From Luteolibacter ambystomatis (lineage in GTDB: Bacteria > Verrucomicrobiota > Verrucomicrobiia > Verrucomicrobiales > Akkermansiaceae): a stretch of 64,000 nt of DNA. The stretch lies in contig NZ_CP073100.1 of NCBI RefSeq assembly GCF_018137965.1, forward strand, positions 1,364,001 to 1,428,000, given 5' to 3'. Shown piece by piece: positions 1 to 64,000 of the stretch (the first letter of the stretch is position 1; each line of letters starts with the position of its first letter). The notes beneath the pieces are model-generated. The model ran no database searches. It saw only the letters and a program-made list of their open reading frames with translations, and was not told the DNA's origin. The position numbers were made by a program, and so were the translations under genes.

Positions 1-2
1 TG

Positions 3-1469
3 TTGGGCATGTTCTATCGTCTGATCGGCATTGGATTGGCGAACCGGGGAGGAGGTGCGGAGTGCGTCGTCATCAACCGCACTCCCGATCCTGTCATGGT
101 CAACCGCCTCATCTCGTTTCCCCAAAAGAAATCTCCGGCCGATCATGGTGGTGCCACAATTGAGAAGATCATCCATCCCGGTTACGGTCTCAGTCTGATG
201 GAGCGCCAGGGGCTGGAGATGGCGTTTCCCAAGGTCAAGTTTTACTCCTATTCGGAACTTTCCATAGTCTCACCCGCGGGCGGTGGTTGTCTGGAAGACG
301 TGGGCAGTCTCGATGGCAAGGTGTTTTCCGTTTCCGTGGGGGATGCGTCCGACGCCCTCGTCAATGGCATGGGGGACGAGCACAATCAGGAGCTGCTGCT
401 GCGCCTTTTGCGCCCGCTTCTGCGAAAACGCTCGTCCGTTCTCTATGGTGGTGCCGTGCCCTGTGCGCACGTTTCTTCCGAGCCTTGGAAGGAACGGGTC
501 AACTTCACGGGGGTGATTCTTCATCTTCTTCTTTCGGAACGCTCTGCAGACAAGAGCGGCAAGGGGCCGGGCACCCGCCTCTTCAATCTCAGCGCCGGGC
601 TATCCAGCCGGGCGATTACCCGGCAGGTGATCGCCCAGTGGACGGATGTATGTTCATTCATACCTGTCGATGAGAAGACGGCCGGGCTCGAACCGATCCC
701 ACCGGTGCCCAAACCCGACAGTCGTATGGGATCCGAAGAACTGACATTGGGTGAAAAGAGGAAGATCAAAAAGGAGGACCTCGCCAGGATGGAAAAATAC
801 CAGCGTATCAAGCTGGCAACGAACGCGGCCTGCCTGACCGTGATGAGGCGGACAGCCTGCATGTCCATGCCATGCGTGCTGCCGGACAAGCCCGTTGGCA
901 GGTCGCAGAATCTGAAGGTCAAAACCTTCGCACACCTGTTTCTGGGAGGAAAAATCCTGGGATACTCCGGAATCATTCCCGGCGTTTTCGAGGAGATGCT
1001 CCATGCCTTCGAAGCCGGGAAGCCGGTTTTCGTGATCGGTGAAAGCCGCGGTGCCAGCGGCCTGGTGGCTCGTTGGCTGGCATATCCTCCGAAAAGCCGT
1101 CCTCCTGAACTGACCGTGGATTACTATCTGAAGGAGACTTCCCCCGGGGATGAAAGCTGCAATGAGCGTTTCAAGATCATCCGCGAAGGGCTGCAAGCCA
1201 TGACCTATCCGGGAAAATTGACGCCCGATGAAGCTTTGGACCGCCTCTGGAGTTTCATCCGGAACGCCAACTCACAGAAGAAGGTGGCCGAACTCCTGCG
1301 CAACGGACTCAACGGATCGCAGAATCACCGGTTGCTCACCAGCGGATCCTCGAAGGAAATCTGTCCGCTGGTGTGGACGGGTATCAACGAACTCACCAAA
1401 TCTTCCGGCAATTCCAATGCGGTTGCGAGAAAGACCGTACCTCGCAAGCGGAGTCCGGGTGGAAGATGA
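3..1469 (+). CDS. SLOG-superfamily (LOG/LSDAT-like) nucleotide-sensor protein of a TIR conflict operon; possibly 5'-partial
   Basis: I see two blocks typical of the SLOG Rossmannoid superfamily. The first runs around residues 104-175 (GKVFSVSVGDASD, then YGG at 148-150, then NFTGVILHLL). The second has GGKILGYSGIIPGVFEEM at 315-332 and KPVFVIGESRGASG at 340-353. SLOG domains are known to bind or process nucleotide-derived ligands in bacterial conflict systems, often beside TIR genes. Here the gene sits 56 bp upstream of a TIR gene on the same strand, so I infer that it senses or processes an NAD- or nucleotide-derived signal. The first in-frame start visible is a TTG at base 3, and the frame is open to the window edge, so the true start may lie further left. 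Residues 225-265 are a charged, proline-rich linker. The exact SLOG subfamily cannot be fixed by eye. Confidence 0.72.
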   Translation: MGMFYRLIGIGLANRGGGAECVVINRTPDPVMVNRLISFPQKKSPADHGGATIEKIIHPGYGLSLMERQGLEMAFPKVKFYSYSELSIVSPAGGGCLEDVGSLDGKVFSVSVGDASDALVNGMGDEHNQELLLRLLRPLLRKRSSVLYGGAVPCAHVSSEPWKERVNFTGVILHLLLSERSADKSGKGPGTRLFNLSAGLSSRAITRQVIAQWTDVCSFIPVDEKTAGLEPIPPVPKPDSRMGSEELTLGEKRKIKKEDLARMEKYQRIKLATNAACLTVMRRTACMSMPCVLPDKPVGRSQNLKVKTFAHLFLGGKILGYSGIIPGVFEEMLHAFEAGKPVFVIGESRGASGLVARWLAYPPKSRPPELTVDYYLKETSPGDESCNERFKIIREGLQAMTYPGKLTPDEALDRLWSFIRNANSQKKVAELLRNGLNGSQNHRLLTSGSSKEICPLVWTGINELTKSSGNSNAVARKTVPRKRSPGGR

Positions 1470-1525
1470 TCAACCATCCGATGTGCTGAATCCCTTGGAA
1501 AGAGCCGCTTTCAATCATTCCCACC

Positions 1526-2704
1526 ATGGCATCCCCATACGCAATTTTCACCAGCTACTCCACGGTCGATGGCCAGGCTTTGAAGGGAGCCCCATTCCAG
1601 AAATTCTGCCGGACTTTGAAGGATCTGGTGACCGTGAAGACGGACGCGGCAAGGACCAATTGGTCCTTCGTGGATCAATACGGCATCAAGAATGGTGATG
1701 ACTGGAAGGACGTGCTTGTGGAAGCCGTTCGTACTTCCGAGGTGCTCGTCTGTCTGATCTCGCCCCGCTATCTGGGAAGTGTCTGGTGCGGAAGAGAACT
1801 CGAGGTTTTCGTCAGGCGCATGGGAAAACGGGCAGAAGAATTGCCGCCGCCCGCCGCCAATAATTTCATATTTCCCATCTGGTGGGAGAAGCCTCGCGAC
1901 CGCGAGACGCTTCCGAAGAAACTCGGGCGCTTCAATCCATACGATCAAGGCTATCCGCGCAGCTATTCCGAAAAGGGTCTCCGTCAACTGATCGCGCTGA
2001 ACCAGAGAAAGGACGTGCAGACCATTCTGGAAACACTGTCCGAACTCATTGCCGACAGCCTGAACAAGAACAGCCCGCTCTGCCATTGCGATGAGATCGC
2101 GGACTTCCTGAATTTTCCCAGTGCTTTCGCGGACCAGATAACATCCCCCCTGCCTTTTCAGATCGCTTTTCTGGAAACCGCGGGGGGCGGCATCGCGGGA
2201 CTGGATGGCACCCTGGAAACCATTGCGGCAAGGCTCAAGACGGTCAGCAGATCCATCCAGCCTGCAGCGGACATAGCCGCAAGCCTGGCCCTCGCCGGAC
2301 AGCAGAAGCAACTCATCGTGTTGGTGGCCGATGCCGCTGCGGACGCCACCGATCCGCTGTTGTCGGAAATCAACTCCCATCCGGTTGGCCACCTGGCGGT
2401 GGCGGTGGTTTACTCCGGTGCCGAGACCGCCGGATGCTCCACGGCGGAAGCCTGGGTCCGGCGTTTCGGGGAAGGCAGCTTCAAGGAGGCGGCCCGTACG
2501 GGGCATGTCATTTTCGCCGGTCCACGCGATTTCGAGAGCGCGCTCGAGGGATTGGTCACGCGCGTGCGCCAGCAGATGATCCAAAGCGACCAAGCCATCA
2601 CGAGGGCCGCTGATCCTCTGCTCTCCGCCGAGGCTTCGGCCGCTGGCATCCCAACTGAAATCAAACCGATCCTCGATGGCCCCAAAGCCGACAACCAGCC
2701 ATGA
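1526..2704 (+). CDS. TIR-domain protein (FxsC-like TIR), second gene of the conflict operon
   Basis: The N terminus is a TIR fold. It has the strand 'AIFTSYSTVDG', the segment GDDWKDVLVEAVRTSEV, then LISPRYLGSVWCGRELEVF with W87, C88 and the candidate catalytic Glu91. The 'SPRY..S.WC..E' arrangement resembles the TIR-like FxsC proteins. Many TIR domains are NAD-cleaving effectors or signal makers; activity here is inference. Residues about 240-370 form a second Rossmann-like segment ('KQLIVLVADAAADATDP', 'LAVAVVYSG', 'GHVIFAGPRDFESALEG') that I cannot assign. The last codons overlap the next gene by 4 bp (ATGA), which implies translational coupling. The ATG at 1526 lies just ahead of the domain and gives a sensible start. 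Confidence 0.8.
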   Translation: MASPYAIFTSYSTVDGQALKGAPFQKFCRTLKDLVTVKTDAARTNWSFVDQYGIKNGDDWKDVLVEAVRTSEVLVCLISPRYLGSVWCGRELEVFVRRMGKRAEELPPPAANNFIFPIWWEKPRDRETLPKKLGRFNPYDQGYPRSYSEKGLRQLIALNQRKDVQTILETLSELIADSLNKNSPLCHCDEIADFLNFPSAFADQITSPLPFQIAFLETAGGGIAGLDGTLETIAARLKTVSRSIQPAADIAASLALAGQQKQLIVLVADAAADATDPLLSEINSHPVGHLAVAVVYSGAETAGCSTAEAWVRRFGEGSFKEAARTGHVIFAGPRDFESALEGLVTRVRQQMIQSDQAITRAADPLLSAEASAAGIPTEIKPILDGPKADNQP

Positions 2705-4596
2705 ACACCGATTCCGTCATCCAGCGGACCGGAGTGTCCGCTTCCCCGTCAACATGCCAGATTCTCACCTTCTATTCCTATAAAGGCGGTACCGGGCGCT
2801 CCATGGCGGTGGCAAATGTCTCATGGATTCTGGCCAGCCAGGGAAAGCGTGTATTGGTCATCGATTGGGATCTGGAAGCTCCAGGACTGCATCGCTATTT
2901 TGCTCCGTTTCTGGATGATCCGGAACTTGCCGAGACATCCGGGCTGATTGACTTCTTCGCTGCGTTTGTGGAGGGCAGCCGCCACCAGGCCTTCAAGACA
3001 GCTTCTGCACCGCCTGTTGTTTCCGAAGAGGAGAAGGGCGGGGAAGCCGGGCCGGAGGCTGATGGAGGCCCCCGGTGGTTCGACGAGTACGCGGATCTCC
3101 TCGATTATGCGGTTTCGCTCGACTACGAGTTTCCGGGTGAAGGAACATTGGACTTTGTGCCAGCTGGCCGGCAGGGGCCGTCCTACGGAGCCTTGGTGGC
3201 GACTTTCCAATGGAATGACTTCTACGAGAAATTGGGCGGAGGCGTTTTCCTGGAATCGGTGAAACGCAGGTTGCGCGAGTCATATGACTACATCATCATA
3301 GACAGTCGCACGGGCCTGAGTGACACGTCGGGCATTTGTACGGTCCAGATGCCGGATGACCTGGTGGTCTTCTTCACCCTGAATCTGCAGAGCATGCGTG
3401 GTGCCGCGGCCACCGCCGAGTCCGCCTTGAGGTCCCGGCAGCGGCCGTCGGGTGAGCCGGGGTTGCGGGTGTGGCCGGTGCCGAGCCGGATCGACCTGAC
3501 CGAGAAGGACCGTCTCGAAACGGTCCGGCAAATGGCCAGGGAATCCTTCTCACGCTGCCTTTGGCATCTCACCCGGGAGGAACGGAACGAATACTGGGTC
3601 CGCAGTGAAATCCTCTACATTCCCTACTACGCCTATTTGGAAACCCTGGCCGTGGCTGCGGATCGTTCGGGGCAGACCGCCTCGTTGCTCGGCTGCATGG
3701 AGCAACTCACGGCATGGATCAGTCGTGGAGTGGTGAAGTGCCTGGCCCCGCTTGATTCCCTGCAGCGCATGCGGTTGTTGGAAAGGTTCACCGGCACGCT
3801 GGACGGATGGTCTTTGAAACCCAAGACGACGGGGGCGTGCATCTTTCTGAGTTACGCCAAGGGTGATTTCCAAGATCCGGCGCTCGCTCCGGTATTCAAG
3901 CGGCTCCGGACATCCCTTCCCGAGTGCCGGTTGTTTTGGGACGAGGATACTCTGCTTGGCTCGGACATCACGTCCCTCCTCGCATCGGAACTGGCGCAGG
4001 CTGACATCCTCGTGGTGTTTTTTGGACAAGGGGCCATTTCTTCGAGGGGGGTGGCGCACGAGGTGAAATCCGCCATTGCCGATGGAAAAATCATCGTGCC
4101 GGTATTGCTGGCCGATCAGATCGCCTGGTGGGATCTTCCCACGGAACTTTCTTCCTTCCGCGGAGTGGACCTCAAGGCGGCGGATCTCGACGAAGGAATT
4201 GCCAAATTGGCCACGGGACTCAAGCAGGTGGCGATGCGGGTGCGACCGAAGGTAGTCGATCCCGAAGATCCCCAGAAGGGACGCTGGGGGACGCAATCCC
4301 GCCGCGATGGGTACGAGATCCAGGCTCATGTGAAGGAGATCACTCCCGAATGGTTTGGTGTGGAGTTGTTCGTAAGATCCTCCGGTGATCGCCCGCTGAA
4401 TGGAACCGTGGAGTTCCACCTCCACGATTCCTTCAATCCGAACATCGAACGGGTTCCGGTCCGGTTCGGAGAAGCCAGGTTGTCGCTTCGGGCTTATGGG
4501 GCGTTTACCGTGGGCGCCATGGTCAATGACGAGACCATCCTGGAACTGGATCTTTCCGAACTGCCGCAGGCTCCGGAAGTCTTCCGCAATCGTTGA
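2701..4596 (+). CDS. KGGVGR-variant ParA/MinD-like ATPase fused to TIR and pYEATS domains
   Basis: Three modules are visible. Residues 20-340 are a SIMIBI P-loop ATPase with the variant Walker A KGGTGRS (28-34), followed by 'VLVIDWDLEAPG' and 'YDYIIIDSRTGLSD'. Residues about 378-510 are a TIR domain starting 'ACIFLSYAKGD' (IFLSY at 381) with candidate catalytic Glu454 in 'GVAHEVKSAI'. Residues about 540-625 match the prokaryotic YEATS type ('GTVEFHLHDSF', 'LSLRAYGAFTVGAM', 'LELDLSELP'). KGGVGR-motif ATPases and pYEATS domains are known from predicted counter-invader systems. I infer a regulator-effector protein that couples ATP binding to TIR activity. It is the last gene of the operon, is coupled to the TIR gene by a 4-bp overlap, and ends 38 bp before a convergent flavoenzyme gene. 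Confidence 0.85.
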   Translation: MNTDSVIQRTGVSASPSTCQILTFYSYKGGTGRSMAVANVSWILASQGKRVLVIDWDLEAPGLHRYFAPFLDDPELAETSGLIDFFAAFVEGSRHQAFKTASAPPVVSEEEKGGEAGPEADGGPRWFDEYADLLDYAVSLDYEFPGEGTLDFVPAGRQGPSYGALVATFQWNDFYEKLGGGVFLESVKRRLRESYDYIIIDSRTGLSDTSGICTVQMPDDLVVFFTLNLQSMRGAAATAESALRSRQRPSGEPGLRVWPVPSRIDLTEKDRLETVRQMARESFSRCLWHLTREERNEYWVRSEILYIPYYAYLETLAVAADRSGQTASLLGCMEQLTAWISRGVVKCLAPLDSLQRMRLLERFTGTLDGWSLKPKTTGACIFLSYAKGDFQDPALAPVFKRLRTSLPECRLFWDEDTLLGSDITSLLASELAQADILVVFFGQGAISSRGVAHEVKSAIADGKIIVPVLLADQIAWWDLPTELSSFRGVDLKAADLDEGIAKLATGLKQVAMRVRPKVVDPEDPQKGRWGTQSRRDGYEIQAHVKEITPEWFGVELFVRSSGDRPLNGTVEFHLHDSFNPNIERVPVRFGEARLSLRAYGAFTVGAMVNDETILELDLSELPQAPEVFRNR

Positions 4597-4634
4597 ATGC
4601 CCGGTGGCGGCGAGGTCTCCCGGGTGGAGGAAAT

Positions 4635-5645
4635 TCAGTGAACCACTTCCTCCGATGCGATGGTTTTCACGATTTCATAGGACCTCAGACGATCGGCGTG
4701 ATGGTAAAACTGCGAGTTCAGGATGAACTCGTCCGCACCGGTGGCGGCGAGGACTTCTTCCAGTTTCCGCTTCACGGTTTGCGGCCCTCCGATGATGGCC
4801 GCTCCGAAGAACGAGGCAACAGCGGCTTTCTCGGACTCGTCCCACAAACCATCCATCGTGTCCACCGGCGGTGGCACGCGGATCGGCTCATGGCGGATCA
4901 GACCGAGCACGCTTTGTTGTGCGGAGGTGGCGAGACGGTGGGCCTCTTCATCGGTGTCCGCGGCGATGACCGGTAGGCCGACCATGACATGGGGCTTCGG
5001 CCAGTCTGCCGAGGGATGGTAGTAGGTGCGATAGAGATGCAGAGCCTCCTGCATCTGGCGCGGTGCGAAATGGGCGGCGAAGGCGAAGGGCAAGCCCATC
5101 GCGGCGGCGAGCTGCGCGCTGAAGGTGCTGGAGCCGAGCAACCACACCGGCACATGCGTGCCTGCGCCGGGGATGGCTTTCACCTTTTGTCCGGGCTGCG
5201 CATCACCAAGCAGCGCGCGCAGTTGCTGGACATGCTCGGGAAAAGAGTCCGCCGTGGTGGGATCCCGTCCAAGCGCATGCGCGGTTGCGCGATCCGAACC
5301 GGGTGCGCGGCCAAGGCCAAGATCAATACGATCGGGATAAAGGGTGGCGAGGGTGCCGAATTGCTCCGCGATCACCAGCGGTGGGTGGTTCGGCAGCATG
5401 ATGCCGCCGGAACCGACGCGGATGGTGTGCGTGCCCTGCGCTACGTGACCGATAAGCACGGAGGTGGCGGCGCTGGCCACGCCCGGGATGCCATGATGCT
5501 CCGCCAGCCAGAACCGCTTGTAGCCCCATTGCTCGGCATGCTGCGCGAGGTCGAGCGAGTTCCGGAAACTGTCCGCGATCGTTCCGCCCTCGCAGATGGG
5601 CGAGAGGTCGAGCACGGAGAGGGGCGTTTCAGCGAGCGTGGCCAT
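4635..5645 (-). CDS. LLM-class (luciferase-like) flavin-dependent oxidoreductase
   Basis: This 336-residue protein starts '[11 protein letters not shown]' and carries '[21 protein letters not shown]' and '[24 protein letters not shown]'. These are hallmarks of the bacterial luciferase-like monooxygenase fold of the MsnO8/YhbW type. '[10 protein letters not shown]' and '[15 protein letters not shown]' are further family signatures. Such enzymes use FMNH2 and O2; the substrate is unknown. Its start lies 8 bp downstream of the stop of the old-yellow-enzyme gene on the same strand, so the two flavoenzymes very probably form one transcript controlled by the divergent ArsR-type regulator. Confidence 0.9.
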
Positions 5646-5653
5646 GACAGGGA

Positions 5654-6730
5654 TCAGGACAGGGCGGGGTAGTCGATGTAACCTTCCGGACCCGGTGCGT
5701 AGAAGGTCTCCGGGTGCTGGGCATTCAGAGGCGCATGGAGCTCGAAGCGGCGCGGCAGATCGGGATTGGCGATGAACTCTCGTCCGAAGGAAACGGCATC
5801 CGCGAGGCCGCTGGAGATCGCGTCTTCGGCGGTTTCGCGGGTGAGTTGCTGGTTGGCGATGTAGGCGCCGTCGAAGGCCTCGCGGATGGCGGGACCGACG
5901 GGGCGTTCGACATTCAGACCTTCACGGATGAAGAGGAATGCGAGGCCACGGGCTGCGGCTTCACGGGCGACATAGCTGAAGGTGGCGACGGGATCTTCAT
6001 CGTGCATGTCATGGGAATCACCCTGCGGTGCAAGGTGCAGGCCCACGCGGTCGGCACCCCAAACGGCAACCGCCGCATCGACAGCCTCCAGCATGAAGCG
6101 GGCGCGGTTTTCCACCGAACCGCCGTATTCGTCCGTGCGGTGGTTGGTGCCGCTCTGGAGGAACTGGTCGGGCAGGTAACCGTTGGCCCCGTGGATCTCG
6201 ACACCATCGAAGCCTGCGGCCTTCGCGTTCTCCGCGGCGCAGTGGTAGTCCGCTATGGTGGCTTGAATTTCCTCCAACGTCAGCGCGCGCGGCGTGACGA
6301 AGGGCTTCATCGGACGGATCAGGCTGACATGGCCGGAAGGAGCGATGGCGCTGGGGGCGACCGGCAGTTCGCCATCAAGATAAACCGGATCGGAAATGCG
6401 GCCGACGTGCCAGAGCTGGAGGACGATCTTGCCGCCCGCTTCATGGACGGCATCGGTGACGAGCTTCCAGCCTTCGACCTGCTCCTGGGACCAGATGCCC
6501 GGCGTGTCAGGATAGCCGACACCGAGCGGATTGATGGAGGTGGCTTCCGAAATGATGAGTCCGGCGCTGGCGCGCTGGCGATAATACTCGGCCATCATCG
6601 CGTTCGGCACCCGGCCCTCGCTGGCGCGGCAGCGGGTGAGGGGCGCCATGATCAGGCGGTTCGCGAGATCCCAGGCTCCGATGCGGACGGGACGGAGAAG
6701 TTCGGCGGCGGATTCGATGGGAGCGGTCAT
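5654..6730 (-). CDS. nemA: Old-yellow-enzyme family alkene reductase (NemA-like)
   Basis: The 358-residue product opens '[26 protein letters not shown]', the classic NemA/OYE N terminus. It has the flavin/substrate segment '[19 protein letters not shown]' and '[17 protein letters not shown]', and ends with the family motif '[16 protein letters not shown]'. These FMN enzymes reduce activated C=C bonds and nitro compounds using NAD(P)H. Length matches the family (about 360). It is the first gene of a two-gene operon with the LLM oxidoreductase and lies back-to-back with a small ArsR-type regulator. By analogy with electrophile-responsive nem operons, I infer induction by reactive electrophiles. 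Confidence 0.92.
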
Positions 6731-6734
6731 GATT

Positions 6735-6752
6735 GTTCGGTTTCCGTCGAAC
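6735..6752. promoter_or_regulatory. Inverted repeat, candidate operator in the nemA/arsR intergenic region
   Basis: GTTCG (6735-6739) and CGAAC (6748-6752) form a perfect 5-bp inverted repeat with an 8-bp spacer. It sits immediately upstream of the nemA start at 6730. The half-site TCGAAC recurs at 6799-6804, which supports recognition by one dimeric regulator. Binding is inferred. Confidence 0.4.
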
Positions 6753-6781
6753 TATTCGCGCCAGTTTTTTCCCGCGTCAAA

Positions 6782-6801
6782 CGATAATTCGATCATTGTC
6801 G
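6782..6801. promoter_or_regulatory. Imperfect inverted repeat, candidate ArsR-family operator
   Basis: CGATAAT (6782-6788) and ATTGTCG (6795-6801) are 7-bp arms with one mismatch around a 6-bp centre. It lies 33 bp upstream of the ATG of the ArsR-type gene and between the two divergent genes. This is the size and place expected for a winged-helix dimer site. No footprint can be seen from sequence alone. Confidence 0.45.
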
Positions 6802-6834
6802 AACTTTGTTTCGGTGCTACGTTCCCGCGTCCGC

Positions 6835-7137
6835 ATGAAGGAATACAGCCATCCGCCACTCGAGGAAGTGACGCTGCCGGCGGTGATGCAAGCGCTCTCC
6901 GACCCTTGCCGCATCGCCATCGTGCGGACGTTGCTGGAAGGGGGAGAGCTCGCGTGCAATGGCGTGCCGCTCGACATTTCCAAAGCGACGCGCTCGCACC
7001 ACTTCGCGATCCTGCGGGACGCGGGGCTGGTGGCGACCCGGGTGGAGGGCACCCGCTGCATGAGCTCCGTGCGGAAGGAAGAGTTCGAGGAGAGGTTTCC
7101 CGGATTGCTGGAGTTGGTGTTGCAGCACGAGAAGTAG
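6835..7137 (+). CDS. ArsR-family winged-helix transcriptional regulator
   Basis: The 100-residue protein begins MKEYSHPPLEEV and continues 'VMQALSDPCRIAIVRTLLEGGELACNGV', an ArsR-type first helix block. The recognition-helix region is 'SKATRSHHFAILRDAGLVATRVEGTRCMSS'. I chose the ATG at 6835 because upstream in-frame residues run into the divergent promoter region and have no domain. No cysteine cluster typical of metal sensors is seen apart from single Cys residues, so a redox or electrophile signal is as likely as a metal. It faces the nemA-LLM operon and probably represses it. Its TAG stop lies inside a repeated palindromic element (7134-7156). Confidence 0.85.
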   Translation: MKEYSHPPLEEVTLPAVMQALSDPCRIAIVRTLLEGGELACNGVPLDISKATRSHHFAILRDAGLVATRVEGTRCMSSVRKEEFEERFPGLLELVLQHEK

Positions 7138-7246
7138 CGCAAGTTTTCAACTTGCGGAGGAGGGGGACGCTTGAAGTTCCTGGAGGGATTGGGTGATTCC
7201 CCATCGTGGCGCGTTCCAAGCCTCACAAGTTGGGAGCTTGTGCTAC
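7134..7246. repeat. REPIN-like pair of GTAG-headed palindromes, copy 1
   Basis: Left unit: GTAG at 7134-7137, then the palindrome CGCAAGTT-TTC-AACTTGCG at 7138-7156. Right unit, inverted: CACAAG...CTTGTG at 7224-7242, followed by CTAC at 7243-7246. Read on the minus strand the right unit is also GTAG followed by a CAAG/CTTG hairpin. A tetranucleotide GTAG 5' of a hairpin, in inverted pairs about 110 bp long, is the known layout of REP sequences mobilised by RAYT transposases. A near-identical left unit occurs at 57349-57371. The arsR stop codon lies inside the left GTAG, and the rarA stop lies in the CTA triplets at the right edge. Confidence 0.7.
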
Positions 7247-7248
7247 TA

Positions 7249-8592
7249 CTACTGTTTATCTCGTAGTTGCCGCCAGTGGTCGAGGCGTTCCTTGATGCGC
7301 TTTTCCAGACCTTCTTCCCCCGGTGTGTAGTAGGTGCGGCCTTCCGGCAAATATGCCTGGGGAATGTAGGCTCCCTGGTAGTCGTGGGAGTAGAGATACT
7401 TTAGTGCTTCCTCGCTCTCGCCTGAAGCGGCGGCGAGTTTCTTGCGCGTCTTCGTGCGCAGGTGCGGCGGTACGGCGAGAGTGCGGCCTTGTTCAATATC
7501 CGCCATGGCCTTGCCGAGGGCTTCGTAGGAGCGGTTCGATTTCGGCGCGGTGGCGAGATAGACGGTGGCGTGGGCGAGGGGGATACGGCCCTCCGGCATT
7601 CCGACGAATTCAAAAGCCTGCAGGGCATCCACGGCCACGCGCAGCGCGCCGGAGTCGGCGAGGCCGATGTCCTCACTGGCGGAGATTACCAGACGGCGGG
7701 CGATGAAACGCGGGTCTTCCCCGGCGTGCAGCATCTTGGCCAGCCAGTAGAGCGCGGCGTCGGGATCGGAGCCGCGGATGGATTTGATAAAGGCGGAGAT
7801 GGTGTCGTAGTGGGCGTCCCCATCCGCATCATAGACGATGGCCTTCTTCTGGATCGACTCTTCCGCCACCGCGAGATTGAGACGAATCACGCCATCCTCA
7901 TCCGGCGGAGTGGTGAGCGCGGCGAGTTCGAGGGCAGTGAGTGCCTTGCGGACATCGCCATCGGATTTCTCGGAGAGATGGCGCAGGGCCTCGGGATCGG
8001 CGAGGATGTTCTGCCCGCCGAAGCCGTATTCTTCATCGCTCATCGCGCGTTCCAGCACCGTGACGACTTCCTCGGTGGAAACGACTTCGAGTTGGAAGAC
8101 CTGCGAGCGGGAGACCAGCGGCGAGTTGACGTAGAAGTACGGATTGTGCGTGGTCGCGCCGATGAACCGCACCGTGCCGCGCTCGATGTGCGGAAGCAGC
8201 ACATCCTGCTGGGCTTTGTTGAAACGGTGGATTTCGTCGATGAAGAGGATCGTGGTTTCACCGCGGAGGTCCCGCCAGGTGCGGGCCTGCTCGATCTTCG
8301 CACGGATCTCGGCGACGTTTGATTCGACGCCATTGAGTGCCTCGAAGCGCGAGCCGGTGCTGCGTGCAATGACGTGGGCGAGCGTGGTCTTCCCGGTACC
8401 GGGCGGTCCGTAGAAAATCAGCGAGGTGAAGCGGTCCGACTCGATGGCACGTCGCAGCAGCTTGCCCGGCGCGAGAATGTGCTGTTGCCCGGCGATTTCC
8501 GCGAGCGTGCGCGGACGCATGCGCGAAGCGAGTGGTTCGCCGGGATTCGGTTTGTCGGCGGCGGCAGCGGGAGTGGTGAAGAGGTCGGACAC
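7249..8592 (-). CDS. rarA: Replication-associated recombination protein RarA (MgsA), AAA+ ATPase
   Basis: The 447-residue protein has 'PLASRMRPRTLAEIAGQQHIL', Walker A GPPGTGKT at 62-69, Walker B 'ILFIDEIHRFNKAQQD', sensor 1 'IGATTHNPYFYVNSPLVSR' and the C-terminal MgsA domain ('AIVYDADGDAHYDTISAFIKS', 'RGSDPDAALYWLA', 'ASEDIGLADS'). RarA acts at stalled replication forks. Length is typical. The start is a GTG, 3 bp downstream of a secreted-protein gene on the same strand, so the two may be cotranscribed. Confidence 0.96.
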   Translation of the reverse strand: MSDLFTTPAAAADKPNPGEPLASRMRPRTLAEIAGQQHILAPGKLLRRAIESDRFTSLIFYGPPGTGKTTLAHVIARSTGSRFEALNGVESNVAEIRAKIEQARTWRDLRGETTILFIDEIHRFNKAQQDVLLPHIERGTVRFIGATTHNPYFYVNSPLVSRSQVFQLEVVSTEEVVTVLERAMSDEEYGFGGQNILADPEALRHLSEKSDGDVRKALTALELAALTTPPDEDGVIRLNLAVAEESIQKKAIVYDADGDAHYDTISAFIKSIRGSDPDAALYWLAKMLHAGEDPRFIARRLVISASEDIGLADSGALRVAVDALQAFEFVGMPEGRIPLAHATVYLATAPKSNRSYEALGKAMADIEQGRTLAVPPHLRTKTRKKLAAASGESEEALKYLYSHDYQGAYIPQAYLPEGRTYYTPGEEGLEKRIKERLDHWRQLRDKQ

Positions 8593-8595
8593 GGA

Positions 8596-9300
8596 TCAGG
8601 GAAGGACGGCGAACACGCCCGTGGCGGCTTTGACGGAGATCTTCTGGTTGCGGGCGTAGGCGGCTCCAGCGGCGGCCCGCAGATCGGCGGCGGGTTTGCC
8701 CTTCGCCCACAGCGGCAGGGTGTCCCGCAGCAGAAACCCTCCAGGATACATCAACTGGGTGGTGAGCAACACCGGTTTTGCGCCGAGCCCGGTGAGCCGT
8801 TTCTTGAAGTAAGGTTCGCTCTGGCAGCACAGGACCATCGCGTCCACCGGCTTGGCCGCCTTTTGGGTGGGTGGATCGATGGGGCGATCCATGAGGACAT
8901 TGTGGCCGACGAAGGCGCAGAGATCGAAATTCCCGGCCACCAGCGCGCTTTCGAACGCCATCAAGCAGAAGCCGATGTCCGACCCGCGCCAGCCTTCCAC
9001 AGTGACTTCAAGCGTGCCCGCGGTGTCCGTGAATACCCGGCGATCCAGGATGCGGGAATCGGCCGGGGTTTCCTTTCTCACCTGCTTCCACGCGGCGCTG
9101 GCCTTGAGGCAGGCCGGGACACTCTCGCTGCATCCCCAGTAGAGGTTGTCGTCGGGTTTGTTGCCGTCGCCGATTTTCGCGGACACCGGGATGATGCCCT
9201 GGGTGGCATTGTCGCATAGCGCCACGAACACGGCGACCCGCTTCGGTGCGCCGAAAACGGTCGCGGCAGAGAGCGCGAGGACGAGCAATGTGCGGAACAT
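8596..9300 (-). CDS. Secreted hypothetical protein with GH...CC motif (possible clan CD-like fold)
   Basis: The 234-residue product starts MFRTLLVLALSAATVFGA, a signal peptide. The mature part has 'VAVFVALCDNATQGIIPV', 'NLYWGCSESV', 'FDLCAFVGHNVLMD' and 'VDAMVLCCQSEPYFKKRL'. A strand ending in GH followed by a strand ending in Cys is the His-Cys spacing of clan CD cysteine peptidases (caspase/gingipain-like). The family is not recognised and activity is speculative. A second secreted protein in this window (40115-40798) has the same GH...C layout. The ATG at 9300 is chosen because it begins the signal peptide. Confidence 0.6.
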   Translation of the reverse strand: MFRTLLVLALSAATVFGAPKRVAVFVALCDNATQGIIPVSAKIGDGNKPDDNLYWGCSESVPACLKASAAWKQVRKETPADSRILDRRVFTDTAGTLEVTVEGWRGSDIGFCLMAFESALVAGNFDLCAFVGHNVLMDRPIDPPTQKAAKPVDAMVLCCQSEPYFKKRLTGLGAKPVLLTTQLMYPGGFLLRDTLPLWAKGKPAADLRAAAGAAYARNQKISVKAATGVFAVLP

Positions 9301-9367
9301 GCCCCAACTTGCACCTTGCAAGCGCGCCGTGGAATCCCGAAATGGGGGCGCGCCACCTCTTCCCAGC

Positions 9368-9973
9368 ATGCCTGATCTCAAGTCCCTCCTCGAAAACAAC
9401 CGCGCCTGGGCCGAGGCCCAGGTGGCCGCCGATCCGGAATTCTTCAAGCGCCTCGCTGCCCAGCAGAGCCCGGAATACCTGTGGATCGGCTGCTCCGACA
9501 GCCGCGTGCCCGCCAACCAGATCACCGGTCTCGCGCCCGGCGAGGTGTTCGTGCATCGCAATGTCGCCAACGTGGTGGCGGAGACCGATTTCAACGTCCT
9601 CGCGGTGATGCAGTATGCCGTGGATGTCCTGAAGGTGAAGCACATCATCGTTTGCGGCCACTATGGCTGCGGCGGCGTGCGTGCCGCGCTGGAAAATTTC
9701 CGCCATGGCATGATCGACAACTGGCTCGCGGGCATCCGCTTGATCGCCCGCCTGAATCGTGAGGAGCTGGATGCCATGCCGCATGAGGAAGCCGTGGACC
9801 GCCTTTGCGAACTGAACGTTCTCATCCAGGCCAAGCACGTCGCGCGAACGACGATTTTGGAAGACGCGTGGGATCGCGGTCAGGAGATCAAGATCCACAG
9901 TTGGATCTATCGCCTTGATACGGGTCTGATCAGCCGCCTCGCCGATCCGATCAGCGCGAAGATCGACGTTTGA
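9368..9973 (+). CDS. can: Beta-class carbonic anhydrase
   Basis: The 201-residue protein carries the zinc ligands and dyad of the plant/E. coli-type beta family at the same numbers as E. coli Can: Cys42, Asp44, Arg46, His98 and Cys101 (GCSDSR and CGHYGCGG). It interconverts CO2 and bicarbonate in the cytoplasm. The ATG at 9368 follows a short leader after the divergent secreted-protein gene and starts at the conserved MPDLKSLLENN. It converges on the amidase gene, whose end is 7 bp away. Confidence 0.97.
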   Translation: MPDLKSLLENNRAWAEAQVAADPEFFKRLAAQQSPEYLWIGCSDSRVPANQITGLAPGEVFVHRNVANVVAETDFNVLAVMQYAVDVLKVKHIIVCGHYGCGGVRAALENFRHGMIDNWLAGIRLIARLNREELDAMPHEEAVDRLCELNVLIQAKHVARTTILEDAWDRGQEIKIHSWIYRLDTGLISRLADPISAKIDV

Positions 9974-9980
9974 ACCCGCT

Positions 9981-10694
9981 TCACTCGAAGCGCGTGGCCA
10001 GATAGTCCGCGATCGCCTTGGCGATCGCGGGGAAGGCTTCCCTGCGCTTCGCCAGCAGATTGGTGTCCACATCCTTGCGGTCGATGAACTCGATCTCCAG
10101 GAAGCACTTCGGGACGTTGTTGAGTTCCGGGTGCCTGGCGAGCTGGTAAAAGAAATTCGATCCCGCACCACCGTGGAGGTGGCTGTCCGGGATCACCGCC
10201 AGCGGAGTGGAGCGGGGGACGAATTTCACCACCGCGCCGTGGGCTGCTTGGATCAGTTCCTTGGCGAATGCCTCGTCAGCCGCGTAATTCGGATTTGTGG
10301 CCTTGGCGGCGACCACGGCGGTGGTACCCAGCGCGGCGTGATTGTCCGAGGCGTTGAAGTGGATGCTGAAGATCGCCACGGGTTTGGCAGCCGCACAGAA
10401 CGCGGCGCGCCTGGCGAAGTCCGGATTCTCGTCTTTGGTGCGTGTAAGCACCGGCTTCAAAGCCGTATGCGGACGTGCTGAAAGTTGCTTCGCCACTTCC
10501 AGCGAAAGCTCCAGAGTGAGATCTTTTTCTAACAGTTTTGAAGGTGAAGTCGCGTTGTTCGAAGACGACAAGGTCCGCTCCTTCTGGGAACCGGCATCGG
10601 TGCTCCCACCATGGCCCGGATCAATGACGATGACCTTTTCGGCCGCACTGACGGTAAGTGTGGCAAGGATGGCCAGCAAGGCGGCCAGTCTCAT
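9981..10694 (-). CDS. N-acetylmuramoyl-L-alanine amidase (Amidase_3), exported
   Basis: The 237-residue protein has a signal peptide (MRLAALLAILATLTVSAA), then 'VIVIDPGHGGSTDAG' with the first zinc His, 'IFSIHFNASDNHAAL' with a second His, and 'CFLEIEFIDRKDVD' with the catalytic Glu. This is the Amidase_3 (AmiC/CwlV) zinc peptidase fold that cleaves the peptide stem from MurNAc. No SPOR or AMIN domain is present, so recruitment must come from a partner. Its ATG overlaps the stop of the upstream membrane-protein gene by 4 bp, which suggests the two proteins are made together. Confidence 0.9.
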   Translation of the reverse strand: MRLAALLAILATLTVSAAEKVIVIDPGHGGSTDAGSQKERTLSSSNNATSPSKLLEKDLTLELSLEVAKQLSARPHTALKPVLTRTKDENPDFARRAAFCAAAKPVAIFSIHFNASDNHAALGTTAVVAAKATNPNYAADEAFAKELIQAAHGAVVKFVPRSTPLAVIPDSHLHGGAGSNFFYQLARHPELNNVPKCFLEIEFIDRKDVDTNLLAKRREAFPAIAKAIADYLATRFE

Positions 10695-12085
10695 TTCTTG
10701 CCTTCGCTGAAGAAGTTCTTCATGGCCCGTTGTTCGGAGGGATCGAGCGATTCCTTCCATACGCGATCACCACCGGCACCGGTGGAATCGGTCGCGCCAC
10801 CGCCGGTCACCTTGCTGCCGGATTTGTCCACGTCGTGCTCGCCATCCTGAAGCTGGAGGAGATCGCCGGGAGTGGCGCGGGAAAGGTCCTTGTTCTCAAG
10901 GCCGGTGAGATCGCCGGTCTGGCGCTTTTCATGCTCCTTGCCGAAGAGGTTGTTCGAATGGCCGGGACCGCGGGAAACCCCGCCTTTGCCGACTCCTTCA
11001 CCCTCTCCGTTTTCGCCTTCACCTTCGCCACCGCCGTTTCCCTGGCCCTGTCCGTTTCCTTGTCCGTCACCTTCTCCGGACAAAAGCTGGTCGGCCCAAT
11101 CGTCGCCTTGGCCTTGGCCACCCTGGCCCTGCATGTCCTTCATGCCATTGGCCGCCTTTTGGAGATTTTCCTTCAACTGCTGCATCTGCTCCTTGGTCAA
11201 TCCGCCGAGGTTCTTCGGATCGAAGTTCTGGAGTTGCTTGAGCAATTCCGGGTTCGGCTTCATCGCACCGTTTTTCAAACCTTGCAGCGCCTGATCGAAT
11301 TCATTGGCGAGGCGGGCCTGCTCCGCCTGGCCTCCAGCGGCCGCGGTTTTTTGGAGGTCATTCATCGCCTTTTCGGCACGACCCAGCTCGCGCTCGACAC
11401 GGGAGATCTCCGACTGATGGGCCTTCTTCAGCGAGTCGGTGGCTTCAAGCGAGGAGTGGCTGAACCAGTCCTCCTCCTTCTGGGCGCGCAGTTCATCGAG
11501 ACGTTTGCGCATGTCCTCCAGATAGGTCTCATCGACCATCTTTTCATCGGCGAGTTTGTTGAGATCGGACTCGATCTTGCTCCATGCCTGCGGAGCCTCG
11601 GTCGGATGCTTGGCGGCTTCCGGTTTGGAAACCGGGATGAGCAGGCCGGCGGCGAGCAACAGCAGGGTTCCGAGGATGGGAACCAGCAGGCGCGGCCAAT
11701 TCCACTCGATGCCCGCATCCACGGCTGCCGGTGGGTTCGGCCAAGGGGCAACACCGGCACGGGCGGCGGAGAGGGCATTGCGCAGACGCATGGCGGCCTC
11801 CAGGCGCACGAGGGATTGATCGGACGTTTCAAAGCTGGTGCGGCTCATCAGCCACGCGACCAGACCGATGATGGCCAAGCCGCCCACGATGCCACCCGCC
11901 AGCCAGCCGAGCGGCGTTTCCGGATGCTCCCGCCGCACCAGCAGCAGGCCGCAGGCCCCGGCGATGGCGGCGATCACCAGCGGCGCGGCGAGTCGGTCCA
12001 GCCACCAGCCGAAGTTGACCCGGCGCGAGGTTTTGTCGGCCAGATTCAGCCAATGAGTCTGGTTCGCATCGGAGGAGGTCGCCAT
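10691..12085 (-). CDS. Membrane protein with coiled coil and Gly/Gln/Glu-rich low-complexity tail
   Basis: 464 residues. There are hydrophobic segments at about 35-50, 60-80 and 133-150 ('LLVPILGTLLLLAAGLLIP'). A long charged helical region follows (about 165-320, e.g. 'EDMRKRLDELRAQKEEDW', 'ISRVERELGRAEKAMNDLQ'). Then comes a biased stretch of GQG/GEG repeats (about 325-390) and a charged tail. I do not recognise the family; large membrane proteins with helical, low-complexity tails are common next to cell-wall and von Willebrand operons in this phylum. Translational coupling to the downstream amidase suggests a scaffolding or regulatory role in the envelope. Confidence 0.75.
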   Translation of the reverse strand: MATSSDANQTHWLNLADKTSRRVNFGWWLDRLAAPLVIAAIAGACGLLLVRREHPETPLGWLAGGIVGGLAIIGLVAWLMSRTSFETSDQSLVRLEAAMRLRNALSAARAGVAPWPNPPAAVDAGIEWNWPRLLVPILGTLLLLAAGLLIPVSKPEAAKHPTEAPQAWSKIESDLNKLADEKMVDETYLEDMRKRLDELRAQKEEDWFSHSSLEATDSLKKAHQSEISRVERELGRAEKAMNDLQKTAAAGGQAEQARLANEFDQALQGLKNGAMKPNPELLKQLQNFDPKNLGGLTKEQMQQLKENLQKAANGMKDMQGQGGQGQGDDWADQLLSGEGDGQGNGQGQGNGGGEGEGENGEGEGVGKGGVSRGPGHSNNLFGKEHEKRQTGDLTGLENKDLSRATPGDLLQLQDGEHDVDKSGSKVTGGGATDSTGAGGDRVWKESLDPSEQRAMKNFFSEGKK

Positions 12086-12155
12086 GACAGGGATCAGTCT
12101 AAATGCCCCTGCGTGCGAGGCGACTCCGAAAACGTGAATTTCCGATGAAGAAAAA

Positions 12156-12186
12156 AGCCCGCCGGTTGCCAGGCAACCGACGGGCT
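12156..12186 (-). terminator. Rho-independent terminator of nagB
   Basis: A 15-bp arm pair (12156-12170 and 12172-12186) with one mismatch encloses a 1-nt centre, so the real loop is 3 nt or more. On the minus strand it is followed by TTTTTT. It lies 20 bp past the nagB stop. Confidence 0.9.
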
Positions 12187-12205
12187 GGAAGAGGAAACCG
12201 GTGTG

Positions 12206-12970
12206 TCAGGCGAGCAGGGAAGCCGCGCCGCGGTCGAGGAAATAGGTCGTATTGCCGTGCTCCTGGAGGAAGGAGGCGCTGATTTGATCGGTGATCGGGC
12301 CTTCGATGGCGGCCTTCACGATCGAGGCCTTCTTGTCGCCCCAGGCCAGCAGGGCGATGCGCTTGGCACTCAGGATGGTGGCGCAGCCCATGGTGATGGC
12401 GTAGGTGGGGACGTTGTCGAGGCCACCGAAGGCCGGAGCGGCGTCCGCGCGGGTCACCGGATCGAGGTGGACGCGGCGGGTGATGGAGTTCTTCTCCGAG
12501 CCGGGCTCGTTGAAACCGATATGACCGGTTCGACCGATGCCGAGAAGCTGGAAATCGAGGCCGCCGGCTTCGCGGATGGCATCCTCATAGGCAGCGCAGT
12601 GGGCCGCCACTTCGGAGTCGGCGACGGTGCCGGAGGGCAGGTTGACGTTGTCCGGAGCGATGTCGAGGTGGTCGAACAGGTTCCGGTGCATGAAGGTCCA
12701 GTAGCTTTCCGGGTGATCGCGCTCGAGGCCGAGATATTCGTCGAGGTTGAACGTGATGACGTTGCCGAAAGAGAGGCCTTCCTCCTGATGCAGGCGGATC
12801 AGCTCGCGGTAGAAGGGAAGCGGCGTGTTGCCGGTGGCGAGACCCAGCACGGCATTGCGGCCTTCGGCGGCACGGGAACGGATCAATTCCGCCACTTCGG
12901 CGGCCAGCTCGCGGGCGGCATCGTCAGAAGAATCAAATACCCTAAAAGAAACAGAATTCACAGAAGTCAC
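12206..12970 (-). CDS. nagB: Glucosamine-6-phosphate deaminase
   Basis: The 254-residue protein has 'VLGLATGNTPLPFYRELI', 'FNLDEYLGLERDHPESYWTFM' and the catalytic loop 'LLGIGRTGHIGFNEPGS', all diagnostic of NagB. The usual Asn of GRNGHIGFNEPGS is Thr here. It converts GlcN-6-P to fructose-6-P and ammonia and so links amino-sugar breakdown to glycolysis. Length is typical of short NagB (about 250-265). The gene is last in a row of three minus-strand genes and ends in a strong terminator. Confidence 0.95.
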   Translation of the reverse strand: MTSVNSVSFRVFDSSDDAARELAAEVAELIRSRAAEGRNAVLGLATGNTPLPFYRELIRLHQEEGLSFGNVITFNLDEYLGLERDHPESYWTFMHRNLFDHLDIAPDNVNLPSGTVADSEVAAHCAAYEDAIREAGGLDFQLLGIGRTGHIGFNEPGSEKNSITRRVHLDPVTRADAAPAFGGLDNVPTYAITMGCATILSAKRIALLAWGDKKASIVKAAIEGPITDQISASFLQEHGNTTYFLDRGAASLLA

Positions 12971-13001
12971 GACGCCAAAATGCCAACTTATTCGCGCATT
13001 G

Positions 13002-13226
13002 TCAACGCGTTGGGCGGCTGTCGCCGGGAGTCCTCCGGAAAAGCAGAAACACCCCGACTAGGAAGGAAATCGCGAAAAAGCCGCTGATTCCCCATGAGGC
13101 GACGGGGCTCCCGCCGGGGATGATCGAGGTGCCGTACTGAATGAGGCGCACGGTAGAATAAAGACCGAAGGCGGAAGTGAGAGCCCCGAGTCCACCGATC
13201 AGACGCAGGACGGAGGTGCGGTTCAT
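13002..13226 (-). CDS. Small two-helix membrane protein, unknown function
   Basis: 74 residues: MNRTSVLRLIGGLGALTS, a first membrane helix, a short loop 'YGTSIIPGGSPVASWG', then a second helix 'ISGFFAISFLVGVFLLF' and a basic tail. The start is the ATG at 13226, 17 bp after the lipoprotein gene. The family is not recognised. It lies 31 bp upstream of nagB on the same strand. Confidence 0.6.
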   Translation of the reverse strand: MNRTSVLRLIGGLGALTSAFGLYSTVRLIQYGTSIIPGGSPVASWGISGFFAISFLVGVFLLFRRTPGDSRPTR

Positions 13227-13243
13227 GACGGCGGGCTGATGGC

Positions 13244-13510
13244 TCAATAGCTCGGGATGCTCGGCAGGGTGTTGCTGTAGCCCGATTTGTAGTTCTGCAT
13301 CTGGTTCTTGTAGGCCTGCTCCTGGACCGCGCGCTGGTTGGCCTCGCGGGCGGCGTTCTGCTGGGCATACCACGCCGAGTCATCACTGCGCCGCACCGGC
13401 TGGTAGGTGCCATCGCGGGGACCGTTGAAGAAATAGTCCACGTCCTCTTGAGCGCAACTGGAGAGGAATACAGCGCAGGCGAAAGCAGCGGAAAGTTTGA
13501 TCAAAGCCAT
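13244..13510 (-). CDS. Small lipoprotein, unknown function
   Basis: The 88-residue protein starts MALIKLSAAFACAVFLSSC, a lipoprotein signal with lipobox LSSC, so it should be lipid-anchored at Cys19. The mature chain is polar and rich in Gln, Asn and Tyr ('WYAQQNAAREANQRAVQEQA', 'KNQMQNYKSGYSN'). It resembles small verrucomicrobial envelope lipoproteins but has no domain I can name. It is the first gene of the run toward nagB. Confidence 0.7.
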   Translation of the reverse strand: MALIKLSAAFACAVFLSSCAQEDVDYFFNGPRDGTYQPVRRSDDSAWYAQQNAAREANQRAVQEQAYKNQMQNYKSGYSNTLPSIPSY

Positions 13511-13637
13511 GAGGGTCGGGAGGAAATTGACTGACGACGACTACTAGGATGTCAGCCATCCTGTTTCAAGCTGGTGTGTGCGGTTGGGAAGACGCTTGGA
13601 AAAAGCGTTTCGCATTTGCATTTCAGCGAAGCGAACT

Positions 13638-14027
13638 TCACACCAAATCGGCAGATTTGTCGTGCCAACCTACTGGAAACCCAGGCTCAGCATCTTCGAG
13701 ATAAGCTCGAAACAGCGCCACAACCTGATCACACGTGAATAACTCGGCATCAGACCGCGCCATACGAGCCGAAAACTGATACCACTTGGGTTTCGGGCTT
13801 GGGGAGGGTTGTTTGTCGATCAAATAGGCGGCAAAATGCCGAACTGGATTGGAAACGCGTTTTTCAACAAAGAAGCCGCCCTTGTCTGCTGCGGCCTGGA
13901 TGTAGTCATCATCACCGGAGGCCATGATGACGAACGACGAATCTCCGCCAAGATGCACCTTGATCATCTCCAGATCATAAGTTTCTTGCACCTCGATGAC
14001 GGCGCCACTCTCAAATTCCAGTTTCAT
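13638..14027 (-). CDS. Hypothetical cytosolic protein, possibly acquired
   Basis: 129 residues with no signal peptide: 'MKLEFESGAVIEVQETYDLEM', 'SSFVIMASGDDDYIQAAADKGGFFVEKRV', 'HFAAYLIDKQ' and 'ELFTCDQVVALFRAYL'. The alternating beta-strand start and acidic 'SGDDDYIQAA' loosely recall small immunity-type proteins, but I cannot assign it. Its base composition is more AT-rich than its neighbours and it sits alone, which is consistent with horizontal gain. The region from its start to the ppk1 end (14028-14240) has no gene. Confidence 0.55.
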   Translation of the reverse strand: MKLEFESGAVIEVQETYDLEMIKVHLGGDSSFVIMASGDDDYIQAAADKGGFFVEKRVSNPVRHFAAYLIDKQPSPSPKPKWYQFSARMARSDAELFTCDQVVALFRAYLEDAEPGFPVGWHDKSADLV

Positions 14028-14160
14028 CCGCGGCTTTCACGATTCCCGGCGTTTCGTTCCCTGCCGTTTTTCCCCGTTGCCGGACAAACGCCATGGCACC
14101 GGTTTGGCCAGCTCCTCATGACGACGATGGGTGTGCCGCTAGGTTCGGACAAGCCTGTAA

Positions 14161-14179
14161 AGCCTGAAGGGTTCAGGCT
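14161..14179. other. Hairpin in the intergenic region downstream of ppk1
   Basis: AGCCTGAA (14161-14168) and TTCAGGCT (14172-14179) form a perfect 8-bp stem with a GGG loop. It is 60 bp past the ppk1 stop. There is no T tract on the minus strand, so it is either a weak terminator or a small repeat. Confidence 0.4.
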
Positions 14180-14240
14180 GTTCTGCTATACGGCGCATTG
14201 GCCATGAGTGTTGTGAGATGAGAATGTCCCTGCTCCTTGA

Positions 14241-16349
14241 TTATTCCGCTGGCACGTGCGGCTCGAAGGTCATCGAGCGTTCGTGCTCGCGGGCTTTCGC
14301 GGCCTTGCGGGCTTGATTGAAGAAATGGGCCTGGGCGCGGAAGGCGCGTTGTCCCTGGGCTTTGGCGATGCGTTGGGAGGTGCCATCCGGCATCAGCTTC
14401 GAGGCCTGGACGTTGTCCTGGAAGAAGGTTTCCAGGATGCGGACCAGACGGCGTTGCAGCGCGGGCTCCTCGATGGGAATCATCAATTCCACGCGGCGTT
14501 CGAGATTGCGGCCCATCCAGTCGGCGGAGGCGATGAAGACTTCCGGCGTGCCGCCCTGGTGGAAGTAGAACAGGCGGGCGTGCTCGAGGAAGCGGTCGAT
14601 CACGGAGACGACTTCGATGTTCTTCGACCAGCGGGCGTCGCCGGGCTTCAGGCAGCAGATGCCGCGGATGTTCAACTTCACTTCCACGCCGGCCTGGGAG
14701 GCACGGTAGAGGGCGAGGATGATGTCCGGGTCCTGGAGCGAGTTGACCTTGGCAAGGATGCGCGCGGGCAGACCCTGCTTGGCGCGCTCGGTCTCACCGG
14801 CGATGAGTTCCAGCAGCTTCGGCTTCATCGCGGTGGGCGCGGGCACGAGGCGCTGGAAGCGCAGGAGCTTCGAACGGCCGGTGACCGCGTTGAAGAACAG
14901 CGAGGCATCGTGACCGAACTCCGGCTTGCAGGTCAGGTAGGAGATGTCGGTGTAGAGCTTGGCCGTGGACTCGTTGTAGTTGCCGGTGCCGAGATGGGCG
15001 TAGCGGCGGAGATGACCACCCTCGCGGCGCACGATCAGGCAGATCTTCGCGTGGGTCTTGAGACCCTTCACGCCATAGACGATCTGAGCGCCGGCGCGCT
15101 GGAGTTCATCGGCGCGGTGGAGGTTGCGGGCTTCATCGAAGCGGGCCTTGAGTTCCACCAGCGCGGTGACGTGCTTGCCGTTTTCCGCGGCGAGGATCAG
15201 CGCGTCGATGATGCGGGACTGGCGGGCGGTGCGGTAGAGCACCTGCTTGATCGCGATTACATCCGGATCGACGGCGGCTTCCTCGATGAGGCGCAGCACG
15301 GGCTCGAACGATTCGTACGGGTGATGTAGTAGCACGTCGCCCGCGGCGATGGTTTCGAACATCGAGTCTCCCGGCACGATGGCCGCGGAGGTTTGCGGCG
15401 GCCACTCCTCGTCCCGCAGTTGGTCGAAGCCCGGCAGGAACGCGAGATCCATCAGCGAGGACAGGCCGATCGGGCCATTCGCGCGCACAAGTTCGGGAGT
15501 TCCGGAGCGGGTGATCTCCCTCACCACACGACCGAGATCGCGCGGGGCGTTCTTCGGCATTTCCAGACGCACCGTATCGGAAAAACGGCGGGCGGTGAGG
15601 ACTTCCTCCATCTCGCCGGCGAGGTCGATGGCATCCTCTTCCTGCACGGCGATGTCGCCATTGCGAGTCACGCGGAAACAGGTGGTGGCGGAGACTTTCT
15701 CGCCGGGGAAAAGGTCGTCCGCGTGCCATGCCACCACGTCCTCGATCCAGACGAAGGCGTGGGTGTCCTCGGATGACTTCACCGGCACGCGGCGGGTGAT
15801 GGTTTCCGGAATCGGGATGACGGCATAACGCGTCGCGCCCGTATCGGGCTCGACCAGACGGCAGGCGACGATCAGTTGCAGCGCGGGCACCAGCAGTGGT
15901 TCCGCAGCACCGTCCGCATTCAACGCGACCGCCAGCGGCGTGAGCAGGGGAAACACGCTGTCCTCGAAGACGGCGGCCACCTGGTCCATCTGGGTGCCGG
16001 TGAGGTGGTCCATCTTCAGCGGACGGATGCCGCTCTTCGCCATCTCAGGCAGCAGGCTCTCGTTCAGCAGTTCATATTGGTCATCGACCATGCGGCCGAC
16101 GCGGCGGTGGATCGCCTGGAGTTGTTGCTGCGGCGTCATGCCGCTGGGATCGGGAGCCTTGCGGCCGCTGCGCTGCATGAGGATCAGCCCGCCCACGCGG
16201 ACCTGGAAGAACTCGTCCATGTTCGAGGCGGTGATCGCCAGGAACTTCACGCGCTCCAGCAGAGGGAGGTCGGAGCGCAGCGCCTCATTGAGCACGCGCT
16301 GGTTGAACTCGAGCCAGGACAGTTCGCGGTTGAGATAGGGTGCAGGCAT
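14241..16349 (-). CDS. ppk1: Polyphosphate kinase 1
   Basis: The 702-residue protein starts 'PYLNRELSWLEFNQRVLNEAL' and contains 'ITASNMDEFFQVRVGGL'. The PLD-like catalytic motifs are 'GLKTHAKICLIVRREGG' (the autophosphorylated His family motif) and 'HLGTGNYNESTAKLYTD'. 'LNIRGICCLKPG' and 'MGRNLERRVELMIPI' complete the C-terminal domains. It polymerises the ATP gamma-phosphate into polyphosphate at the membrane. Length is normal. It lies 11 bp downstream of ppx, so synthesis and degradation enzymes share a transcript. Confidence 0.97.
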   Translation of the reverse strand: MPAPYLNRELSWLEFNQRVLNEALRSDLPLLERVKFLAITASNMDEFFQVRVGGLILMQRSGRKAPDPSGMTPQQQLQAIHRRVGRMVDDQYELLNESLLPEMAKSGIRPLKMDHLTGTQMDQVAAVFEDSVFPLLTPLAVALNADGAAEPLLVPALQLIVACRLVEPDTGATRYAVIPIPETITRRVPVKSSEDTHAFVWIEDVVAWHADDLFPGEKVSATTCFRVTRNGDIAVQEEDAIDLAGEMEEVLTARRFSDTVRLEMPKNAPRDLGRVVREITRSGTPELVRANGPIGLSSLMDLAFLPGFDQLRDEEWPPQTSAAIVPGDSMFETIAAGDVLLHHPYESFEPVLRLIEEAAVDPDVIAIKQVLYRTARQSRIIDALILAAENGKHVTALVELKARFDEARNLHRADELQRAGAQIVYGVKGLKTHAKICLIVRREGGHLRRYAHLGTGNYNESTAKLYTDISYLTCKPEFGHDASLFFNAVTGRSKLLRFQRLVPAPTAMKPKLLELIAGETERAKQGLPARILAKVNSLQDPDIILALYRASQAGVEVKLNIRGICCLKPGDARWSKNIEVVSVIDRFLEHARLFYFHQGGTPEVFIASADWMGRNLERRVELMIPIEEPALQRRLVRILETFFQDNVQASKLMPDGTSQRIAKAQGQRAFRAQAHFFNQARKAAKAREHERSMTFEPHVPAE

Positions 16350-16360
16350 GGAGAGAGGTG

Positions 16361-17917
16361 TTAGAGGTCGTCGTCGATCACGATTTCGAGGCCGAAGACC
16401 TGTTGGAAAAGATCGCCTTTGGATTGCATGGCCAGCCGCTCCACGGCGGCGTCCTCCAGGCTGGGGAGGCGCAGGTGCAACTTGTCGCCCTCGCGGCGGA
16501 ACAGGATCTCGCTCACGCGCTGGTCGTGGGTGCGCTCCAGCGCGTCCGCCGCGCGCAGCAGGGCGGCGAGTTTGGCCACGCGGATGCGGTCGTCCGTCGA
16601 GAGCGCGTGATAGTGTGGATGGGTCGGGCTGGGGCCGGAGTGGCGGTGGTAGCGCGATACCAGTGCGACGATGGTGACGTCCAGACGGTCGAGTCCGAAG
16701 ATCTCGGAATTGAGGATGATGTATTCCGAGTGCTTGTGATGCGCGCGCGGGCTCACGTAGGTGCCCACTTCATGAAGGATGGCCGCCACTTGCAGTAGCA
16801 GGGCATCGTGGCTGGTGAGCTGGTGAAGGTCCGCCATTTCCGCGAAGAAGCGGCTGCAGAGACGCCCGACGTGCTCTCCATGGCGCGGATCGGATTGGTA
16901 GCGCTCGGCGAGGATGCGGGCGGAGCGGAGCACTTCATCGGCGAAGGAGCCGGTGAGGTCGCGGGAAATGAGGATGTCGTGGAGCAGTCCCTGCTCGTAT
17001 TCGCTGGCAGGGATGTGCAGCTCGGAGAGGCCGAGCTGCTCGGCGATGGCGAGGTTGATTTCCAGCGAGGGCACCAGCGCGTCGGCGGTCTGGTAGTCGA
17101 CCTGGAAGCGTTTCACCAATTCCACATCGCTGAGGATGGCGGCACCGGCCACAAACTGGCGCAACGTTTTCACCGGGCACGCCTGGCCGGGCTTGCCGAG
17201 GTGGCGGGTGATGGACTGGATTTCGTAGCCGATGACCACCAGCGCCTGGATCTGGACGTCCGAGTAATCGAAGCGGATCTGGGTGAGATTGCCGGAGGCG
17301 TGCTCGCGGATCACGCGCAGCAGGGCGGGGCCTTCCGCGTGGGAACCCTCCACTGCCTCACGGGTGCGGTGGGTGCCGAGGCGGTAGCTGGTGTAGCGGA
17401 CGATGGCTCCCCCTTGGAAAAGCAGGGCGCGGGTATTGCCCGGACCGACGTGGACCACCAGCGTGGTCTGATCCTTCATCGCCGGGATGTCCTTCAGGCG
17501 GCGGCGGGTCTTCAGATAGATCAGGCGGGTCATTTCCCCGTCGTCGATCGTGGAGACATCCAGTCCGCAGGCGATGCGGATGCGGTTGAGCACCGCTTCC
17601 TGGTTGGTGGCCTCGCTGAGGATGTTGGTGGCCAGGGTGCGGGTGATGCCGTGGGGATCGAGGCCGAGCTCGGCCAACGATTTCTGATAGCCCTTGATGA
17701 TTGAGACGATCCGCTCGATGGTGCTCTGACTCAACGAGCCGCGACGGAAGATGTCGCGCGCGATGGGGGCCGGCTGTTCGAGAAAATCCACCGGCAGGAT
17801 CGTCTGGCCGTCCTGTTCGCAGACCATCACGGAAACCGAACTCGCCCCGATGTGCAGGGCCGTGGAAATCACGGCGGGTTCATGGGCGGGGCGTTGCGGC
17901 TTCCGTGCTTTCGGCAT
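16361..17917 (-). CDS. ppx: Exopolyphosphatase, Ppx/GppA family with C-terminal HD-type domain
   Basis: 518 residues. The N-terminal actin-like ATPase fold is recognisable ('VISTALHIGASSVSVMVCEQ', 'GITRTLATNILSEATNQEAVL', 'TTLVVHVGPGNTRALLFQGG'). The C-terminal part (about 320-518) is an HD-like helical domain ('LLQVAAILHEVGTYVS', 'HHKHSEYIILNS'). Ppx enzymes remove terminal phosphate from polyphosphate or pppGpp. In the N-terminal motif the usual Asp of DxGS is replaced ('HIGASS'), which may alter catalysis. It is the first gene of the ppx-ppk1 operon and divergent from a PPK2 gene. Confidence 0.88.
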   Translation of the reverse strand: MPKARKPQRPAHEPAVISTALHIGASSVSVMVCEQDGQTILPVDFLEQPAPIARDIFRRGSLSQSTIERIVSIIKGYQKSLAELGLDPHGITRTLATNILSEATNQEAVLNRIRIACGLDVSTIDDGEMTRLIYLKTRRRLKDIPAMKDQTTLVVHVGPGNTRALLFQGGAIVRYTSYRLGTHRTREAVEGSHAEGPALLRVIREHASGNLTQIRFDYSDVQIQALVVIGYEIQSITRHLGKPGQACPVKTLRQFVAGAAILSDVELVKRFQVDYQTADALVPSLEINLAIAEQLGLSELHIPASEYEQGLLHDILISRDLTGSFADEVLRSARILAERYQSDPRHGEHVGRLCSRFFAEMADLHQLTSHDALLLQVAAILHEVGTYVSPRAHHKHSEYIILNSEIFGLDRLDVTIVALVSRYHRHSGPSPTHPHYHALSTDDRIRVAKLAALLRAADALERTHDQRVSEILFRREGDKLHLRLPSLEDAAVERLAMQSKGDLFQQVFGLEIVIDDDL

Positions 17918-18025
17918 CGATCCAGCAGAGCGCCGAGGCGGGGTTCTTTCAACCCGGAATATGTGACAAGGCCGTGTTTACAGTCCGGACTTGTCAGAAA
18001 GCGGACCTAACCGGATAAAGGCTCC

Positions 18026-18850
18026 ATGCCATCCAAAGGGATTGATCGCTATCTGGTGAAGCCGGGCTCGAAATTCGAGATGGCTTCCGTGGATACGTCC
18101 GAAAAGACATTGTGGGAAGATCTCACCAAGGACGACCACGAGGCCACCTACGACATGCTGCGCGATGAATTGCAGCACCTCCAGAAGGTCCTCTACGCCC
18201 AGCAGAAGCACCGCGTGCTGGTGGTGATCCAGGCGATGGACACGGGCGGCAAGGATGGCTGCATCAAGCACGTCTTTTCACGGATCGACCCGCAGGGCAT
18301 CAATGTCCACTCGTTCAAGAAGCCGAGCGAGGAGGAACTGGCGCATGATTTCCTGTGGCGCGTGCATCCGCATGTGCCCCGCAACGGCCAGCTCGTCATT
18401 TTCAACCGCAGCCACTACGAGGACATCCTCGCCGTGCGGGTGAAAAAGCTGTTTCCGGATGAAGTCTGGAAGCGCCGCTACCGCCACGTCGTCGAGTTCG
18501 AGCGGATGCTGGCGGAGGAAGGGACCACGATCATCAAGATCTTCCTCCACATCAGCAAGGACGAGCAGAAGAAGCGCCTCGAAGCCCGCCTCGAAAATCC
18601 TGCGAAGCATTGGAAATTCAATCCCGATGACCTCCAGGATCGCGCCCGCTGGGGTGACTTCATGCACGCGTATGAGGACCTGATCGGCAAAACCTCCACC
18701 GAGTGCGCGCCGTGGTATGTGATTCCGGCCGACCGCAAGTGGTATCGCAACCTCTGTGTGGCGAACCTGATGGTGGAAAAACTGCGCTCGCTGAAGATGG
18801 AGTTCCCGCATCCCACCTGGGATCCGGCGACCGTGCGGGTGGAGGATTGA
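18026..18850 (+). CDS. ppk2: Polyphosphate kinase 2 family phosphotransferase (class III-like)
   Basis: The 274-residue protein has a P-loop-type core: Walker A 'IQAMDTGGKDGCIKHVFSRI', then 'LVIFNRSHYEDILAVRVKKLFP' and the lid 'RLENPAKHWKFNPDDLQDRARW'. 'FNRSHYED' is characteristic of class III PPK2 enzymes, which use polyphosphate to phosphorylate AMP/ADP and other nucleotides. It stands back-to-back with ppx-ppk1, so this locus makes, breaks and spends polyphosphate. Confidence 0.92.
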   Translation: MPSKGIDRYLVKPGSKFEMASVDTSEKTLWEDLTKDDHEATYDMLRDELQHLQKVLYAQQKHRVLVVIQAMDTGGKDGCIKHVFSRIDPQGINVHSFKKPSEEELAHDFLWRVHPHVPRNGQLVIFNRSHYEDILAVRVKKLFPDEVWKRRYRHVVEFERMLAEEGTTIIKIFLHISKDEQKKRLEARLENPAKHWKFNPDDLQDRARWGDFMHAYEDLIGKTSTECAPWYVIPADRKWYRNLCVANLMVEKLRSLKMEFPHPTWDPATVRVED

Positions 18851-18869
18851 GAGGCTTCCCTGAGGAAAA

Positions 18870-19265
18870 TCACCCGCGGTATTCCTCGTCGCTGACGTGC
18901 TCCAGCCAGTCAACCGCCTTGCCGTCCAATAATTCCTGGATGGCGATGTGGGTCATCGCGGTGGTGGGGGAGGCTCCATGCCAGTGTCTTTCACCGGGTG
19001 GAAACCAAACCACATCGCCGGGCCGGATTTCTTCGATGGAGCCTCCTTCGCGTTGTACCCGGCCACAGCCGGAAACGACGATCAGGGTTTGGCCCAATGG
19101 ATGGGTGTGCCAGGCGGTGCGCGCGCCGGGTTCGAAGGTGACACAGGCTCCGGCCGTGCGCGCGGTGTCCTGCGGTTGGAACAGCGGATCGATCCGGACC
19201 GTGCCGGTGAACCAATCGGCCGGGCCTTGGACGGATGGCTGTGAGCCGTTTCGTTGGATGTTCAT
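18870..19265 (-). CDS. Cupin-domain protein, (R)-mandelonitrile lyase-like
   Basis: The 131-residue protein is a single cupin barrel: '[37 protein letters not shown]' holds motif 1 metal ligands (H-x-H), and '[19 protein letters not shown]' holds motif 2. The overall pattern matches the cupin subgroup that includes bacterial hydroxynitrile lyases and carboxymuconolactone-associated cupins. Substrate is unknown. It is 9 bp downstream of the truncated SDR gene on the same strand. Confidence 0.85.
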
Positions 19266-19274
19266 GAGGGTTGT

Positions 19275-19559
19275 TCAGTCCTGGGAGGTGGAAACCATCA
19301 CATCCATGCGGCCGAAGGTCCGCATGGCCGCGTTTACGAGATCCTGGACCTGATCGCGGCGGGTCACGTCCATGGCCATGGTGATGACCTGTCCTCCGCT
19401 GCTTTCCAGTTCTCCGGCCAGTGATTCCAGCCGGGTGATGGATTCCGCTCCAAGCACGAGGTGCGCCCCCTGCGCGGCCAGGAGGCGGGCGGTGGCTTCG
19501 CCGAGGCTGCTGCCGGCTCCGGGGATCACGACGACTTTTCCTTTGATGGGATTGCTCAT
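19275..19559 (-). pseudogene. Truncated short-chain dehydrogenase/reductase (N-terminal third only)
   Basis: The 94-residue frame has the SDR cofactor motif 'VVIPGAGSSLGEATARLLAAQG' and 'MDVTRRDQVQDLVNAAMRTFGRMDVMVSTSQD', then stops. A full SDR has about 245 residues with an NNAG motif, a Ser-Tyr-Lys triad and a substrate loop; all of these are missing. I looked downstream in other frames and saw only the next gene (cupin). This is a remnant whose 3' part was lost, although it may still be translated. Confidence 0.75.
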
Positions 19560-19628
19560 GAAAGTGGGCGATGTGGGGTTTGGAGGGAATGTCCGGAGAA
19601 TTCCCGCTTGTGTGGCCGTTGTCGCGAT

Positions 19629-20639
19629 TCAGCGGAAAACCATGCCGGTCCGGTGGCGCGCGCGCCATTCGCCCGGCGTGGTGCCTTCCCATTCCTGGAA
19701 GGCACGGAAGAACGAGTTCGAATCCTCGTAGCCGAGAAGAAACGCGGTTTCGTTCAACTCAATGGTACTACGGGTCAAGTAGTGGTGCGCGAGCTCGCGG
19801 CGGGTGTCCTCCACGAGCCGTTGGAAGGTGGCCTCGGCATCGGTGAGACGCCGCTGCAGGGTGCGCGGGCTCATGCCGAGTTCCTGCGCCACGTCTTGCA
19901 AGGTGGGGCGCTTGCCGGCGAGCGAGCGCTTGAGCGTCCGTTTCACCTGCTCGCTCACGTCGCTTCCGGCATCGCGCTGTTGCAACTCGTTTTCCAACTG
20001 CGCGCCGATGGCTTCCAACAGGTCCGCATTGTGGGTGAGGAACGGCCGTGACAGATCGCTGGTGCGGAACACGATGGCATTGCGGGGCGCCTTGAAACGC
20101 ACCCGGCATCCGAAGTGACTTTCCAACAGTTCGCGCTGGTGGAGCGGGCGGGTGAGTTCGAGACGCACCGGTGCGATCTGCCCATCCGTGCCACGATGGC
20201 CGATGGACAGGATCCACGCCAGGACCAGATCCACCAGCACGTCCGGCTCCGATTCCTCGGCCTGGAGGTAGGTGAAGTCCACGGAAGCCTCCGGGCCATC
20301 GATCACGACCCGGATTTCCTCCGGGCAGGTGAGCTGCTTGTAGCGGGCGACGCGTTGCAAGGAGTCGCCGAAATTGCGGCTGCACACCGCCGCGATCGCC
20401 GTGGGCTGGTAGCGTTCGAAACGAGGCTCCGAGCCGAGCTTGAGACCGATCGCGGGATCGGTGCTCAGTTCGCCGATGGAACGCCACAGCGCGAACAACT
20501 CGGACGTCGTGGCATGGATCTTCTCCTGCTGGAAGAAGCCCGGAGGCAGTCCGGCCAAACGCAACAGAGAGGGCAGCGACAGGCCGTGCTCCACCAGACG
20601 TTCGGCCAGCAGGCCGGGGATGCGGAAGCGGTTGTTCAT
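19629..20639 (-). CDS. AraC-family transcriptional regulator (OruR/ArgR-like N terminus)
   Basis: The 336-residue protein has an N-terminal Arabinose_bd-type ligand domain ('RIPGLLAERLVEHGLSLPSLLRLAGLPPGFF', 'GLKLGSEPRFERYQPTAIAAV'). The C terminus is a double helix-turn-helix ('PTLQDVAQELGMSPRTLQRRL', 'TAFLLGYEDSNSFFRAFQEWEGTTPGEWR'). Its ATG at 20639 overlaps the stop of the alcohol dehydrogenase gene by 4 bp, so it is cotranslated with that enzyme and likely controls it or neighbours. I chose this ATG because upstream residues belong to the dehydrogenase frame region. Confidence 0.92.
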   Translation of the reverse strand: MNNRFRIPGLLAERLVEHGLSLPSLLRLAGLPPGFFQQEKIHATTSELFALWRSIGELSTDPAIGLKLGSEPRFERYQPTAIAAVCSRNFGDSLQRVARYKQLTCPEEIRVVIDGPEASVDFTYLQAEESEPDVLVDLVLAWILSIGHRGTDGQIAPVRLELTRPLHQRELLESHFGCRVRFKAPRNAIVFRTSDLSRPFLTHNADLLEAIGAQLENELQQRDAGSDVSEQVKRTLKRSLAGKRPTLQDVAQELGMSPRTLQRRLTDAEATFQRLVEDTRRELAHHYLTRSTIELNETAFLLGYEDSNSFFRAFQEWEGTTPGEWRARHRTGMVFR

Positions 20640-21691
20640 GACTTGAGGGACGCCATGTCGATGACGAACCGGTAGCGCACGTCCTGCTTGAGCAGGCGGT
20701 CCCAAGCTTCATTCACCTGCTGGATCCGGATCAATTCGATATCCGAGACGATCTGGTGCTCGGCGCAGAAATCGAGCATCTCCTGGGTTTCAGCGATGCC
20801 ACCGATGGCGGAGCCGGAGAAGCTGCGGCGTGGCAGCAGCAGGTTGAAGGCGGCCACCGGCAGCGGTTCCTCCGGAGCGCCCACCAGCGTGAGATTTCCA
20901 TCGAGCTTCAGCAAGGTGAGATACTCGTTGATATCGTGCTGGGCGGAGACCGCATCGAGGATGAAGTCGAAGCTGCCGCGGTGCTTGGCCAACGCTCCGG
21001 GTTCGCGGGTAACCACCACTTCGTGGGCACCGAGGCGCAGGCCGTCCTCCACCTTGCCGGGCGAGGTGGTGAAGAGCACCACATGGGCACCAAAGGCGCG
21101 GGCGAATTTCACCCCCATGTGGCCCAGGCCGCCGAGACCGACGATGCCGACTTTCTGACCAGGGCCGACCTTCCAATGGCGCAGCGGCGAGTAGGTGGTG
21201 ATGCCCGCGCACAACAGCGGTGCGGTGGCGGCGAGATCGAGGCTGGCGGGCACCTTCAGCACAAAGCCCTCCGTCACCACGATGCTGGTGGAGTAGCCGC
21301 CGAAGGTAGGTCCCCCGAGTTGCTTGTCCTCGCCATTGTAGGTGAAGGTGGGGAAGGCGAGGCAGTATTGCTCGAAGCCCGCCTGGCAGTTCTCACAGCT
21401 TCCGCAGGAATCGATCATGCATCCCACTGCGGCGAGATCGCCGGGCTGGAACTTGGTGACCTCCGGGCCGGTGCGGGTGACGCGGCCGACGATCTCGTGG
21501 CCGGGCACGCACGGATAGATGGTGTTGTGCCATTCATCACGGGCCTGATGGAGGTCCGAGTGGCAGACACCGCAATAAAGGATCTCGATCTCGACATCGA
21601 GGGCACCGGGTTCGCGGCGGGAGATGTCGAAGGGGGCGAGGGCCGAGGCCGCGTCCTGGGCGGCATACGCGTGGACTTTCGTGGTAGCCAT
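20636..21691 (-). CDS. Zinc-dependent NAD(P) alcohol dehydrogenase, cinnamyl-alcohol/YahK type
   Basis: The 351-residue protein has the catalytic zinc segment 'CGVCHSDLHQARDEWHNTIYPCVPGHEIVG', the structural zinc cluster 'CGSCENCQAGFEQYC', and the Rossmann motif 'VGIVGLGGLGHMGVKFA'. These fit the medium-chain CAD/YahK aldehyde reductases, usually NADPH-dependent. The ATG at 21691 gives the usual length and the typical 'KVHAYAAQDA' start. It heads a two-gene unit with an AraC regulator and faces a second AraC-type gene. Confidence 0.94.
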   Translation of the reverse strand: MATTKVHAYAAQDAASALAPFDISRREPGALDVEIEILYCGVCHSDLHQARDEWHNTIYPCVPGHEIVGRVTRTGPEVTKFQPGDLAAVGCMIDSCGSCENCQAGFEQYCLAFPTFTYNGEDKQLGGPTFGGYSTSIVVTEGFVLKVPASLDLAATAPLLCAGITTYSPLRHWKVGPGQKVGIVGLGGLGHMGVKFARAFGAHVVLFTTSPGKVEDGLRLGAHEVVVTREPGALAKHRGSFDFILDAVSAQHDINEYLTLLKLDGNLTLVGAPEEPLPVAAFNLLLPRRSFSGSAIGGIAETQEMLDFCAEHQIVSDIELIRIQQVNEAWDRLLKQDVRYRFVIDMASLKS

Positions 21692-21824
21692 GGTCACCAC
21701 CATAGCGCGAAGTTTGGATTCGTCATTGGTGGAACGCGCCAATCCACATGCGAAACGCGCCACGATTGGCGCGGAGTTTCTTTCCTGTCTTGCGGGGAGC
21801 GGGGATGGTCCGCATTTTCGGCGG

Positions 21825-22565
21825 GTGTCCGCTGACGACGATTTTCTCGACCAACTCGCCTCGCCGCGTTTCTGCGAGCGGTTGTTCGCCCACCTGCCGG
21901 ACGTGGTTTTCTGTTTGAAGGACCGCCAGCGCCGCTATCGGGCGGCGAACATGGCCTTCGCCCAACGGCTGGGGATTGATCACCCGCGGAAGCTGCTGGG
22001 CCGGGTGGCGGACGAATTTTTCGCCCCCCACCTCGCCGCCGCCTACCGCGAGCAGGACATGCAGGTGCTGGAGTCCGGGCGCGAGCTCAGCGACCGGCTG
22101 GAGTTGGTGACCAATCGCGATGGATCGCTCGGCTGGTATCTGGCCACCAAGGTGCCGCTTCACGACGCGAAAGGAGAAGTCATCGGCCTGGCTTCGATTT
22201 CCCGGGATCTCGGCGCGCCCAGCGAGGCCGATACCGAGTATGCCGGGGTCGCGCGCACTGTGGCCTTCATTCAGGCCAACCTGGACGAGAGCCTGCGCCC
22301 GGACGATCTGGCGGCGAAGGCGAAGCTTTCCCCGGACCAGTTGGATCGGCGGATGCGGAAGGTTTTCCAGCTCACCACCGCCCAGTTCATCCGCAAGGCC
22401 CGGATCGGTGCGGCGGCCGAGTTGCTCACCACGACCTCCACACCGGTGGCGGAGATCGCGCTGGCCTGCGGCTATGGCGACCAGACGGCGTTCACCCGCC
22501 AGTTTCGCGCCACCGTGGGGATGCCGCCAGCCACTTACCGGGAACATGCCCGCCGCCATGTCTGA
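21825..22565 (+). CDS. PAS-domain AraC-family transcriptional regulator
   Basis: A PAS-type sensor is visible ('LFAHLPDVVFCLKDRQRRYRAANMAFAQRLG', 'GRVADEFFAPHLAAAYREQD', 'GWYLATKVPLHDAKGEVIG'). It is followed by a C-terminal AraC double HTH ('VAFIQANLDESLRPDDLAAKAKLSPDQLDRRMRKVF', 'VAEIALACGYGDQTAFTRQF', 'VGMPPATYREH'). The start is uncertain: GTG 21825 places the N terminus just before the PAS helix, but in-frame TTG/GTG codons near 21726 also exist. It is divergent from the alcohol dehydrogenase and overlaps nadD by 8 bp. Confidence 0.8.
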   Translation: MSADDDFLDQLASPRFCERLFAHLPDVVFCLKDRQRRYRAANMAFAQRLGIDHPRKLLGRVADEFFAPHLAAAYREQDMQVLESGRELSDRLELVTNRDGSLGWYLATKVPLHDAKGEVIGLASISRDLGAPSEADTEYAGVARTVAFIQANLDESLRPDDLAAKAKLSPDQLDRRMRKVFQLTTAQFIRKARIGAAAELLTTTSTPVAEIALACGYGDQTAFTRQFRATVGMPPATYREHARRHV

Positions 22566-23139
22566 GCCACGGCGCATCGCTCTTTTCGGAGGGACTTTCG
22601 ATCCGGTTCATCTCGGGCATATCCATCTGGCGGAAAGGGCCAGGGAGGCAGCCGGGCTGGATGAAGTGCGGTTTCTGCCCTGCCGGATCTCGCCTCACAA
22701 GACGGGCTCCGAGGCCGCTCCGGGTCGTGATCGGCTGGAGATGCTGCGGCTCGCAACCCGGGAACTGCCATGGGCGGCCGTGGACGAATACGAACTCAAC
22801 GGGCCGGAACCTTCGTTTTCCTATCTTACGGCGGAAGCAATGGCCGCACGGGAGCCGGAGGCGTGCTGGTTCTGGTTGATGGGCGGAGATCAATGGGAGG
22901 CCCTGCCACGCTGGCGTCATCCGGAACGTCTGGCCGCGGTCGTTACCTTTCTGGTCCTGGCGCGTGGAACTGATATTCCACGGGGGCGGCCCGGTTTCCG
23001 GATGAAGGTGGTCACCGGTGATCACCCGGCGTCTTCCACTCTGATCCGGCATTCGGCGGAAGGGGGAAAGCTCCGGGAGGAATGGCTGCAGCCGGCTGTG
23101 GCTGACTATATTTCCAAGCATGACCTCTATCGTCACTGA
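22558..23139 (+). CDS. nadD: Nicotinate-nucleotide adenylyltransferase
   Basis: The 193-residue protein has the nucleotidyltransferase motifs 'IALFGGTFDPVHLGHIHLAE' (H-x-G-H), 'FLPCRISPHKTG' and 'ASSTLIRHSAEGG', all standard for NadD. It makes deamido-NAD from nicotinate mononucleotide and ATP. Two in-frame ATGs, 22546 and 22558, are possible; the second begins MSEPRRIALFG and overlaps the regulator's end by 8 bp. Confidence 0.95.
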   Translation: MSEPRRIALFGGTFDPVHLGHIHLAERAREAAGLDEVRFLPCRISPHKTGSEAAPGRDRLEMLRLATRELPWAAVDEYELNGPEPSFSYLTAEAMAAREPEACWFWLMGGDQWEALPRWRHPERLAAVVTFLVLARGTDIPRGRPGFRMKVVTGDHPASSTLIRHSAEGGKLREEWLQPAVADYISKHDLYRH

Positions 23140-23194
23140 ACCTCGGCTTGCGCCGACGAAAACCACCACCTAGCATTCCGCCGGTTTTCCCCAA

Positions 23195-24004
23195 ATGAAA
23201 AAACATTTTCTGCCACTGACCCTGTTGCTTGGCGCTGCGGTCACCGCCATCGCCGAAGAAAAGCCCGCGGCGGACAAGCCGGTGACGGAGAAGGCCACCG
23301 AGAAAAAGGACACGCCCCAGTATACTCCGAATCAGCAGGCGTTCCTCAATCTCCCGGAGGAAAAGCGCACCGAGTATGCGAAGCACCTGCAGGAAGCCTA
23401 TCGTGTTTTCCAGGAAAAGCGCGTGTTCGAGACCCTCGATGAACTGGCGAAAGCCCGAGCCATCTTCAAGGATGATCCCGATGCGTTGAATCTCTTCGGG
23501 TCCTGCCAAGTCGAGTTCCGGGCGTTCGACAAAGCGATGGAAGCCTACATTGCGGCCGACAAGCTTTCTCCGGATAATCCAAATATTCGCTTCAACATCG
23601 GCGAAGTGTATTTCGTGACCAAGAAGTGGAAGGAGTGCCTCGACACCTTTGAGAAGGTTCTCAAGCTGGTCGCGGAGAAGAATATCAAATTGGACCCCGG
23701 CCTCCTCCGGCTCATGGAGTTCAAAGTCCTTCTGTGCAAGATCAAGCTGGGCAAAAAGGAGGAAGCCGAAATTCTTGCCGAGAAGTACGACTATCTGGAC
23801 GATTCTCCTTACTACTATTTCGCCCACGCGGCGATGGCCTACGAGAAGAAGGATGAAATCAATGCGGAGGAATGGCTTGCGAGAGCCAACCGCATCTTCA
23901 ACAACCCCGCCACCTTGTCTCCCTGGCAGGACACCATGGTGGAATTCGGGTATATCAAGAGCTTCTACGGCGAGGATTCAGCCGCGCCTGCTGCCGCCAA
24001 GTAA
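23195..24004 (+). CDS. Secreted tetratricopeptide-repeat protein
   Basis: 269 residues. The signal peptide is MKKHFLPLTLLLGAAVTAIA, followed by a Lys/Glu-rich linker (to about residue 45). Helical TPR-like repeats follow, e.g. 'ALNLFGSCQVEFRAFDKAMEAYIAADKLSPDNPNI' and 'FNIGEVYFVTKKWKECLDTFEKVLKL'. It is likely a periplasmic or outer-membrane-associated scaffold. It has its own terminator downstream. Confidence 0.85.
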   Translation: MKKHFLPLTLLLGAAVTAIAEEKPAADKPVTEKATEKKDTPQYTPNQQAFLNLPEEKRTEYAKHLQEAYRVFQEKRVFETLDELAKARAIFKDDPDALNLFGSCQVEFRAFDKAMEAYIAADKLSPDNPNIRFNIGEVYFVTKKWKECLDTFEKVLKLVAEKNIKLDPGLLRLMEFKVLLCKIKLGKKEEAEILAEKYDYLDDSPYYYFAHAAMAYEKKDEINAEEWLARANRIFNNPATLSPWQDTMVEFGYIKSFYGEDSAAPAAAK

Positions 24005-24029
24005 AAGCTTGGCAGAACCGGGTTTCCCA

Positions 24030-24062
24030 AAGGGGTGGTTGCCAATGGCGGCCGCCCCTTTT
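24030..24062 (+). terminator. Rho-independent terminator of the TPR gene
   Basis: A 14-bp arm pair (24030-24043 and 24048-24061) closes an AATG loop and uses three G-U wobbles. TTTT follows. It is about 25 bp past the stop. Confidence 0.85.
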
Positions 24063-24399
24063 TTGATCCGCCGTTCCTCCATCGGCTGGAAAAAGCAAGG
24101 GCGCGAACCCGGGACCAGCCTCCGGTTTCACGCCCTTGCAGAGTACATTCCCCCCAAAGTGTGGACGGCCCGCTTTCCCGGTTGCTCCCCCCGGATCACT
24201 CGGGACGGGCCAGTCCGCTCTTGGAATGACGATCCCGGAAGGAGCCGAAGCAATCTCCGTTGACCGTGATCCCACCATGTACCGTCTGGTATCCGGACAA
24301 AAGAATGGATGGGTTGCCTTTTCGGACAAATAGGCCCTTTTCCGGCCTTCAGGCTTCAAGCTTGCGAACTGCACCCTGCCGGAGTGGAATCCACCCCTG
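24063..24399. other. Gene-free stretch before the metalloprotease gene
   Basis: About 340 bp between the TPR terminator and the metalloprotease start. Short frames here (for example 24136-24333) have no domain, composition or start context that I can support. The final 60 bp should hold the metalloprotease promoter, but I see no convincing -35/-10 pair. I see no riboswitch or tRNA. Confidence 0.5.
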
Positions 24400-25569
24400 A
24401 TGAGCCCCCGCTTTCCTTTGATTTTCATCGCCCTTCTTGTTGGACGATTGGCCGATGCTCATGAGGCGGATGTCTTCAATGCGGTGAACCTGGAAACCGG
24501 CTCGGGTGGATTGTCCTCCGGTGGCACCTCCGCCCCGGCCTCGCTCGGCACTTTCAATATCGTCATCCAACCGGGCTCGACGCTGGCTTCGAACGGCAGC
24601 GCCCTTGCCGCCTTCCAACGCGCTGCGACCTCATGGGCTGCCTATATTTCGGATCCGGTTACGATCGTGATCGATGCCGATGTCCACTCCTTTGGCGCAG
24701 GACAGGAAAACATCATCGGAGGAGCTTCGTCCCAACTGCTGATCGGCGGATATTCGGGAATCCGCGATACCCTGGTGGCGGATGATACCGCCGGAGGTGG
24801 TGGTTCGATCTCCTCCGCGCTGCCGACCACTTCCTGGGGGATGAACATGCAATCGCTGGCAGGCATTTCCTTCAGTGGCAATGTCCTTCTGACCAAGGCC
24901 AATGCAAAAGCCTTGGGATTTTCCGCTTCGATGCTCGATGCCATCGTGGGCACCACCACCGACGCCACGATCAATTTCAACAGCGACTTCGCATTCGACT
25001 ACGATCGGTCGGACGGCATTTCGTTTGGAACGATCGATTTCGAAAGCGTGGCACTGCATGAGATCGGACACGCGCTGGGCTTCATCTCGCAGGTGGATGT
25101 GGCGGACATGGTTTCGGGATACGCGGATGGAGTGCCTTACATCACCACGGAGCAGGGCAATGTCCCGCTGACCCAGCTCGATCTCAGCACCTTGGATCTT
25201 TTCAGGCTCGCCGCAGGGAGCGCGTTGGCCTCGGAAACGGATTTCACGGACGCGGTGCGCCAGCTCACTCCCGGTGAAGAGGCTGTGTTTTTCGATGGCG
25301 TCTCGCTGTGGTCGTTTTCCACCGGAGTCGCATTGGGTGATGGTCGTCAGGGCAGCCATTGGAAGGATGACGGTCTGACGGGTACCCTCATCGGTGCCAT
25401 GGACCCTACGATCGGTTACGGACAGTCCTTCGCCCTTACGGATGCCGATCTGAGAGCACTGGATCTCATCGGCTACGATGTGGCGTCTTTGGCGAGTGTG
25501 CCGGAACCGGGTATCTGGATCATGGGGGCGCTGGGTGCGTTCGTGAGCATGCGCCGCCGCCGTGGATGA
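24400..25569 (+). CDS. Secreted zinc metalloprotease-like protein with PEP-CTERM anchor
   Basis: 389 residues. The signal peptide is 'PLIFIALLVGRLADAHEA'. The mature domain has the zincin motif HEIGHALGF starting at His220. The tail 'VPEPGIWIMGALGAFVSMRRRRG' is a PEP-CTERM signal: a PEP motif, a hydrophobic helix and an Arg cluster. PEP-CTERM proteins are exported and sorted by exosortase/archaeosortase-like enzymes; no such enzyme is in the window. The third zinc ligand of a metzincin (HExxHxxGxxH) is not obvious: after HEIGHALGF the next residues are ISQVD. The stop overlaps the next gene by 8 bp. Confidence 0.85.
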   Translation: MSPRFPLIFIALLVGRLADAHEADVFNAVNLETGSGGLSSGGTSAPASLGTFNIVIQPGSTLASNGSALAAFQRAATSWAAYISDPVTIVIDADVHSFGAGQENIIGGASSQLLIGGYSGIRDTLVADDTAGGGGSISSALPTTSWGMNMQSLAGISFSGNVLLTKANAKALGFSASMLDAIVGTTTDATINFNSDFAFDYDRSDGISFGTIDFESVALHEIGHALGFISQVDVADMVSGYADGVPYITTEQGNVPLTQLDLSTLDLFRLAAGSALASETDFTDAVRQLTPGEEAVFFDGVSLWSFSTGVALGDGRQGSHWKDDGLTGTLIGAMDPTIGYGQSFALTDADLRALDLIGYDVASLASVPEPGIWIMGALGAFVSMRRRRG

Positions 25570-26335
25570 GGAATTGCCAGACGCCGGACCTGCTCGTTCC
25601 CACCGATGGGAGCGGTGGCTGGGGGTAGGCATGCTGACGCTGGCTGTGGCAGGGGCGGGTGCCTGGGCCTGGGGGGCATTCAAGGTGAAGCGGTCTCCGC
25701 AGCCCGCGCCGGTAGCTGCCAATCCGGTTGCTGTTCCGGATCTGGCTTCCGCGCGCCAGATACTTACCGGCTATTTTGAGGCGACGGAGGACGAGGGAAG
25801 AATCCGCTGTCTCCATGATTCCCGCCGTGTTGGTGCGCTGTGGCTGGACTACCATCACCGCCGGAACAAGCCGGTGCCCTTGTTAGTGCGCTTGGACCAA
25901 GGGCGTCTCGCCAGGCTGGGGGACAAGACCGTGGCCATGTTCCAAACGGAACTCGACCCCGGCGGGAGCCGCCCGATCGCCCTGATTTGGGACGACGGGC
26001 GCTTCGGCATCGATTGGGAAAGCTCGGTGGTCTATGGTTCCATGGACTGGATCGAGTGGGTGGAGACGAAACCCGCTTCGACCCAACTGCTGCGAGTCTA
26101 TCTGAGCAGGAGCCGGGTGGACGGTCTGTCCGTTGCGGAACGAGAGGCCGGTTGGAGCGAAGTCGTGGCCGAACATCCCGACGGCTTGCAGCCTCTGCCG
26201 GTGCGGATTCCGCCGGGAGTCCTGTTTCCCGTCGATTTTCACGGGCGCCAGCGCGTGCCCGCCGCTGCGGAATTGCGCTTCTCCCGGAGCAACGCGGAAC
26301 TGGTGAAATTCCTACACGAAGGCTGGAGTCGCTGA
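25562..26335 (+). CDS. Single-pass membrane protein, unknown function
   Basis: 257 residues, GTG start. A membrane helix at about 20-40 ('LGVGMLTLAVAGAGAWAWGAF') is followed by a proline/alanine linker and a soluble domain ('ASARQILTGYFEATEDEGRIRCLHD', 'ALIWDDGRFGIDWESSVVYGSMDWI'). I do not recognise the domain. It overlaps the metalloprotease gene by 8 bp, so it is translationally linked to it. Confidence 0.65.
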   Translation: MDEELPDAGPARSHRWERWLGVGMLTLAVAGAGAWAWGAFKVKRSPQPAPVAANPVAVPDLASARQILTGYFEATEDEGRIRCLHDSRRVGALWLDYHHRRNKPVPLLVRLDQGRLARLGDKTVAMFQTELDPGGSRPIALIWDDGRFGIDWESSVVYGSMDWIEWVETKPASTQLLRVYLSRSRVDGLSVAEREAGWSEVVAEHPDGLQPLPVRIPPGVLFPVDFHGRQRVPAAAELRFSRSNAELVKFLHEGWSR

Positions 26336-26342
26336 GGCTGGC

Positions 26343-26603
26343 TCATTTCGGGTCCTTCCACCAGTCCGGTGGTCGTTCCCATGGCGGCGGACTCGGGGGA
26401 GGCTCCGGGTTTTCCTTGTCGGCTTGAGTCTTCTTTTCCGCCGCTTCCAGTTCCTGCAGGAGCTCGTCCACCTGGGAATCGCGTCGTCGCGCTTGCCGCC
26501 GCATCGATAGAAAGAGTGCCAGCAGCACCCCGAAGCTGGCCGCGATCACCGCCAGCATGGCGAATGCGAAACCATCCGCGGCGGTGAGGTGGTCCCAGCC
26601 CAT
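26343..26603 (-). CDS. Small single-pass membrane protein with proline-rich tail
   Basis: 86 residues: membrane helix 'FAMLAVIAASFGVLLALFLSM', a short charged coiled coil ('RRDSQVDELLQELEAAEKKTQ') and a Pro-rich end 'PPPSPPPWERPPDWWKDPK'. No family recognised. It sits 10 bp downstream of the GNAT gene on the same strand and converges on the membrane protein at 25562. Confidence 0.6.
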   Translation of the reverse strand: MGWDHLTAADGFAFAMLAVIAASFGVLLALFLSMRRQARRRDSQVDELLQELEAAEKKTQADKENPEPPPSPPPWERPPDWWKDPK

Positions 26604-26613
26604 CGGAGGACGC

Positions 26614-27111
26614 TCAGTCGATGATCCGGCGCATCGGGATCATGTTCGAGTACTCGAAGCCGTGCTTCTGGAAGAAATGCTGGGACTCCGCACTGATCCG
26701 GTCGGTGAGGAGGGTGATGCGCTTGAAATCCTTCTGCCGGGCAAACTCGATCACGTATTCCACCAGCAGCGCGCCGTAGCCCAGGCCGCGGTGGTCCGGA
26801 TGGACGATCACGTCCTCCATGAGAATGACGAAGCCACCGCGCGCGGTGGAGATGGTGAACAGCAGGTTCACCATGCCGATGATCCGGTGGTCCGTCCGCA
26901 GCACGAAGATGCGCCCGCGGTTCGGTTGCTCCAGGATCAGTTGCAAGCCGCGTTCCTGGGTCCCGCGGTCCGGAGAAAAGTCTCCGGAATGCGCGAAGAG
27001 CTCCATCACCAGTTCGGTGAGAGCGGGCAGGTCGTCGATCGTCGCAGGCTCGACACGCGGCTGGTTGGTATCCGGCGTCCGGGTCTCAGGTTCCTGCATC
27101 ACGGGGTCCAT
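26614..27111 (-). CDS. GNAT-family N-acetyltransferase
   Basis: 165 residues from the ATG at 27111 (27099 is an alternative). The GNAT core is clear: '[20 protein letters not shown]', motif A '[29 protein letters not shown]' (acetyl-CoA pyrophosphate loop Q/R-x-x-G-x-G/A as HRGLGYG) and '[11 protein letters not shown]'. Substrate unknown. It is divergent from the rpmH cluster. Confidence 0.88.
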
Positions 27112-27203
27112 GGCCGGACGCTGCCACACCCGGGGGCCCGGGACACGCGCAAATTTCCGGGGGGAGGACGGAAAAAATTCACATTTCCGTGATAATTGGT
27201 GGA

Positions 27204-27231
27204 TTGACATCCGTTTCCCGGGACATAGAGT
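27204..27231 (+). promoter_or_regulatory. Sigma-70-type promoter upstream of rpmH
   Basis: TTGACA at 27204-27209 is a consensus -35. TAGAGT at 27226-27231, 16 bp later, is a plausible -10. The rpmH ATG is 50 bp beyond. This is the expected strong promoter for ribosomal-protein and RNase P genes. Confidence 0.6.
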
Positions 27232-27281
27232 GCGCGCCCGCCCTGCCAGCAGGGAGGATTTTCCTTTCACCGCGACCTGCC

Positions 27282-27467
27282 ATGAGCTTCCGCACCTATC
27301 AGCCCTCCAAGCGTACCCGCCGCCGCCAATTCGGATTCCGTGCCCGCATGGCCACCAAGGCCGGTCGCGACATCCTTCGCCGCCGCCGCCAGAAGGGCCG
27401 CAAGCGCCTCCTGCCGAAGGGCGTTGAGATTCCGTACAAGCGCCACACGGTGCAGCACGGTTCCTGA
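27282..27467 (+). CDS. rpmH: 50S ribosomal protein L34 with C-terminal extension
   Basis: 61 residues: '[20 protein letters not shown]' and '[15 protein letters not shown]' are the L34 signature. After the usual end there is a further ~15-residue tail ([17 protein letters not shown]) not found in the 44-47-residue E. coli-type protein. The ATG at 27282 follows a promoter-like site. It is the first gene of rpmH-rnpA-yidD-yidC. Confidence 0.95.
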
Positions 27468-27514
27468 GTGCCCCGCGCCGCGGGCCGGGATCGGGGAAAC
27501 CCCGTGAACCCGCC

Positions 27515-27880
27515 ATGCGACTTCCGCGCAAGCACAGCATGACCCGCCGCGACGAGTTCGCGCGGGTCCGGACCACCGGTCAGGCGAAAGCCGGCCGGTT
27601 TGTCGTTTTAAGCACCTTGGAGGATTCCACGCTCGATGGAATCCGCACCGGCTTCATCACGACCCGCAAGTCCGGCAAGGCTCACGACCGTAATCTGCTG
27701 CGGCGTCGTTTCCGCGCGATGGTGCGTTTGTTCGCGCCATCCTTCGTGGAACCGAAGCGCTTTCTCGTCACCATCGCCCGGCCCGGAGCCGCCGCCGCGA
27801 CCTATGCGGAACTGGAGGCGGACTGGGTGCGCCAGGCGAAACGTCTCGGGCTTTTCGGTCCCAACCCGCCCCGTCCGTGA
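27515..27880 (+). CDS. rnpA: Ribonuclease P protein component
   Basis: 121 residues: '[22 protein letters not shown]' and the RNR motif region '[21 protein letters not shown]' are diagnostic of RnpA. It assists the RNase P RNA in 5' processing of tRNA precursors. It lies 47 bp after rpmH and overlaps yidD by 4 bp. Confidence 0.93.
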
Positions 27881-28155
27881 TCAATCGTGCCGCCAGCTGG
27901 GTGATGCGGAAAGGGGTGCGCTTCTATCAGAAGTTCCTCAATCCCGTGCTCAAGGCCGTGGCCGGTCCGATGTCCGGCTGCCGCTACACACCGACCTGCT
28001 CGAACTATTTCTTGCAAGCTGTCGAAGCCCACGGACCGTGGCGCGGCGCGTGGCTCGGTATTTGCCGGATTTTCCGCTGTCATCCCTGGGGGGGCTGCGG
28101 TTATGACCCCGTCCCGCCGCCAAGGAATTCCAATCCCTCCGACCCGGCTCCCTGA
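27877..28155 (+). CDS. yidD: Membrane protein insertion efficiency factor YidD
   Basis: 92 residues with '[19 protein letters not shown]' and the cysteine-rich block '[19 protein letters not shown]' and '[19 protein letters not shown]', which are conserved in YidD. It lies between rnpA and yidC, the family's usual context. Confidence 0.95.
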
Positions 28156-28182
28156 GGCATCACGCCCGCACTTTTCCTTCCC

Positions 28183-30000
28183 ATGTACGATCGCAAGACC
28201 TGGATCATCCTTACCGCCTGCTGTGTGCTGTTGGCGGCCAATCTCTACTTCCAACCGAAGCCGCCTCCGGCGGAAACGCAGAACCAGGCTGCGGGCCAGA
28301 ACTCCGCGGCGCCAGGCACGCCCGGCCTCGCCGTGCAGCCCGCGCCTTCTCCGGAGGCTGAGGAACAGACCCTCACCATCGAGACCGACAAGGCGGTCTT
28401 CACCTTCAGCACCTATGGTGGTGGCCTGAAGTTCGTGGATCTGAAGGAGCAGTTCGCGGTCGGCAGCAAGACCGAGCGCATCCGCCTCAACCGCAATGCC
28501 CCGGCTCCGATGGCCGCGCTAGCGGGCTCCGATCAGGTTTCCGGCAATGTGGTCTATCACTTCGTCGAGCAGGAATCGCTGCCGGGCAAGAAGGTCGTCT
28601 TCAGCACGAACTATCCGAATGGCCTGGTGGCGAAGAAGGTTTTCTCGATCATCGAGAACGGCCAGCCGGGCTCACCTTATCTGATCGACTTCAACCTCCA
28701 GCTCCAGAACACCTCGGGACAGCCGGTATCGCTCGCCGACTACAGCCTGTTCCTCGGTGAAGCGGCTCCCGTACACGCGCACGAACCGTTCCCGGCTTCG
28801 TATTTCTGGCTCAACGATGGCGACATCAAGACGGATGACACCGGCAAGTTCAAGGGTGGCTGGTTCAGCGGAGCTCCGAAATCCGTGGTGATGGAAGACG
28901 CTCCCAAGCTGGAATACGCCGGAGTGGCCGACCAGTTCTTCACCACTCTGATCCGGCCGAAGGACGTGCAGGCCTCCAAGCTGTGGCTCCGCTCCAAAGA
29001 CGTGAAGATCGGAGACAAGGAGCTCAAGTCCATCTATGGCGGCTTCAGTCTGCCCGCCGTCTCCATGGCTTCCAATGAAACCAAGGCTTTCGGCTACACC
29101 ATCTTCGCCGGGCCGCGCCACAACGCCATGTTGCGCCAGATGGGCGGAAACTGGAGCGACATCATGCCCTACAGCGTCTTCGGCTGGGTGGCGAACCCGC
29201 TCAACCGCCTGCTCAACTGGTTCCACTACGCCTTTCGTAATACCGGTCCGCAGTGGGCATGGGGTCTGGCGATCATCGCGCTGACCCTCACCGTGCGCAC
29301 CGCGATCTGGCCGCTCTATGCGAAATCGACCCGCTCGATGAAGCGCATGAGCAAGCTCCAGCCGGAGATGGCGAAGCTGAAGGAGAAGTATGCGGACGAT
29401 CCGAACCGCATGAACCAGGAGATGATGAAGCTGTACCGCACGTACGGCGTCAATCCGCTGGGCGGCTGTCTGCCGATGCTGATCCAGATTCCGATTTTCT
29501 ATGGCTTCTTCCGCGTCCTCCAGTATGCGGTGGAACTTCGCGGCCAGGGCTTCCTGTGGGTGCATGACCTTTCCCAGCCGGACACCCAGTGGATGATCCC
29601 GATCTTCGGAGGCATTCCTCTCAATCCGCTGCCGATCGTGATGGGTCTTACCAGCTTCATCCAGATCGCGATGACGCCGAAGACGGGTGACAAGACCCAG
29701 CAGCGGATGATGATGATGATGCCGTTCATCTTCTTTTTCTTCTGCTACAACTTCGCTTCCGCACTCGCGCTCTACTGGACGACGACGAACCTGTTCTCGA
29801 TCATGCAGACGTGGATCACCAACAAGATGCCCGAACCCGAGCTGAAGGAAAAGAAGGCCGTTCCCGGCAAGAAGACCTTCATGGAGCGCATGGTGGAGAA
29901 GCAGCAGGAGATGGAACGCATCCAGCGCGCGCGCCAGCAGGGGATCGACCCGGGCAGCGAGCCACCCAAGAAGAAGCGTCCGCCGCGCACCGGTGGTTGA
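28183..30000 (+). CDS. yidC: Membrane protein insertase YidC
   Basis: 605 residues. An N-terminal membrane helix ('WIILTACCVLLAANLYF') is followed by a low-complexity linker and a periplasmic beta domain (to about 340). The C-terminal insertase helices are clear ('TVRTAIWPLYAKSTRSMKRM', 'MKLYRTYGVNPLGGCLPMLIQIPIFYGFFRVL', 'FFFFCYNFASALALYWTTTNLF'). The conserved Arg in the first C-terminal helix is present (LTVRT). The tail is long and basic, as in many Gram-negative YidC proteins of this phylum. It ends the rpmH cluster and has a terminator. Confidence 0.97.
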   Translation: MYDRKTWIILTACCVLLAANLYFQPKPPPAETQNQAAGQNSAAPGTPGLAVQPAPSPEAEEQTLTIETDKAVFTFSTYGGGLKFVDLKEQFAVGSKTERIRLNRNAPAPMAALAGSDQVSGNVVYHFVEQESLPGKKVVFSTNYPNGLVAKKVFSIIENGQPGSPYLIDFNLQLQNTSGQPVSLADYSLFLGEAAPVHAHEPFPASYFWLNDGDIKTDDTGKFKGGWFSGAPKSVVMEDAPKLEYAGVADQFFTTLIRPKDVQASKLWLRSKDVKIGDKELKSIYGGFSLPAVSMASNETKAFGYTIFAGPRHNAMLRQMGGNWSDIMPYSVFGWVANPLNRLLNWFHYAFRNTGPQWAWGLAIIALTLTVRTAIWPLYAKSTRSMKRMSKLQPEMAKLKEKYADDPNRMNQEMMKLYRTYGVNPLGGCLPMLIQIPIFYGFFRVLQYAVELRGQGFLWVHDLSQPDTQWMIPIFGGIPLNPLPIVMGLTSFIQIAMTPKTGDKTQQRMMMMMPFIFFFFCYNFASALALYWTTTNLFSIMQTWITNKMPEPELKEKKAVPGKKTFMERMVEKQQEMERIQRARQQGIDPGSEPPKKKRPPRTGG

Positions 30001-30012
30001 GATTTCCAATGA

Positions 30013-30040
30013 AAACGGCGGAGGTGATTCTCCGCCGTTT
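30013..30040 (+). terminator. Terminator-like hairpin after yidC
   Basis: AAACGGCGGAG (30013-30023) pairs perfectly with CTCCGCCGTTT (30030-30040) around GTGATT. It starts 12 bp past the yidC stop. The T tract is short, so efficiency is uncertain. Confidence 0.75.
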
Positions 30041-30258
30041 CTGTTTGTCCGGGTCGTTTGCTGACGCTCCAGTTCGACCCCTTTTCATCCGTGTATGAGG
30101 GAGTAGTGACTCCTTCCACAAGTCTCGGATGGATCACCACTGATTTACTGATGAAGAACGAGAATTTCTCTGCAATCTGTGTAATCAGAGTAACCCTTCC
30201 AATCTGCGGTTCTCCGCGCCGCTGTCCGGAGAAATCGCTTTCATTCCGGGGTGGGTGA
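30041..30258. other. Gene-free stretch with a degenerate ATCTGTGTAATC-type repeat
   Basis: No coding sequence. At about 30170-30215 there are near-repeats of a short unit: 'CAATCTGTGTAATCAG' and 'CCAATCTGCGGTT'. Units like this recur between genes in several Verrucomicrobiota and related genomes, as far as I recall. A 5-bp hairpin GGAGT-AGTG-ACTCC is at 30099-30112. Function unknown. Confidence 0.35.
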
Positions 30259-31044
30259 CTACTTCGGCAGATGCTCGGAGCAGTATTCCTGGCCATCGCT
30301 GCCGATGCGGAATTCAAGCTCGGGCTTGTGATGCTCGGTCCGCTGGCACACGGAGCATTGGTGGAATGCATCCTCTTCCGGCAACTGCCGCCGTTTGAAA
30401 TCACGGGCGCGCTGCGCGGACCTCGCCACGCGGGCCTGTCCTTTCAGGGCGGGGATGCCAGCCCACAGCAGGTAGTTCGACACCGCGAACAGATAGAGAG
30501 GAAATGCGACGAAATTCTGGAGAGCGGTTAGAAACAAGGCGACCCCCAACACGATGGCGATGATCCGCACCTCCACCGGGAATATGAACATGAGGCGGAA
30601 TTCGAATTTCGGGAACAAGGTGGCGAAGGCGAAAAAGGCGGTGAGATACAAGGTGATGGTGCTGCCGACCAGCGGTGTGCCGTGGATGAAATTGGCCGCG
30701 ATCAGGGAGAGGATTCCGGTGTAGTAGAAGATCGAGGTGCTGAAACTGCCCCATGCTTCCTCCAGGCTGTCGCTGATCAGGAAGGTGATCACTAGCAGGA
30801 AGAACGCGAACACCGCCGCCATGGGAGTGAATCCGGTCTGGGCGGATGAGGCGAAAAGAAAGGTGACGGCTCTCCAAGCCTCTCCCGCGAAGATTTTCGA
30901 CCGGTCGAACTCCAACAATGCACCGAGATCCGGCCGCACGAATTGCAGCGCGAATGCAAGCGCGTGGAGAATCGCGTAGAAGCGGAGGAAATGCGGGAAT
31001 GCCATCCACCCGCACTTGCGTTCAATTTTCGAAAGCCATCCCAT
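30259..31044 (-). CDS. Polytopic membrane protein, rhomboid-like, with C-terminal zinc-ribbon-like tail
   Basis: 261 residues. About six hydrophobic helices ('LRFYAILHALAFALQFV', 'GFTPMAAVFAFFLLVITFLI', 'FYYTGILSLIAANFI', 'TITLYLTAFFAFATLFP', 'IAIVLGVALFLTALQNFV', 'FPLYLFAVSNYLLWAGI') recall rhomboid fold proteins, but the GxSG serine and catalytic His are absent. The soluble end has 'CSVCQRTEHH' and 'EYCSEHLPK', a probable Cys/His metal site. It is divergent from gcvT by 66 bp. Confidence 0.7.
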   Translation of the reverse strand: MGWLSKIERKCGWMAFPHFLRFYAILHALAFALQFVRPDLGALLEFDRSKIFAGEAWRAVTFLFASSAQTGFTPMAAVFAFFLLVITFLISDSLEEAWGSFSTSIFYYTGILSLIAANFIHGTPLVGSTITLYLTAFFAFATLFPKFEFRLMFIFPVEVRIIAIVLGVALFLTALQNFVAFPLYLFAVSNYLLWAGIPALKGQARVARSAQRARDFKRRQLPEEDAFHQCSVCQRTEHHKPELEFRIGSDGQEYCSEHLPK

Positions 31045-31110
31045 ACGGCGGGAAGGATTGCCGGTTCCGGCCGGTTGACAAGAGCGGGGTGGGGGAGCAG
31101 TCTCCCGCGC

Positions 31111-32196
31111 GTGTCCGATTTGTTGAAACGTAGTCCCTTGGAAGCCGCCCACATTGAGCTGGGTGGGAAGCTCGTGCCCTTTGCCGGCTGGAACATGCCG
31201 GTGCAGTACACCGCGATCCTTGATGAGCACTCCGCCGTCCGCACCAAGGCCGGGGTGTTCGATATCTCCCACATGGGCCAGTTCCTGGTTTCGGGAGAAG
31301 GTTCGCTGGAGTGGCTGAACAAGATGCTCGCCAACAACGTGGCCAAGCTCGGCATCGGCGAAGGCCAGTATACCTTTCTTCTGAACGGCCACGGCGGCGT
31401 GATCGATGACCTCATCATCTACCGCACCGGTGAAAACGATTTCTTCCTGGTGGTGAATGCCTCGATGATCGAAGAGGATTTCGCGTGGTTTGCGAAGCAT
31501 CAGCCGGAGTCCATCGAACTGCGCAACGAGAGCGAACTGTGGGCTGGCATGGCCGTGCAGGGACCGGAATCTTCCGCTGTCTTTGCCGTGGTCTGCCCTG
31601 GCGAAACCCTGCCGCCACGCAACGGCATTTCCAAGACCTCCACCGGCTCGATCGTCTGCCGTACCGGCTACACCGGTGAGGACGGCTTCGAGTTCTTCAG
31701 CCCGGCGGAAGAAGGTGGCGAGTGGCTCAAGAAGTTCGTCGCCGCCGGAGCGAAGCCCTGCGGCCTCGGCTGCCGCGACAGCCTGCGCCTGGAGATGTGC
31801 TATCCGCTCAATGGAAACGACCTCGCTCCGGACCGCACGCCGATCGAGGCGGGCCTTGGATTCTTCGTGGACCTGGACAAGGGCGACTTCATCGGTCGAG
31901 AGACCCTCGCGAAGCAGAAGGCGGAAGGCCCGGCCGTGAAGCTGGTGGCCCTCCAATACACCGACAAGGGCGCGCCGCCGCGTGCACACTACGCCGTGTT
32001 CTCACCGGAAGGTGAAGCCCTCGGCGAACTCTCCAGCGGGGTGCATTCTCCCAGCCTCGGAACCGGCATCGGACTTGCTTATTTGCCCTCCGCGTGGACT
32101 AAGATCGGGACGGAAGTCCGCATCGACGTCCGGGGGCGCCAGTTCCCCGCGAAAGTCGTGAAGAAACCGTTTTACAAGCCCGCCGCGAAAGCCTGA
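31111..32196 (+). CDS. gcvT: Glycine cleavage system aminomethyltransferase (T protein)
   Basis: 361 residues from GTG 31111: 'LGGKLVPFAGWNMPVQYTAIL' holds the folate-binding start, then 'VFDISHMGQFLVSG', 'ICRTGYTGEDGFEFF'-type segment, and 'GCRDSLRLEMCYPLNGNDL'. T protein transfers the methylene carbon to tetrahydrofolate and releases ammonia. The GTG start matches the conserved N terminus; longer frames upstream run into the divergent gene. It is the first gene of gcvT-gcvH-gcvP. Confidence 0.95.
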   Translation: MSDLLKRSPLEAAHIELGGKLVPFAGWNMPVQYTAILDEHSAVRTKAGVFDISHMGQFLVSGEGSLEWLNKMLANNVAKLGIGEGQYTFLLNGHGGVIDDLIIYRTGENDFFLVVNASMIEEDFAWFAKHQPESIELRNESELWAGMAVQGPESSAVFAVVCPGETLPPRNGISKTSTGSIVCRTGYTGEDGFEFFSPAEEGGEWLKKFVAAGAKPCGLGCRDSLRLEMCYPLNGNDLAPDRTPIEAGLGFFVDLDKGDFIGRETLAKQKAEGPAVKLVALQYTDKGAPPRAHYAVFSPEGEALGELSSGVHSPSLGTGIGLAYLPSAWTKIGTEVRIDVRGRQFPAKVVKKPFYKPAAKA

Positions 32197-32220
32197 CATC
32201 ACCCCGTTCCTGCTTTGTTT

Positions 32221-32598
32221 ATGAACGTTCCATCAGACCTCCGTTTCAATACCTCCCACGAATGGGTCCGCCTTGAGGGCGACATCGCCACCGTGGGTAT
32301 CTCCGACCACGCCCAGGAAGAGCTGACCGACGTCGTGTTCGTCGAGCTTCCCGCCGTGGGCCGCGCTGTCGATGCCGGCGACCCGACCGCCGTGGTCGAG
32401 TCCGTGAAGGCAGCCAGCGACATCTACGCCCCGATCGGCGGCGAGGTGGTTGAGGTGAATCCGGAAGTCGAGGCCAACCCGGCCCTCGTGAACACCGATC
32501 CCTATGGCGCGGGCTGGATCTTCAAGCTCCGCGTGAAGAACACCGCCGACGTCGAGTCCCTCCTGACTCCGGAAGGTTACATCGCCCAGATCAGCTGA
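32221..32598 (+). CDS. gcvH: Glycine cleavage system H protein
   Basis: 125 residues: 'LRFNTSHEWVRLEGDIATVGI', 'LTDVVFVELPAVG', and 'AVVESVKAASDIYAP' with the lipoylated Lys. 'WIFKLRVKN' precedes the C terminus. It shuttles the aminomethyl arm between P, T and L proteins. The ATG at 32221 lies 24 bp after gcvT. Confidence 0.97.
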   Translation: MNVPSDLRFNTSHEWVRLEGDIATVGISDHAQEELTDVVFVELPAVGRAVDAGDPTAVVESVKAASDIYAPIGGEVVEVNPEVEANPALVNTDPYGAGWIFKLRVKNTADVESLLTPEGYIAQIS

Positions 32599-32629
32599 TC
32601 CCAAGGTCCTCCGAACATTCCCTGCTTTT

Positions 32630-32663
32630 GCGAAGGCGCTCCGCTTCTCCGGCGCGCCTTCGC
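32630..32663 (+). promoter_or_regulatory. Hairpin between gcvH and gcvP (attenuator-like)
   Basis: GCGAAGGCGC (32630-32639) and GCGCCTTCGC (32654-32663) form a perfect 10-bp stem with a 14-nt loop. Pyrimidine-rich sequence with short T runs follows before the gcvP ATG at 32689. This could lower readthrough or stabilise the gcvTH message. No folding calculation was possible. Confidence 0.5.
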
Positions 32664-32688
32664 CCTTTCCATTTTACCCTTTTGCACC

Positions 32689-35523
32689 ATGTCCGCTCGT
32701 CTTGACTTCCTCAGCCGCCACCTCGGTCCCGTCGGCACCGAACGCGATGAAATGCTCGCCACCGTTGGCTTTGCTTCTCTCGAAGCCCTCACCGACGCCG
32801 CTGTTCCGGCAGGCATCCGCCTGACCGCTCCGCTGGATCTTCCGCCCGCGCGTTCCGAGCAGGAGGCGCTTGCCTGGCTGAAGTCCATCTTCTCGAAGAA
32901 CAAGGTCCTCAAGTCCTTCATCGGCCAGGGCTACTACGGCACCCACGTGCCGAACGTGATCGGCCGCAACATCCTGGAGAATCCGGGCTGGTACACCGCC
33001 TACACGCCGTATCAGGCGGAGATCGCACAGGGGCGCCTGGAGGCGCTGCTGAACTTCCAGACGATGATCACCGATCTCACCGCGCTGGACGTTTCCAATG
33101 CCTCGCTGCTGGATGAAGGCACCGCTGCCGCCGAGGCGATGAGCCTGGCACTGTCCGCCAAGCCGAAGGGACGCGCGATGTTCGTGTCGGACCGCTGCCA
33201 TCCGCAGACGATCGACGTGGTGCAGACCCGCGCCGAGCCGCTGGGCATCGAGATCATCGTCGGCGATTGGGAGAAGTTCGATCCGGCCTCCGTGCCGAAC
33301 CTTTTCGCCGTGCTGGTCCAGTATCCGGACACTCGTGGCCGGATCGATGACTTCACCGGTTTCTTCGAAACCGCGAAGGCTGCTGGAGCGGTGACCATCG
33401 TGGCTGCGGACATTCTCGCTCTTACCGTGCTCAAGGCGCCGGGTGAATTCGGCGCGGACATCTGCGTCGGTTGCAGCCAGCGCTTCGGCGTGCCGATGGG
33501 TTTCGGTGGTCCGCACGCGGGCTTCATGGCCTGCAAGGACGAGCTGAAGCGCAAGATGCCGGGCCGCTTGATCGGCGTGTCCATCGATTCCCGTGGCAAG
33601 CCCGGCTACCGCCTCTCGCTCCAGACCCGGGAGCAGCACATCCGCCGCGACAAGGCGACCTCCAACATCTGCACCGCCCAGGTGCTCCTCGCGGTGATGG
33701 CTTCCATGTATGCCGTGTATCACGGTCCGGAAGGCCTCAAGCACATCGCCCGCACCGTCCACAGCCGCACCGTCCAACTCAAGAAGTTGCTGGAAAACGT
33801 CGGCATCGAGACCGAGTCCGGCGCGTTCTTTGACACGCTGGTGGTGAAGGTCCCGGGCAAGGCCTCCGAGGTCCACGAAGGTGCCCGCCGCGCCGGTGTC
33901 AACTTGCGTGAGATCGATGCCGACCACGTCGGCGTGTCATTCGATGAAACCACCACGGAAGGAGACGTGCTCGTCGTCCTCTCCGCTTTCGGTGGAGCAG
34001 GGGAGCTGCCGATTGTCAGCGGTCCTGCCTGGCCGTCCGGTCTTTCCCGCACGTCCGATTTTCTCACGCAGGCCGCCTTCAACCGCTTCCACTCGGAGAC
34101 AGAGATGCTGCGCTACATGAAGCGTCTCGAGTCCCGCGACCTCGCTCTGAACGAGTCGATGATCGCGCTGGGCTCCTGCACGATGAAGCTGAACGCCACC
34201 GCGGAGATGATGCCGCTGAGCTGGCCGGAGGTTTCCTCGATCCACCCCTTCGTCCCGGCCGATCAGAGCCAAGGCTATCGCGAGATGCTCGTGACGCTCG
34301 AGGGTTGGCTCGCGAACATCACCGGCTTTGCCGCCGTGTCGCTCCAGCCGAACGCTGGCTCGCAGGGTGAATACGCCGGTCTGCTGGCGATCCGCCGCTA
34401 CCACCTCGCCAATGGCGATGCCCACCGCAACGTCTGCCTCATTCCCGTTTCCGCGCACGGTACCAACCCGGCGTCCGCCGTGATGGTCGGCATGAAGGTC
34501 GTGGGCGTGAAGTGCGATGAGAAGGGTAACATCGACATGCCCGACCTCGCCGCCCGCATTGAGGAGCACAAGGACAACCTTGCCGCGCTGATGGTGACCT
34601 ACCCGTCCACCCACGGCGTGTTCGAGGAAACGATCGTTTCCATCTGCGAGCAGATCCACGCCGCCGGTGGCCAGGTTTACATGGACGGCGCGAACATGAA
34701 CGCCCAGGTCGGTCTGACCAGCCCGGGCCGGATCGGTGCGGACGTCTGCCATCTGAACCTCCACAAGACCTTCTGCATCCCGCACGGCGGTGGTGGTCCG
34801 GGTGTCGGCCCGATTGGCGTGGCTCCGCAGCTCGTCCCGTATCTACCGGGACACGGCGAGCTGCCGGGTACCAGCGGCACCGTCTGCTCCGCTCCATGGG
34901 GCAGCGCTTCGATCAACACCATCTCATGGATGTACATCGCCATGATGGGCGCGGCAGGCCTCACCCAGGCCACCGGCACCGCCATCCTGAATGCGAACTA
35001 CACCGCCAAGCGCCTCGCGCCGTTCTTCCCGATTCTCTACACCGCGCCGAACGGCCTGGTGGCCCACGAGTGCATCATCGACGTCCGTCCGCTCAGCGAC
35101 AAGAGCGGTATCACCGTCGAGGATGTGGCGAAGCGCCTCATGGACTACGGTTTCCACGCTCCGACCATGAGTTGGCCGGTGGGTGGCACGCTCATGATCG
35201 AGCCGACCGAGTCCGAGGCCCGGGTGGAGATCGACCGCTTCTGCGACTCCATGATCGCCATCCACGGCGAGATCATGGCGGTGATCAATGGTGAGTCCGA
35301 TGCCTCCGACAACCCGCTCAAGAACGCTCCGCATACCGCGGACATGGTCTGCGGCGACAAGTGGGAGCACTCCTACACCCGCGAGCAGGCGGCTTATCCG
35401 CTGCCGGTGCTCCGCAATCACAAGTTCTGGCCGTTCGTGGGCCGCGTGGACAACGTCCATGGCGATCGCAACCTGGTCTGCACCTGTGACACGGTGGAGG
35501 CCTACGCCGCCGCGAGCGCCTGA
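32689..35523 (+). CDS. gcvP: Glycine dehydrogenase (decarboxylating), P protein, fused form
   Basis: 944 residues, the single-chain form. The N-terminal half has '[40 protein letters not shown]'. The C-terminal half has the PLP site '[22 protein letters not shown]' (Lys in HK). It decarboxylates glycine and loads the aminomethyl group on GcvH. A strong terminator follows. Confidence 0.97.
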
Positions 35524-35548
35524 CCGCCACACCCGCTCCTGATTCAAC

Positions 35549-35595
35549 GACCACGGATCAAGCCGGTACAGCCGGTCGGATCCGTGGTCTTTTTT
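35549..35595 (+). terminator. Rho-independent terminator of gcvP
   Basis: GACCACGGATC (35549-35559) pairs perfectly with GATCCGTGGTC (35579-35589). The loop holds AGCCGGT repeats, and a TTTTTT tract follows at 35590-35595. Confidence 0.9.
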
Positions 35596-35649
35596 GTTCC
35601 CTCGGTCCGGCAAAGTGTCTTCCCTCGGTCCGCCTTCCCGCAAGCCCCC

Positions 35650-36150
35650 ATGAGCTTTATTTCCTCACCCGTCGATTGGACCACCTGGACCCCCGTCATT
35701 CCGGCGACCCTGATGTTCATCGTGAAGGATGGCCGGATTCTCCTCATTGAGAAGAAACGCGGACTGGGGGCGGGGAAGATCAATGGTCCCGGCGGCAAGA
35801 TCGATGCCGGCGAAACCCCGCTGGAATCGGTGATGCGGGAGACCCAGGAGGAACTGTGTGTTTTACCCATCAATCCACGTAAACTCGGCGAGCTGTGGTT
35901 CTCGATGGGCGACATACCCGACATTCTATGTCATGTTTACCGGGCTGACGATTTTACCGGGACGCCCACCGAAACGGAGGAGGCGGTTCCGCTCTGGTAT
36001 TCTCTGCAATCCATTCCGTATCAACGGATGTGGGAAGATGATATTCACTGGTTGCCTTTACTCCTCGAAGACAAGACATTCCTAGGGAAGTTTGTCTTTG
36101 AGGGAGATTCCATGCAATGGAGCCACGTTGAAACCGGCGTGGCATGGTGA
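35650..36150 (+). CDS. Nudix hydrolase, MutT/8-oxo-dGTP type
   Basis: 166 residues. The Nudix box lies at about 48-70: GGKIDAGETPLESVMRETQEEL, matching GX5EX7REUXEEXGU except that the final Gly is not clear (EELCVLP). 'TLMFIVKDGRILLIEKKRGLGAGKINGPGGK' precedes it, as in MTH1/MutT-like enzymes. It probably cleans oxidised nucleotides. It converges on a small HTH gene and ends before a hairpin. Confidence 0.88.
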   Translation: MSFISSPVDWTTWTPVIPATLMFIVKDGRILLIEKKRGLGAGKINGPGGKIDAGETPLESVMRETQEELCVLPINPRKLGELWFSMGDIPDILCHVYRADDFTGTPTETEEAVPLWYSLQSIPYQRMWEDDIHWLPLLLEDKTFLGKFVFEGDSMQWSHVETGVAW

Positions 36151-36175
36151 TGGCCTCACATCCCGGAACGACAAA

Positions 36176-36202
36176 GCCGCCTGCCCCGGAAAGGGCGGCG
36201 GC
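36176..36202. terminator. GC-rich hairpin between convergent Nudix and HTH genes
   Basis: GCCGCC at 36176-36181 pairs with GGCGGC at 36197-36202. The inner part has a further GCCC/GGGC pairing with one bulge. It can serve as a bidirectional terminator, but no long T run is present. Confidence 0.5.
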
Positions 36203-36235
36203 CGTGCCTGCTGGAAAGAGTAGGGATCTACCCGG

Positions 36236-36574
36236 TTAGAGAGACTTCTTGAGGGCCTCGAACTGGGCCTGAAGCTTGCCGAGTTCCTTCTCGGTCTTCT
36301 CGATTTGCGAGGCCAGGTTGGCCAGCTTTGCAAGCTTGGAACTGATGCCGCCCTTCGCACCGCCGTTGCCCTTGGCAACAGGGCCGGAACCGATTCCCGA
36401 CTTCAGCCAGCTCGAGATGGTGAGCTGGGAAATCTTGTATTTCTTGGCGGCGGCACTCTGGCCGCCACGGCCCTTTTCGGCGTTCACCTTGTCGACGAAC
36501 GCGAGGATCTCGCTCTTCTCCTTGTCAGTGTAACGCTTGCCCTTGGCTGCGTTGACGTTGGTGTTGGTGCTCAT
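36236..36574 (-). CDS. Small basic protein with HTH_29-like helix-turn-helix and coiled coil
   Basis: 112 residues. 'GKRYTDKEKSEILAFVDKVN' and 'QSAAAKKYKISQLTISSWLK' (residues about 13-58) form a transposase OrfA-type helix-turn-helix. A Gly-rich linker follows (60-78) and then a leucine/lysine coiled coil ('LAKLANLASQIEKTEKELGKLQAQFEALKKSL'). No transposase catalytic domain or IS ends are nearby, so this looks like a domesticated DNA-binding protein, perhaps a small chromosomal regulator or nucleoid protein. Confidence 0.7.
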   Translation of the reverse strand: MSTNTNVNAAKGKRYTDKEKSEILAFVDKVNAEKGRGGQSAAAKKYKISQLTISSWLKSGIGSGPVAKGNGGAKGGISSKLAKLANLASQIEKTEKELGKLQAQFEALKKSL

Positions 36575-36678
36575 GACCCTTCAACCAGACACCCCCGGGG
36601 CCTGCATGACAAGTCAAATCTCGATTTTTAGGCCGAAATGTTATCAGTGAAATTACGAGCGAAAAAGAAACCGTTAGA

Positions 36679-37791
36679 TCAGATTCTATCAGTCGCAAAA
36701 TCGGACATTTTTTCGATCCAGAGATCAGACCCATTCATTACCAGTGGTCTGCGAACTACGCCGCCGAACCCGATGAACAGATCGACGTCCGGTTTGGTCT
36801 CCAAATCGGACACGCCATCGCCCATCATGACGACCTTGTTAGGGCGGAGCGCGGCCTTCCATTCCCGGATGATCTCATTTTTACCACCATTGCGGGTCGT
36901 TGGATAATCACTGCCGTATCCTGCATAGCGACCTTCAGGATCGAGGTGGAGGGGGACCGCCTCAACGTGATCGATGCCCAATTCCCGTGCCAGCGGCTCG
37001 ATCAGGGGGGCGAAGCCACCCGAGAGGATGATCAGAGTCCAGCCATCCGCCTTGAGGCGCTCCACCAGTTCGCGCACCCCGGGAGTGATGGTTTCGATAT
37101 AGAGGCTGGCCACGGCTTCACAGGTTTCGAGGTCCGGCTGGATGATCTCCATGCGGCGCGGGAAGACATCGGTAAGAGGAATCTCACCATTCATGGCGGC
37201 ATGGGTCAGGGCCACGACGTCCTGATACACTTTCTCGCCACGGACGCGGGCGAGTTCGTCGATGCCCTCGATGGTGGAGAGGGTGGAGTCGCAGTCGAAG
37301 AAGAACAATTTGCCGCGATGGTTGGAGGGCGGCGTGATTGTCATCGGAACACCGGGTTCTACGAGGTCGAAAAGCTCGATGACATCGGCGTTTCCCATGC
37401 GGATGCAACCGTGGCTGTTCGGCTGGCCCAGCAGATCCTCGCGGTTGGTGCCGTGGATGTAGATGTAACGGTCGTAGGAATTCGCGTTCTCCGGATCGAG
37501 GCCGGAGATCCGCAGGATGCGGGTGAGGATCAGATCGTCACAGGTGGGCGGGCTGTCTGTGGTCCACACGCCTTGCGGTTCGCGTGCCTTGAAGATGGTG
37601 CCGGTCGGCGCATCGGCTCCAATCTTATCGGTAATCTTGAAGTTACCGGTCGGGGTGCGGAAGCTGCCGGGTTGGAATCCCACGCCTTTGGTGGCGGTGG
37701 AAATGATATAGGTGCGGACAATATCCGTGCCCCGAAAGACACGCATTTGCTGGTCATCGACGGAAACCTCAAGTCGCAGATCAGTGCTCAT
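36679..37791 (-). CDS. L,D-transpeptidase (YkuD) fused to HAD phosphatase (SerB-like)
   Basis: 370 residues with two catalytic domains in one frame. Residues 1-155 are a YkuD L,D-transpeptidase: 'YIYIHGTNREDLLGQPNSHGCIRMG' with His113 and Cys129. Residues about 160-370 are a HAD-superfamily phosphatase: motif I 'FFFDCDSTLS' (Asp166, Asp168), motif II 'LIILSGG' (Ser257), Lys304 and motif IV 'MMGDGVSDLE' (about 323-331). The phosphatase half is phosphoserine-phosphatase-like. No signal peptide is visible, which is odd for a transpeptidase that acts on peptidoglycan. The ATG overlaps the ketosynthase stop by 4 bp. Confidence 0.88.
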   Translation of the reverse strand: MSTDLRLEVSVDDQQMRVFRGTDIVRTYIISTATKGVGFQPGSFRTPTGNFKITDKIGADAPTGTIFKAREPQGVWTTDSPPTCDDLILTRILRISGLDPENANSYDRYIYIHGTNREDLLGQPNSHGCIRMGNADVIELFDLVEPGVPMTITPPSNHRGKLFFFDCDSTLSTIEGIDELARVRGEKVYQDVVALTHAAMNGEIPLTDVFPRRMEIIQPDLETCEAVASLYIETITPGVRELVERLKADGWTLIILSGGFAPLIEPLARELGIDHVEAVPLHLDPEGRYAGYGSDYPTTRNGGKNEIIREWKAALRPNKVVMMGDGVSDLETKPDVDLFIGFGGVVRRPLVMNGSDLWIEKMSDFATDRI

Positions 37792-38954
37792 GGTGGAGAT
37801 AGGACAAGGAGGGCGTTGTGGCCGCCCATGCTGTGGGAGAGTTTGAAGACCGTACCGTCGGCGTCCAGTGCCGTATCTGGAGCGATGAAGTCAGGCGGGG
37901 TGGCCAGGCCGCGGGGATTGGGCGGAAGTTTTTTCTGCTGGAGAAAAGCGGCGAGGATGGCGGTTTCCAACAGCCCGCTGGCCCCGATGGTGTGGCCGGT
38001 GAAGGGCTTCAGGAAATGAAGGGTGGGAAGATGAGTGCTTTCAAAGGCACGTATCAGTGCGGCGGGCTCGGCGACTGCATGGACTGCCGTGCCGGTGGCG
38101 TGGGGACAGAGCGCGGCGGGGTCTCCGTGGCGCCCGCGGGCGGCGATGAGTAGATCGCCGCTGCCGCCGCCGTCCTTCGGGATGCCGATGGGATCGCAGG
38201 CATCCGAGTTGGCCGTGTAGTCCAGGATCCATGGCGTCCCGGAGCGGGTGGCGTCGATGGCAATCGCGGCGGCTCCTTCTCCCGGAATGAAACCGGCGGA
38301 GGAGGGATGGTAAGGGTCCACCTGTGGAGCCGAGGCCAGCAGCCCGGAGGCGGCATAGCTGTCCAACAGCAGGGGGACCAGAGGCAGATCCACGGCCACA
38401 GCCAGCGCACGCGGGACCACTCCGCTGCGGACCAGCAAGGTGGCGATGCCGAGGGCGTCAAGGCCTGCCGAGCAACCGCTGGCCAGCACATGATAAGGGC
38501 CGTGAATGCCGAGCTCGATGGTGATGGCGGCGGCGGGTTCGCTGTGGATGGTGTTGCTCGCCGCCATGAGTTTGAAGGGGCGGCGACCGGGCCACGGAGA
38601 GAGCCATCCGGCGGCATTGCCCCGGCTGGTGCCAACGACCACGGCGGCGGGGCGGCAATCTTCCGGAGTCCATCCGGCGGCGGCGATGGCTTGGCGGGCG
38701 ACATGGAGTGCAGCCATCGAGGCGGGACTCCACTTGCGGTGGGTCAGGAGTTCCCGTTGCTCGATCCAACCGGCGGGAGTGGCGGCATGGGGACTGCCCG
38801 CTCCGAGAAGACCGGACAGCGGACGGAATGCCGGTGAATTCCGCGAGATCGCATCGAGATGAGCCGCCGGGCCGTCGCCCAGCGTGGAAAGCATCCCGAG
38901 TCCGGTGATGGAAAGCGGTCGTTCGATGCGCCCGGCGTAAACGCTGGGCGGCAT
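37788..38954 (-). CDS. Beta-ketoacyl-acyl carrier protein synthase-like protein (lone ketosynthase)
   Basis: 388 residues, KAS-type thiolase fold: 'ASGCSAGLDALG' has the nucleophilic Cys161, and His285 ('CPHATGTAVHA') and His321 ('LKPFTGHTIGASGLLE') complete the Cys-His-His triad. 'GFIPGEGAAAIAID' is the usual KAS gatekeeping segment. It is shorter than FabF (about 410), and no acyl carrier protein, malonyl transferase or dehydratase gene is adjacent. It is downstream of bioB by 95 bp and translationally coupled to the transpeptidase-phosphatase gene, so its product pathway is unclear. Confidence 0.85.
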   Translation of the reverse strand: MPPSVYAGRIERPLSITGLGMLSTLGDGPAAHLDAISRNSPAFRPLSGLLGAGSPHAATPAGWIEQRELLTHRKWSPASMAALHVARQAIAAAGWTPEDCRPAAVVVGTSRGNAAGWLSPWPGRRPFKLMAASNTIHSEPAAAITIELGIHGPYHVLASGCSAGLDALGIATLLVRSGVVPRALAVAVDLPLVPLLLDSYAASGLLASAPQVDPYHPSSAGFIPGEGAAAIAIDATRSGTPWILDYTANSDACDPIGIPKDGGGSGDLLIAARGRHGDPAALCPHATGTAVHAVAEPAALIRAFESTHLPTLHFLKPFTGHTIGASGLLETAILAAFLQQKKLPPNPRGLATPPDFIAPDTALDADGTVFKLSHSMGGHNALLVLSPP

Positions 38955-39049
38955 CGTGTCAATTGGACCATGGTAGCGCGAGGCTCCTGCCTTGCGTGCG
39001 GGGAAGAGCCCTTTCTTCCAACGACCATCCCTTTTCCGCAAATGCCCTC

Positions 39050-40069
39050 TCAGCAGCAACCGCAATGGCTGCCGGTTTCGCAGGCCGGGGACAGAGGCTG
39101 CTCGGGATCGGCTTCCGGAGCGGTCAGCGCCGGATTCGGAGCGAGGGTGCCGAGGCCCAGCTTGGAAAGCAGCGCACGGTCCTTTTCCACCGCCGGGTTC
39201 TTCGCAGTGAGGAGCTTGTCTCCGTAGAAGATCGAGTTGGCACCGGCAAAGAAGCACAAGGCCTGGGCTTCGTCGGAGAGACGGGTGCGACCCGCGGACA
39301 GGCGGACCTTTGCCTTCGGAATGGCGATGCGGGTGACGGCGATCATGCGGGCCAGGTCGAGCGGATCGACCTGCGGATTCTCCGCGAGCGGAGTGCCGGG
39401 CATTGGCATCAGCGAATTGATCGGCACGCTCTCGGGCTGCGGATTGAAGCTGGAAATGACCTCCAGCATTTTCAGACGGTCGTCGATGGTTTCACCGAGG
39501 CCGAGGATGCCTCCGCAACACACCGACATGCCGGCCTTCTGCACGTTCGAGATCGTGCGCAGGCGGTCCTCGTAGGTATGGGTGGTGACGATGTTCGGGT
39601 AATGCTCCGGCGAGGTGTCGAGATTGTGGTTGTAGGCGGTGACGCCGGCTTCCTTCAGGGCCACGGCTTCGTCGGGACCGAGTTCGCCGAGGGTCACGCA
39701 GACCTCCATGCCGAGCGAGGAGACATCGCGGACGATGTCGAGCACCTGTTCGAAACGCTGCGTGCCACCGCGGACACCGCGCCAGGCGGCACCCATGCAG
39801 AAGCGGGTGGAGCCGGTTTCACGGGCGGCGCGGGCGCGCTCCATGATGGTGTCCTTGCTCATCAGGCGCTCGATTTCGATGCCCGAGTTGTAACGGGCGG
39901 ACTGGGCGCAGTAGGAACAGTCCTCCGAGCAGCCGCCGGTCTTGATGGAAAGCAGGGTGCAAAGCTGGACCTCCGATTCCGGCCAGTTCGCCTCATGAAC
40001 GGCGCGGCTCTGCTTGAGCAGTTCGAAAAACGGGAGGGAGTGGAGACGCTTGAGCTCGGAGAATGTCAT
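39050..40069 (-). CDS. bioB: Biotin synthase
   Basis: 339 residues, radical SAM: 'SIKTGGCSEDCSYCAQSARYN' carries the CxxxCxxC cluster motif, and 'FCMGAAWRGVRGG', 'YNHNLDTSPEHYPNIVTTHTYEDR', 'GGILGLGETIDDR' and the Arg-containing 'RLSAGRTRLSDEAQALCFFAGANSIFYG' site for the auxiliary [2Fe-2S] cluster are all family-typical. The C-terminal tail (about 30 residues, ending GSHCGCC) is an extra Cys-rich extension. It inserts sulfur into dethiobiotin. No other bio genes are in the window. Confidence 0.96.
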   Translation of the reverse strand: MTFSELKRLHSLPFFELLKQSRAVHEANWPESEVQLCTLLSIKTGGCSEDCSYCAQSARYNSGIEIERLMSKDTIMERARAARETGSTRFCMGAAWRGVRGGTQRFEQVLDIVRDVSSLGMEVCVTLGELGPDEAVALKEAGVTAYNHNLDTSPEHYPNIVTTHTYEDRLRTISNVQKAGMSVCCGGILGLGETIDDRLKMLEVISSFNPQPESVPINSLMPMPGTPLAENPQVDPLDLARMIAVTRIAIPKAKVRLSAGRTRLSDEAQALCFFAGANSIFYGDKLLTAKNPAVEKDRALLSKLGLGTLAPNPALTAPEADPEQPLSPACETGSHCGCC

Positions 40070-40114
40070 GACGGGAAATCAATCGAAGGTCGGAAAACAG
40101 GAGCGAGCAGGGGA

Positions 40115-40798
40115 TCAACGGATCCAGCCGCCGGAGGCGACAGGCAACGTGCCTTGGCCGACCTGATCGTAATTGGTGGCACCGCGTGCGCCTTCCAGCG
40201 CCGTGCCGGTGGCGGCCTTCCACTTGTCGCTCATGCTTTCCGCGGTGTGGCAGCCCCAGCTCTTGCAATAGGCGTTCTTGGCGAAGACCGAGGAGCGCAG
40301 CCGACCCAGGTCGTTCTGGTGCAGCCACGAGGTGCTGGCGGCCATGACCTCATTGCCGTAGTCGAACATGAAGCAATAGCGGTTCGAGTGGCCGAAGTAG
40401 TCGAAGGTCTGGATCGAGCCGCTGGGGCGGTTGTTGATCGCGCGGATCACATCACCGCCGCTGTTGACCCAGATCAGCGTGGCACGCCGGGCGGCGGCGA
40501 GTTCGGTGAGCCAGGTGGTGTAGGGCTTGCCGTCTTCCCGGCCACGCGCGGCGTAGGCGGGTTGATAGACGATCCAGACGAGAGGGGCATCCTTGCCGTA
40601 GGCGGTGCGGATCTCCGCCATGCGCAGGGTGGAGGCTCGCACGAAATTCGCCCACCAGCGGTCGTGCTGGTCTTCCGGTGTGCGCAGGTTCTCCCAGCGC
40701 CGAAGCGTTGGTCCGCCGGTGAGAATGACGTGATCCGCCGAGGTGACGGCGGTGAGGGTCAGAAACGCGGCGGCGAGAAAGCGCGGAAGACGTGCCAT
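40115..40798 (-). CDS. Secreted hypothetical protein with GHS...GC motif (possible clan CD-like fold)
   Basis: 227 residues. The signal peptide is MARLPRFLAAAFLTLTAVTS. The mature chain has 'LVWIVYQPAYAARG', 'QTFDYFGHSNRYCFMFDYGN' and 'YCKSWGCHTAESMSDKW'. The layout of His after a glycine-ended strand, then Cys at the end of the next strand, is what clan CD cysteine peptidases show. I cannot name a family. It parallels 8596-9300, which has GHN and CC. It is 45 bp upstream of bioB on the same strand. Confidence 0.6.
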   Translation of the reverse strand: MARLPRFLAAAFLTLTAVTSADHVILTGGPTLRRWENLRTPEDQHDRWWANFVRASTLRMAEIRTAYGKDAPLVWIVYQPAYAARGREDGKPYTTWLTELAAARRATLIWVNSGGDVIRAINNRPSGSIQTFDYFGHSNRYCFMFDYGNEVMAASTSWLHQNDLGRLRSSVFAKNAYCKSWGCHTAESMSDKWKAATGTALEGARGATNYDQVGQGTLPVASGGWIR

Positions 40799-40848
40799 GG
40801 CGGGAGGATGCGGTGGTATTTCGGAAAATCGAAGCAAGAAATCGGCCG

Positions 40849-41985
40849 TTAGAGCACGGCGGCGATCTTTTCGAGGCCCTCCAGCATGCGGGCGCGGGGG
40901 CAGCCGAAATTGAAGCGGATCCAACCCGGCCACTGGAAGAACGCGCCATCCGAGAGGAACAGCCCGGCATTCTTTTCGAAAAACAGCGCCGGGTTGTCGT
41001 GGCCGAGCGCGCGGGCATCGATCCACGCCAGATAGGTGGCCTCGCCGGGGTGGATGATCAGGCCGGGGCAGCGGTCGCGGATGAAATCGACCAGCGTGTC
41101 GCGGTTCTGGCGCAGGTAGGCGATGAGTTGTTGGCGCCACGGCTCGCCATGGCGGTAGGCGGCCTCGGCGGCGTGGTACGAAAGGGCGCTGATCTCCGTG
41201 AGGGTGTGGCCCTTGGCGGCGTTGAAGCGGCGGCGCACGGAATCGTCCGGGATCACGGCGAAGGCGTAGCCGAGGCCCGCGATGTTCCAGGTTTTGCTCG
41301 GGGCGAGCAGGGTGATCGTGCGCTTCTGGAATTCCTCCGGAAACGTCAGGGCGGAAATATGCGGTGTGGCGGCCTCATCCAGCACGAGGTCGCAGTGGAT
41401 CTCGTCCGAGACCAGGATCAGGTCGTTTTCCTCGCAGAAGATCGCGAGTTTCTCCAACTCGTAACGGCTGAAGACGCGGCCCAGCGGGTTCTGCGGATTG
41501 CAGAGCAGGAAGACCTTGGTCTGCGGCGTGACGGCGCGCTCCATCGCCGCCCAGTCGAAGGTCCAGCGGCCATCCTCGAAGGTGTGATCCACGGTGATCA
41601 GTTCCGCGCCCGCGTCCTTGTGGACATTGAGGAAGGGCGGATAGACCGGCGTGCAGGTCATCACGGCCTCGCCGCGCTGGCAGAAGGCGCGTGTGGCGAG
41701 GGAAAGCGCGGGCACCAGACCGCCGAGGTGGACGACATGGGCCAGCGGAGTCTTCACCCCGATCCGGCGCTCCAGGTATTCGAGCACGGCTTCATTCAGG
41801 CCTTCATGTGCCTGCGCGTAGCCGAAGATGCCGTGGTCGACGCGGCGATGGATGCCTTCCAGAATTTCCGGGGCGGAGGCGAAATCCATGTCCGCGACCC
41901 AGAACGGGTCGAGCTCCGGACGGCGGTCGAACTTGATGCAGCCCGTTCCCTTGCGGTTGATCGGCGTGTCGAAATCGAATGTCAC
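40849..41985 (-). CDS. patB: PLP-dependent C-S lyase/aminotransferase, PatB/MalY type
   Basis: 378 residues from GTG 41985, which aligns with the family's short N terminus ('FDFDTPINRKGTGCIKFD'). 'NPQNPLGRVFSRYELEKLA' and 'VSDEIHCDLVL' precede the Schiff-base Lys in 'TLLAPSKTWNIAGLGYAF', and 'RFNFGCPRARMLEGL' holds the carboxylate-binding Arg. These type I aminotransferase-fold enzymes often act as cystathionine beta-lyases. It heads a possible operon through bioB to 36679. The frame stays open upstream to 42207. Confidence 0.88.
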   Translation of the reverse strand: MTFDFDTPINRKGTGCIKFDRRPELDPFWVADMDFASAPEILEGIHRRVDHGIFGYAQAHEGLNEAVLEYLERRIGVKTPLAHVVHLGGLVPALSLATRAFCQRGEAVMTCTPVYPPFLNVHKDAGAELITVDHTFEDGRWTFDWAAMERAVTPQTKVFLLCNPQNPLGRVFSRYELEKLAIFCEENDLILVSDEIHCDLVLDEAATPHISALTFPEEFQKRTITLLAPSKTWNIAGLGYAFAVIPDDSVRRRFNAAKGHTLTEISALSYHAAEAAYRHGEPWRQQLIAYLRQNRDTLVDFIRDRCPGLIIHPGEATYLAWIDARALGHDNPALFFEKNAGLFLSDGAFFQWPGWIRFNFGCPRARMLEGLEKIAAVL

Positions 41986-42418
41986 GCCGGGGGATGTAGC
42001 CCGCCGGGGGCCGCGGGCAAATGATTTTGCGAAAGGTTTTTTCAGGAGAGGTCCCGATACATGCGTGCGGTGCCAAGGGTGATTGGGTTTGACGGAGTCC
42101 AACAATTCGGCTTTCGTGGCGCTGTTCCGTCTGGTGATCCACGTGTTGAACGTGGCACTGGGATGGAAAACGACCGACTGACCGGAATACCGGAGGGAGG
42201 CCGCGGTTCAAGAACTCGCGCAACCCCATCCCTCATTTGCCCATTTATTCCGTGAAGTCCATTTCCGCCCGGTCCCTCGCAGCGAGGTCATGGGGCTGTT
42301 GTTGCCGCTTCTGACGGCTGCCCGGACGGCTTTCGTCCGCCGGGTTTTCGCGTCCGTCCGTTTCTCCTCCGCGCGGCCGTGTGCCCGCATGTCTCCATCC
42401 CATTGATTGCATCTCTCC
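41986..42418. other. Gene-free region between patB-like gene and the encapsulin operon
   Basis: About 430 bp. On the minus strand the patB frame remains open back to a TGA at 42208-42210 without a good start; its residues look protein-like (for example 'FHPSATFNTWITRRNSATKA'). A hairpin CCACGT-GTTGA-ACGTGG is at 42139-42155. The encapsulin promoter should be within 42200-42400 but no clear -35/-10 is visible. Confidence 0.45.
42321..42348 (+). promoter_or_regulatory. Attenuator-like hairpin in the encapsulin leader
   Basis: CGGACG (42323-42328) pairs with CGTCCG (42334-42339), the stem can be extended outward with a bulge, and TTTT follows at 42345-42348. A second pairing partner, CGTCCGTCCG, lies at 42351-42360, so two exclusive folds are possible. 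It is 70 bp ahead of the encapsulin ATG. Confidence 0.4.
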
Positions 42419-43366
42419 ATGAGTCCACAGCCCCAATCCTCCGCTCCCTTGAGCCTGAGCGCCCAATCCGCCCGCAACCTCGCCACCGCGACCGTCACCC
42501 CGCCGCAGTGGGATGAGATCACGCCGCGGTGGCTGCTGAAGCTGCTGCCGTACGTCGATGTCGACGGCGGCGTCTATCGTGTGAACCGAGTGAAGCAGAA
42601 GGAGGGCGCGCCGACGCTCGACCTGCTCACCGTCGATGACGGCGAACCGAAACTCCCCGCGACCTTTGTCGACTACGAGGAAGATCCGCGCGAGCACCAT
42701 CTTAGTACGATCCAGACCGTACTTCACACCCACACCCGGATCACCGATCTCTACAGCAATGCCATCGACCAGCTCCGCGAGCAGGTGCGCCTGACGGTGG
42801 AAGCCGTAAAGGAGCGCGAGGAATGGGAGCTGCTGAACCATCCGCAGTTCGGCCTGCTCCATGAAGTGGCTCCGGAACAGGTGATCAAGACCCGCAGCGG
42901 TCCGCCGACGCCGGATGACCTGGATGAACTGCTGGCGAAGGTATGGAAGAAGCCCGCTTTCTTCCTCGCCAATCCGAAGGCCATCGCGGCATTCGGCCGG
43001 GAGGCCACCCGCCGTGGCGTGCCGCCGCCAACCGTGACCCTCTTCGGCTCGCCGTTCATCACCTGGCGCGGCATCCCGCTCATCCCGACCAGCAAGATTG
43101 CGGTCGATGATTCCGGAAAGACCAGCTTCCTGCTGGTACGCGTCGGTGAGAACCAGCGCGGTGTCGTTGGTCTCCAGAAGGCTGGTGTCACCGGTGAGAT
43201 CGAACCCGGACTCTCCGTGCGCTACATGGGAACCGACGAGCGGTCGCTGGCCTCACATCTGGTGACGCGCTACTTCTCCGTGGCCGTGCTGGGCGAGGAT
43301 GCCATCGCGCGTCTGGACGATGTCTTCATCGGGAACTACCATGAGTATGTCTATCCCAAGGCTTGA
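42419..43366 (+). CDS. Family 2A encapsulin shell protein (SrpI-like)
   Basis: 315 residues, HK97 phage-capsid-like fold. The N-terminal arm 'LSAQSARNLATATVTPPQWDEITPRWLLKLLPYVDVDGGVYRVNR' and 'VTLFGSPFITWRGIPLIPTSKI' match the family 2 encapsulins typified by cyanobacterial SrpI, and the C terminus 'LDDVFIGNYHEYVYP' also fits. There is no inserted cyclic-nucleotide domain, which separates it from family 2B. Encapsulins self-assemble into icosahedral protein shells that load cargo enzymes. The next gene is the known 2A cargo type, a cysteine desulfurase. The ATG at 42419 is chosen; a TTG 12 bp upstream is in frame. Confidence 0.92.
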   Translation: MSPQPQSSAPLSLSAQSARNLATATVTPPQWDEITPRWLLKLLPYVDVDGGVYRVNRVKQKEGAPTLDLLTVDDGEPKLPATFVDYEEDPREHHLSTIQTVLHTHTRITDLYSNAIDQLREQVRLTVEAVKEREEWELLNHPQFGLLHEVAPEQVIKTRSGPPTPDDLDELLAKVWKKPAFFLANPKAIAAFGREATRRGVPPPTVTLFGSPFITWRGIPLIPTSKIAVDDSGKTSFLLVRVGENQRGVVGLQKAGVTGEIEPGLSVRYMGTDERSLASHLVTRYFSVAVLGEDAIARLDDVFIGNYHEYVYPKA

Positions 43367-45098
43367 GCTGCCCGGCTCCGGCAGTCCCGTGCCGGGAGAT
43401 CCTTTCGGTACGGAACTGATCGGTCGTCTGGCCAATGAGTTTTTCCGCGAAGACTTCCAATCTCCGGTACAGGCTCCGGACTTGCCGTTGGTTTCCCGTG
43501 AGACCGTGGCGGAGAAACCGGAAGCCGGTTTGTCCGGTGGGTTTCCAACAGCAGCGTCGTCAGCCACGCCGCCTGTGCATCCCACCGTGGTGGGGGCGGC
43601 ACCCGGGGATGTGGATGACTACGCGGACTCCGGCGGCCACGAGAGCGGCTCGGCGGATTCGTATGAGTTTGGCGAGCCGCGTTCGTATGCGGACGGCCTG
43701 CATGGTCACGTGGCGGAGTCGCGTGGCCGGGATCTGCCCGCGGACCGGAATTGGCGGCCGGAGCCGGAACCGCCCGCGTCTGTTCCCGGTGCGAATGAAA
43801 CGCAGTACTATTTCCTTCAGGGAGTACGGGATCTATCCGCGCCAATGACGGAAGAGGCCGTTGCATCAGGAGTCGCCGGGTTGAGTCCTTTCGATGTCAG
43901 CGCGATCCGGAAGGATTTCCCGGCGCTGCATCAGCGGGTCAATGGTCGACCTTTGGTGTGGCTGGACAATGCCGCCACCACGCACAAGCCGCATGCGGTG
44001 ATCGATGCGACCTCGTCATTCTATTCGCGGGACAACTCGAACATCCACCGTGCGGCGCACCAGCTCGCGGAACGTTCGACGGCGCTTTTCGAGGCGGGGC
44101 GTGAGAAAGTACAGCGTTTTCTGGGAGCCGCGGACAAGCACGAGATCGTGTTCCTGCGAGGCACCACGGAAGCGATCAACCTGATCGCGAACAGCTACGG
44201 TCGCCAGAACATCGGAGAGGGTGACGAGATCATCCTCACGACACTCGAGCACCACGCGAACATCGTGCCGTGGCAACTGCTCGCGCAGCAAACGGGCGCG
44301 GTGATCCGGGTGGTGCCGATCAATGATCGCGGGGAATTGATTCTCGAAGAGTTCGTCCGCTTGCTGAATCCGCGGACGAAGATCGTCTCCATCACCCACG
44401 TTTCGAACGCGTTGGGAACGGTGAATCCGGTGGAGCAGATCATTCAGCTCGCGCACGCTCATGGCGTGCCGGTGGTGGTGGATGGCGCGCAATCGACGCC
44501 GCACATCCCGATCAACGTCACGGCGTTGGATGCGGATTTCTTCGTCTTCTCCGCGCACAAGATCTTCGGTCCCACCGGCATCGGCGCGCTGTATGCGAAG
44601 CGGCACCTGCTGGAAGCCATGCCTCCATGGCAGGGCGGGGGACACATGATCAAGGATGTGACCTTCGAGCGAACGATCTACCAGAGCGTGCCGGAGAAAT
44701 TCGAAGCAGGCACTCCGGATATTGCGGGTGTGGTGGGTCTTGGTGCGGCCGTCGATTACCTGATGGCCTTGGGGATTCCCGCGCTGGCGGCGTATGAGCA
44801 CTCGTTGCTCGAATATGCCATGGAGGCGCTCGCCACCGTAACTGGATTGAAGCCGATCGGCACCGCAGCCAACAAAGCCAGCGTGCTGTCGTTCGTGATC
44901 CCGGGAATTCCAAACGACAAGATCGCCCAACATCTGGACCAACATGGCATCGCGGTGCGGGCGGGCCATCATTGCGCGCTGCCCGCGCAACGTCACTTCG
45001 GTCTGGAGACTACGGTCCGGCCGTCGCTGGCATTCTATAACACGCACGATGAGGTCGATCTCCTTGTCGAGGTCCTGAAGAAACTCCCCAAGCGCTGA
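43341..45098 (+). CDS. SufS-type cysteine desulfurase with long N-terminal encapsulin cargo domain
   Basis: 585 residues from ATG 43341. Residues 1-183 are low-complexity, Pro/Gly/Ser/Asp-rich and without a fold, with short conserved-looking islands at the start ('IPRLELPGSGSPVPGDP', 'LIGRLANEFFREDF') and at 153-163 ('ETQYYFLQG'). This is the cargo-loading type of N terminus known for family 2A encapsulins. Residues 184-585 are a complete type II cysteine desulfurase: 'LDNAATTHKP', PLP Lys407 in 'FVFSAHKIFGPTGIG' and active Cys545 in 'AGHHCALP'. It converts cysteine to alanine and an enzyme persulfide. The start overlaps the shell gene by 26 bp. Confidence 0.9.
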   Translation: MSMSIPRLELPGSGSPVPGDPFGTELIGRLANEFFREDFQSPVQAPDLPLVSRETVAEKPEAGLSGGFPTAASSATPPVHPTVVGAAPGDVDDYADSGGHESGSADSYEFGEPRSYADGLHGHVAESRGRDLPADRNWRPEPEPPASVPGANETQYYFLQGVRDLSAPMTEEAVASGVAGLSPFDVSAIRKDFPALHQRVNGRPLVWLDNAATTHKPHAVIDATSSFYSRDNSNIHRAAHQLAERSTALFEAGREKVQRFLGAADKHEIVFLRGTTEAINLIANSYGRQNIGEGDEIILTTLEHHANIVPWQLLAQQTGAVIRVVPINDRGELILEEFVRLLNPRTKIVSITHVSNALGTVNPVEQIIQLAHAHGVPVVVDGAQSTPHIPINVTALDADFFVFSAHKIFGPTGIGALYAKRHLLEAMPPWQGGGHMIKDVTFERTIYQSVPEKFEAGTPDIAGVVGLGAAVDYLMALGIPALAAYEHSLLEYAMEALATVTGLKPIGTAANKASVLSFVIPGIPNDKIAQHLDQHGIAVRAGHHCALPAQRHFGLETTVRPSLAFYNTHDEVDLLVEVLKKLPKR

Positions 45099-45103
45099 CT
45101 CTC

Positions 45104-45640
45104 ATGTCCTCCATTTCCCCCACCGGCCTCAAGCGTCTGCTGGACGATCAACCGGATGCACTCGTGCTCGATGTGCGGACGCCTGTGGAGTACGCGCAGA
45201 TCCACGTGCGTGAAGCTCGCTTGGAACCTCTGGAAAAATTCGAATCCGTGGATTCCATCGAGCGTCTTGAATTGCCGAAGGACAAGCCGGTTTACCTTCT
45301 GTGCCGGTCCGGCACCCGTGCGGCGAAAGCGGCGGAAGCCCTTCGCAAAGCAGGCTACGATCAGCCGGTGGTCGTGGAAGGCGGCACTCTCGGCTGGATC
45401 CAGGCCGGACTTCCGGTCGAACGGAGCGAGAAGAACATCATCAGCCTGGAGCGGCAGGTCCGCATCGGTGCCGGTGCATTGGTCTTGTTGGGAGTGATCC
45501 TGTCCTTCGCCATCCACCCGGCGTTTATTGCCCTGTCCGCATTCGTTGGCGGCGGATTGGTATTCGCTGGCATCACCGACTGGTGTGGCATGGGACTGCT
45601 GCTCGCCAAGGCCCCGTGGAATCAACACCACGAACCATGA
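45104..45640 (+). CDS. Rhodanese-domain membrane protein (rhodanese + DUF2892)
   Basis: 178 residues. The rhodanese part holds 'VLDVRTPVEYAQIHVREARLE' and active Cys67 in 'LLCRSGTRAAKA'. The C-terminal 60 residues are two hydrophobic helices ('AGALVLLGVILSFAIHPAFI', 'FVGGGLVFAGITDWCGMGLLLAKAPW') of the DUF2892 kind. It should carry sulfane sulfur at the membrane, a logical partner for the desulfurase. It is 5 bp after that gene and overlaps the next by 4 bp. Confidence 0.9.
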   Translation: MSSISPTGLKRLLDDQPDALVLDVRTPVEYAQIHVREARLEPLEKFESVDSIERLELPKDKPVYLLCRSGTRAAKAAEALRKAGYDQPVVVEGGTLGWIQAGLPVERSEKNIISLERQVRIGAGALVLLGVILSFAIHPAFIALSAFVGGGLVFAGITDWCGMGLLLAKAPWNQHHEP

Positions 45641-46623
45641 AGAGGGACAGCCACAGCCAAACTGAAGCACGGGTGGAACCGGACGAACAGACCCTGGCAA
45701 TCCTCGATCACTCGTTCGATCCCTACGTGGTGAGTCTGCTTGCTTCCTACGAGAAGATGGGCGGACTGAACATCACGGACTCGCTCAACACGCCCTCGAA
45801 GCGGGCGGTGGGCGAGATCTGCCGTGATCTGCTGCAGATCCTGTTTCCCGGCTTTCACGACAATGACTCGGTCGCGGTCGGTTCGCTGGAAATGGTGACG
45901 CGCGCGCGGCTCACCAGTGTGATCGAACGGCTCGCGGATCAGGTGCGGAAGAGCGTGCGCATCGGCAATCCGAACGTGCCGACCGGTCGCACGCCGCCGA
46001 TCATGCAGCGGTTTTGCAAGGCCCTCTCGGTGGTGCGCGAACTGTTGCGGACGGACATCGAGGCCGCGTATGCCGCCGATCCTGCGGCATCCGGTTACGA
46101 TGAGATCATCCTCGCATATCCGTATATCGAGGCCATCGCGATCCAGCGTTTGGCCCATCGGCTCTACCGGCTCGGTGCGCCGATCATCCCAAGGATGATG
46201 ACGGAGTGGGCGCACTCGCGCACCGGCATCGACATTCATCCGGGCGCGCGCATTGGTCTGGGCTTTTTCATCGACCACGGCACCGGTGTGGTGATCGGGG
46301 AGACCTGCGTGATCGGAAACCACGTGAAGCTCTATCACGGCGTGACGCTGGGCGCGCGCAGCTTTGCGAAGGATGATGCCGGGAATGTCGTGCGCGGCAC
46401 GCGCCGACATCCGCATGTGGAGGATAACGTGACCATTTTCCCGAATTCCACGATCCTCGGTGGCGACACCCGCATTGGCGCGAACTCGACGATCGGAGCG
46501 AACGTCTTCCTCATGAAAAGCGTGCCGCCGAACACGCTGGTGATCTACGAAGAGAAGCAGTTGAGCTTTTACGACAAACTTGCGAAAAAGGTCCGTAGCA
46601 ACGGCCTCGATTTTTCCATCTGA
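45637..46623 (+). CDS. cysE: Serine O-acetyltransferase (EpsC/CysE type)
   Basis: 328 residues, ATG at 45637 (the ATGA overlap with the rhodanese stop). An N-terminal helical part is followed by 'GIDIHPGARIGLGFFIDHGTGVVIGETCVIGNHVKLYHGVTLGAR', the hexapeptide-repeat core with the catalytic His of DHGTG. It makes O-acetylserine from serine and acetyl-CoA, the substrate of the next enzyme. Family 2A encapsulin loci often carry this gene. Confidence 0.94.
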   Translation: MKRDSHSQTEARVEPDEQTLAILDHSFDPYVVSLLASYEKMGGLNITDSLNTPSKRAVGEICRDLLQILFPGFHDNDSVAVGSLEMVTRARLTSVIERLADQVRKSVRIGNPNVPTGRTPPIMQRFCKALSVVRELLRTDIEAAYAADPAASGYDEIILAYPYIEAIAIQRLAHRLYRLGAPIIPRMMTEWAHSRTGIDIHPGARIGLGFFIDHGTGVVIGETCVIGNHVKLYHGVTLGARSFAKDDAGNVVRGTRRHPHVEDNVTIFPNSTILGGDTRIGANSTIGANVFLMKSVPPNTLVIYEEKQLSFYDKLAKKVRSNGLDFSI

Positions 46624-46625
46624 TC

Positions 46626-47627
46626 ATGAGTTCCTTTCCCTATCACGGCGTGGATGGCCACGTCGGCAATACTCCGCTCATCCGGCTGCGGAGGCTCTCG
46701 GAGCTGACCGGCTGCGAGATTCTCGGCAAGGCGGAGTTCATGAATCCGGGAGGCTCGGTGAAGGATCGTGCGGCGCTCGGCATCATCCTGGATGCCGAGG
46801 AAAAGAGCCTGCTCAAACCGGGCATGACGATTGTGGAAGGAACGGCGGGCAATACCGGCATTGGGCTCACCGTGATCGGTGCGGCGCGCGGTTGTCGCAC
46901 GGTCATCATCATCCCCGAGACACAAGCGCCCGAGAAGATCACACTGCTGCGCACGCTGGGTGCGGATGTGCGGACGGTCCCGGCGAAGCCCTACAGTGAT
47001 CCGGACAACTACAATCACATTGCCCGCCGCTTGGCCGAGGAGAACGGCTGGTTCTGGGCGAACCAGTTCGACAACACTGCGAATCGTCTCGGCCACTATC
47101 AAACGACCGGCCCGGAGATATGGAACCAGACGGACGGGCAGGTGACGGCGTTTTGTGCGTCGATCGGAACGGGCGGCACGCTGGGTGGAACGGCCCTGTA
47201 TTTGAAGGAACGGAATCCTGCCATCACCACCATTTGTGCCGATCCCTATGGCGCGGCGATGTGGTCATGGTTCACGAACGGACACACTGATGAGGACGAT
47301 GGCGACTCGGTGGCGGAAGGCATCGGCCAAAGCCGTGTTACTGCCAATGTCGCGGACATCCCGGTGGACAAGGCCTTCCGCGTGGATGACCAGACCGCGC
47401 TTGCGATTCTGATGCAGTTGCTGAGGGAAGAGGGGGTGTTCCTCGGTCTCTCCAGCGGGATCAATATCGGTGGGGCGGTCAGGCAGGCGCTGGAAGGCGG
47501 GCCGGGCCAGACCATTGTCACGATCCTCTGCGACAGCGGCCACAAGTACCAGTCCAAGCTCTACAATCGATTATGGCTGGCGGAGCAGGGACTGAACCCG
47601 GAGAAGCCGCTCGAATCGCTATTCTAA
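46626..47627 (+). CDS. cysK: Cysteine synthase (O-acetylserine sulfhydrylase)
   Basis: 333 residues, type II PLP fold: 'VGNTPLIRLRRLSELTGC', Lys in 'FMNPGGSVKDRAA', 'EGTAGNTGIGLTVIGAARG', 'SIGTGGTLGGT' and 'LCDSGHKYQSKLYN'. It replaces the acetyl group of O-acetylserine with sulfide to make cysteine. It is the last gene of the operon, 2 bp after the acetyltransferase. A cystathionine beta-synthase-like specificity cannot be excluded. Confidence 0.92.
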   Translation: MSSFPYHGVDGHVGNTPLIRLRRLSELTGCEILGKAEFMNPGGSVKDRAALGIILDAEEKSLLKPGMTIVEGTAGNTGIGLTVIGAARGCRTVIIIPETQAPEKITLLRTLGADVRTVPAKPYSDPDNYNHIARRLAEENGWFWANQFDNTANRLGHYQTTGPEIWNQTDGQVTAFCASIGTGGTLGGTALYLKERNPAITTICADPYGAAMWSWFTNGHTDEDDGDSVAEGIGQSRVTANVADIPVDKAFRVDDQTALAILMQLLREEGVFLGLSSGINIGGAVRQALEGGPGQTIVTILCDSGHKYQSKLYNRLWLAEQGLNPEKPLESLF

Positions 47628-47638
47628 CAGGGAAGCTC

Positions 47639-47962
47639 TCAGGCTCCTTCTCCGGCAGAAGGCTCGAGGGCCTTCAAGCGGCGGTCGATCAGGAAGGGGC
47701 CGAAGGGCAGCAGCGCGGCGATGAAGGTCATGGCCGCCTGGCGTGCGGTCAGAAGCTTGTCCCCCCAGGCTTGGAAGATCGCCAGCAAGAGGAGAATGAA
47801 CAGCAGACCGTGGCACCAGCCGCCGTATTTCACGAATTGCGGCATGTGTGCGGCGTATTTCAGCGGCATCGCCACGCCGAGAAGGAACAGGAATGAAACG
47901 CCCTCGGCCATGCCGATGAGGCGCAGACGACCGATGGGACCGCTGAAACCGGAAGAATTCAT
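47639..47962 (-). CDS. DUF3817 family membrane protein
   Basis: 107 residues with three hydrophobic helices ('GRLRLIGMAEGVSFLFLLGVAMPLKY', 'GGWCHGLLFILLLLAIFQAW', 'AAMTFIAALLPFGPFLID'). 'LIGMAEGVSFLFLLGVAMPLKY', 'VHG'-like 'WCHGLLF' and the FGPFLID end are the DUF3817 pattern. Function unknown. It converges on the cysteine synthase gene, 11 bp away. I chose the ATG at 47962. Confidence 0.85.
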   Translation of the reverse strand: MNSSGFSGPIGRLRLIGMAEGVSFLFLLGVAMPLKYAAHMPQFVKYGGWCHGLLFILLLLAIFQAWGDKLLTARQAAMTFIAALLPFGPFLIDRRLKALEPSAGEGA

Positions 47963-48030
47963 GTCCGAAGAACGAAGCGAGGGCCGTGCGTTTGTCGAAG
48001 AAAATTCGGAAAAAGGATCGATACCCGGGT

Positions 48031-48291
48031 TCAATCCTTTTTGAGCTCCGCCAGTTTTTGCTCCAAGTCCGCGATGCGTTTTCCTTGGAGGCTCAAGGCC
48101 CGAGCCGCATTGAATCCGATGGTAAACAAAATGACAAACGCCATCCCGACCGGAACGCCATAGTCCGGATAGGGACGCGGGTTGACGTCATTCAAGTGGA
48201 AGAGCACGACCATTGCAAATGCGATGGCGGTTAGCGTCCCACCATAGATCGAGAAGATGAGAACTTTTCCGGAAAGGTCGCTCGAAGTCAT
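48031..48291 (-). CDS. Small membrane protein with C-terminal coiled coil
   Basis: 86 residues: two hydrophobic helices ('IYGGTLTAIAFAMVVLFHL', 'VGMAFVILFTIGFNAARAL') followed by 'LQGKRIADLEQKLAELKKD', a short coiled coil. No family recognised. It sits between DUF3817 and the mutase gene and is on the same strand. Confidence 0.65.
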   Translation of the reverse strand: MTSSDLSGKVLIFSIYGGTLTAIAFAMVVLFHLNDVNPRPYPDYGVPVGMAFVILFTIGFNAARALSLQGKRIADLEQKLAELKKD

Positions 48292-48306
48292 GATCGCCTC
48301 CTAACG

Positions 48307-48336
48307 AAAACGGCAACCCCGCACAAGGGCTGCCGC
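48307..48336 (-). terminator. Rho-independent terminator of the phosphoglucomutase gene
   Basis: CGGCAACCC (48311-48319) pairs with GGGCTGCCG (48327-48335) with one mismatch. On the minus strand TTTT follows (48307-48310 is AAAA on plus). It is about 28 bp past the stop. Confidence 0.8.
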
Positions 48337-48363
48337 TTTGACAAATCAGGGATTGCCGGAGCC

Positions 48364-50289
48364 TCAGCGCGTCTTCGAATCGTCCTCGATCCACTTCCAC
48401 AGTGAATCGAGACCGGATGCGACCTTGGCCTTGGCTTCTGCGAGATCGCCGCCCGGGGCGGCCTTGCCGAAGAGGTAGAACTTGATCTTCGGCTCGGTGC
48501 CGGAGGGGCGCACGGCGAAGCTTCGGCCGTCTTCCAGATCGACGAAGATCATCTTTTCCTTCGGCAGCGCGTCGCCTTCCTGATCGAATAGATCGTGGGT
48601 GGCGAAGTCGCGGACCTTGGCGACCTTCACACCGTCCGCGGTCTGCGGAGGATTGGTGGAGTAGGAAGTGGCGAGAGCCTGGATCTTTGCCGCGCCATCG
48701 GCACCTTCCATGACGAGCGACTTGCCGCGCTCGAGGTGGTAACCGTACTGGGTGTAGATTTCATCGAGCAGTGCGACGATCGATTTGCCCACGGACTTCG
48801 CATAAGCGGCGACTTCGGCGAACATCACAGCCGCGCCGTTCGCGTCCTTGTCGCGCACGGAATCGGAGCCGAGGTAGCCGTAGCTTTCCTCGCCGCCGAA
48901 GATGAAAAAGCGCGAGTATTCCAAACGCAGCGCGCGCGTTTCCGCTTCCGAGAGGGAACGGTAGTCGCCGCCCTTTTTGTCCGCCGGGATGGCTTCCTCA
49001 TACTTGCGGAGTTTTTCGGCGATGTATTTGAAACCGGTGAGGGTATCGACCAAGCCGATGCCGAAGCCGGTGGCGATCTCCGCCTGGAGTTCGGTGGTGA
49101 CGTAGGTTTTGATGAGCACCGCGCGGTTGCGGGTGGTGTCGTTCAGCCAGCCGAGGTCGAAGGCGGTCTTCACGCGATACCACGCCATCAGTGAGCCGAT
49201 CTGGTTGCCGGTCAGAAGCTGCATCTTGCCCGCATCATCGCGCACGGCCACGCCCATGCGGTCGCAGTCCGGGTCGGTGGCGATCACGATGGAGGCGTGC
49301 TCTTTCTCCGCGAGATCGATGGCCATTTTCAACGCCGAGGCGTTTTCCGGATTCGGCGAATCGACGGTCGGGAAACGCCCGTCCTGAATGTCCTGCTCCG
49401 GCACGGTGACGAGATCGAAGCCGAGGTCCTTCAGCATCGGCTCGATGATATGGCCACCAGTGCCGTGGAGGTTCGAGTAGACGACCTTGGTGGCTGTACC
49501 CTGCAGAAGTTGGGGCTGCATCAGCAGCGTCTTGAGGCGGGCGTGATAGAGCGCGTCGAACTCCGCGCCGAGGATGGTGAGCTTGCCGCGCTCGGATTCC
49601 GGCAGGGCGTCGTAACGCTCGCTGGCGATGGCGTTCACCTCGGTGATGATCGCGGTGGCGTGCGGTTCCACGATCTGGGCGCCGTCGTTGAAGTAGGCTT
49701 TGAAGCCGTTGTCGGTGGAAGGGTTGTGGCTGGCGGTCAGCACCACGCCGGCATCGGCGCGCAGCTCGCGGATGGCGAAGGACAGCTCCGGGGTGGAGCG
49801 GGGGCCCTCGAAGAGATAAGCGTCACAGCCGAAGTCGTTCGACACCTTCGCGCAGAACTCGGCGAAATCGCGGGAGAAGTGGCGGGTGTCGTGGGCGAAG
49901 ACCAGCACCGGCTTGCGGTCCGCACCGGCGAAGCGCTTGGCGTAGGTGATCAGTCCGCGGACGGCGCGGCCGACGTTGAAGAAGTTCATCGTGGCGGTGC
50001 CGGTGCAGGGATATTCCGGGCGGTCGTTCGGGCCGCCCTTGCCCTGCTCGGCGGTGGTCACCACCTTGCCGATGGTCCGGCCGCGCAGGCCGCCGGTACC
50101 GAAGGCGAGGGTTTTGAAAAAGCGGTCGTTGAGTTCCGTCCACTCGCCCTTTTCCACCAGTTCCGTCACGGAGCGCAGGGCCACGTTCCCGGTAGCCCCG
50201 GCAAGGAGGGCTTCGATGTTGGTTTTGGCGGAGGCGAGAAGGTCGCCAGCAGCCACGGCCGATTCCAATTGTGCGGTGAGAGCGCTCAT
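48364..50289 (-). CDS. pgm: Phospho-sugar mutase (phosphoglucomutase/phosphomannomutase family)
   Basis: 641 residues. 'FGTGGLRGRTIGKV' starts domain 1, 'GVVLTASHNPSTDNGFKAYF' has the phosphoserine, 'IVIATDPDCDRMGVAVRD' is the metal loop, 'FGGEESYGYLGSDSVRDKDA' is the sugar loop and 'FAVRPSGTEPKIKFYLFG' is the phosphate loop. It converts glucose-1-P and glucose-6-P. The length is longer than the 470-residue PMM and fits the large bacterial PGM2-like group. Its terminator is just downstream. Confidence 0.94.
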   Translation of the reverse strand: MSALTAQLESAVAAGDLLASAKTNIEALLAGATGNVALRSVTELVEKGEWTELNDRFFKTLAFGTGGLRGRTIGKVVTTAEQGKGGPNDRPEYPCTGTATMNFFNVGRAVRGLITYAKRFAGADRKPVLVFAHDTRHFSRDFAEFCAKVSNDFGCDAYLFEGPRSTPELSFAIRELRADAGVVLTASHNPSTDNGFKAYFNDGAQIVEPHATAIITEVNAIASERYDALPESERGKLTILGAEFDALYHARLKTLLMQPQLLQGTATKVVYSNLHGTGGHIIEPMLKDLGFDLVTVPEQDIQDGRFPTVDSPNPENASALKMAIDLAEKEHASIVIATDPDCDRMGVAVRDDAGKMQLLTGNQIGSLMAWYRVKTAFDLGWLNDTTRNRAVLIKTYVTTELQAEIATGFGIGLVDTLTGFKYIAEKLRKYEEAIPADKKGGDYRSLSEAETRALRLEYSRFFIFGGEESYGYLGSDSVRDKDANGAAVMFAEVAAYAKSVGKSIVALLDEIYTQYGYHLERGKSLVMEGADGAAKIQALATSYSTNPPQTADGVKVAKVRDFATHDLFDQEGDALPKEKMIFVDLEDGRSFAVRPSGTEPKIKFYLFGKAAPGGDLAEAKAKVASGLDSLWKWIEDDSKTR

Positions 50290-50460
50290 TCGCGCCCAGC
50301 ATAGGACCGGCTCCGCTCAAATGGCAATGCCCGTGACAGAGGTAGGTCACCCGCTCCGGGAGTGAAATCCAACGGCGGAAGAAGACCCGCGATCGCGTGG
50401 CCGGAAACCGGGTGTCATGATTGACAAGATATCGGTTCCCGGATTGCTTAAGACATCCGA

Positions 50461-51072
50461 ATGAAGGCTCTCCGCAAACTCACATATCCTGTGCTCGCCG
50501 CCGCTGGTTTTGTCTTGGCCGGGCAGACCGAGGCTGCGCTTGTTCTGGTGATCGACGTCAGCAACCCCGCCGCAGTGACCATCACGTCGACCTCGGCCAA
50601 TTCCCAAACGAACTCGTCCCTGAACATCGGCTCGGACGGCATCACCATCCAGAATTTCTTCACCAGTGCGGCGAACTACGCCAGTTCCACGGCAGTGGTC
50701 GGCAACCTCGCTCCGACGGGGAGTGGATTCACCTACGCCCAATTGGGTACGTTCAACTTCGAGGCGAACAACGGCAATTTCACGGCTGGCAACGACCTGA
50801 GCATTTATGCCACAGGAGCTACGACGGCTGGATCGCAGGTGTTTTCCACCAGCACGCGGGCGTTCAATGGTGTTGCGATAGTCGATTTTTCCTCCACGCC
50901 AGGCGCGCTCCCGACAGCCGGGACCACCGGCAACGTCTACAGCGGCTATTTCCAGAGCGGAACCACCGGGCATGGACTGCTCATCGGGACTTTCCAAGTG
51001 GTTCCCGAGCCATCCCCGTTGCTGATTTGCGCTCTTGGATTGACCGTCGCCTGCGGAAAGCGCCGCCGCTGA
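50461..51072 (+). CDS. PEP-CTERM sorted secreted protein
   Basis: 203 residues. Signal peptide 'LTYPVLAAAGFVLAGQTEAA', a Ser/Thr/Asn-rich mature domain and a C-terminal 'VPEPSPLLICALGLTVACGKRRR' (PEP motif, membrane helix, Arg cluster). It should be handled by an exosortase. It resembles many verrucomicrobial PEP-CTERM proteins of unknown function and is the second such protein in the window (see 24400-25569). Confidence 0.85.
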   Translation: MKALRKLTYPVLAAAGFVLAGQTEAALVLVIDVSNPAAVTITSTSANSQTNSSLNIGSDGITIQNFFTSAANYASSTAVVGNLAPTGSGFTYAQLGTFNFEANNGNFTAGNDLSIYATGATTAGSQVFSTSTRAFNGVAIVDFSSTPGALPTAGTTGNVYSGYFQSGTTGHGLLIGTFQVVPEPSPLLICALGLTVACGKRRR

Positions 51073-51113
51073 TTCGGGCGCGCTATTTCAGGCTGGATTG
51101 GGCGGGCGGTGGC

Positions 51114-52013
51114 ATGCATGCAGGGCCGCCCATGCGAGACCTCCTCCACGCCGCCCTGAAGCGCCGCGCGCCGCTGCTCACTCCGGACACCGATGCGGTC
51201 CGGCTGGTGGATGCGGAGGGGGATGGGTTCCCGGATGTCTATCTGGAGACCTTCGCGGACCGCTGGCTGGTGTCCACGGCCCATGGCGGATTCCCGCGCG
51301 GGTTCGAGCGTCCGGACAAGGCGGTGTATTGGAAGCGCCTCGACCAGCATCAGAAGGAGGCGCCGGTTCACATGTCCGGTCCGTCCGTGGATGAGCCGTT
51401 CCTGATCCGGGAAAACGGGGCGGCCTTCGAGATCTCGTTCCAGTCCGGCTATTCGCAGGGGATCTTCCTCGACCAGCGCGACAATCGTGCCGAGGTCCGC
51501 CGCCGGATGCAGCCAGGCTTGCGCCTGCTGAATACCTTCGCCTACACCGGTGCCTTCTCGGTGGCTGCGGCGCTCGGTGGTGCGGAGACGACCACGCTGG
51601 ATCTGTCCCAGCCGTACCTCGATTGGGCGAAGCGGAACTTCACTCACAACGGCCTTGATCCCGCAGGGCATCATTTCTGCAAGGGCGATACCTTCCACTG
51701 GTTGAAGCGCTTCGCGAAACAGGGCCGTCAGTTCGATGCCATCGTGCTCGATCCGCCGACATTCTCGCGTGACGAGAAAGGCAAGGTCTTCCGGGTGGAA
51801 ACGGATTACGGCGAGCTGGCGAGCCTCGCCATGGCCTGCCTCGCGCCGGGTGGTTGGCTGCTGTGCTGTACCAACTGCCGCAAGCTGGATGACTTCGGCT
51901 TCGACCGGCAGATCCTCGCCGCTTCACCAAAGCGCCTGAAACTCCGCCACTCTCCGATGCCCGCGGACTTCATCGGTGATCCGTACTTGAAGTCGGTGTG
52001 GGTGGAGGGGTGA
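51114..52013 (+). CDS. Class I SAM-dependent rRNA methyltransferase, RlmI/YccW-like
   Basis: 299 residues with 'RLLNTFAYTGAFSVAAALGGAETTTLDLSQPYLDWAKRNF' (motif I and post-I) and 'FDAIVLDPPTFSRDEKGKVFRVETDY' (DPP catalytic loop), as in RlmI/RlmK 23S m5C methyltransferases. 'LLCCTNCRKLDD' holds a Cys pair. The N-terminal PUA domain of full RlmI is only partly present (about 90 residues), so the start could be upstream or the protein may be a shorter family member; ATGs at 51114 and 51132 are available. Confidence 0.88.
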   Translation: MHAGPPMRDLLHAALKRRAPLLTPDTDAVRLVDAEGDGFPDVYLETFADRWLVSTAHGGFPRGFERPDKAVYWKRLDQHQKEAPVHMSGPSVDEPFLIRENGAAFEISFQSGYSQGIFLDQRDNRAEVRRRMQPGLRLLNTFAYTGAFSVAAALGGAETTTLDLSQPYLDWAKRNFTHNGLDPAGHHFCKGDTFHWLKRFAKQGRQFDAIVLDPPTFSRDEKGKVFRVETDYGELASLAMACLAPGGWLLCCTNCRKLDDFGFDRQILAASPKRLKLRHSPMPADFIGDPYLKSVWVEG

Positions 52014-52042
52014 GGGCCCAAGATTGAAAAGTGGGATTGCTG

Positions 52043-53215
52043 ATGAACGATCTGATCGCTGCCGCTGACTCCGTCTATTCCTTCATCAATCGCACGGCTG
52101 AGGAGGTGGCGGAGGGGTATCGTTGGAAGACGGTCGATTACACCGACCAATTCCAGTATCACTTCAATGTCTTCAACGGGGTGGGAGGAATCCCTCTTTT
52201 TTTACGGGACTATTACCTGCTCACAGGCAACACGCGGGCGCTGGAACTAGCCGAGGGGGCGGTGGCATGGGGCATTTCGGATAGCCCCGAAGTTTGCAAC
52301 CATCAGCGTGGAGTCCAGTTGGGTAAAACAGGAATCGCCTCCGTGTGCCTTCACCTGGATGGCCTGTCGGGATCAGGGATACTGCATCCGTTCTGCGAAT
52401 CCAATGCGGCTCATCTCCTCAGCGAGCCGGTGGGGCCCATCACGGACCTGCTCAGCGGTGAATCGTCCAATGGGTGGTTTCTTCTCAAATTGTGGAGAAG
52501 AACCGGCGCGGCCGTGTATCTCGAAGGAGCCAGCCGCTGCGCGCGCTGGATTTCGGAACAATTGATTCGCGATGAGCTTGGGACGTATTGCCTCGTGAAT
52601 CCGGACGGCTCCTGGGGGCGTATTCCCTATGCAGGCCTGAGTCACGGCATCGCGGGTGTGGCTCATTTCTTCGCGTTGCTTTTCCAAGCGACCGGCGACG
52701 GGACGTGGAAGATGCTCGCTCACGAGTTGTTGGAAACTCTGGTTCGTCACGCGATCCCCGATCACGGTGGATTGAACTGGAGTATCAAGCTGGGGGAAAA
52801 GGAATTGGTCCGGTGTCAGCACAGCCACGGGGCATCCGGGATCGGTGTGGTGTTCGCAAAGGCTTCGGCGGCTATCGGGGACTTCGACTTGTTGGAAATC
52901 GCGGCCAAGGCGGGAGAGGCGGCATACCAATACGGGGATTTCCGCAACAATCCAACGCTATGCACGGGATTGGCCGGCAGTGGCGAATTGTTCGTGGAAC
53001 TCTTCAAGTTTACCGGGGATGAAATGTGGTGGGATCGTGCCAAGGAGTTCTCGCGGTTGGCCATAGGTTACAAGGCCTCGTTGCCGGAGGGGGACTGCTG
53101 GCCCACCGATACCGCGGGTCTTTATTCCGCGGACTACGCTTATGGCGCTTCCGGCACCGGGCATTTTTTCCTGCGAACCCTGCGTCCGCTGGAGTTTGAG
53201 ATGCCGCTGCTTTGA
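52043..53215 (+). CDS. Orphan LanC-like protein
   Basis: 390 residues from ATG 52043 (GTG 52031 is an alternative). Repeated alpha/alpha-toroid motifs are clear: 'GLSHGIAGVAHFFALLF', 'CQHSHGASGIGVVFAKAS' and 'LCTGLAGSGELFVELF'. LanC proteins bind zinc through Cys, Cys and His; here Cys258 and Cys307 match the two Cys positions, but the residue after the second is Thr308 instead of the usual His. No lanthipeptide precursor, LanB dehydratase or transporter lies beside it, so it may be a stand-alone LanC-like protein with another role. Confidence 0.8.
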   Translation: MNDLIAAADSVYSFINRTAEEVAEGYRWKTVDYTDQFQYHFNVFNGVGGIPLFLRDYYLLTGNTRALELAEGAVAWGISDSPEVCNHQRGVQLGKTGIASVCLHLDGLSGSGILHPFCESNAAHLLSEPVGPITDLLSGESSNGWFLLKLWRRTGAAVYLEGASRCARWISEQLIRDELGTYCLVNPDGSWGRIPYAGLSHGIAGVAHFFALLFQATGDGTWKMLAHELLETLVRHAIPDHGGLNWSIKLGEKELVRCQHSHGASGIGVVFAKASAAIGDFDLLEIAAKAGEAAYQYGDFRNNPTLCTGLAGSGELFVELFKFTGDEMWWDRAKEFSRLAIGYKASLPEGDCWPTDTAGLYSADYAYGASGTGHFFLRTLRPLEFEMPLL

Positions 53216-53568
53216 CGTCGGCGTGGGTGGAGGCGTGATGCGAAGGAGTTGAGCCTTTAGGCGAGGAAGGTCTTGAGGGGGAGGCGGAAGCTCTGGAGAT
53301 TTTAACCGTAAGAAGGCGCAGAGTTCGCAAAAAGGAAGAGTTCCGTTCGCAAGGTTCGTAGTTCCTCCTTCAGGAGGGCGTCTTGAGGTTCGCTGCTCCT
53401 TCCGGTGACAAGATCGAACGGCTTCGATCGCGACATCACACGGGCTGCGCGGGTTTTGCCGCAGTGAAGGGAACCGACGTTCTCCCCGCCCTCCTGAAGG
53501 AGGAACTACGTGCAAAGAAAACGGCCGGGCGTCCGTGAGGAGTCCCGGCCGTTGGCGAGAAGCGCATG
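53216..53568. other. Gene-free stretch carrying a REPIN-like element
   Basis: About 350 bp between convergent LanC-like and purL genes. It has a short AC-rich repeat-like stretch around 53305-53340 and a large inverted pair at 53357-53510. No coding frame here has domain support. At 53518-53552 a purL-side hairpin-like GGCCG..CGGCC exists (53521-53551), possibly the purL terminator. Confidence 0.5.
53357..53510. repeat. REPIN-like inverted pair, second family
   Basis: A perfect 24-bp inverted repeat. The left arm is 53357-53380 and the right arm is 53487-53510. On each outer end lies GTAG/CTAC (53358-53361 and 53506-53509), followed by an inner palindrome (CCTCCTTCAGGAGG at 53364-53377, and the same in the other arm). 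The layout of GTAG + hairpin, in inverted pairs, fits REP sequences, but the palindrome differs from copies 7134-7246 and 57349-57456, so it is another family. Confidence 0.75.
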
Positions 53569-56500
53569 TTACGCGAAGTAAGCCACGCCCGCCTTGAACA
53601 GCGGCTGGTGCTTGTCGCCCGGGATGTTGCGGGCGACTTCGATGCCGCGGCGCTCGGTGTGGCCCATCTTGCCGAAGACCCGGCCGCAGGGGCTGGTGAT
53701 GCCTTCGATGGCATACATGGAACCGTTCGGAGTGACGGTGATGTCCATCGACGGATTGCCGTGCTCGTCGCAGTACTGCGTGGCGATCTGGCCGTTCTTC
53801 GCTAGTGCGGCGATCACTTCAGGGGTGGCGAGGAACTTGCCCTCGCCGTGCGAGACCGGAATGGTGTGGAGATCGCCGACCTGCGTGTTCGCCAGCCACG
53901 GCGACAGCGTGCTGCTGATGCGGGTGTGGACGTAGCAGGAGATGTGGCGGCCGATGTCGTTGAAGGTGAGCGTCGGCGCATCCGCCTCCAGATCGCGGAT
54001 CTCGCCGTAGGGGACGAGGCCGGTCTTGATGATCGCTTGGAAGCCGTTGCAGACGCCGAGGATCAGGCCGTCGCGGTTCTTGATGAGATCCATCACCGCA
54101 TCCGCCACGCGCGGATTGCGCAGCACGGTGGCGATGAACTTGCCGGAACCATCGGGCTCGTCACCGGCGCTGAAGCCGCCCGGGAACATGAGGATGTTCG
54201 ACTCGCGGATCTTGTCGGCGAAGGCCTTCAACGACTCCTCGACGTGTCGTGAGGTGAGGTTGCGGAAGACGAGGATCTCCGAATCACCGCCGGCCTGGTT
54301 GAAGGCGCGGGCGGAGTCGTATTCGCTGTTGGTGCCGGGGAAGGCAGGGATGAACACCTTCGGCTTCGCGGCGGAGTGCACCGAGTGGACGGCGGCCGGA
54401 CGCGCGGCGGAGAAGAAGGTTTCCACCTCCGGATGGGCCGGTTCACGGGCGGTGGTGTAGATCGGCTCCAGCGTGCCGGTCCAGGCGGACAGCAGTTCAT
54501 CGAGCGGATAGGACTCACCCGGCAGGGCGAGTGCGGCGGCCTCGGTGGTGCGGCCGATTTCCTGGGCTTCCAGTTCGGCAGGCAGCGGCTCGCGGTGCTC
54601 GATGAGGAAGGAAATGAAGCGCTCGCGCAACACGTCCTCCACGGTGCCTGCGAAACCGATGCGGTTGCCGAAAGCCATCTTCGCCAGCGCGACCGCCAGA
54701 CCGGCGTGGCCCGGGGCGTGGAGCGAGAGGATCTTGCCATCCGCGTTCAGCGTGTGGAGCAACTCGGCGACCGCCTTGAGCTTCTCGAAGTCCGGCAGGT
54801 TGTCGGCATCGCGCGGGATTTCTACGAGGGATACCGTAGATCCGATCTCCTTGAACTCAGGCGACAGCGCGCGGCTGGCCTTGCCCGGCGCGAGCGCGAA
54901 GGACACCAGCGTCGGTGGAACGTCGAGCTCGTTGAAGGAACCGGACATCGAGTCCTTTCCGCCGATCGCGGCCAGACGCAGCTTGTTCTGCGCGTGGAAG
55001 GCACCGAGCAGCGCGGCGAAAGGCAGGCCCCAGCGGGTGGCGTCGTTGCCGAGCTTCGGGAAGTACTCCTGAAGCGTCAGGCGGATATCGGACAGGCGCG
55101 CACCCGCGGCCACCGCCTTGCAGACGGATTCGGTCACGGCATAGACCGCGCCATGGAAGGGCGACCACGAGGAGAGGTGGGGATTGAAGCCCCAGCTCAT
55201 GAAGGTGGCGGTATCGCTCTCGCCATGGATCAGCGGCAGCTTCGCGGCCATAGCGTCCGGCGGGGTGAGCTGGTGCTTGCCGCCGAACGGCCATAGCACG
55301 GTGGCCGCGCCGACGGACGAGTCGAAGCGCTCGCCGAGGCCCTTCTGCGAGCAGGCATTGAGGTCGGCCAGTGCGTCCTGGATTGTGGTGAAACGCGGCA
55401 CGGCGTCATCGAACACACCCTGCGGCGCGTTCACATGTACCTTCGCGCTTTGCTGGACGCCGTTGGTATCGAGGAAAGCGCGGGACAGATCGACGATGGT
55501 CTTGCCGCGCCAGGTCATGCGCAGGCGACCGTGATCGCCGACGATGGCGACCTGCACGCACTCGAGGTTCTCCTTGTCCGCCTCGGCGATGAAGTAGGCG
55601 ACTTCGGACGGATCGACGCAGACGGCCATGCGCTCCTGCGATTCGGAAATCGCGAGTTCGGTGCCATCGAGGCCGTCATACTTCTTCGGCACGGCATCGA
55701 GATTGATGTCGAGCGACGGCGCGATTTCACCGATCGCCACGGAGACACCACCGGCACCGAAGTCGTTGCAGATCTTGATCTTCTTCGTAAGCTCGGCGTT
55801 GCGGAACAGGCGCTGGATCTTCCGCTCGGTTGGGGCATCGCCCTTCTGGACCTCGGCGGAATTTTCCAGCGCCGTGTCGGTGTGCTCCTTCGAGGAACCG
55901 GTGGCACCGCCCACACCATCGCGTCCGGTGCGGCCGCCGATGAGGAGGATGGCATCGCCCGGAGCAGGGGAACCGCGGAAGACCTGCGAGCGTGGAGCGG
56001 CGGAAACGACGGCGCCGATTTCCATGCGCTTCGCCACGTAGCCGGGATGGTAAACCTCCGCCACCTGGCCGGTTGCGAGGCCGATCTGGTTGCCGTAGGA
56101 TGAGTAGCCGTGCGCGGCCACTTGGCAGATCTTCTTCTGCGGCAGTTTGCCCGGCAGCGTGTCGGCGAAAGGGGTGAGCGGATCGGCAGCGCCGGTCACG
56201 CGCATGGCCTGGTAGACGAACGAGCGGCCGGAGAGAGGATCGCGGATCGCGCCGCCGAGGCAGGTCGCGGCACCGCCGAAGGGCTCGATCTCGGTCGGGT
56301 GGTTGTGGGTCTCGTTCTTGAACATCACCAGCCACTCCTCTTCCACGCCGTCGATCTCGACGGGCACGACGATGGAGGCGGCATTGACTTCCTCGGAGAC
56401 TTCCAGGTTGTCCAGTTCACCGGACTTCCGCAGTTCCTTCATCCCCATCAGCGCGATGTCCATCAGCGTGACGGCACGGGTGGAGGCGGGTCCGTAGACT

Positions 56501-57270
56501 TTTTCGCGGCTGGCGAAGTAGCTCTGCCACGCACGCTCGACCACGGACGCGCCTTCATCGAAGGTCGCTTCATCGATGCGGGTGAGGAAGGTGGTGTGGC
56601 GGCAGTGGTCGGACCAGTAGGTGTCCAACATCTTGATCTCCGTCAGGCTCGGGTCGCGCTTCTCTTCGTCGCGGAAATAGGTCTGGCAGAAGGCGATGTC
56701 CGCCTCGGACATGGCGAGGCCGAGCTCCTTGCGGAAGGCGGCGAGCTCTTCGGCGGTTTTCGAGGTGAAGCTGGTGAGCACCGCCACATCGGCCGGGACG
56801 TTGATCTTCGGCTGGAGCGTTTCCGGAGTTTCCAGCGAGGCCTCGTGGGAGTCGACGGCATTGATGACGAAGCTCTTGATCTTGGCCAGATCGTCATCGG
56901 CGATGTCGCCCTGCAGCACGATCACCTTGGCGGAGGCCACCAGCGGGCGTTCGCCGCCGGTCAGGATCTGCACGCACTGGGCGGCGGAGTCGGCGCGCTG
57001 GTCGAACTGGCCGGGAAGGAACTCCACGGCGAAAGCGGTCTCGTCGTCCGCCAGAGCGAGGGCGGGGGAGACCACGTCCACCTGTGGTTCGGACAGGATT
57101 TGGCGGGCGGCGGTGGCAAATTCTGAGTCCGTGAGCCCATCGATGTCGTAGCGCTGGATGACGCGGATGCTTTCAAGCTCATCCAGGGAGAGCGATTCAC
57201 GCAGGTCGTGCAACAGGGTGCGGGCCTCGGCGTTGAATTCGGTCTTCTTTTCGACAAAAATGCGGTTCAT
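53569..57270 (-). CDS. purL: Phosphoribosylformylglycinamidine synthase, large single-chain form
   Basis: 1233 residues from the ATG at 57270. The N-terminal FGAR domain has 'SYFASREKVYGPASTRAVTLM' and 'NETHNHPTEIEPFGGAATCLGG'. The C-terminal glutaminase domain (from about 970) has 'KVFIPAFPGTNSEYDSARAF', nucleophile Cys in 'GLILGVCNGFQAIIKTG' and His/Glu 'IPVSHGEGKF'. It uses ATP and glutamine to make FGAM in purine synthesis. Length fits the fused PurL of many Gram-negatives. Confidence 0.96.
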   Translation of the reverse strand: MNRIFVEKKTEFNAEARTLLHDLRESLSLDELESIRVIQRYDIDGLTDSEFATAARQILSEPQVDVVSPALALADDETAFAVEFLPGQFDQRADSAAQCVQILTGGERPLVASAKVIVLQGDIADDDLAKIKSFVINAVDSHEASLETPETLQPKINVPADVAVLTSFTSKTAEELAAFRKELGLAMSEADIAFCQTYFRDEEKRDPSLTEIKMLDTYWSDHCRHTTFLTRIDEATFDEGASVVERAWQSYFASREKVYGPASTRAVTLMDIALMGMKELRKSGELDNLEVSEEVNAASIVVPVEIDGVEEEWLVMFKNETHNHPTEIEPFGGAATCLGGAIRDPLSGRSFVYQAMRVTGAADPLTPFADTLPGKLPQKKICQVAAHGYSSYGNQIGLATGQVAEVYHPGYVAKRMEIGAVVSAAPRSQVFRGSPAPGDAILLIGGRTGRDGVGGATGSSKEHTDTALENSAEVQKGDAPTERKIQRLFRNAELTKKIKICNDFGAGGVSVAIGEIAPSLDINLDAVPKKYDGLDGTELAISESQERMAVCVDPSEVAYFIAEADKENLECVQVAIVGDHGRLRMTWRGKTIVDLSRAFLDTNGVQQSAKVHVNAPQGVFDDAVPRFTTIQDALADLNACSQKGLGERFDSSVGAATVLWPFGGKHQLTPPDAMAAKLPLIHGESDTATFMSWGFNPHLSSWSPFHGAVYAVTESVCKAVAAGARLSDIRLTLQEYFPKLGNDATRWGLPFAALLGAFHAQNKLRLAAIGGKDSMSGSFNELDVPPTLVSFALAPGKASRALSPEFKEIGSTVSLVEIPRDADNLPDFEKLKAVAELLHTLNADGKILSLHAPGHAGLAVALAKMAFGNRIGFAGTVEDVLRERFISFLIEHREPLPAELEAQEIGRTTEAAALALPGESYPLDELLSAWTGTLEPIYTTAREPAHPEVETFFSAARPAAVHSVHSAAKPKVFIPAFPGTNSEYDSARAFNQAGGDSEILVFRNLTSRHVEESLKAFADKIRESNILMFPGGFSAGDEPDGSGKFIATVLRNPRVADAVMDLIKNRDGLILGVCNGFQAIIKTGLVPYGEIRDLEADAPTLTFNDIGRHISCYVHTRISSTLSPWLANTQVGDLHTIPVSHGEGKFLATPEVIAALAKNGQIATQYCDEHGNPSMDITVTPNGSMYAIEGITSPCGRVFGKMGHTERRGIEVARNIPGDKHQPLFKAGVAYFA

Positions 57271-57348
57271 GGGGCAGGAAAAGGCCGCACGGCCTTTGAA
57301 GGCGTCGTATGCTAGAAACCTGAACCCGGAGGGCAAGGGGAATGAGAA

Positions 57349-57456
57349 GTAGCGTAAGTTTTCAACTTGCGCCTGGGTGCAGTGGACCTGCGGCAAAACT
57401 CCCAACCCTCCCCGGAAATCCACCGCAAGCACTGACAAGTTGAAAACTTGTCCTAC
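57349..57456. repeat. REPIN-like pair of GTAG-headed palindromes, copy 2
   Basis: Left unit: GTAG (57349-57352), then CGTAAGTT-TTC-AACTTGCG (57353-57371). Right unit, inverted: GACAAGTT-GAA-AACTTGTC (57434-57452), then CTAC (57453-57456). The left unit matches the unit at 7134-7156 except for one base. The total span (108 bp) is close to that of copy 1 (113 bp). The TAG stop of the DUF2264 gene lies in the right CTAC on the minus strand. Confidence 0.75.
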
Positions 57457-58670
57457 CTCTCCTTCGGATCCGCGTAGTGGTGATCGCCTGGGATGTCCTG
57501 CCCGGCCCAGATTCGCTTTTGCGTCCATGGCTCCGCAGGCGCGGTCCAGAAGGGATCGTTCGCGGGCAGACCGAGGTGGAGCAGCCCGGCGGTGCACATG
57601 TAGAGACTGCCGGTGGAGACGTAGCCGTCCCGGATGCCGGGCTGATAGCCGACCGCCCCGGCACGCAGCCAACCCTTGGCATCGAAGGTGCCGGGAGCTT
57701 CCAAGGTCCGGCGGATTACGGCGGTGAGGGCACCACGGGCGGCGGCGGGAGAGACTTCCTTGGGAAGCTCGTGGCGCAGCGCCATCAGGGACAGGACCTG
57801 GAAGGCCCCGAAACGATAGGAGCTGGAGCGGCCGATCACCGGATAGGTACCCTCCGGGGAAACCATCCGCTCCTGCACCTCCGCGTAGCGTTGGGCACGA
57901 CCGATGGTGGCGGGCAGCAGCTTGGCGTTCGGATCGCTCTTCTCCTTGCAGACCTCCAGCACGGCGATCAGCGCAGGCTGAATGACGTAGCTGTTGTAAT
58001 AGTCCCAGTGGAACTGCGGTCCATCGCCGTAGGTGCCGTCGCCCAGATACCACTGCTGGTGTTTCTCCAGCGCATAGGTGATCGGGCGCATCTCGCATTC
58101 GCCGGTGAAGTGCCAGATCGCCGCCTCGACCGATGCCGAGAACAGCAGCCAGTTGCTCTCGCCGGGTTTGATCTTCCGCGTCTCCTTGAGCGCGGCGATC
58201 ACATTGGCCTGTTGGGCGGGGGTGAGCGGCTTCCAGAGCTGGTCCGGCGCGCGCAGCAGCGCGAGGGCCAGGAAGGCGGTGTCCACCAGCGGTTGGCTGG
58301 GTGTGGTGAAATCGAGGTGATCGGGCGAGGCGGAATCAGTGGCATTGATCAGCGCCTTCCGGGACATGGCGATGTAATCCGCGCGAAGTTTACCCTCCGG
58401 CGTGTTGTCCGGCCCCAGGGCCAGCCACGGCGCGATGCCGACCATCGTCCGCCCGAAAGCCTCCAGATGAGTGAACTTCCGCCGGTCCTCCTCGCCGGGG
58501 CCGAGCGGCAGGGCTTTTTTCAACTCACCGGCCGCCAGCGCGGACAGGACCGGCCTGGCGATACGGTCCAGAGCCTTCACCGTGTAAATCCGGTCCTGCG
58601 GGCCGGTTTGCTGGGCGCGGAGAGGGGTGATCAGGGGGAAAAACAGGAGGAAGAGGAGCGGACGACGCAT
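57453..58670 (-). CDS. DUF2264 family secreted protein
   Basis: 405 residues. Signal peptide 'RRPLLFLLFFPLITPLRA'. 'FGRTMVGIAPWLALG', 'NWLLFSASVEAAIWHFTGECEMRPITYALEKHQQWYLGDGTYGDGPQFHWDYYNSYVIQPALIAVLEV' and 'PEGTYPVIGRSSSYRFGAFQVLS' are DUF2264 signatures. These are alpha/alpha-barrel proteins found next to polysaccharide-utilisation genes and probably act on glycans. It sits between rplI and purL; its stop is inside a REP-type element. Confidence 0.88.
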   Translation of the reverse strand: MRRPLLFLLFFPLITPLRAQQTGPQDRIYTVKALDRIARPVLSALAAGELKKALPLGPGEEDRRKFTHLEAFGRTMVGIAPWLALGPDNTPEGKLRADYIAMSRKALINATDSASPDHLDFTTPSQPLVDTAFLALALLRAPDQLWKPLTPAQQANVIAALKETRKIKPGESNWLLFSASVEAAIWHFTGECEMRPITYALEKHQQWYLGDGTYGDGPQFHWDYYNSYVIQPALIAVLEVCKEKSDPNAKLLPATIGRAQRYAEVQERMVSPEGTYPVIGRSSSYRFGAFQVLSLMALRHELPKEVSPAAARGALTAVIRRTLEAPGTFDAKGWLRAGAVGYQPGIRDGYVSTGSLYMCTAGLLHLGLPANDPFWTAPAEPWTQKRIWAGQDIPGDHHYADPKER

Positions 58671-58839
58671 CTTGAGGATTCATACCATCGGAGAGGGACT
58701 TCTTACGCGGAAAAAGCGGTTTTGGGGCTCATTTGGTTAAGAAAATCTAAGGATCTATGTATTTCCTGTGCATTCTCCTTGACCCGAGGCTCTGCGCTGG
58801 CTACTTCCGCGCCCCCACGAACGACCCACGTCCTTCATT

Positions 58840-59316
58840 ATGGCCAACGCTCAAGTCATTCTCCGCGAAAAAATCGAAGGCCTCGGCAGCGAAGCCGATG
58901 TCGTCAAGGTGCGTGCCGGTTACGCCCGCAACTTCCTCGTTCCCCAAGGCAAGGCCTACGAAGCGAACAAGTCGAATCTCCGCCACGTGGAGAACCTGAA
59001 GGCCGCCCGCGCCCAGCGCGAAGCCGCCGAGCTGGGCGAAGCGCAGGAGCTCGCCAACAAGATCTCCAAGGTGAAGCCGAAGTTCACCCTTTCCACCGGT
59101 CAAGGCGGCAAGGCGTTCGGTTCCGTCACCAACATCGACATCCACAAGGAACTCGAAGCCGCAGGCATCAAGATCGACCGCCACGCGATCGAGCTCGAGA
59201 AGCCGGTCAAGAAGTCCGGCAAGACCGAGGTGACCGTCCGCGTGCACCCGCAGGTCACCGCCACCCTCACCATCACGGTCGAGGCCGGCGAAGAGGAAGA
59301 AGCTGCCGAAGCTTGA
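58840..59316 (+). CDS. rplI: 50S ribosomal protein L9
   Basis: 158 residues: 'VILREKIEGLGSEADVVKVRAGYARNFLVPQGKA' is the L9 N-terminal domain, and 'HAIELEKPVKKSGKTEVTVRVHPQVTATLTITVEA' the C-terminal one. The start ATG follows a possible promoter (TTGACC at 58779-58784, weak -10 TACTTC 17 bp later). A terminator follows. Confidence 0.97.
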   Translation: MANAQVILREKIEGLGSEADVVKVRAGYARNFLVPQGKAYEANKSNLRHVENLKAARAQREAAELGEAQELANKISKVKPKFTLSTGQGGKAFGSVTNIDIHKELEAAGIKIDRHAIELEKPVKKSGKTEVTVRVHPQVTATLTITVEAGEEEEAAEA

Positions 59317-59343
59317 TTCCCTGCCGATCCTGAATTTCGAAAG

Positions 59344-59373
59344 ACCCCGTCTGCGCGAGCAGCCGGGGTTTTT
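59344..59373 (+). terminator. Rho-independent terminator of rplI
   Basis: ACCCCG (59344-59349) pairs with CGGGGT (59364-59369), with a nested CTGC-GCGA-GCAG hairpin between. TTTTT (59369-59373) follows. Confidence 0.9.
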
Positions 59374-59434
59374 CATTGGCCCCGAATATCCGGTTTGCCT
59401 CGCCAAAAAGCGCGTTCTCGGCCAGTTTGGAGGC

Positions 59435-59998
59435 ATGAAACGGGCTCTATCCCTGCTCGCGGTGCTCGTGGTGGCAGCTCCGGCTTTCGCCACCACCATC
59501 AACATGGTGCCGGTTTACCAACCGTTGAGTCTCCATGGAACGGACAGCGACGGGGTGATTTCCGACATCGGCGAAGCGCTGCAGGCCACCGTCATGTCTA
59601 CGCCAATGGTGCTGACCGGCTCGTTCCCGGAGACGTTGGTGGAGTTCATCAGCCAGCCCCATAAGGTCCCCACCAACAATCCCAACTACAAGACGCCGGA
59701 GGCGAACCTGATGGTGCTGTGCCACCTCGGCATCGCCGCGGAAATGTCCGAGGGTGGAGGGACGCTGCGGGTGCGGCTGGACGTTTCAAAACTGAGCATT
59801 CCCTCCGACATCGACCTGACCAGCCGCCAGGTCCTGAAACTGACCTTGGTGGCAATCCGGAAGACGCTGGAGGAGTATCAGAAGCTCCAGACTTCGGTGC
59901 TGGACGTCGCTATCCAGATCGAGGGCGCGGAGGGCGGGAAGGAGCCGCTGCGCGATCTCTCGGCGAAGATCCAGCTCGCGGCGGGGGTGGACAACTGA
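59435..59998 (+). CDS. Secreted hypothetical protein
   Basis: 187 residues. Signal peptide 'ALSLLAVLVVAAPAFA', then a soluble domain ('PLSLHGTDSDGVISDIGEALQ', 'TLRVRLDVSKLSIPSDIDLT', 'LTLVAIRKTLEEYQKLQ'). No family recognised. It lies between rplI and pyrH on the same strand, 74 bp before pyrH. Confidence 0.65.
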   Translation: MKRALSLLAVLVVAAPAFATTINMVPVYQPLSLHGTDSDGVISDIGEALQATVMSTPMVLTGSFPETLVEFISQPHKVPTNNPNYKTPEANLMVLCHLGIAAEMSEGGGTLRVRLDVSKLSIPSDIDLTSRQVLKLTLVAIRKTLEEYQKLQTSVLDVAIQIEGAEGGKEPLRDLSAKIQLAAGVDN

Positions 59999-60072
59999 GC
60001 CGGACGGATTTCCCCCTCATTTCACTTTTCAAAGGGTGGGGCGATTGGCTTTGATCGGCGAGACCTAACCGC

Positions 60073-60810
60073 ATGAGCGCAACCAGCCAATCTCCCGTCC
60101 AATTCAAGCGTGCCATTCTGAAATTGAGCGGTGAGGCCCTGCGCGAACCGGGCTCCACGGACAACATCTCGCCGGAGATCGTCGCCCGCATCGCCGCGGA
60201 GATCCGTGATGCGGTGAAGGGTGGCCTCCAGCTCGGCGTGGTGGTCGGTGGCGGCAACTTCTGGCGCGGTGCCTCCGCGTCCGCCCGTGGCATGGACCGC
60301 GCGACCGCGGACTACGTGGGCATGCTCGCCACCGTGATGAACGCGCTGGCCGTGCAGAGCGCGCTGGAGCACGAGGGCGTCCGCTGCATCGTCCAGTCCG
60401 CCATTGAGATGCAGAACGTGGCCGAGCCCTTCATCCGCCGCAAGGCCGAGCGCCATCTGGAGGAGGGCTTCGTGGTCATCTTCGCCGCCGGCACGGGCAA
60501 TCCCTTCTTCTCCACCGATACCACCGCCGCCCTGCGCGCCAGCGAGATGCGCGCCGATGTGATTTTCAAGGCGACCATGGTGGACGGCGTCTACGATTCC
60601 GATCCGAAGAAGAATCCGGACGCGAAGCGCTACGAAACCGTCTCGTTCCAGGAGTGCCTGTCCAAGCAGCTCAAGGTGATGGATGCCACCGCCTTCAGCC
60701 TGTGCATGGACAACCACATCCCGATCATCGTCTTCGACATGGCACCGAATGGCAACGTGACCCGCGCTTTGAATGGCGAGCGCATCGGCACCGTGGTCAA
60801 CGGCGGCTGA
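60073..60810 (+). CDS. pyrH: UMP kinase
   Basis: 245 residues: '[15 protein letters not shown]' , '[39 protein letters not shown]', '[23 protein letters not shown]' and '[18 protein letters not shown]' are PyrH signatures. It phosphorylates UMP to UDP. It precedes frr, the common order. Confidence 0.96.
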
Positions 60811-60854
60811 ACTTTTTCCGATTCTCTTTTTCACAACACCGTTTCCCCATTCCC

Positions 60855-61421
60855 ATGAGCGCTGAAGACACCTTGCTTGAAACCGACGATGCCATGCAGA
60901 AGGCCGTCGAGTATCTCCTCCACGAATTCTCCGCCGTCCGCACCGGCAAGGCCACCCCTGCCCTGATCGAGAACATCGACGTGTTCGTACGCGCCTACAA
61001 CAGCGTGATGAAGCTCAAGGGCCTCGCCATCATCACCACGCCGGATGCCCGCATGCTGGAAGTGAAGGCTTTCGATCCCTCCACCACGCAGGACATCGAG
61101 CGCGCGATCCGCGAGTCCAAGCTGGGCCTCAATCCCGCCGCCGCCGGTTCCTCGCTGCGCATCCCGATCCCGGAACTGTCCGAGGAACGCCGCCGCGACA
61201 TGGTGAAGCTGGTGAAGCAGCTCGCCGAGGAAGCCAAGGTCCGCATCCGTGCCGCGCGCAAGGAAGGCATCGACTCCGGCAAGAAACTCAAGGCGAGCAA
61301 CCTCCTCACCGAGGATGGCCAGAAGGATCTCGAAGAGGAGATCCAGGAATACACCAACAAGTACGTGAAGGAGATCGACTCCCACACCGCCCACAAGGAA
61401 GCGGAGCTGATGAAAGTCTGA
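60855..61421 (+). CDS. frr: Ribosome recycling factor
   Basis: 188 residues: 'LHEFSAVRTGKATPALIENIDV', 'TIT'-like 'IITTPDARMLEVKAFDPSTTQDIERAIRESKLGLNPAA', 'RIPIPELSEERRRDMVKLVKQLAEEAKVRIRAARKEG' are all RRF signatures. With EF-G it splits the post-termination ribosome. ATG at 60855 is 44 bp after pyrH. A terminator follows. Confidence 0.97.
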   Translation: MSAEDTLLETDDAMQKAVEYLLHEFSAVRTGKATPALIENIDVFVRAYNSVMKLKGLAIITTPDARMLEVKAFDPSTTQDIERAIRESKLGLNPAAAGSSLRIPIPELSEERRRDMVKLVKQLAEEAKVRIRAARKEGIDSGKKLKASNLLTEDGQKDLEEEIQEYTNKYVKEIDSHTAHKEAELMKV

Positions 61422-61434
61422 TCTGAATTTTCCC

Positions 61435-61467
61435 AAGGCGGCGTTCCTGCGGGAGCGCCGCCTTTTT
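61435..61467 (+). terminator. Rho-independent terminator of pyrH-frr
   Basis: AAGGCGGCG (61435-61443) pairs perfectly with CGCCGCCTT (61456-61464) around a 12-nt loop. A TTTTT tract overlaps the 3' arm end (61463-61467). Confidence 0.92.
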
Positions 61468-61481
61468 GTTTTCGATGGAGA

Positions 61482-63263
61482 TCACTTCACGGATAGCTCC
61501 CACGTTCCAGGAGGCAATCCGATCACCGAGCGGTTCTTGTCCTGGCGCAGCACTCGGGACGGCGTTTTGTTCGCGGAGCCGGTGGCGACGGGTTGACCCG
61601 CGAAGGGACACGTAAACTCGGCGACCGTGCCTGCGGGCACTACCAGCTTCGCTTTCCAATCCGCCGCCGTGGTGCCGGAGACTTCGAGCAGGATCGGGCC
61701 CTTGGGCGTGGGCAGCTTCACCTTCGCATTTTTCAATCTGGAGGTTTGCGGTTTCACGCTGAACCGTTTGAATCCCGGCTCGATGGGTTCGATGCCCATC
61801 AGCTTTCGCGGAATGATGTTGGCCGGAGCCGTGGCCCACGCGTGGTTCCAATCGAGGTTCGGCTTCAGGCTCGGATCCCAGGCTTCCATGGTGATGGTGG
61901 CACCGACCTTTTCGCTCATGTTCCGCCAGGACCGCATCTTATCCGAGGTCATCATCGAGAGCGCGGTTTCCGATTCGCCTGCATCGAAGAGTGCCTCCAG
62001 CAGGAACTGCGCGCCATAGACGCTGCACACCATGCCGCGTGACTTGAGAAACGCGGCCACCTTCGGAACGCGGTCCGCGGGCACAAGGCCGAGAGCGAGG
62101 GGAAAGAAATTCGCGTGGGAAGAAGCATGTCCGCTGCGGTCCTGCGTCGCGGGATCGAGCCCATCCATATAGCAGCCCTTCGCCTCATCCCAGAGCGATT
62201 CGTTCACAGCCTTATAGGTCACCTCCGCCATGCCTTTGAAACGGGCGGCATCCTCTCGCTTGCCGAGATGCTCGGCAATGATCGCCAGCAGCACGACCGC
62301 GCGGTAATGGAAGGCGGTGACCACGGTCTTCACCTCCGGGTTCATGTCGTAGCCATCGCGTTCGACCGTGGGCCAATCGACGATGTCACGGATGTCGCCC
62401 TTATTCCATCCACGGAACAAGCCTTCGGGTGTTCTTTGCCGTGTCATCGCCCGGCCGACCAGTTCGTTGTAATGCTTCTTCAGCGAGGTGTCGTCACCGG
62501 ACCAAAGGTAGTCGTGCCAGGCGAGGATCACGGATTGCAGCCGCCACTCGGTGGGCCAGGTGGGTTTTTCCAGGAGATACTCATGCGTGAGCCGGCCGGT
62601 ATCGTAGCGCGCATCCAGGCAATAGTGGGAGAGCTGGTTGATCAGCGCATCCGCCTCGTAGGGCTTGCGCTCGCGATCGCCATCCACATACAGACCCAGG
62701 AAGCTGGTGGCCTTCACGCTGTGCTTGCAGAGATTCCAGACGGCATTGAGATGGGTGTCCGAGGATGAGAATGCGGCGGCATTCTCATCGAAGGGGATCT
62801 GCACCGAGACGCGCTGGATCTGCTCCGCCTTGAACGATGGAGGCATGCCTTCCAACTCGACGTAACGGAATGGCATGATTTGCTGTGCGCCTTTCGGAAG
62901 CTCCAGCCAGCCTTCCTTCATCCAGTCCGGTGGAGCCCATTTCAATGAGGGCGATGCGGCGGTATTGGATGAAAGCGCCAGCTCCTGTGTCTGATAGCGG
63001 ATGGATGGTCCCGGCTTGCGCTGGATCGATCGGGGGGCGGCGAGTTGCTCACCCAGGTGAACGCGCGCCTTCGTTCCGGTGGGGACATTGCCCGGTGTGA
63101 TGCGGATGTTGCCGAAGGTTTCCTTGCCGAAGTCCACGAAGAACCGTCCACCGCCAAGGTCCTCCACCTTCAGCGGCTTGTCTGTTACCTCGATCACCGG
63201 ACTGCGCTCCAGGGCGAAGATGGATGATGAAAGCACGAAGGAAATGAGCAGGGAGCGGTGCAT
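61482..63263 (-). CDS. Alpha-L-rhamnosidase-like glycoside hydrolase (GH78-type)
   Basis: 593 residues from ATG 63263. Signal peptide 'MHRSLLISFVLSSSIFAL'. An N-terminal beta domain is followed by an (alpha/alpha)6 barrel with 'LGLYVDGDRERKPYEADALINQLSHY' and 'PTEWRLQSVILAWHDYLWSGD', which fit GH78; the Asp-Arg-Glu-Arg run is a catalytic-site-like segment. A beta tail is at the end. It should remove rhamnose or similar sugars from plant or algal polymers in the periplasm. A divergent AraC gene probably regulates it. Confidence 0.85.
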   Translation of the reverse strand: MHRSLLISFVLSSSIFALERSPVIEVTDKPLKVEDLGGGRFFVDFGKETFGNIRITPGNVPTGTKARVHLGEQLAAPRSIQRKPGPSIRYQTQELALSSNTAASPSLKWAPPDWMKEGWLELPKGAQQIMPFRYVELEGMPPSFKAEQIQRVSVQIPFDENAAAFSSSDTHLNAVWNLCKHSVKATSFLGLYVDGDRERKPYEADALINQLSHYCLDARYDTGRLTHEYLLEKPTWPTEWRLQSVILAWHDYLWSGDDTSLKKHYNELVGRAMTRQRTPEGLFRGWNKGDIRDIVDWPTVERDGYDMNPEVKTVVTAFHYRAVVLLAIIAEHLGKREDAARFKGMAEVTYKAVNESLWDEAKGCYMDGLDPATQDRSGHASSHANFFPLALGLVPADRVPKVAAFLKSRGMVCSVYGAQFLLEALFDAGESETALSMMTSDKMRSWRNMSEKVGATITMEAWDPSLKPNLDWNHAWATAPANIIPRKLMGIEPIEPGFKRFSVKPQTSRLKNAKVKLPTPKGPILLEVSGTTAADWKAKLVVPAGTVAEFTCPFAGQPVATGSANKTPSRVLRQDKNRSVIGLPPGTWELSVK

Positions 63264-63407
63264 GGAACGGGGTTTTCCTACTCTAAAAGGACTATGCCCT
63301 GACATGCATCCAAAACCGGAGCGATGGCGCAAAATTTGGGATGTGAAATCGCGCTGAGCATCGTTCGGCAGGTGACGGGCGATCCGCGGTATGTCAGGCT
63401 GCACGAA

Positions 63408-64000
63408 TGCACCGCTCTCCATCGGTCTCCGCCAGCAGTCATCATTACCTCCCGATTCCGGACGAGCTGCTCCACAGCGGCATGTACGTGACCAGCGTGG
63501 GATGCTCGACCGTGGCTCCCGGAGAGGCGTATCCCGTGAGCAGGCATCCTTCCCTGTATCATTTCTCCTGGGACGAGGGCCGTACGCTGCCGGAATTCTC
63601 GTTGCTTTTCGTTGCCAAAGGCGCGGGAGTGCTGGAGACACACGAGGCCGGGCGCATGCCCTTGCGGGCTGGAAACGTGCTGCTGGTGTTCCCTGGTGTC
63701 TGGCACCGCTACCGGCCGGATGCCTCCACGGGATGGTTCGAGAAGTGGGTGCATTTCAATGGAGCCTTCGCCCACACGCTGGTGGAGCAGAAGCTCATCA
63801 CACCCGAGAATCCCGTGCTTGAACCCGCGGATCCCGATGCTGTCGGAAGAAGCTTGGATCGCTTGCTGGGAGCGGTGGACAAGGAACCTGCCGTGAATTC
63901 GTTAAGGCTTTCATTGCTCGCGATGGGGGCGCTCGGTCTGGCATTGGGAACGGACTCCGCACCGCTGCCGACCACCTCACGGCGGAGAAAAAGCAAGGGT
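63408..64000 (+). CDS. AraC-family transcriptional regulator, 3'-partial
   Basis: The frame starts at ATG 63408 and stays open to the window end (197 codons shown, no stop). 'LYHFSWDEGRTLPEFSLLFVAKGAGVLETHEAGRMPLRAGNVLLVFPGVWHRYRPD' is the AraC_binding cupin-like sensor ('G-x-G...G-x-L-x-L-x-P...W-H'). The C-terminal HTH has not been reached. It is 144 bp from and divergent to the GH78 gene, so it most likely senses its breakdown sugar. Confidence 0.8.

Follow-up and report, generated by a model that had tools for sequence, protein, structure and literature searches.

Among described YkuD-domain proteins, ElsL of Acinetobacter baumannii is leaderless and is reported to act in murein recycling as a cytosolic L,D-carboxypeptidase, with orthologues reported from all orders of Verrucomicrobia (PMC8649774). 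The survey behind that report dropped sequences longer than 200 amino acids (PMC8649774), and fusions such as the one described here would therefore have been invisible to it. On the side of serine metabolism, one paper describes SerK as forming phosphoserine from serine and ADP (PMC5120207), and a gut-microbiome reconstruction reports 450 genomes of diverse Firmicutes that have SerA and SerC while lacking each of four types of phosphoserine phosphatase (PMC9026213). Searches of the limited PMC collection returned nothing relevant on YkuD together with phosphoserine phosphatase or haloacid dehalogenase, and nothing linking DUF1015, a family that enters the argument below, with phosphoserine phosphatase or serine kinase; a search on DUF1015 by itself also gave nothing to the point, and the one paper naming YkuD and haloacid dehalogenase together is, to judge by its title, a catalogue of protein release.

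Here we propose a concrete role for a puzzling gene in which a YkuD domain and a HAD phosphatase domain share one frame, located in a 64-kb stretch of DNA (the window). We give a probability of roughly two in three to the reading that its product is a cytosolic fusion of two neighbours, an ElsL-type L,D-carboxypeptidase and a phosphoserine phosphatase, which probably act independently.

Results

The features of the locus are collected in Table 1. Within the 370-residue protein, Pfam recognizes YkuD at residues 6-152 (E 2.5e-20) and HAD at residues 164-331 (E 1.8e-15). An earlier note on this DNA had claimed a one-frame fusion with complete catalytic sets of both families, and the seven residues that it named (His113, Cys129, Asp166, Asp168, Ser257, Lys304 and Asp325) are all where it placed them, along with Thr170, Glu175, Arg213 and Asp329. 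The start codon of the fusion gene (37791-37789) overlaps the stop codon of the beta-ketoacyl synthase (KAS)-like gene (37790-37788), an overlap that speaks for this start and against a longer, leader-bearing protein. The KAS-like gene, which was seen at 62 of 69 scanned genus loci (contig ends cut some of these), probably starts nearer 38950 than the ORF start, because its family match begins only at about residue 114 of the ORF. For the small downstream gene, a longer relative in L032 has matches to HTH models of the Brinker and transposase types. The glycine cleavage genes gcvT, gcvH and gcvP, as read from their translations, lie near the fusion gene on the opposite strand (window positions 30943-35523) with a NUDIX gene in between, and a gcvP-like sequence is also close by in G067 and G262.

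Table 1. Features at and around the fusion gene, in window coordinates.
Feature	Position	Strand	Description	Basis
YkuD-HAD fusion gene	36679..37791	-	370 aa, ATG start	ORF and Pfam
YkuD domain, residues 1-156	37324..37791	-	leaderless, His113 and Cys129, ElsL-like	Pfam, NCBIfam, hydropathy, tree
HAD-IB phosphatase domain, residues 157-370 and stop	36679..37323	-	human-PSPH-like	Pfam, NCBIfam, PDB sequence match, fold
Beta-ketoacyl synthase (KAS)-like gene	37788..39257	-	directly upstream of fusion gene, ATGA overlap	
bioB	39050..40069	-	upstream, same direction as fusion gene	
Small gene	36236..36574	-	downstream of fusion gene	no Pfam match of its own

The fusion was followed through a genus set of 73 genomes, source genome included, in which a copy was called intact when nine checked HAD residues were kept. 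YkuD and an intact HAD domain lie in one frame in 50 of the 73 genomes, including G011, where the contig starts inside YkuD and the YkuD start is therefore missing. Three further genomes complete the class of 53 that we call intact or cut but visibly intact: G010, with a frame break close to the HAD end, and G057, with a copy cut by the contig end, both keep every visible checked residue, and G024 retains the final third of HAD at a contig start, where the fusion itself is not visible. In G016 and G023 the HAD domain has decayed without losing the fusion, and in G067 a remnant of it is left. YkuD occurs without HAD in 10 of the 73 genomes, G007 has HAD without YkuD within its short locus, and a close YkuD (E 1e-36) was not found in six of the 73. 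Outside the genus, the same fusion is present in a second genus (G262) and in five MAG contigs (L033-L037), four of them labelled Akkermansiaceae, whose species may overlap with those of the genome set. The search for the same fusion in other genomes that the earlier note had called for thus finds it repeatedly, and this recurrence of intact copies rules out the sequencing or frame artefact against which that note had cautioned. A triple fusion of YkuD, HAD and HTH, 518-551 amino acids long, occurs in G045 (L137), G053 (L095) and G063 (L102), where the counterpart of the small downstream gene has been added to the HAD end. In G032, a genome sampled at the level of the order, a separate HAD gene is preceded, at a distance of about 0.4 kb, by a distant YkuD-family ORF (L027:480-1094, 204 aa, 27 bits).

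In a third genus of the family (G318, locus L158), bioB, ykuD, HAD and HTH follow one another as four separate genes; bioB and ykuD share an ATGA overlap, and the HAD gene starts 4 nt past the ykuD stop. There, as in L039 and L041, bioB directly precedes ykuD. Two adjacent genes that lose the intervening stop would yield a single two-domain protein, and on the simplest reading the fusion consists of joined neighbours, and the KAS-like gene came to separate ykuD from bioB in the fused lineages; the fusion event presumably ran in this direction.

For the HAD half, the best NCBIfam model is TIGR00338 (serB), at 114.8 bits and below its cut-off of 144.15, which none of the 73 genus genomes passes. 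The best PDB sequence match is human PSPH (E 1.1e-34), and the HAD part of the AlphaFold model of the fusion protein (mean pLDDT 90, pTM 0.85) matches the PSPH fold with a target TM of 0.83 and 36% identity. The catalytic set (DxDST, Ser, Lys, DxxxD) is complete, with Asp166, Asp168, Thr170, Ser257, Lys304, Asp325 and Asp329 in place. Glu175 and Arg213 align with Glu29 and Arg65, which we take to be the serine-binding pair of human PSPH, and both are conserved in 53 of the 56 aligned rows covering those columns, the exceptions being the decayed G016, G023 and G067. Searches of the source genome located no SerB-like HAD besides the fused domain; two weaker TIGR00338 matches fall in frames of 1070 and 640 codons. 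SerA is present there at 602 bits. SerC was not located by a TIGR01364 search of the source genome, and no aminotransferase is evident beside SerA; L150, a TIGR01364 match, was set aside as a SerC candidate, its sequence reading as PhnW-like. Family models, residues and modelled fold make a phosphoserine phosphatase the most likely identity of the HAD half. Phosphoserine was one of two substrates that had earlier been named for assay.

The YkuD half was judged for a leader by hydropathy rather than by SignalP. Its first 60 residues contain nothing strongly hydrophobic (best 19-residue Kyte-Doolittle mean 0.45), in keeping with the signal peptide already reported missing, and without a hydrophobic N-terminus a secreted transpeptidase is not the favoured reading. 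The source genome has a second YkuD protein (L002, G000:C1:3395953-3396378), 42% identical to the fused domain, with a lipoprotein-like leader (Kyte-Doolittle mean 1.54). The best NCBIfam model for the fused YkuD is ElsL (NF040925) at 99.8 bits, far below the cut-off of 270, and the best transpeptidase model reaches 22.7 bits. The secreted paralogue L002, at 105 bits, scores slightly above the fused domain against the ElsL model, and the score was therefore dropped as proof of orthology. A tree built from 52 chosen loci places the fused domains in one clade (0.996) with the unfused Verrucomicrobiota YkuDs L039, L040, L041 and L158; the proteobacterial ElsL-like proteins group instead with the secreted paralogues (0.78). 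The fused protein has a YkuD domain with the catalytic Cys, no leader, and no peptidoglycan-binding domain that we could find; its YkuD part of about 156 residues matches B. subtilis YkuD in the AlphaFold model with a target TM of 0.59, and its whole length of 370 amino acids falls outside the 105-200 range of the ElsL survey. Surveys filtered by length in this manner miss fused ElsL-like proteins.

Another candidate source of carboxypeptidase activity, the S66 (LdcA) family, was found in 6 of the 73 genus genomes, divided into three of the six without a close YkuD and three of the 67 others, the latter including two in which no YkuD was visible, G007 and the contig-cut G024. The source genome belongs to the 67 and carries its S66 peptidase outside the window (G000:C1:476174-476536). 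Because of this peptidase, YkuD may not be the only carboxypeptidase of the source genome, and we do not claim it as the sole possible one. The S66 pattern fits a carboxypeptidase role in most relatives and leaves the case of the source genome open. For the YkuD half the probable identity is an L,D-carboxypeptidase like ElsL, acting in murein recycling in the cytosol, an assignment weaker than that of the HAD half.

Two families are distributed across the genus in relation to the HAD domain, namely ThrH (E <= 1e-6; 8 of 73 genomes) and DUF1015 (E <= 1e-15; 15 of 73). None of the 53 genomes whose HAD domain is intact, or cut but visibly intact, has either family, and 16 of the 20 others have at least one (Fisher p 9e-13, a value that overstates the case because the genomes are related); with strict copies only, the counts are 0 of 50 and 16 of 23. 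The decayed or remnant copies of G016, G023 and G067 are each accompanied by both ThrH and DUF1015. The four of those 20 with neither ThrH nor DUF1015 are G007, which has its own separate HAD, G020 (59% complete), and G052 (98% complete) and G076 (92%), which lack an intact HAD as well and whose loci L119-L121 hold YkuD without HAD. Under parsimony on a tree of KAS and YkuD with 62 tips (G067 absent), intact HAD changes five times, as four losses and an apparent regain (G083), DUF1015 six times and ThrH three times; DUF1015 arises on three of the four HAD-loss branches and inside the fourth, on a tree with weak nodes at 0.29 (G006 and G061), 0.55 (G014 with G052 and G076) and 0.80 (the G083 group). 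In G006 (L124), G018 (L161) and G055 (L113) the order KAS-YkuD-DUF1015-HTH places DUF1015, in two distinct types, in the exact slot of HAD, and in G067 it lies just upstream of YkuD. In other lineages, then, the phosphatase half seems to have been swapped for an unrelated DUF1015 protein.

Across the phylum, in a sample of 240 genomes at least 90% complete (the genus members G000 and G065 included), a SerB-like HAD scoring 90-144 bits occurs in 20 genomes, of which one (G098) has DUF1015, a family present in 182 of the 240 overall. The SerB-like match of G098 lies in a 461-aa frame with a glycosyltransferase-like start and is unmatched by the window's HAD at E 1e-4. DUF1015 also occurs in four of nine genomes with an over-cut-off SerB and in 23 of 26 with weaker HAD matches. 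Of three control genomes that carry DUF1015, two (Bacteroides ihuae and Methanosarcina acetivorans) likewise have an over-cut-off SerB, and the exclusion is therefore not universal.

By sequence, DUF1015 searched against the PDB gave no match or two chance-level matches, and SerK was not reached. Its AlphaFold model (pLDDT 86, pTM 0.83) was matched by Foldseek to SerK, a Pyrococcus relative (1vk1) and SbnI, as nine chains with probability 1.00 and target TM 0.53-0.60. Compared with the model, those nine chains gave Z 12.3-14.1 over 212-225 residues at rmsd 3.8-5.6, and the next chain, sulfiredoxin, gave Z 5.6. The modelled DUF1015 thus resembles free serine kinases, a likeness of fold that is no proof of activity.

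Discussion

In the reading that we prefer, the N-terminal YkuD domain would remove D-Ala from the tetrapeptides of imported cell-wall fragments, as an L,D-carboxypeptidase of the ElsL type, and the C-terminal HAD domain would be the phosphoserine phosphatase of the cell, converting O-phosphoserine to L-serine in the last step of serine synthesis. Both domains would be made together and would probably work independently in the cytosol.

The genus-level exclusion makes DUF1015 a candidate stand-in for SerB, with its modelled fold as the guide to what it may do. A SerK-type reaction run in reverse would do the job of SerB; alternatively, DUF1015 may be a kinase ill-suited to stand beside a phosphatase. 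The latter possibility would explain the exclusion as avoidance of an ATP-burning futile cycle between kinase and phosphatase rather than as replacement, and it agrees both with the likeness of the model to free serine kinases and with the direction of the described enzyme, from serine to phosphoserine (PMC5120207). However, seven genus genomes pair DUF1015 with ThrH, which has a phosphoserine phosphatase annotation of its own, and four genomes of the phylum sample have DUF1015 alongside an over-cut-off SerB, and we regard a futile cycle as rather unlikely. Under replacement and futile cycle alike, the fused HAD domain is tied to phosphoserine. More doubtful still is the full form of the replacement argument, namely that DUF1015 (PF06245), with its serine-kinase fold, performs the last serine step where SerB is absent and that the fusion and the use of its slot record a selected coupling of recycling to phosphoserine.

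A functional link between the halves is possible, given that a phosphoserine-related gene is repeatedly found beside YkuD. Murein recycling could be tied to serine synthesis, for example by D-Ala or serine acting across the domains, and two observations point that way: the pair adjoins unfused in L158 and is fused in at least 50 of the 73 genus genomes, and DUF1015, serine-kinase-like in its model, fills the HAD position next to YkuD in G006, G018 and G055 and in G067 is found immediately upstream of YkuD. Yet the heritable position in an operon would account for this re-use of the slot, and YkuD stands alone in 10 of the 73 genomes and beside a decayed HAD in three. Among 14 genomes sampled at the level of the order, a HAD match of 211-244 bits occurs in six, never adjoining a close YkuD match (E under 1e-30): the two are on different contigs in five and more than 200 kb apart in G029, and only distant YkuD matches come near HAD, in G032 (0.4 kb) and G033 (2.9 kb). 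Such coupling is, in our judgement, improbable. Because YkuD stays where HAD decays or disappears, the halves are separable, and the simplest account is that two independent cytosolic enzymes are co-expressed. The proposal in the earlier note of a role in cytosolic muropeptide recycling accordingly stands for the YkuD half, which is leaderless and has a precedent in ElsL (PMC8649774), and does not extend to a pathway shared with HAD, for which the persistence of YkuD without it removes the need.

That note had further offered an anhydro-phosphosugar or a lipid-linked precursor as the substrate of the HAD half, a suggestion that we do not follow: the domain is of the HAD-IB type and nearest to phosphoserine phosphatases in family models, residues and fold, and its absence is accompanied by ThrH or DUF1015. 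That it hydrolyses some other phosphomonoester, of cell-wall recycling or glycerol metabolism, is very improbable, for although HAD phosphatases are often promiscuous and a PSPH-like HAD forms part of a glycerol-3-phosphate dehydrogenase chain (6iuy), Glu175 and Arg213 are lost only in the three decayed copies and the intact domain excludes ThrH and DUF1015 in the genus.

With phosphoserine as the most likely substrate, the natural gene replacement in this genus doubles as a test case for DUF1015. The family is a candidate that may be tested for serine-pathway gaps such as that described for the 450 Firmicutes genomes (PMC9026213).

Compared with known systems, the fused YkuD shares with ElsL a leaderless domain with a catalytic Cys and no peptidoglycan-binding domain found, and differs from it in being fused to a phosphatase, in the length of 370 amino acids and in a score below the NCBIfam cut-off. 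With human-type PSPH and bacterial SerB the HAD half shares the HAD-IB motifs, the aligned serine-binding Glu and Arg and the fold, whereas here it is placed behind a YkuD domain, scores below the TIGR00338 cut-off and has a predicted activity. The nearest parallel in architecture is DsGPDH of Dunaliella salina (6iuy), in which a PSPH-like HAD likewise shares one chain with an unrelated catalytic domain. In that protein the partner is a dehydrogenase, not YkuD, and the HAD half presumably serves the dehydrogenase's product.
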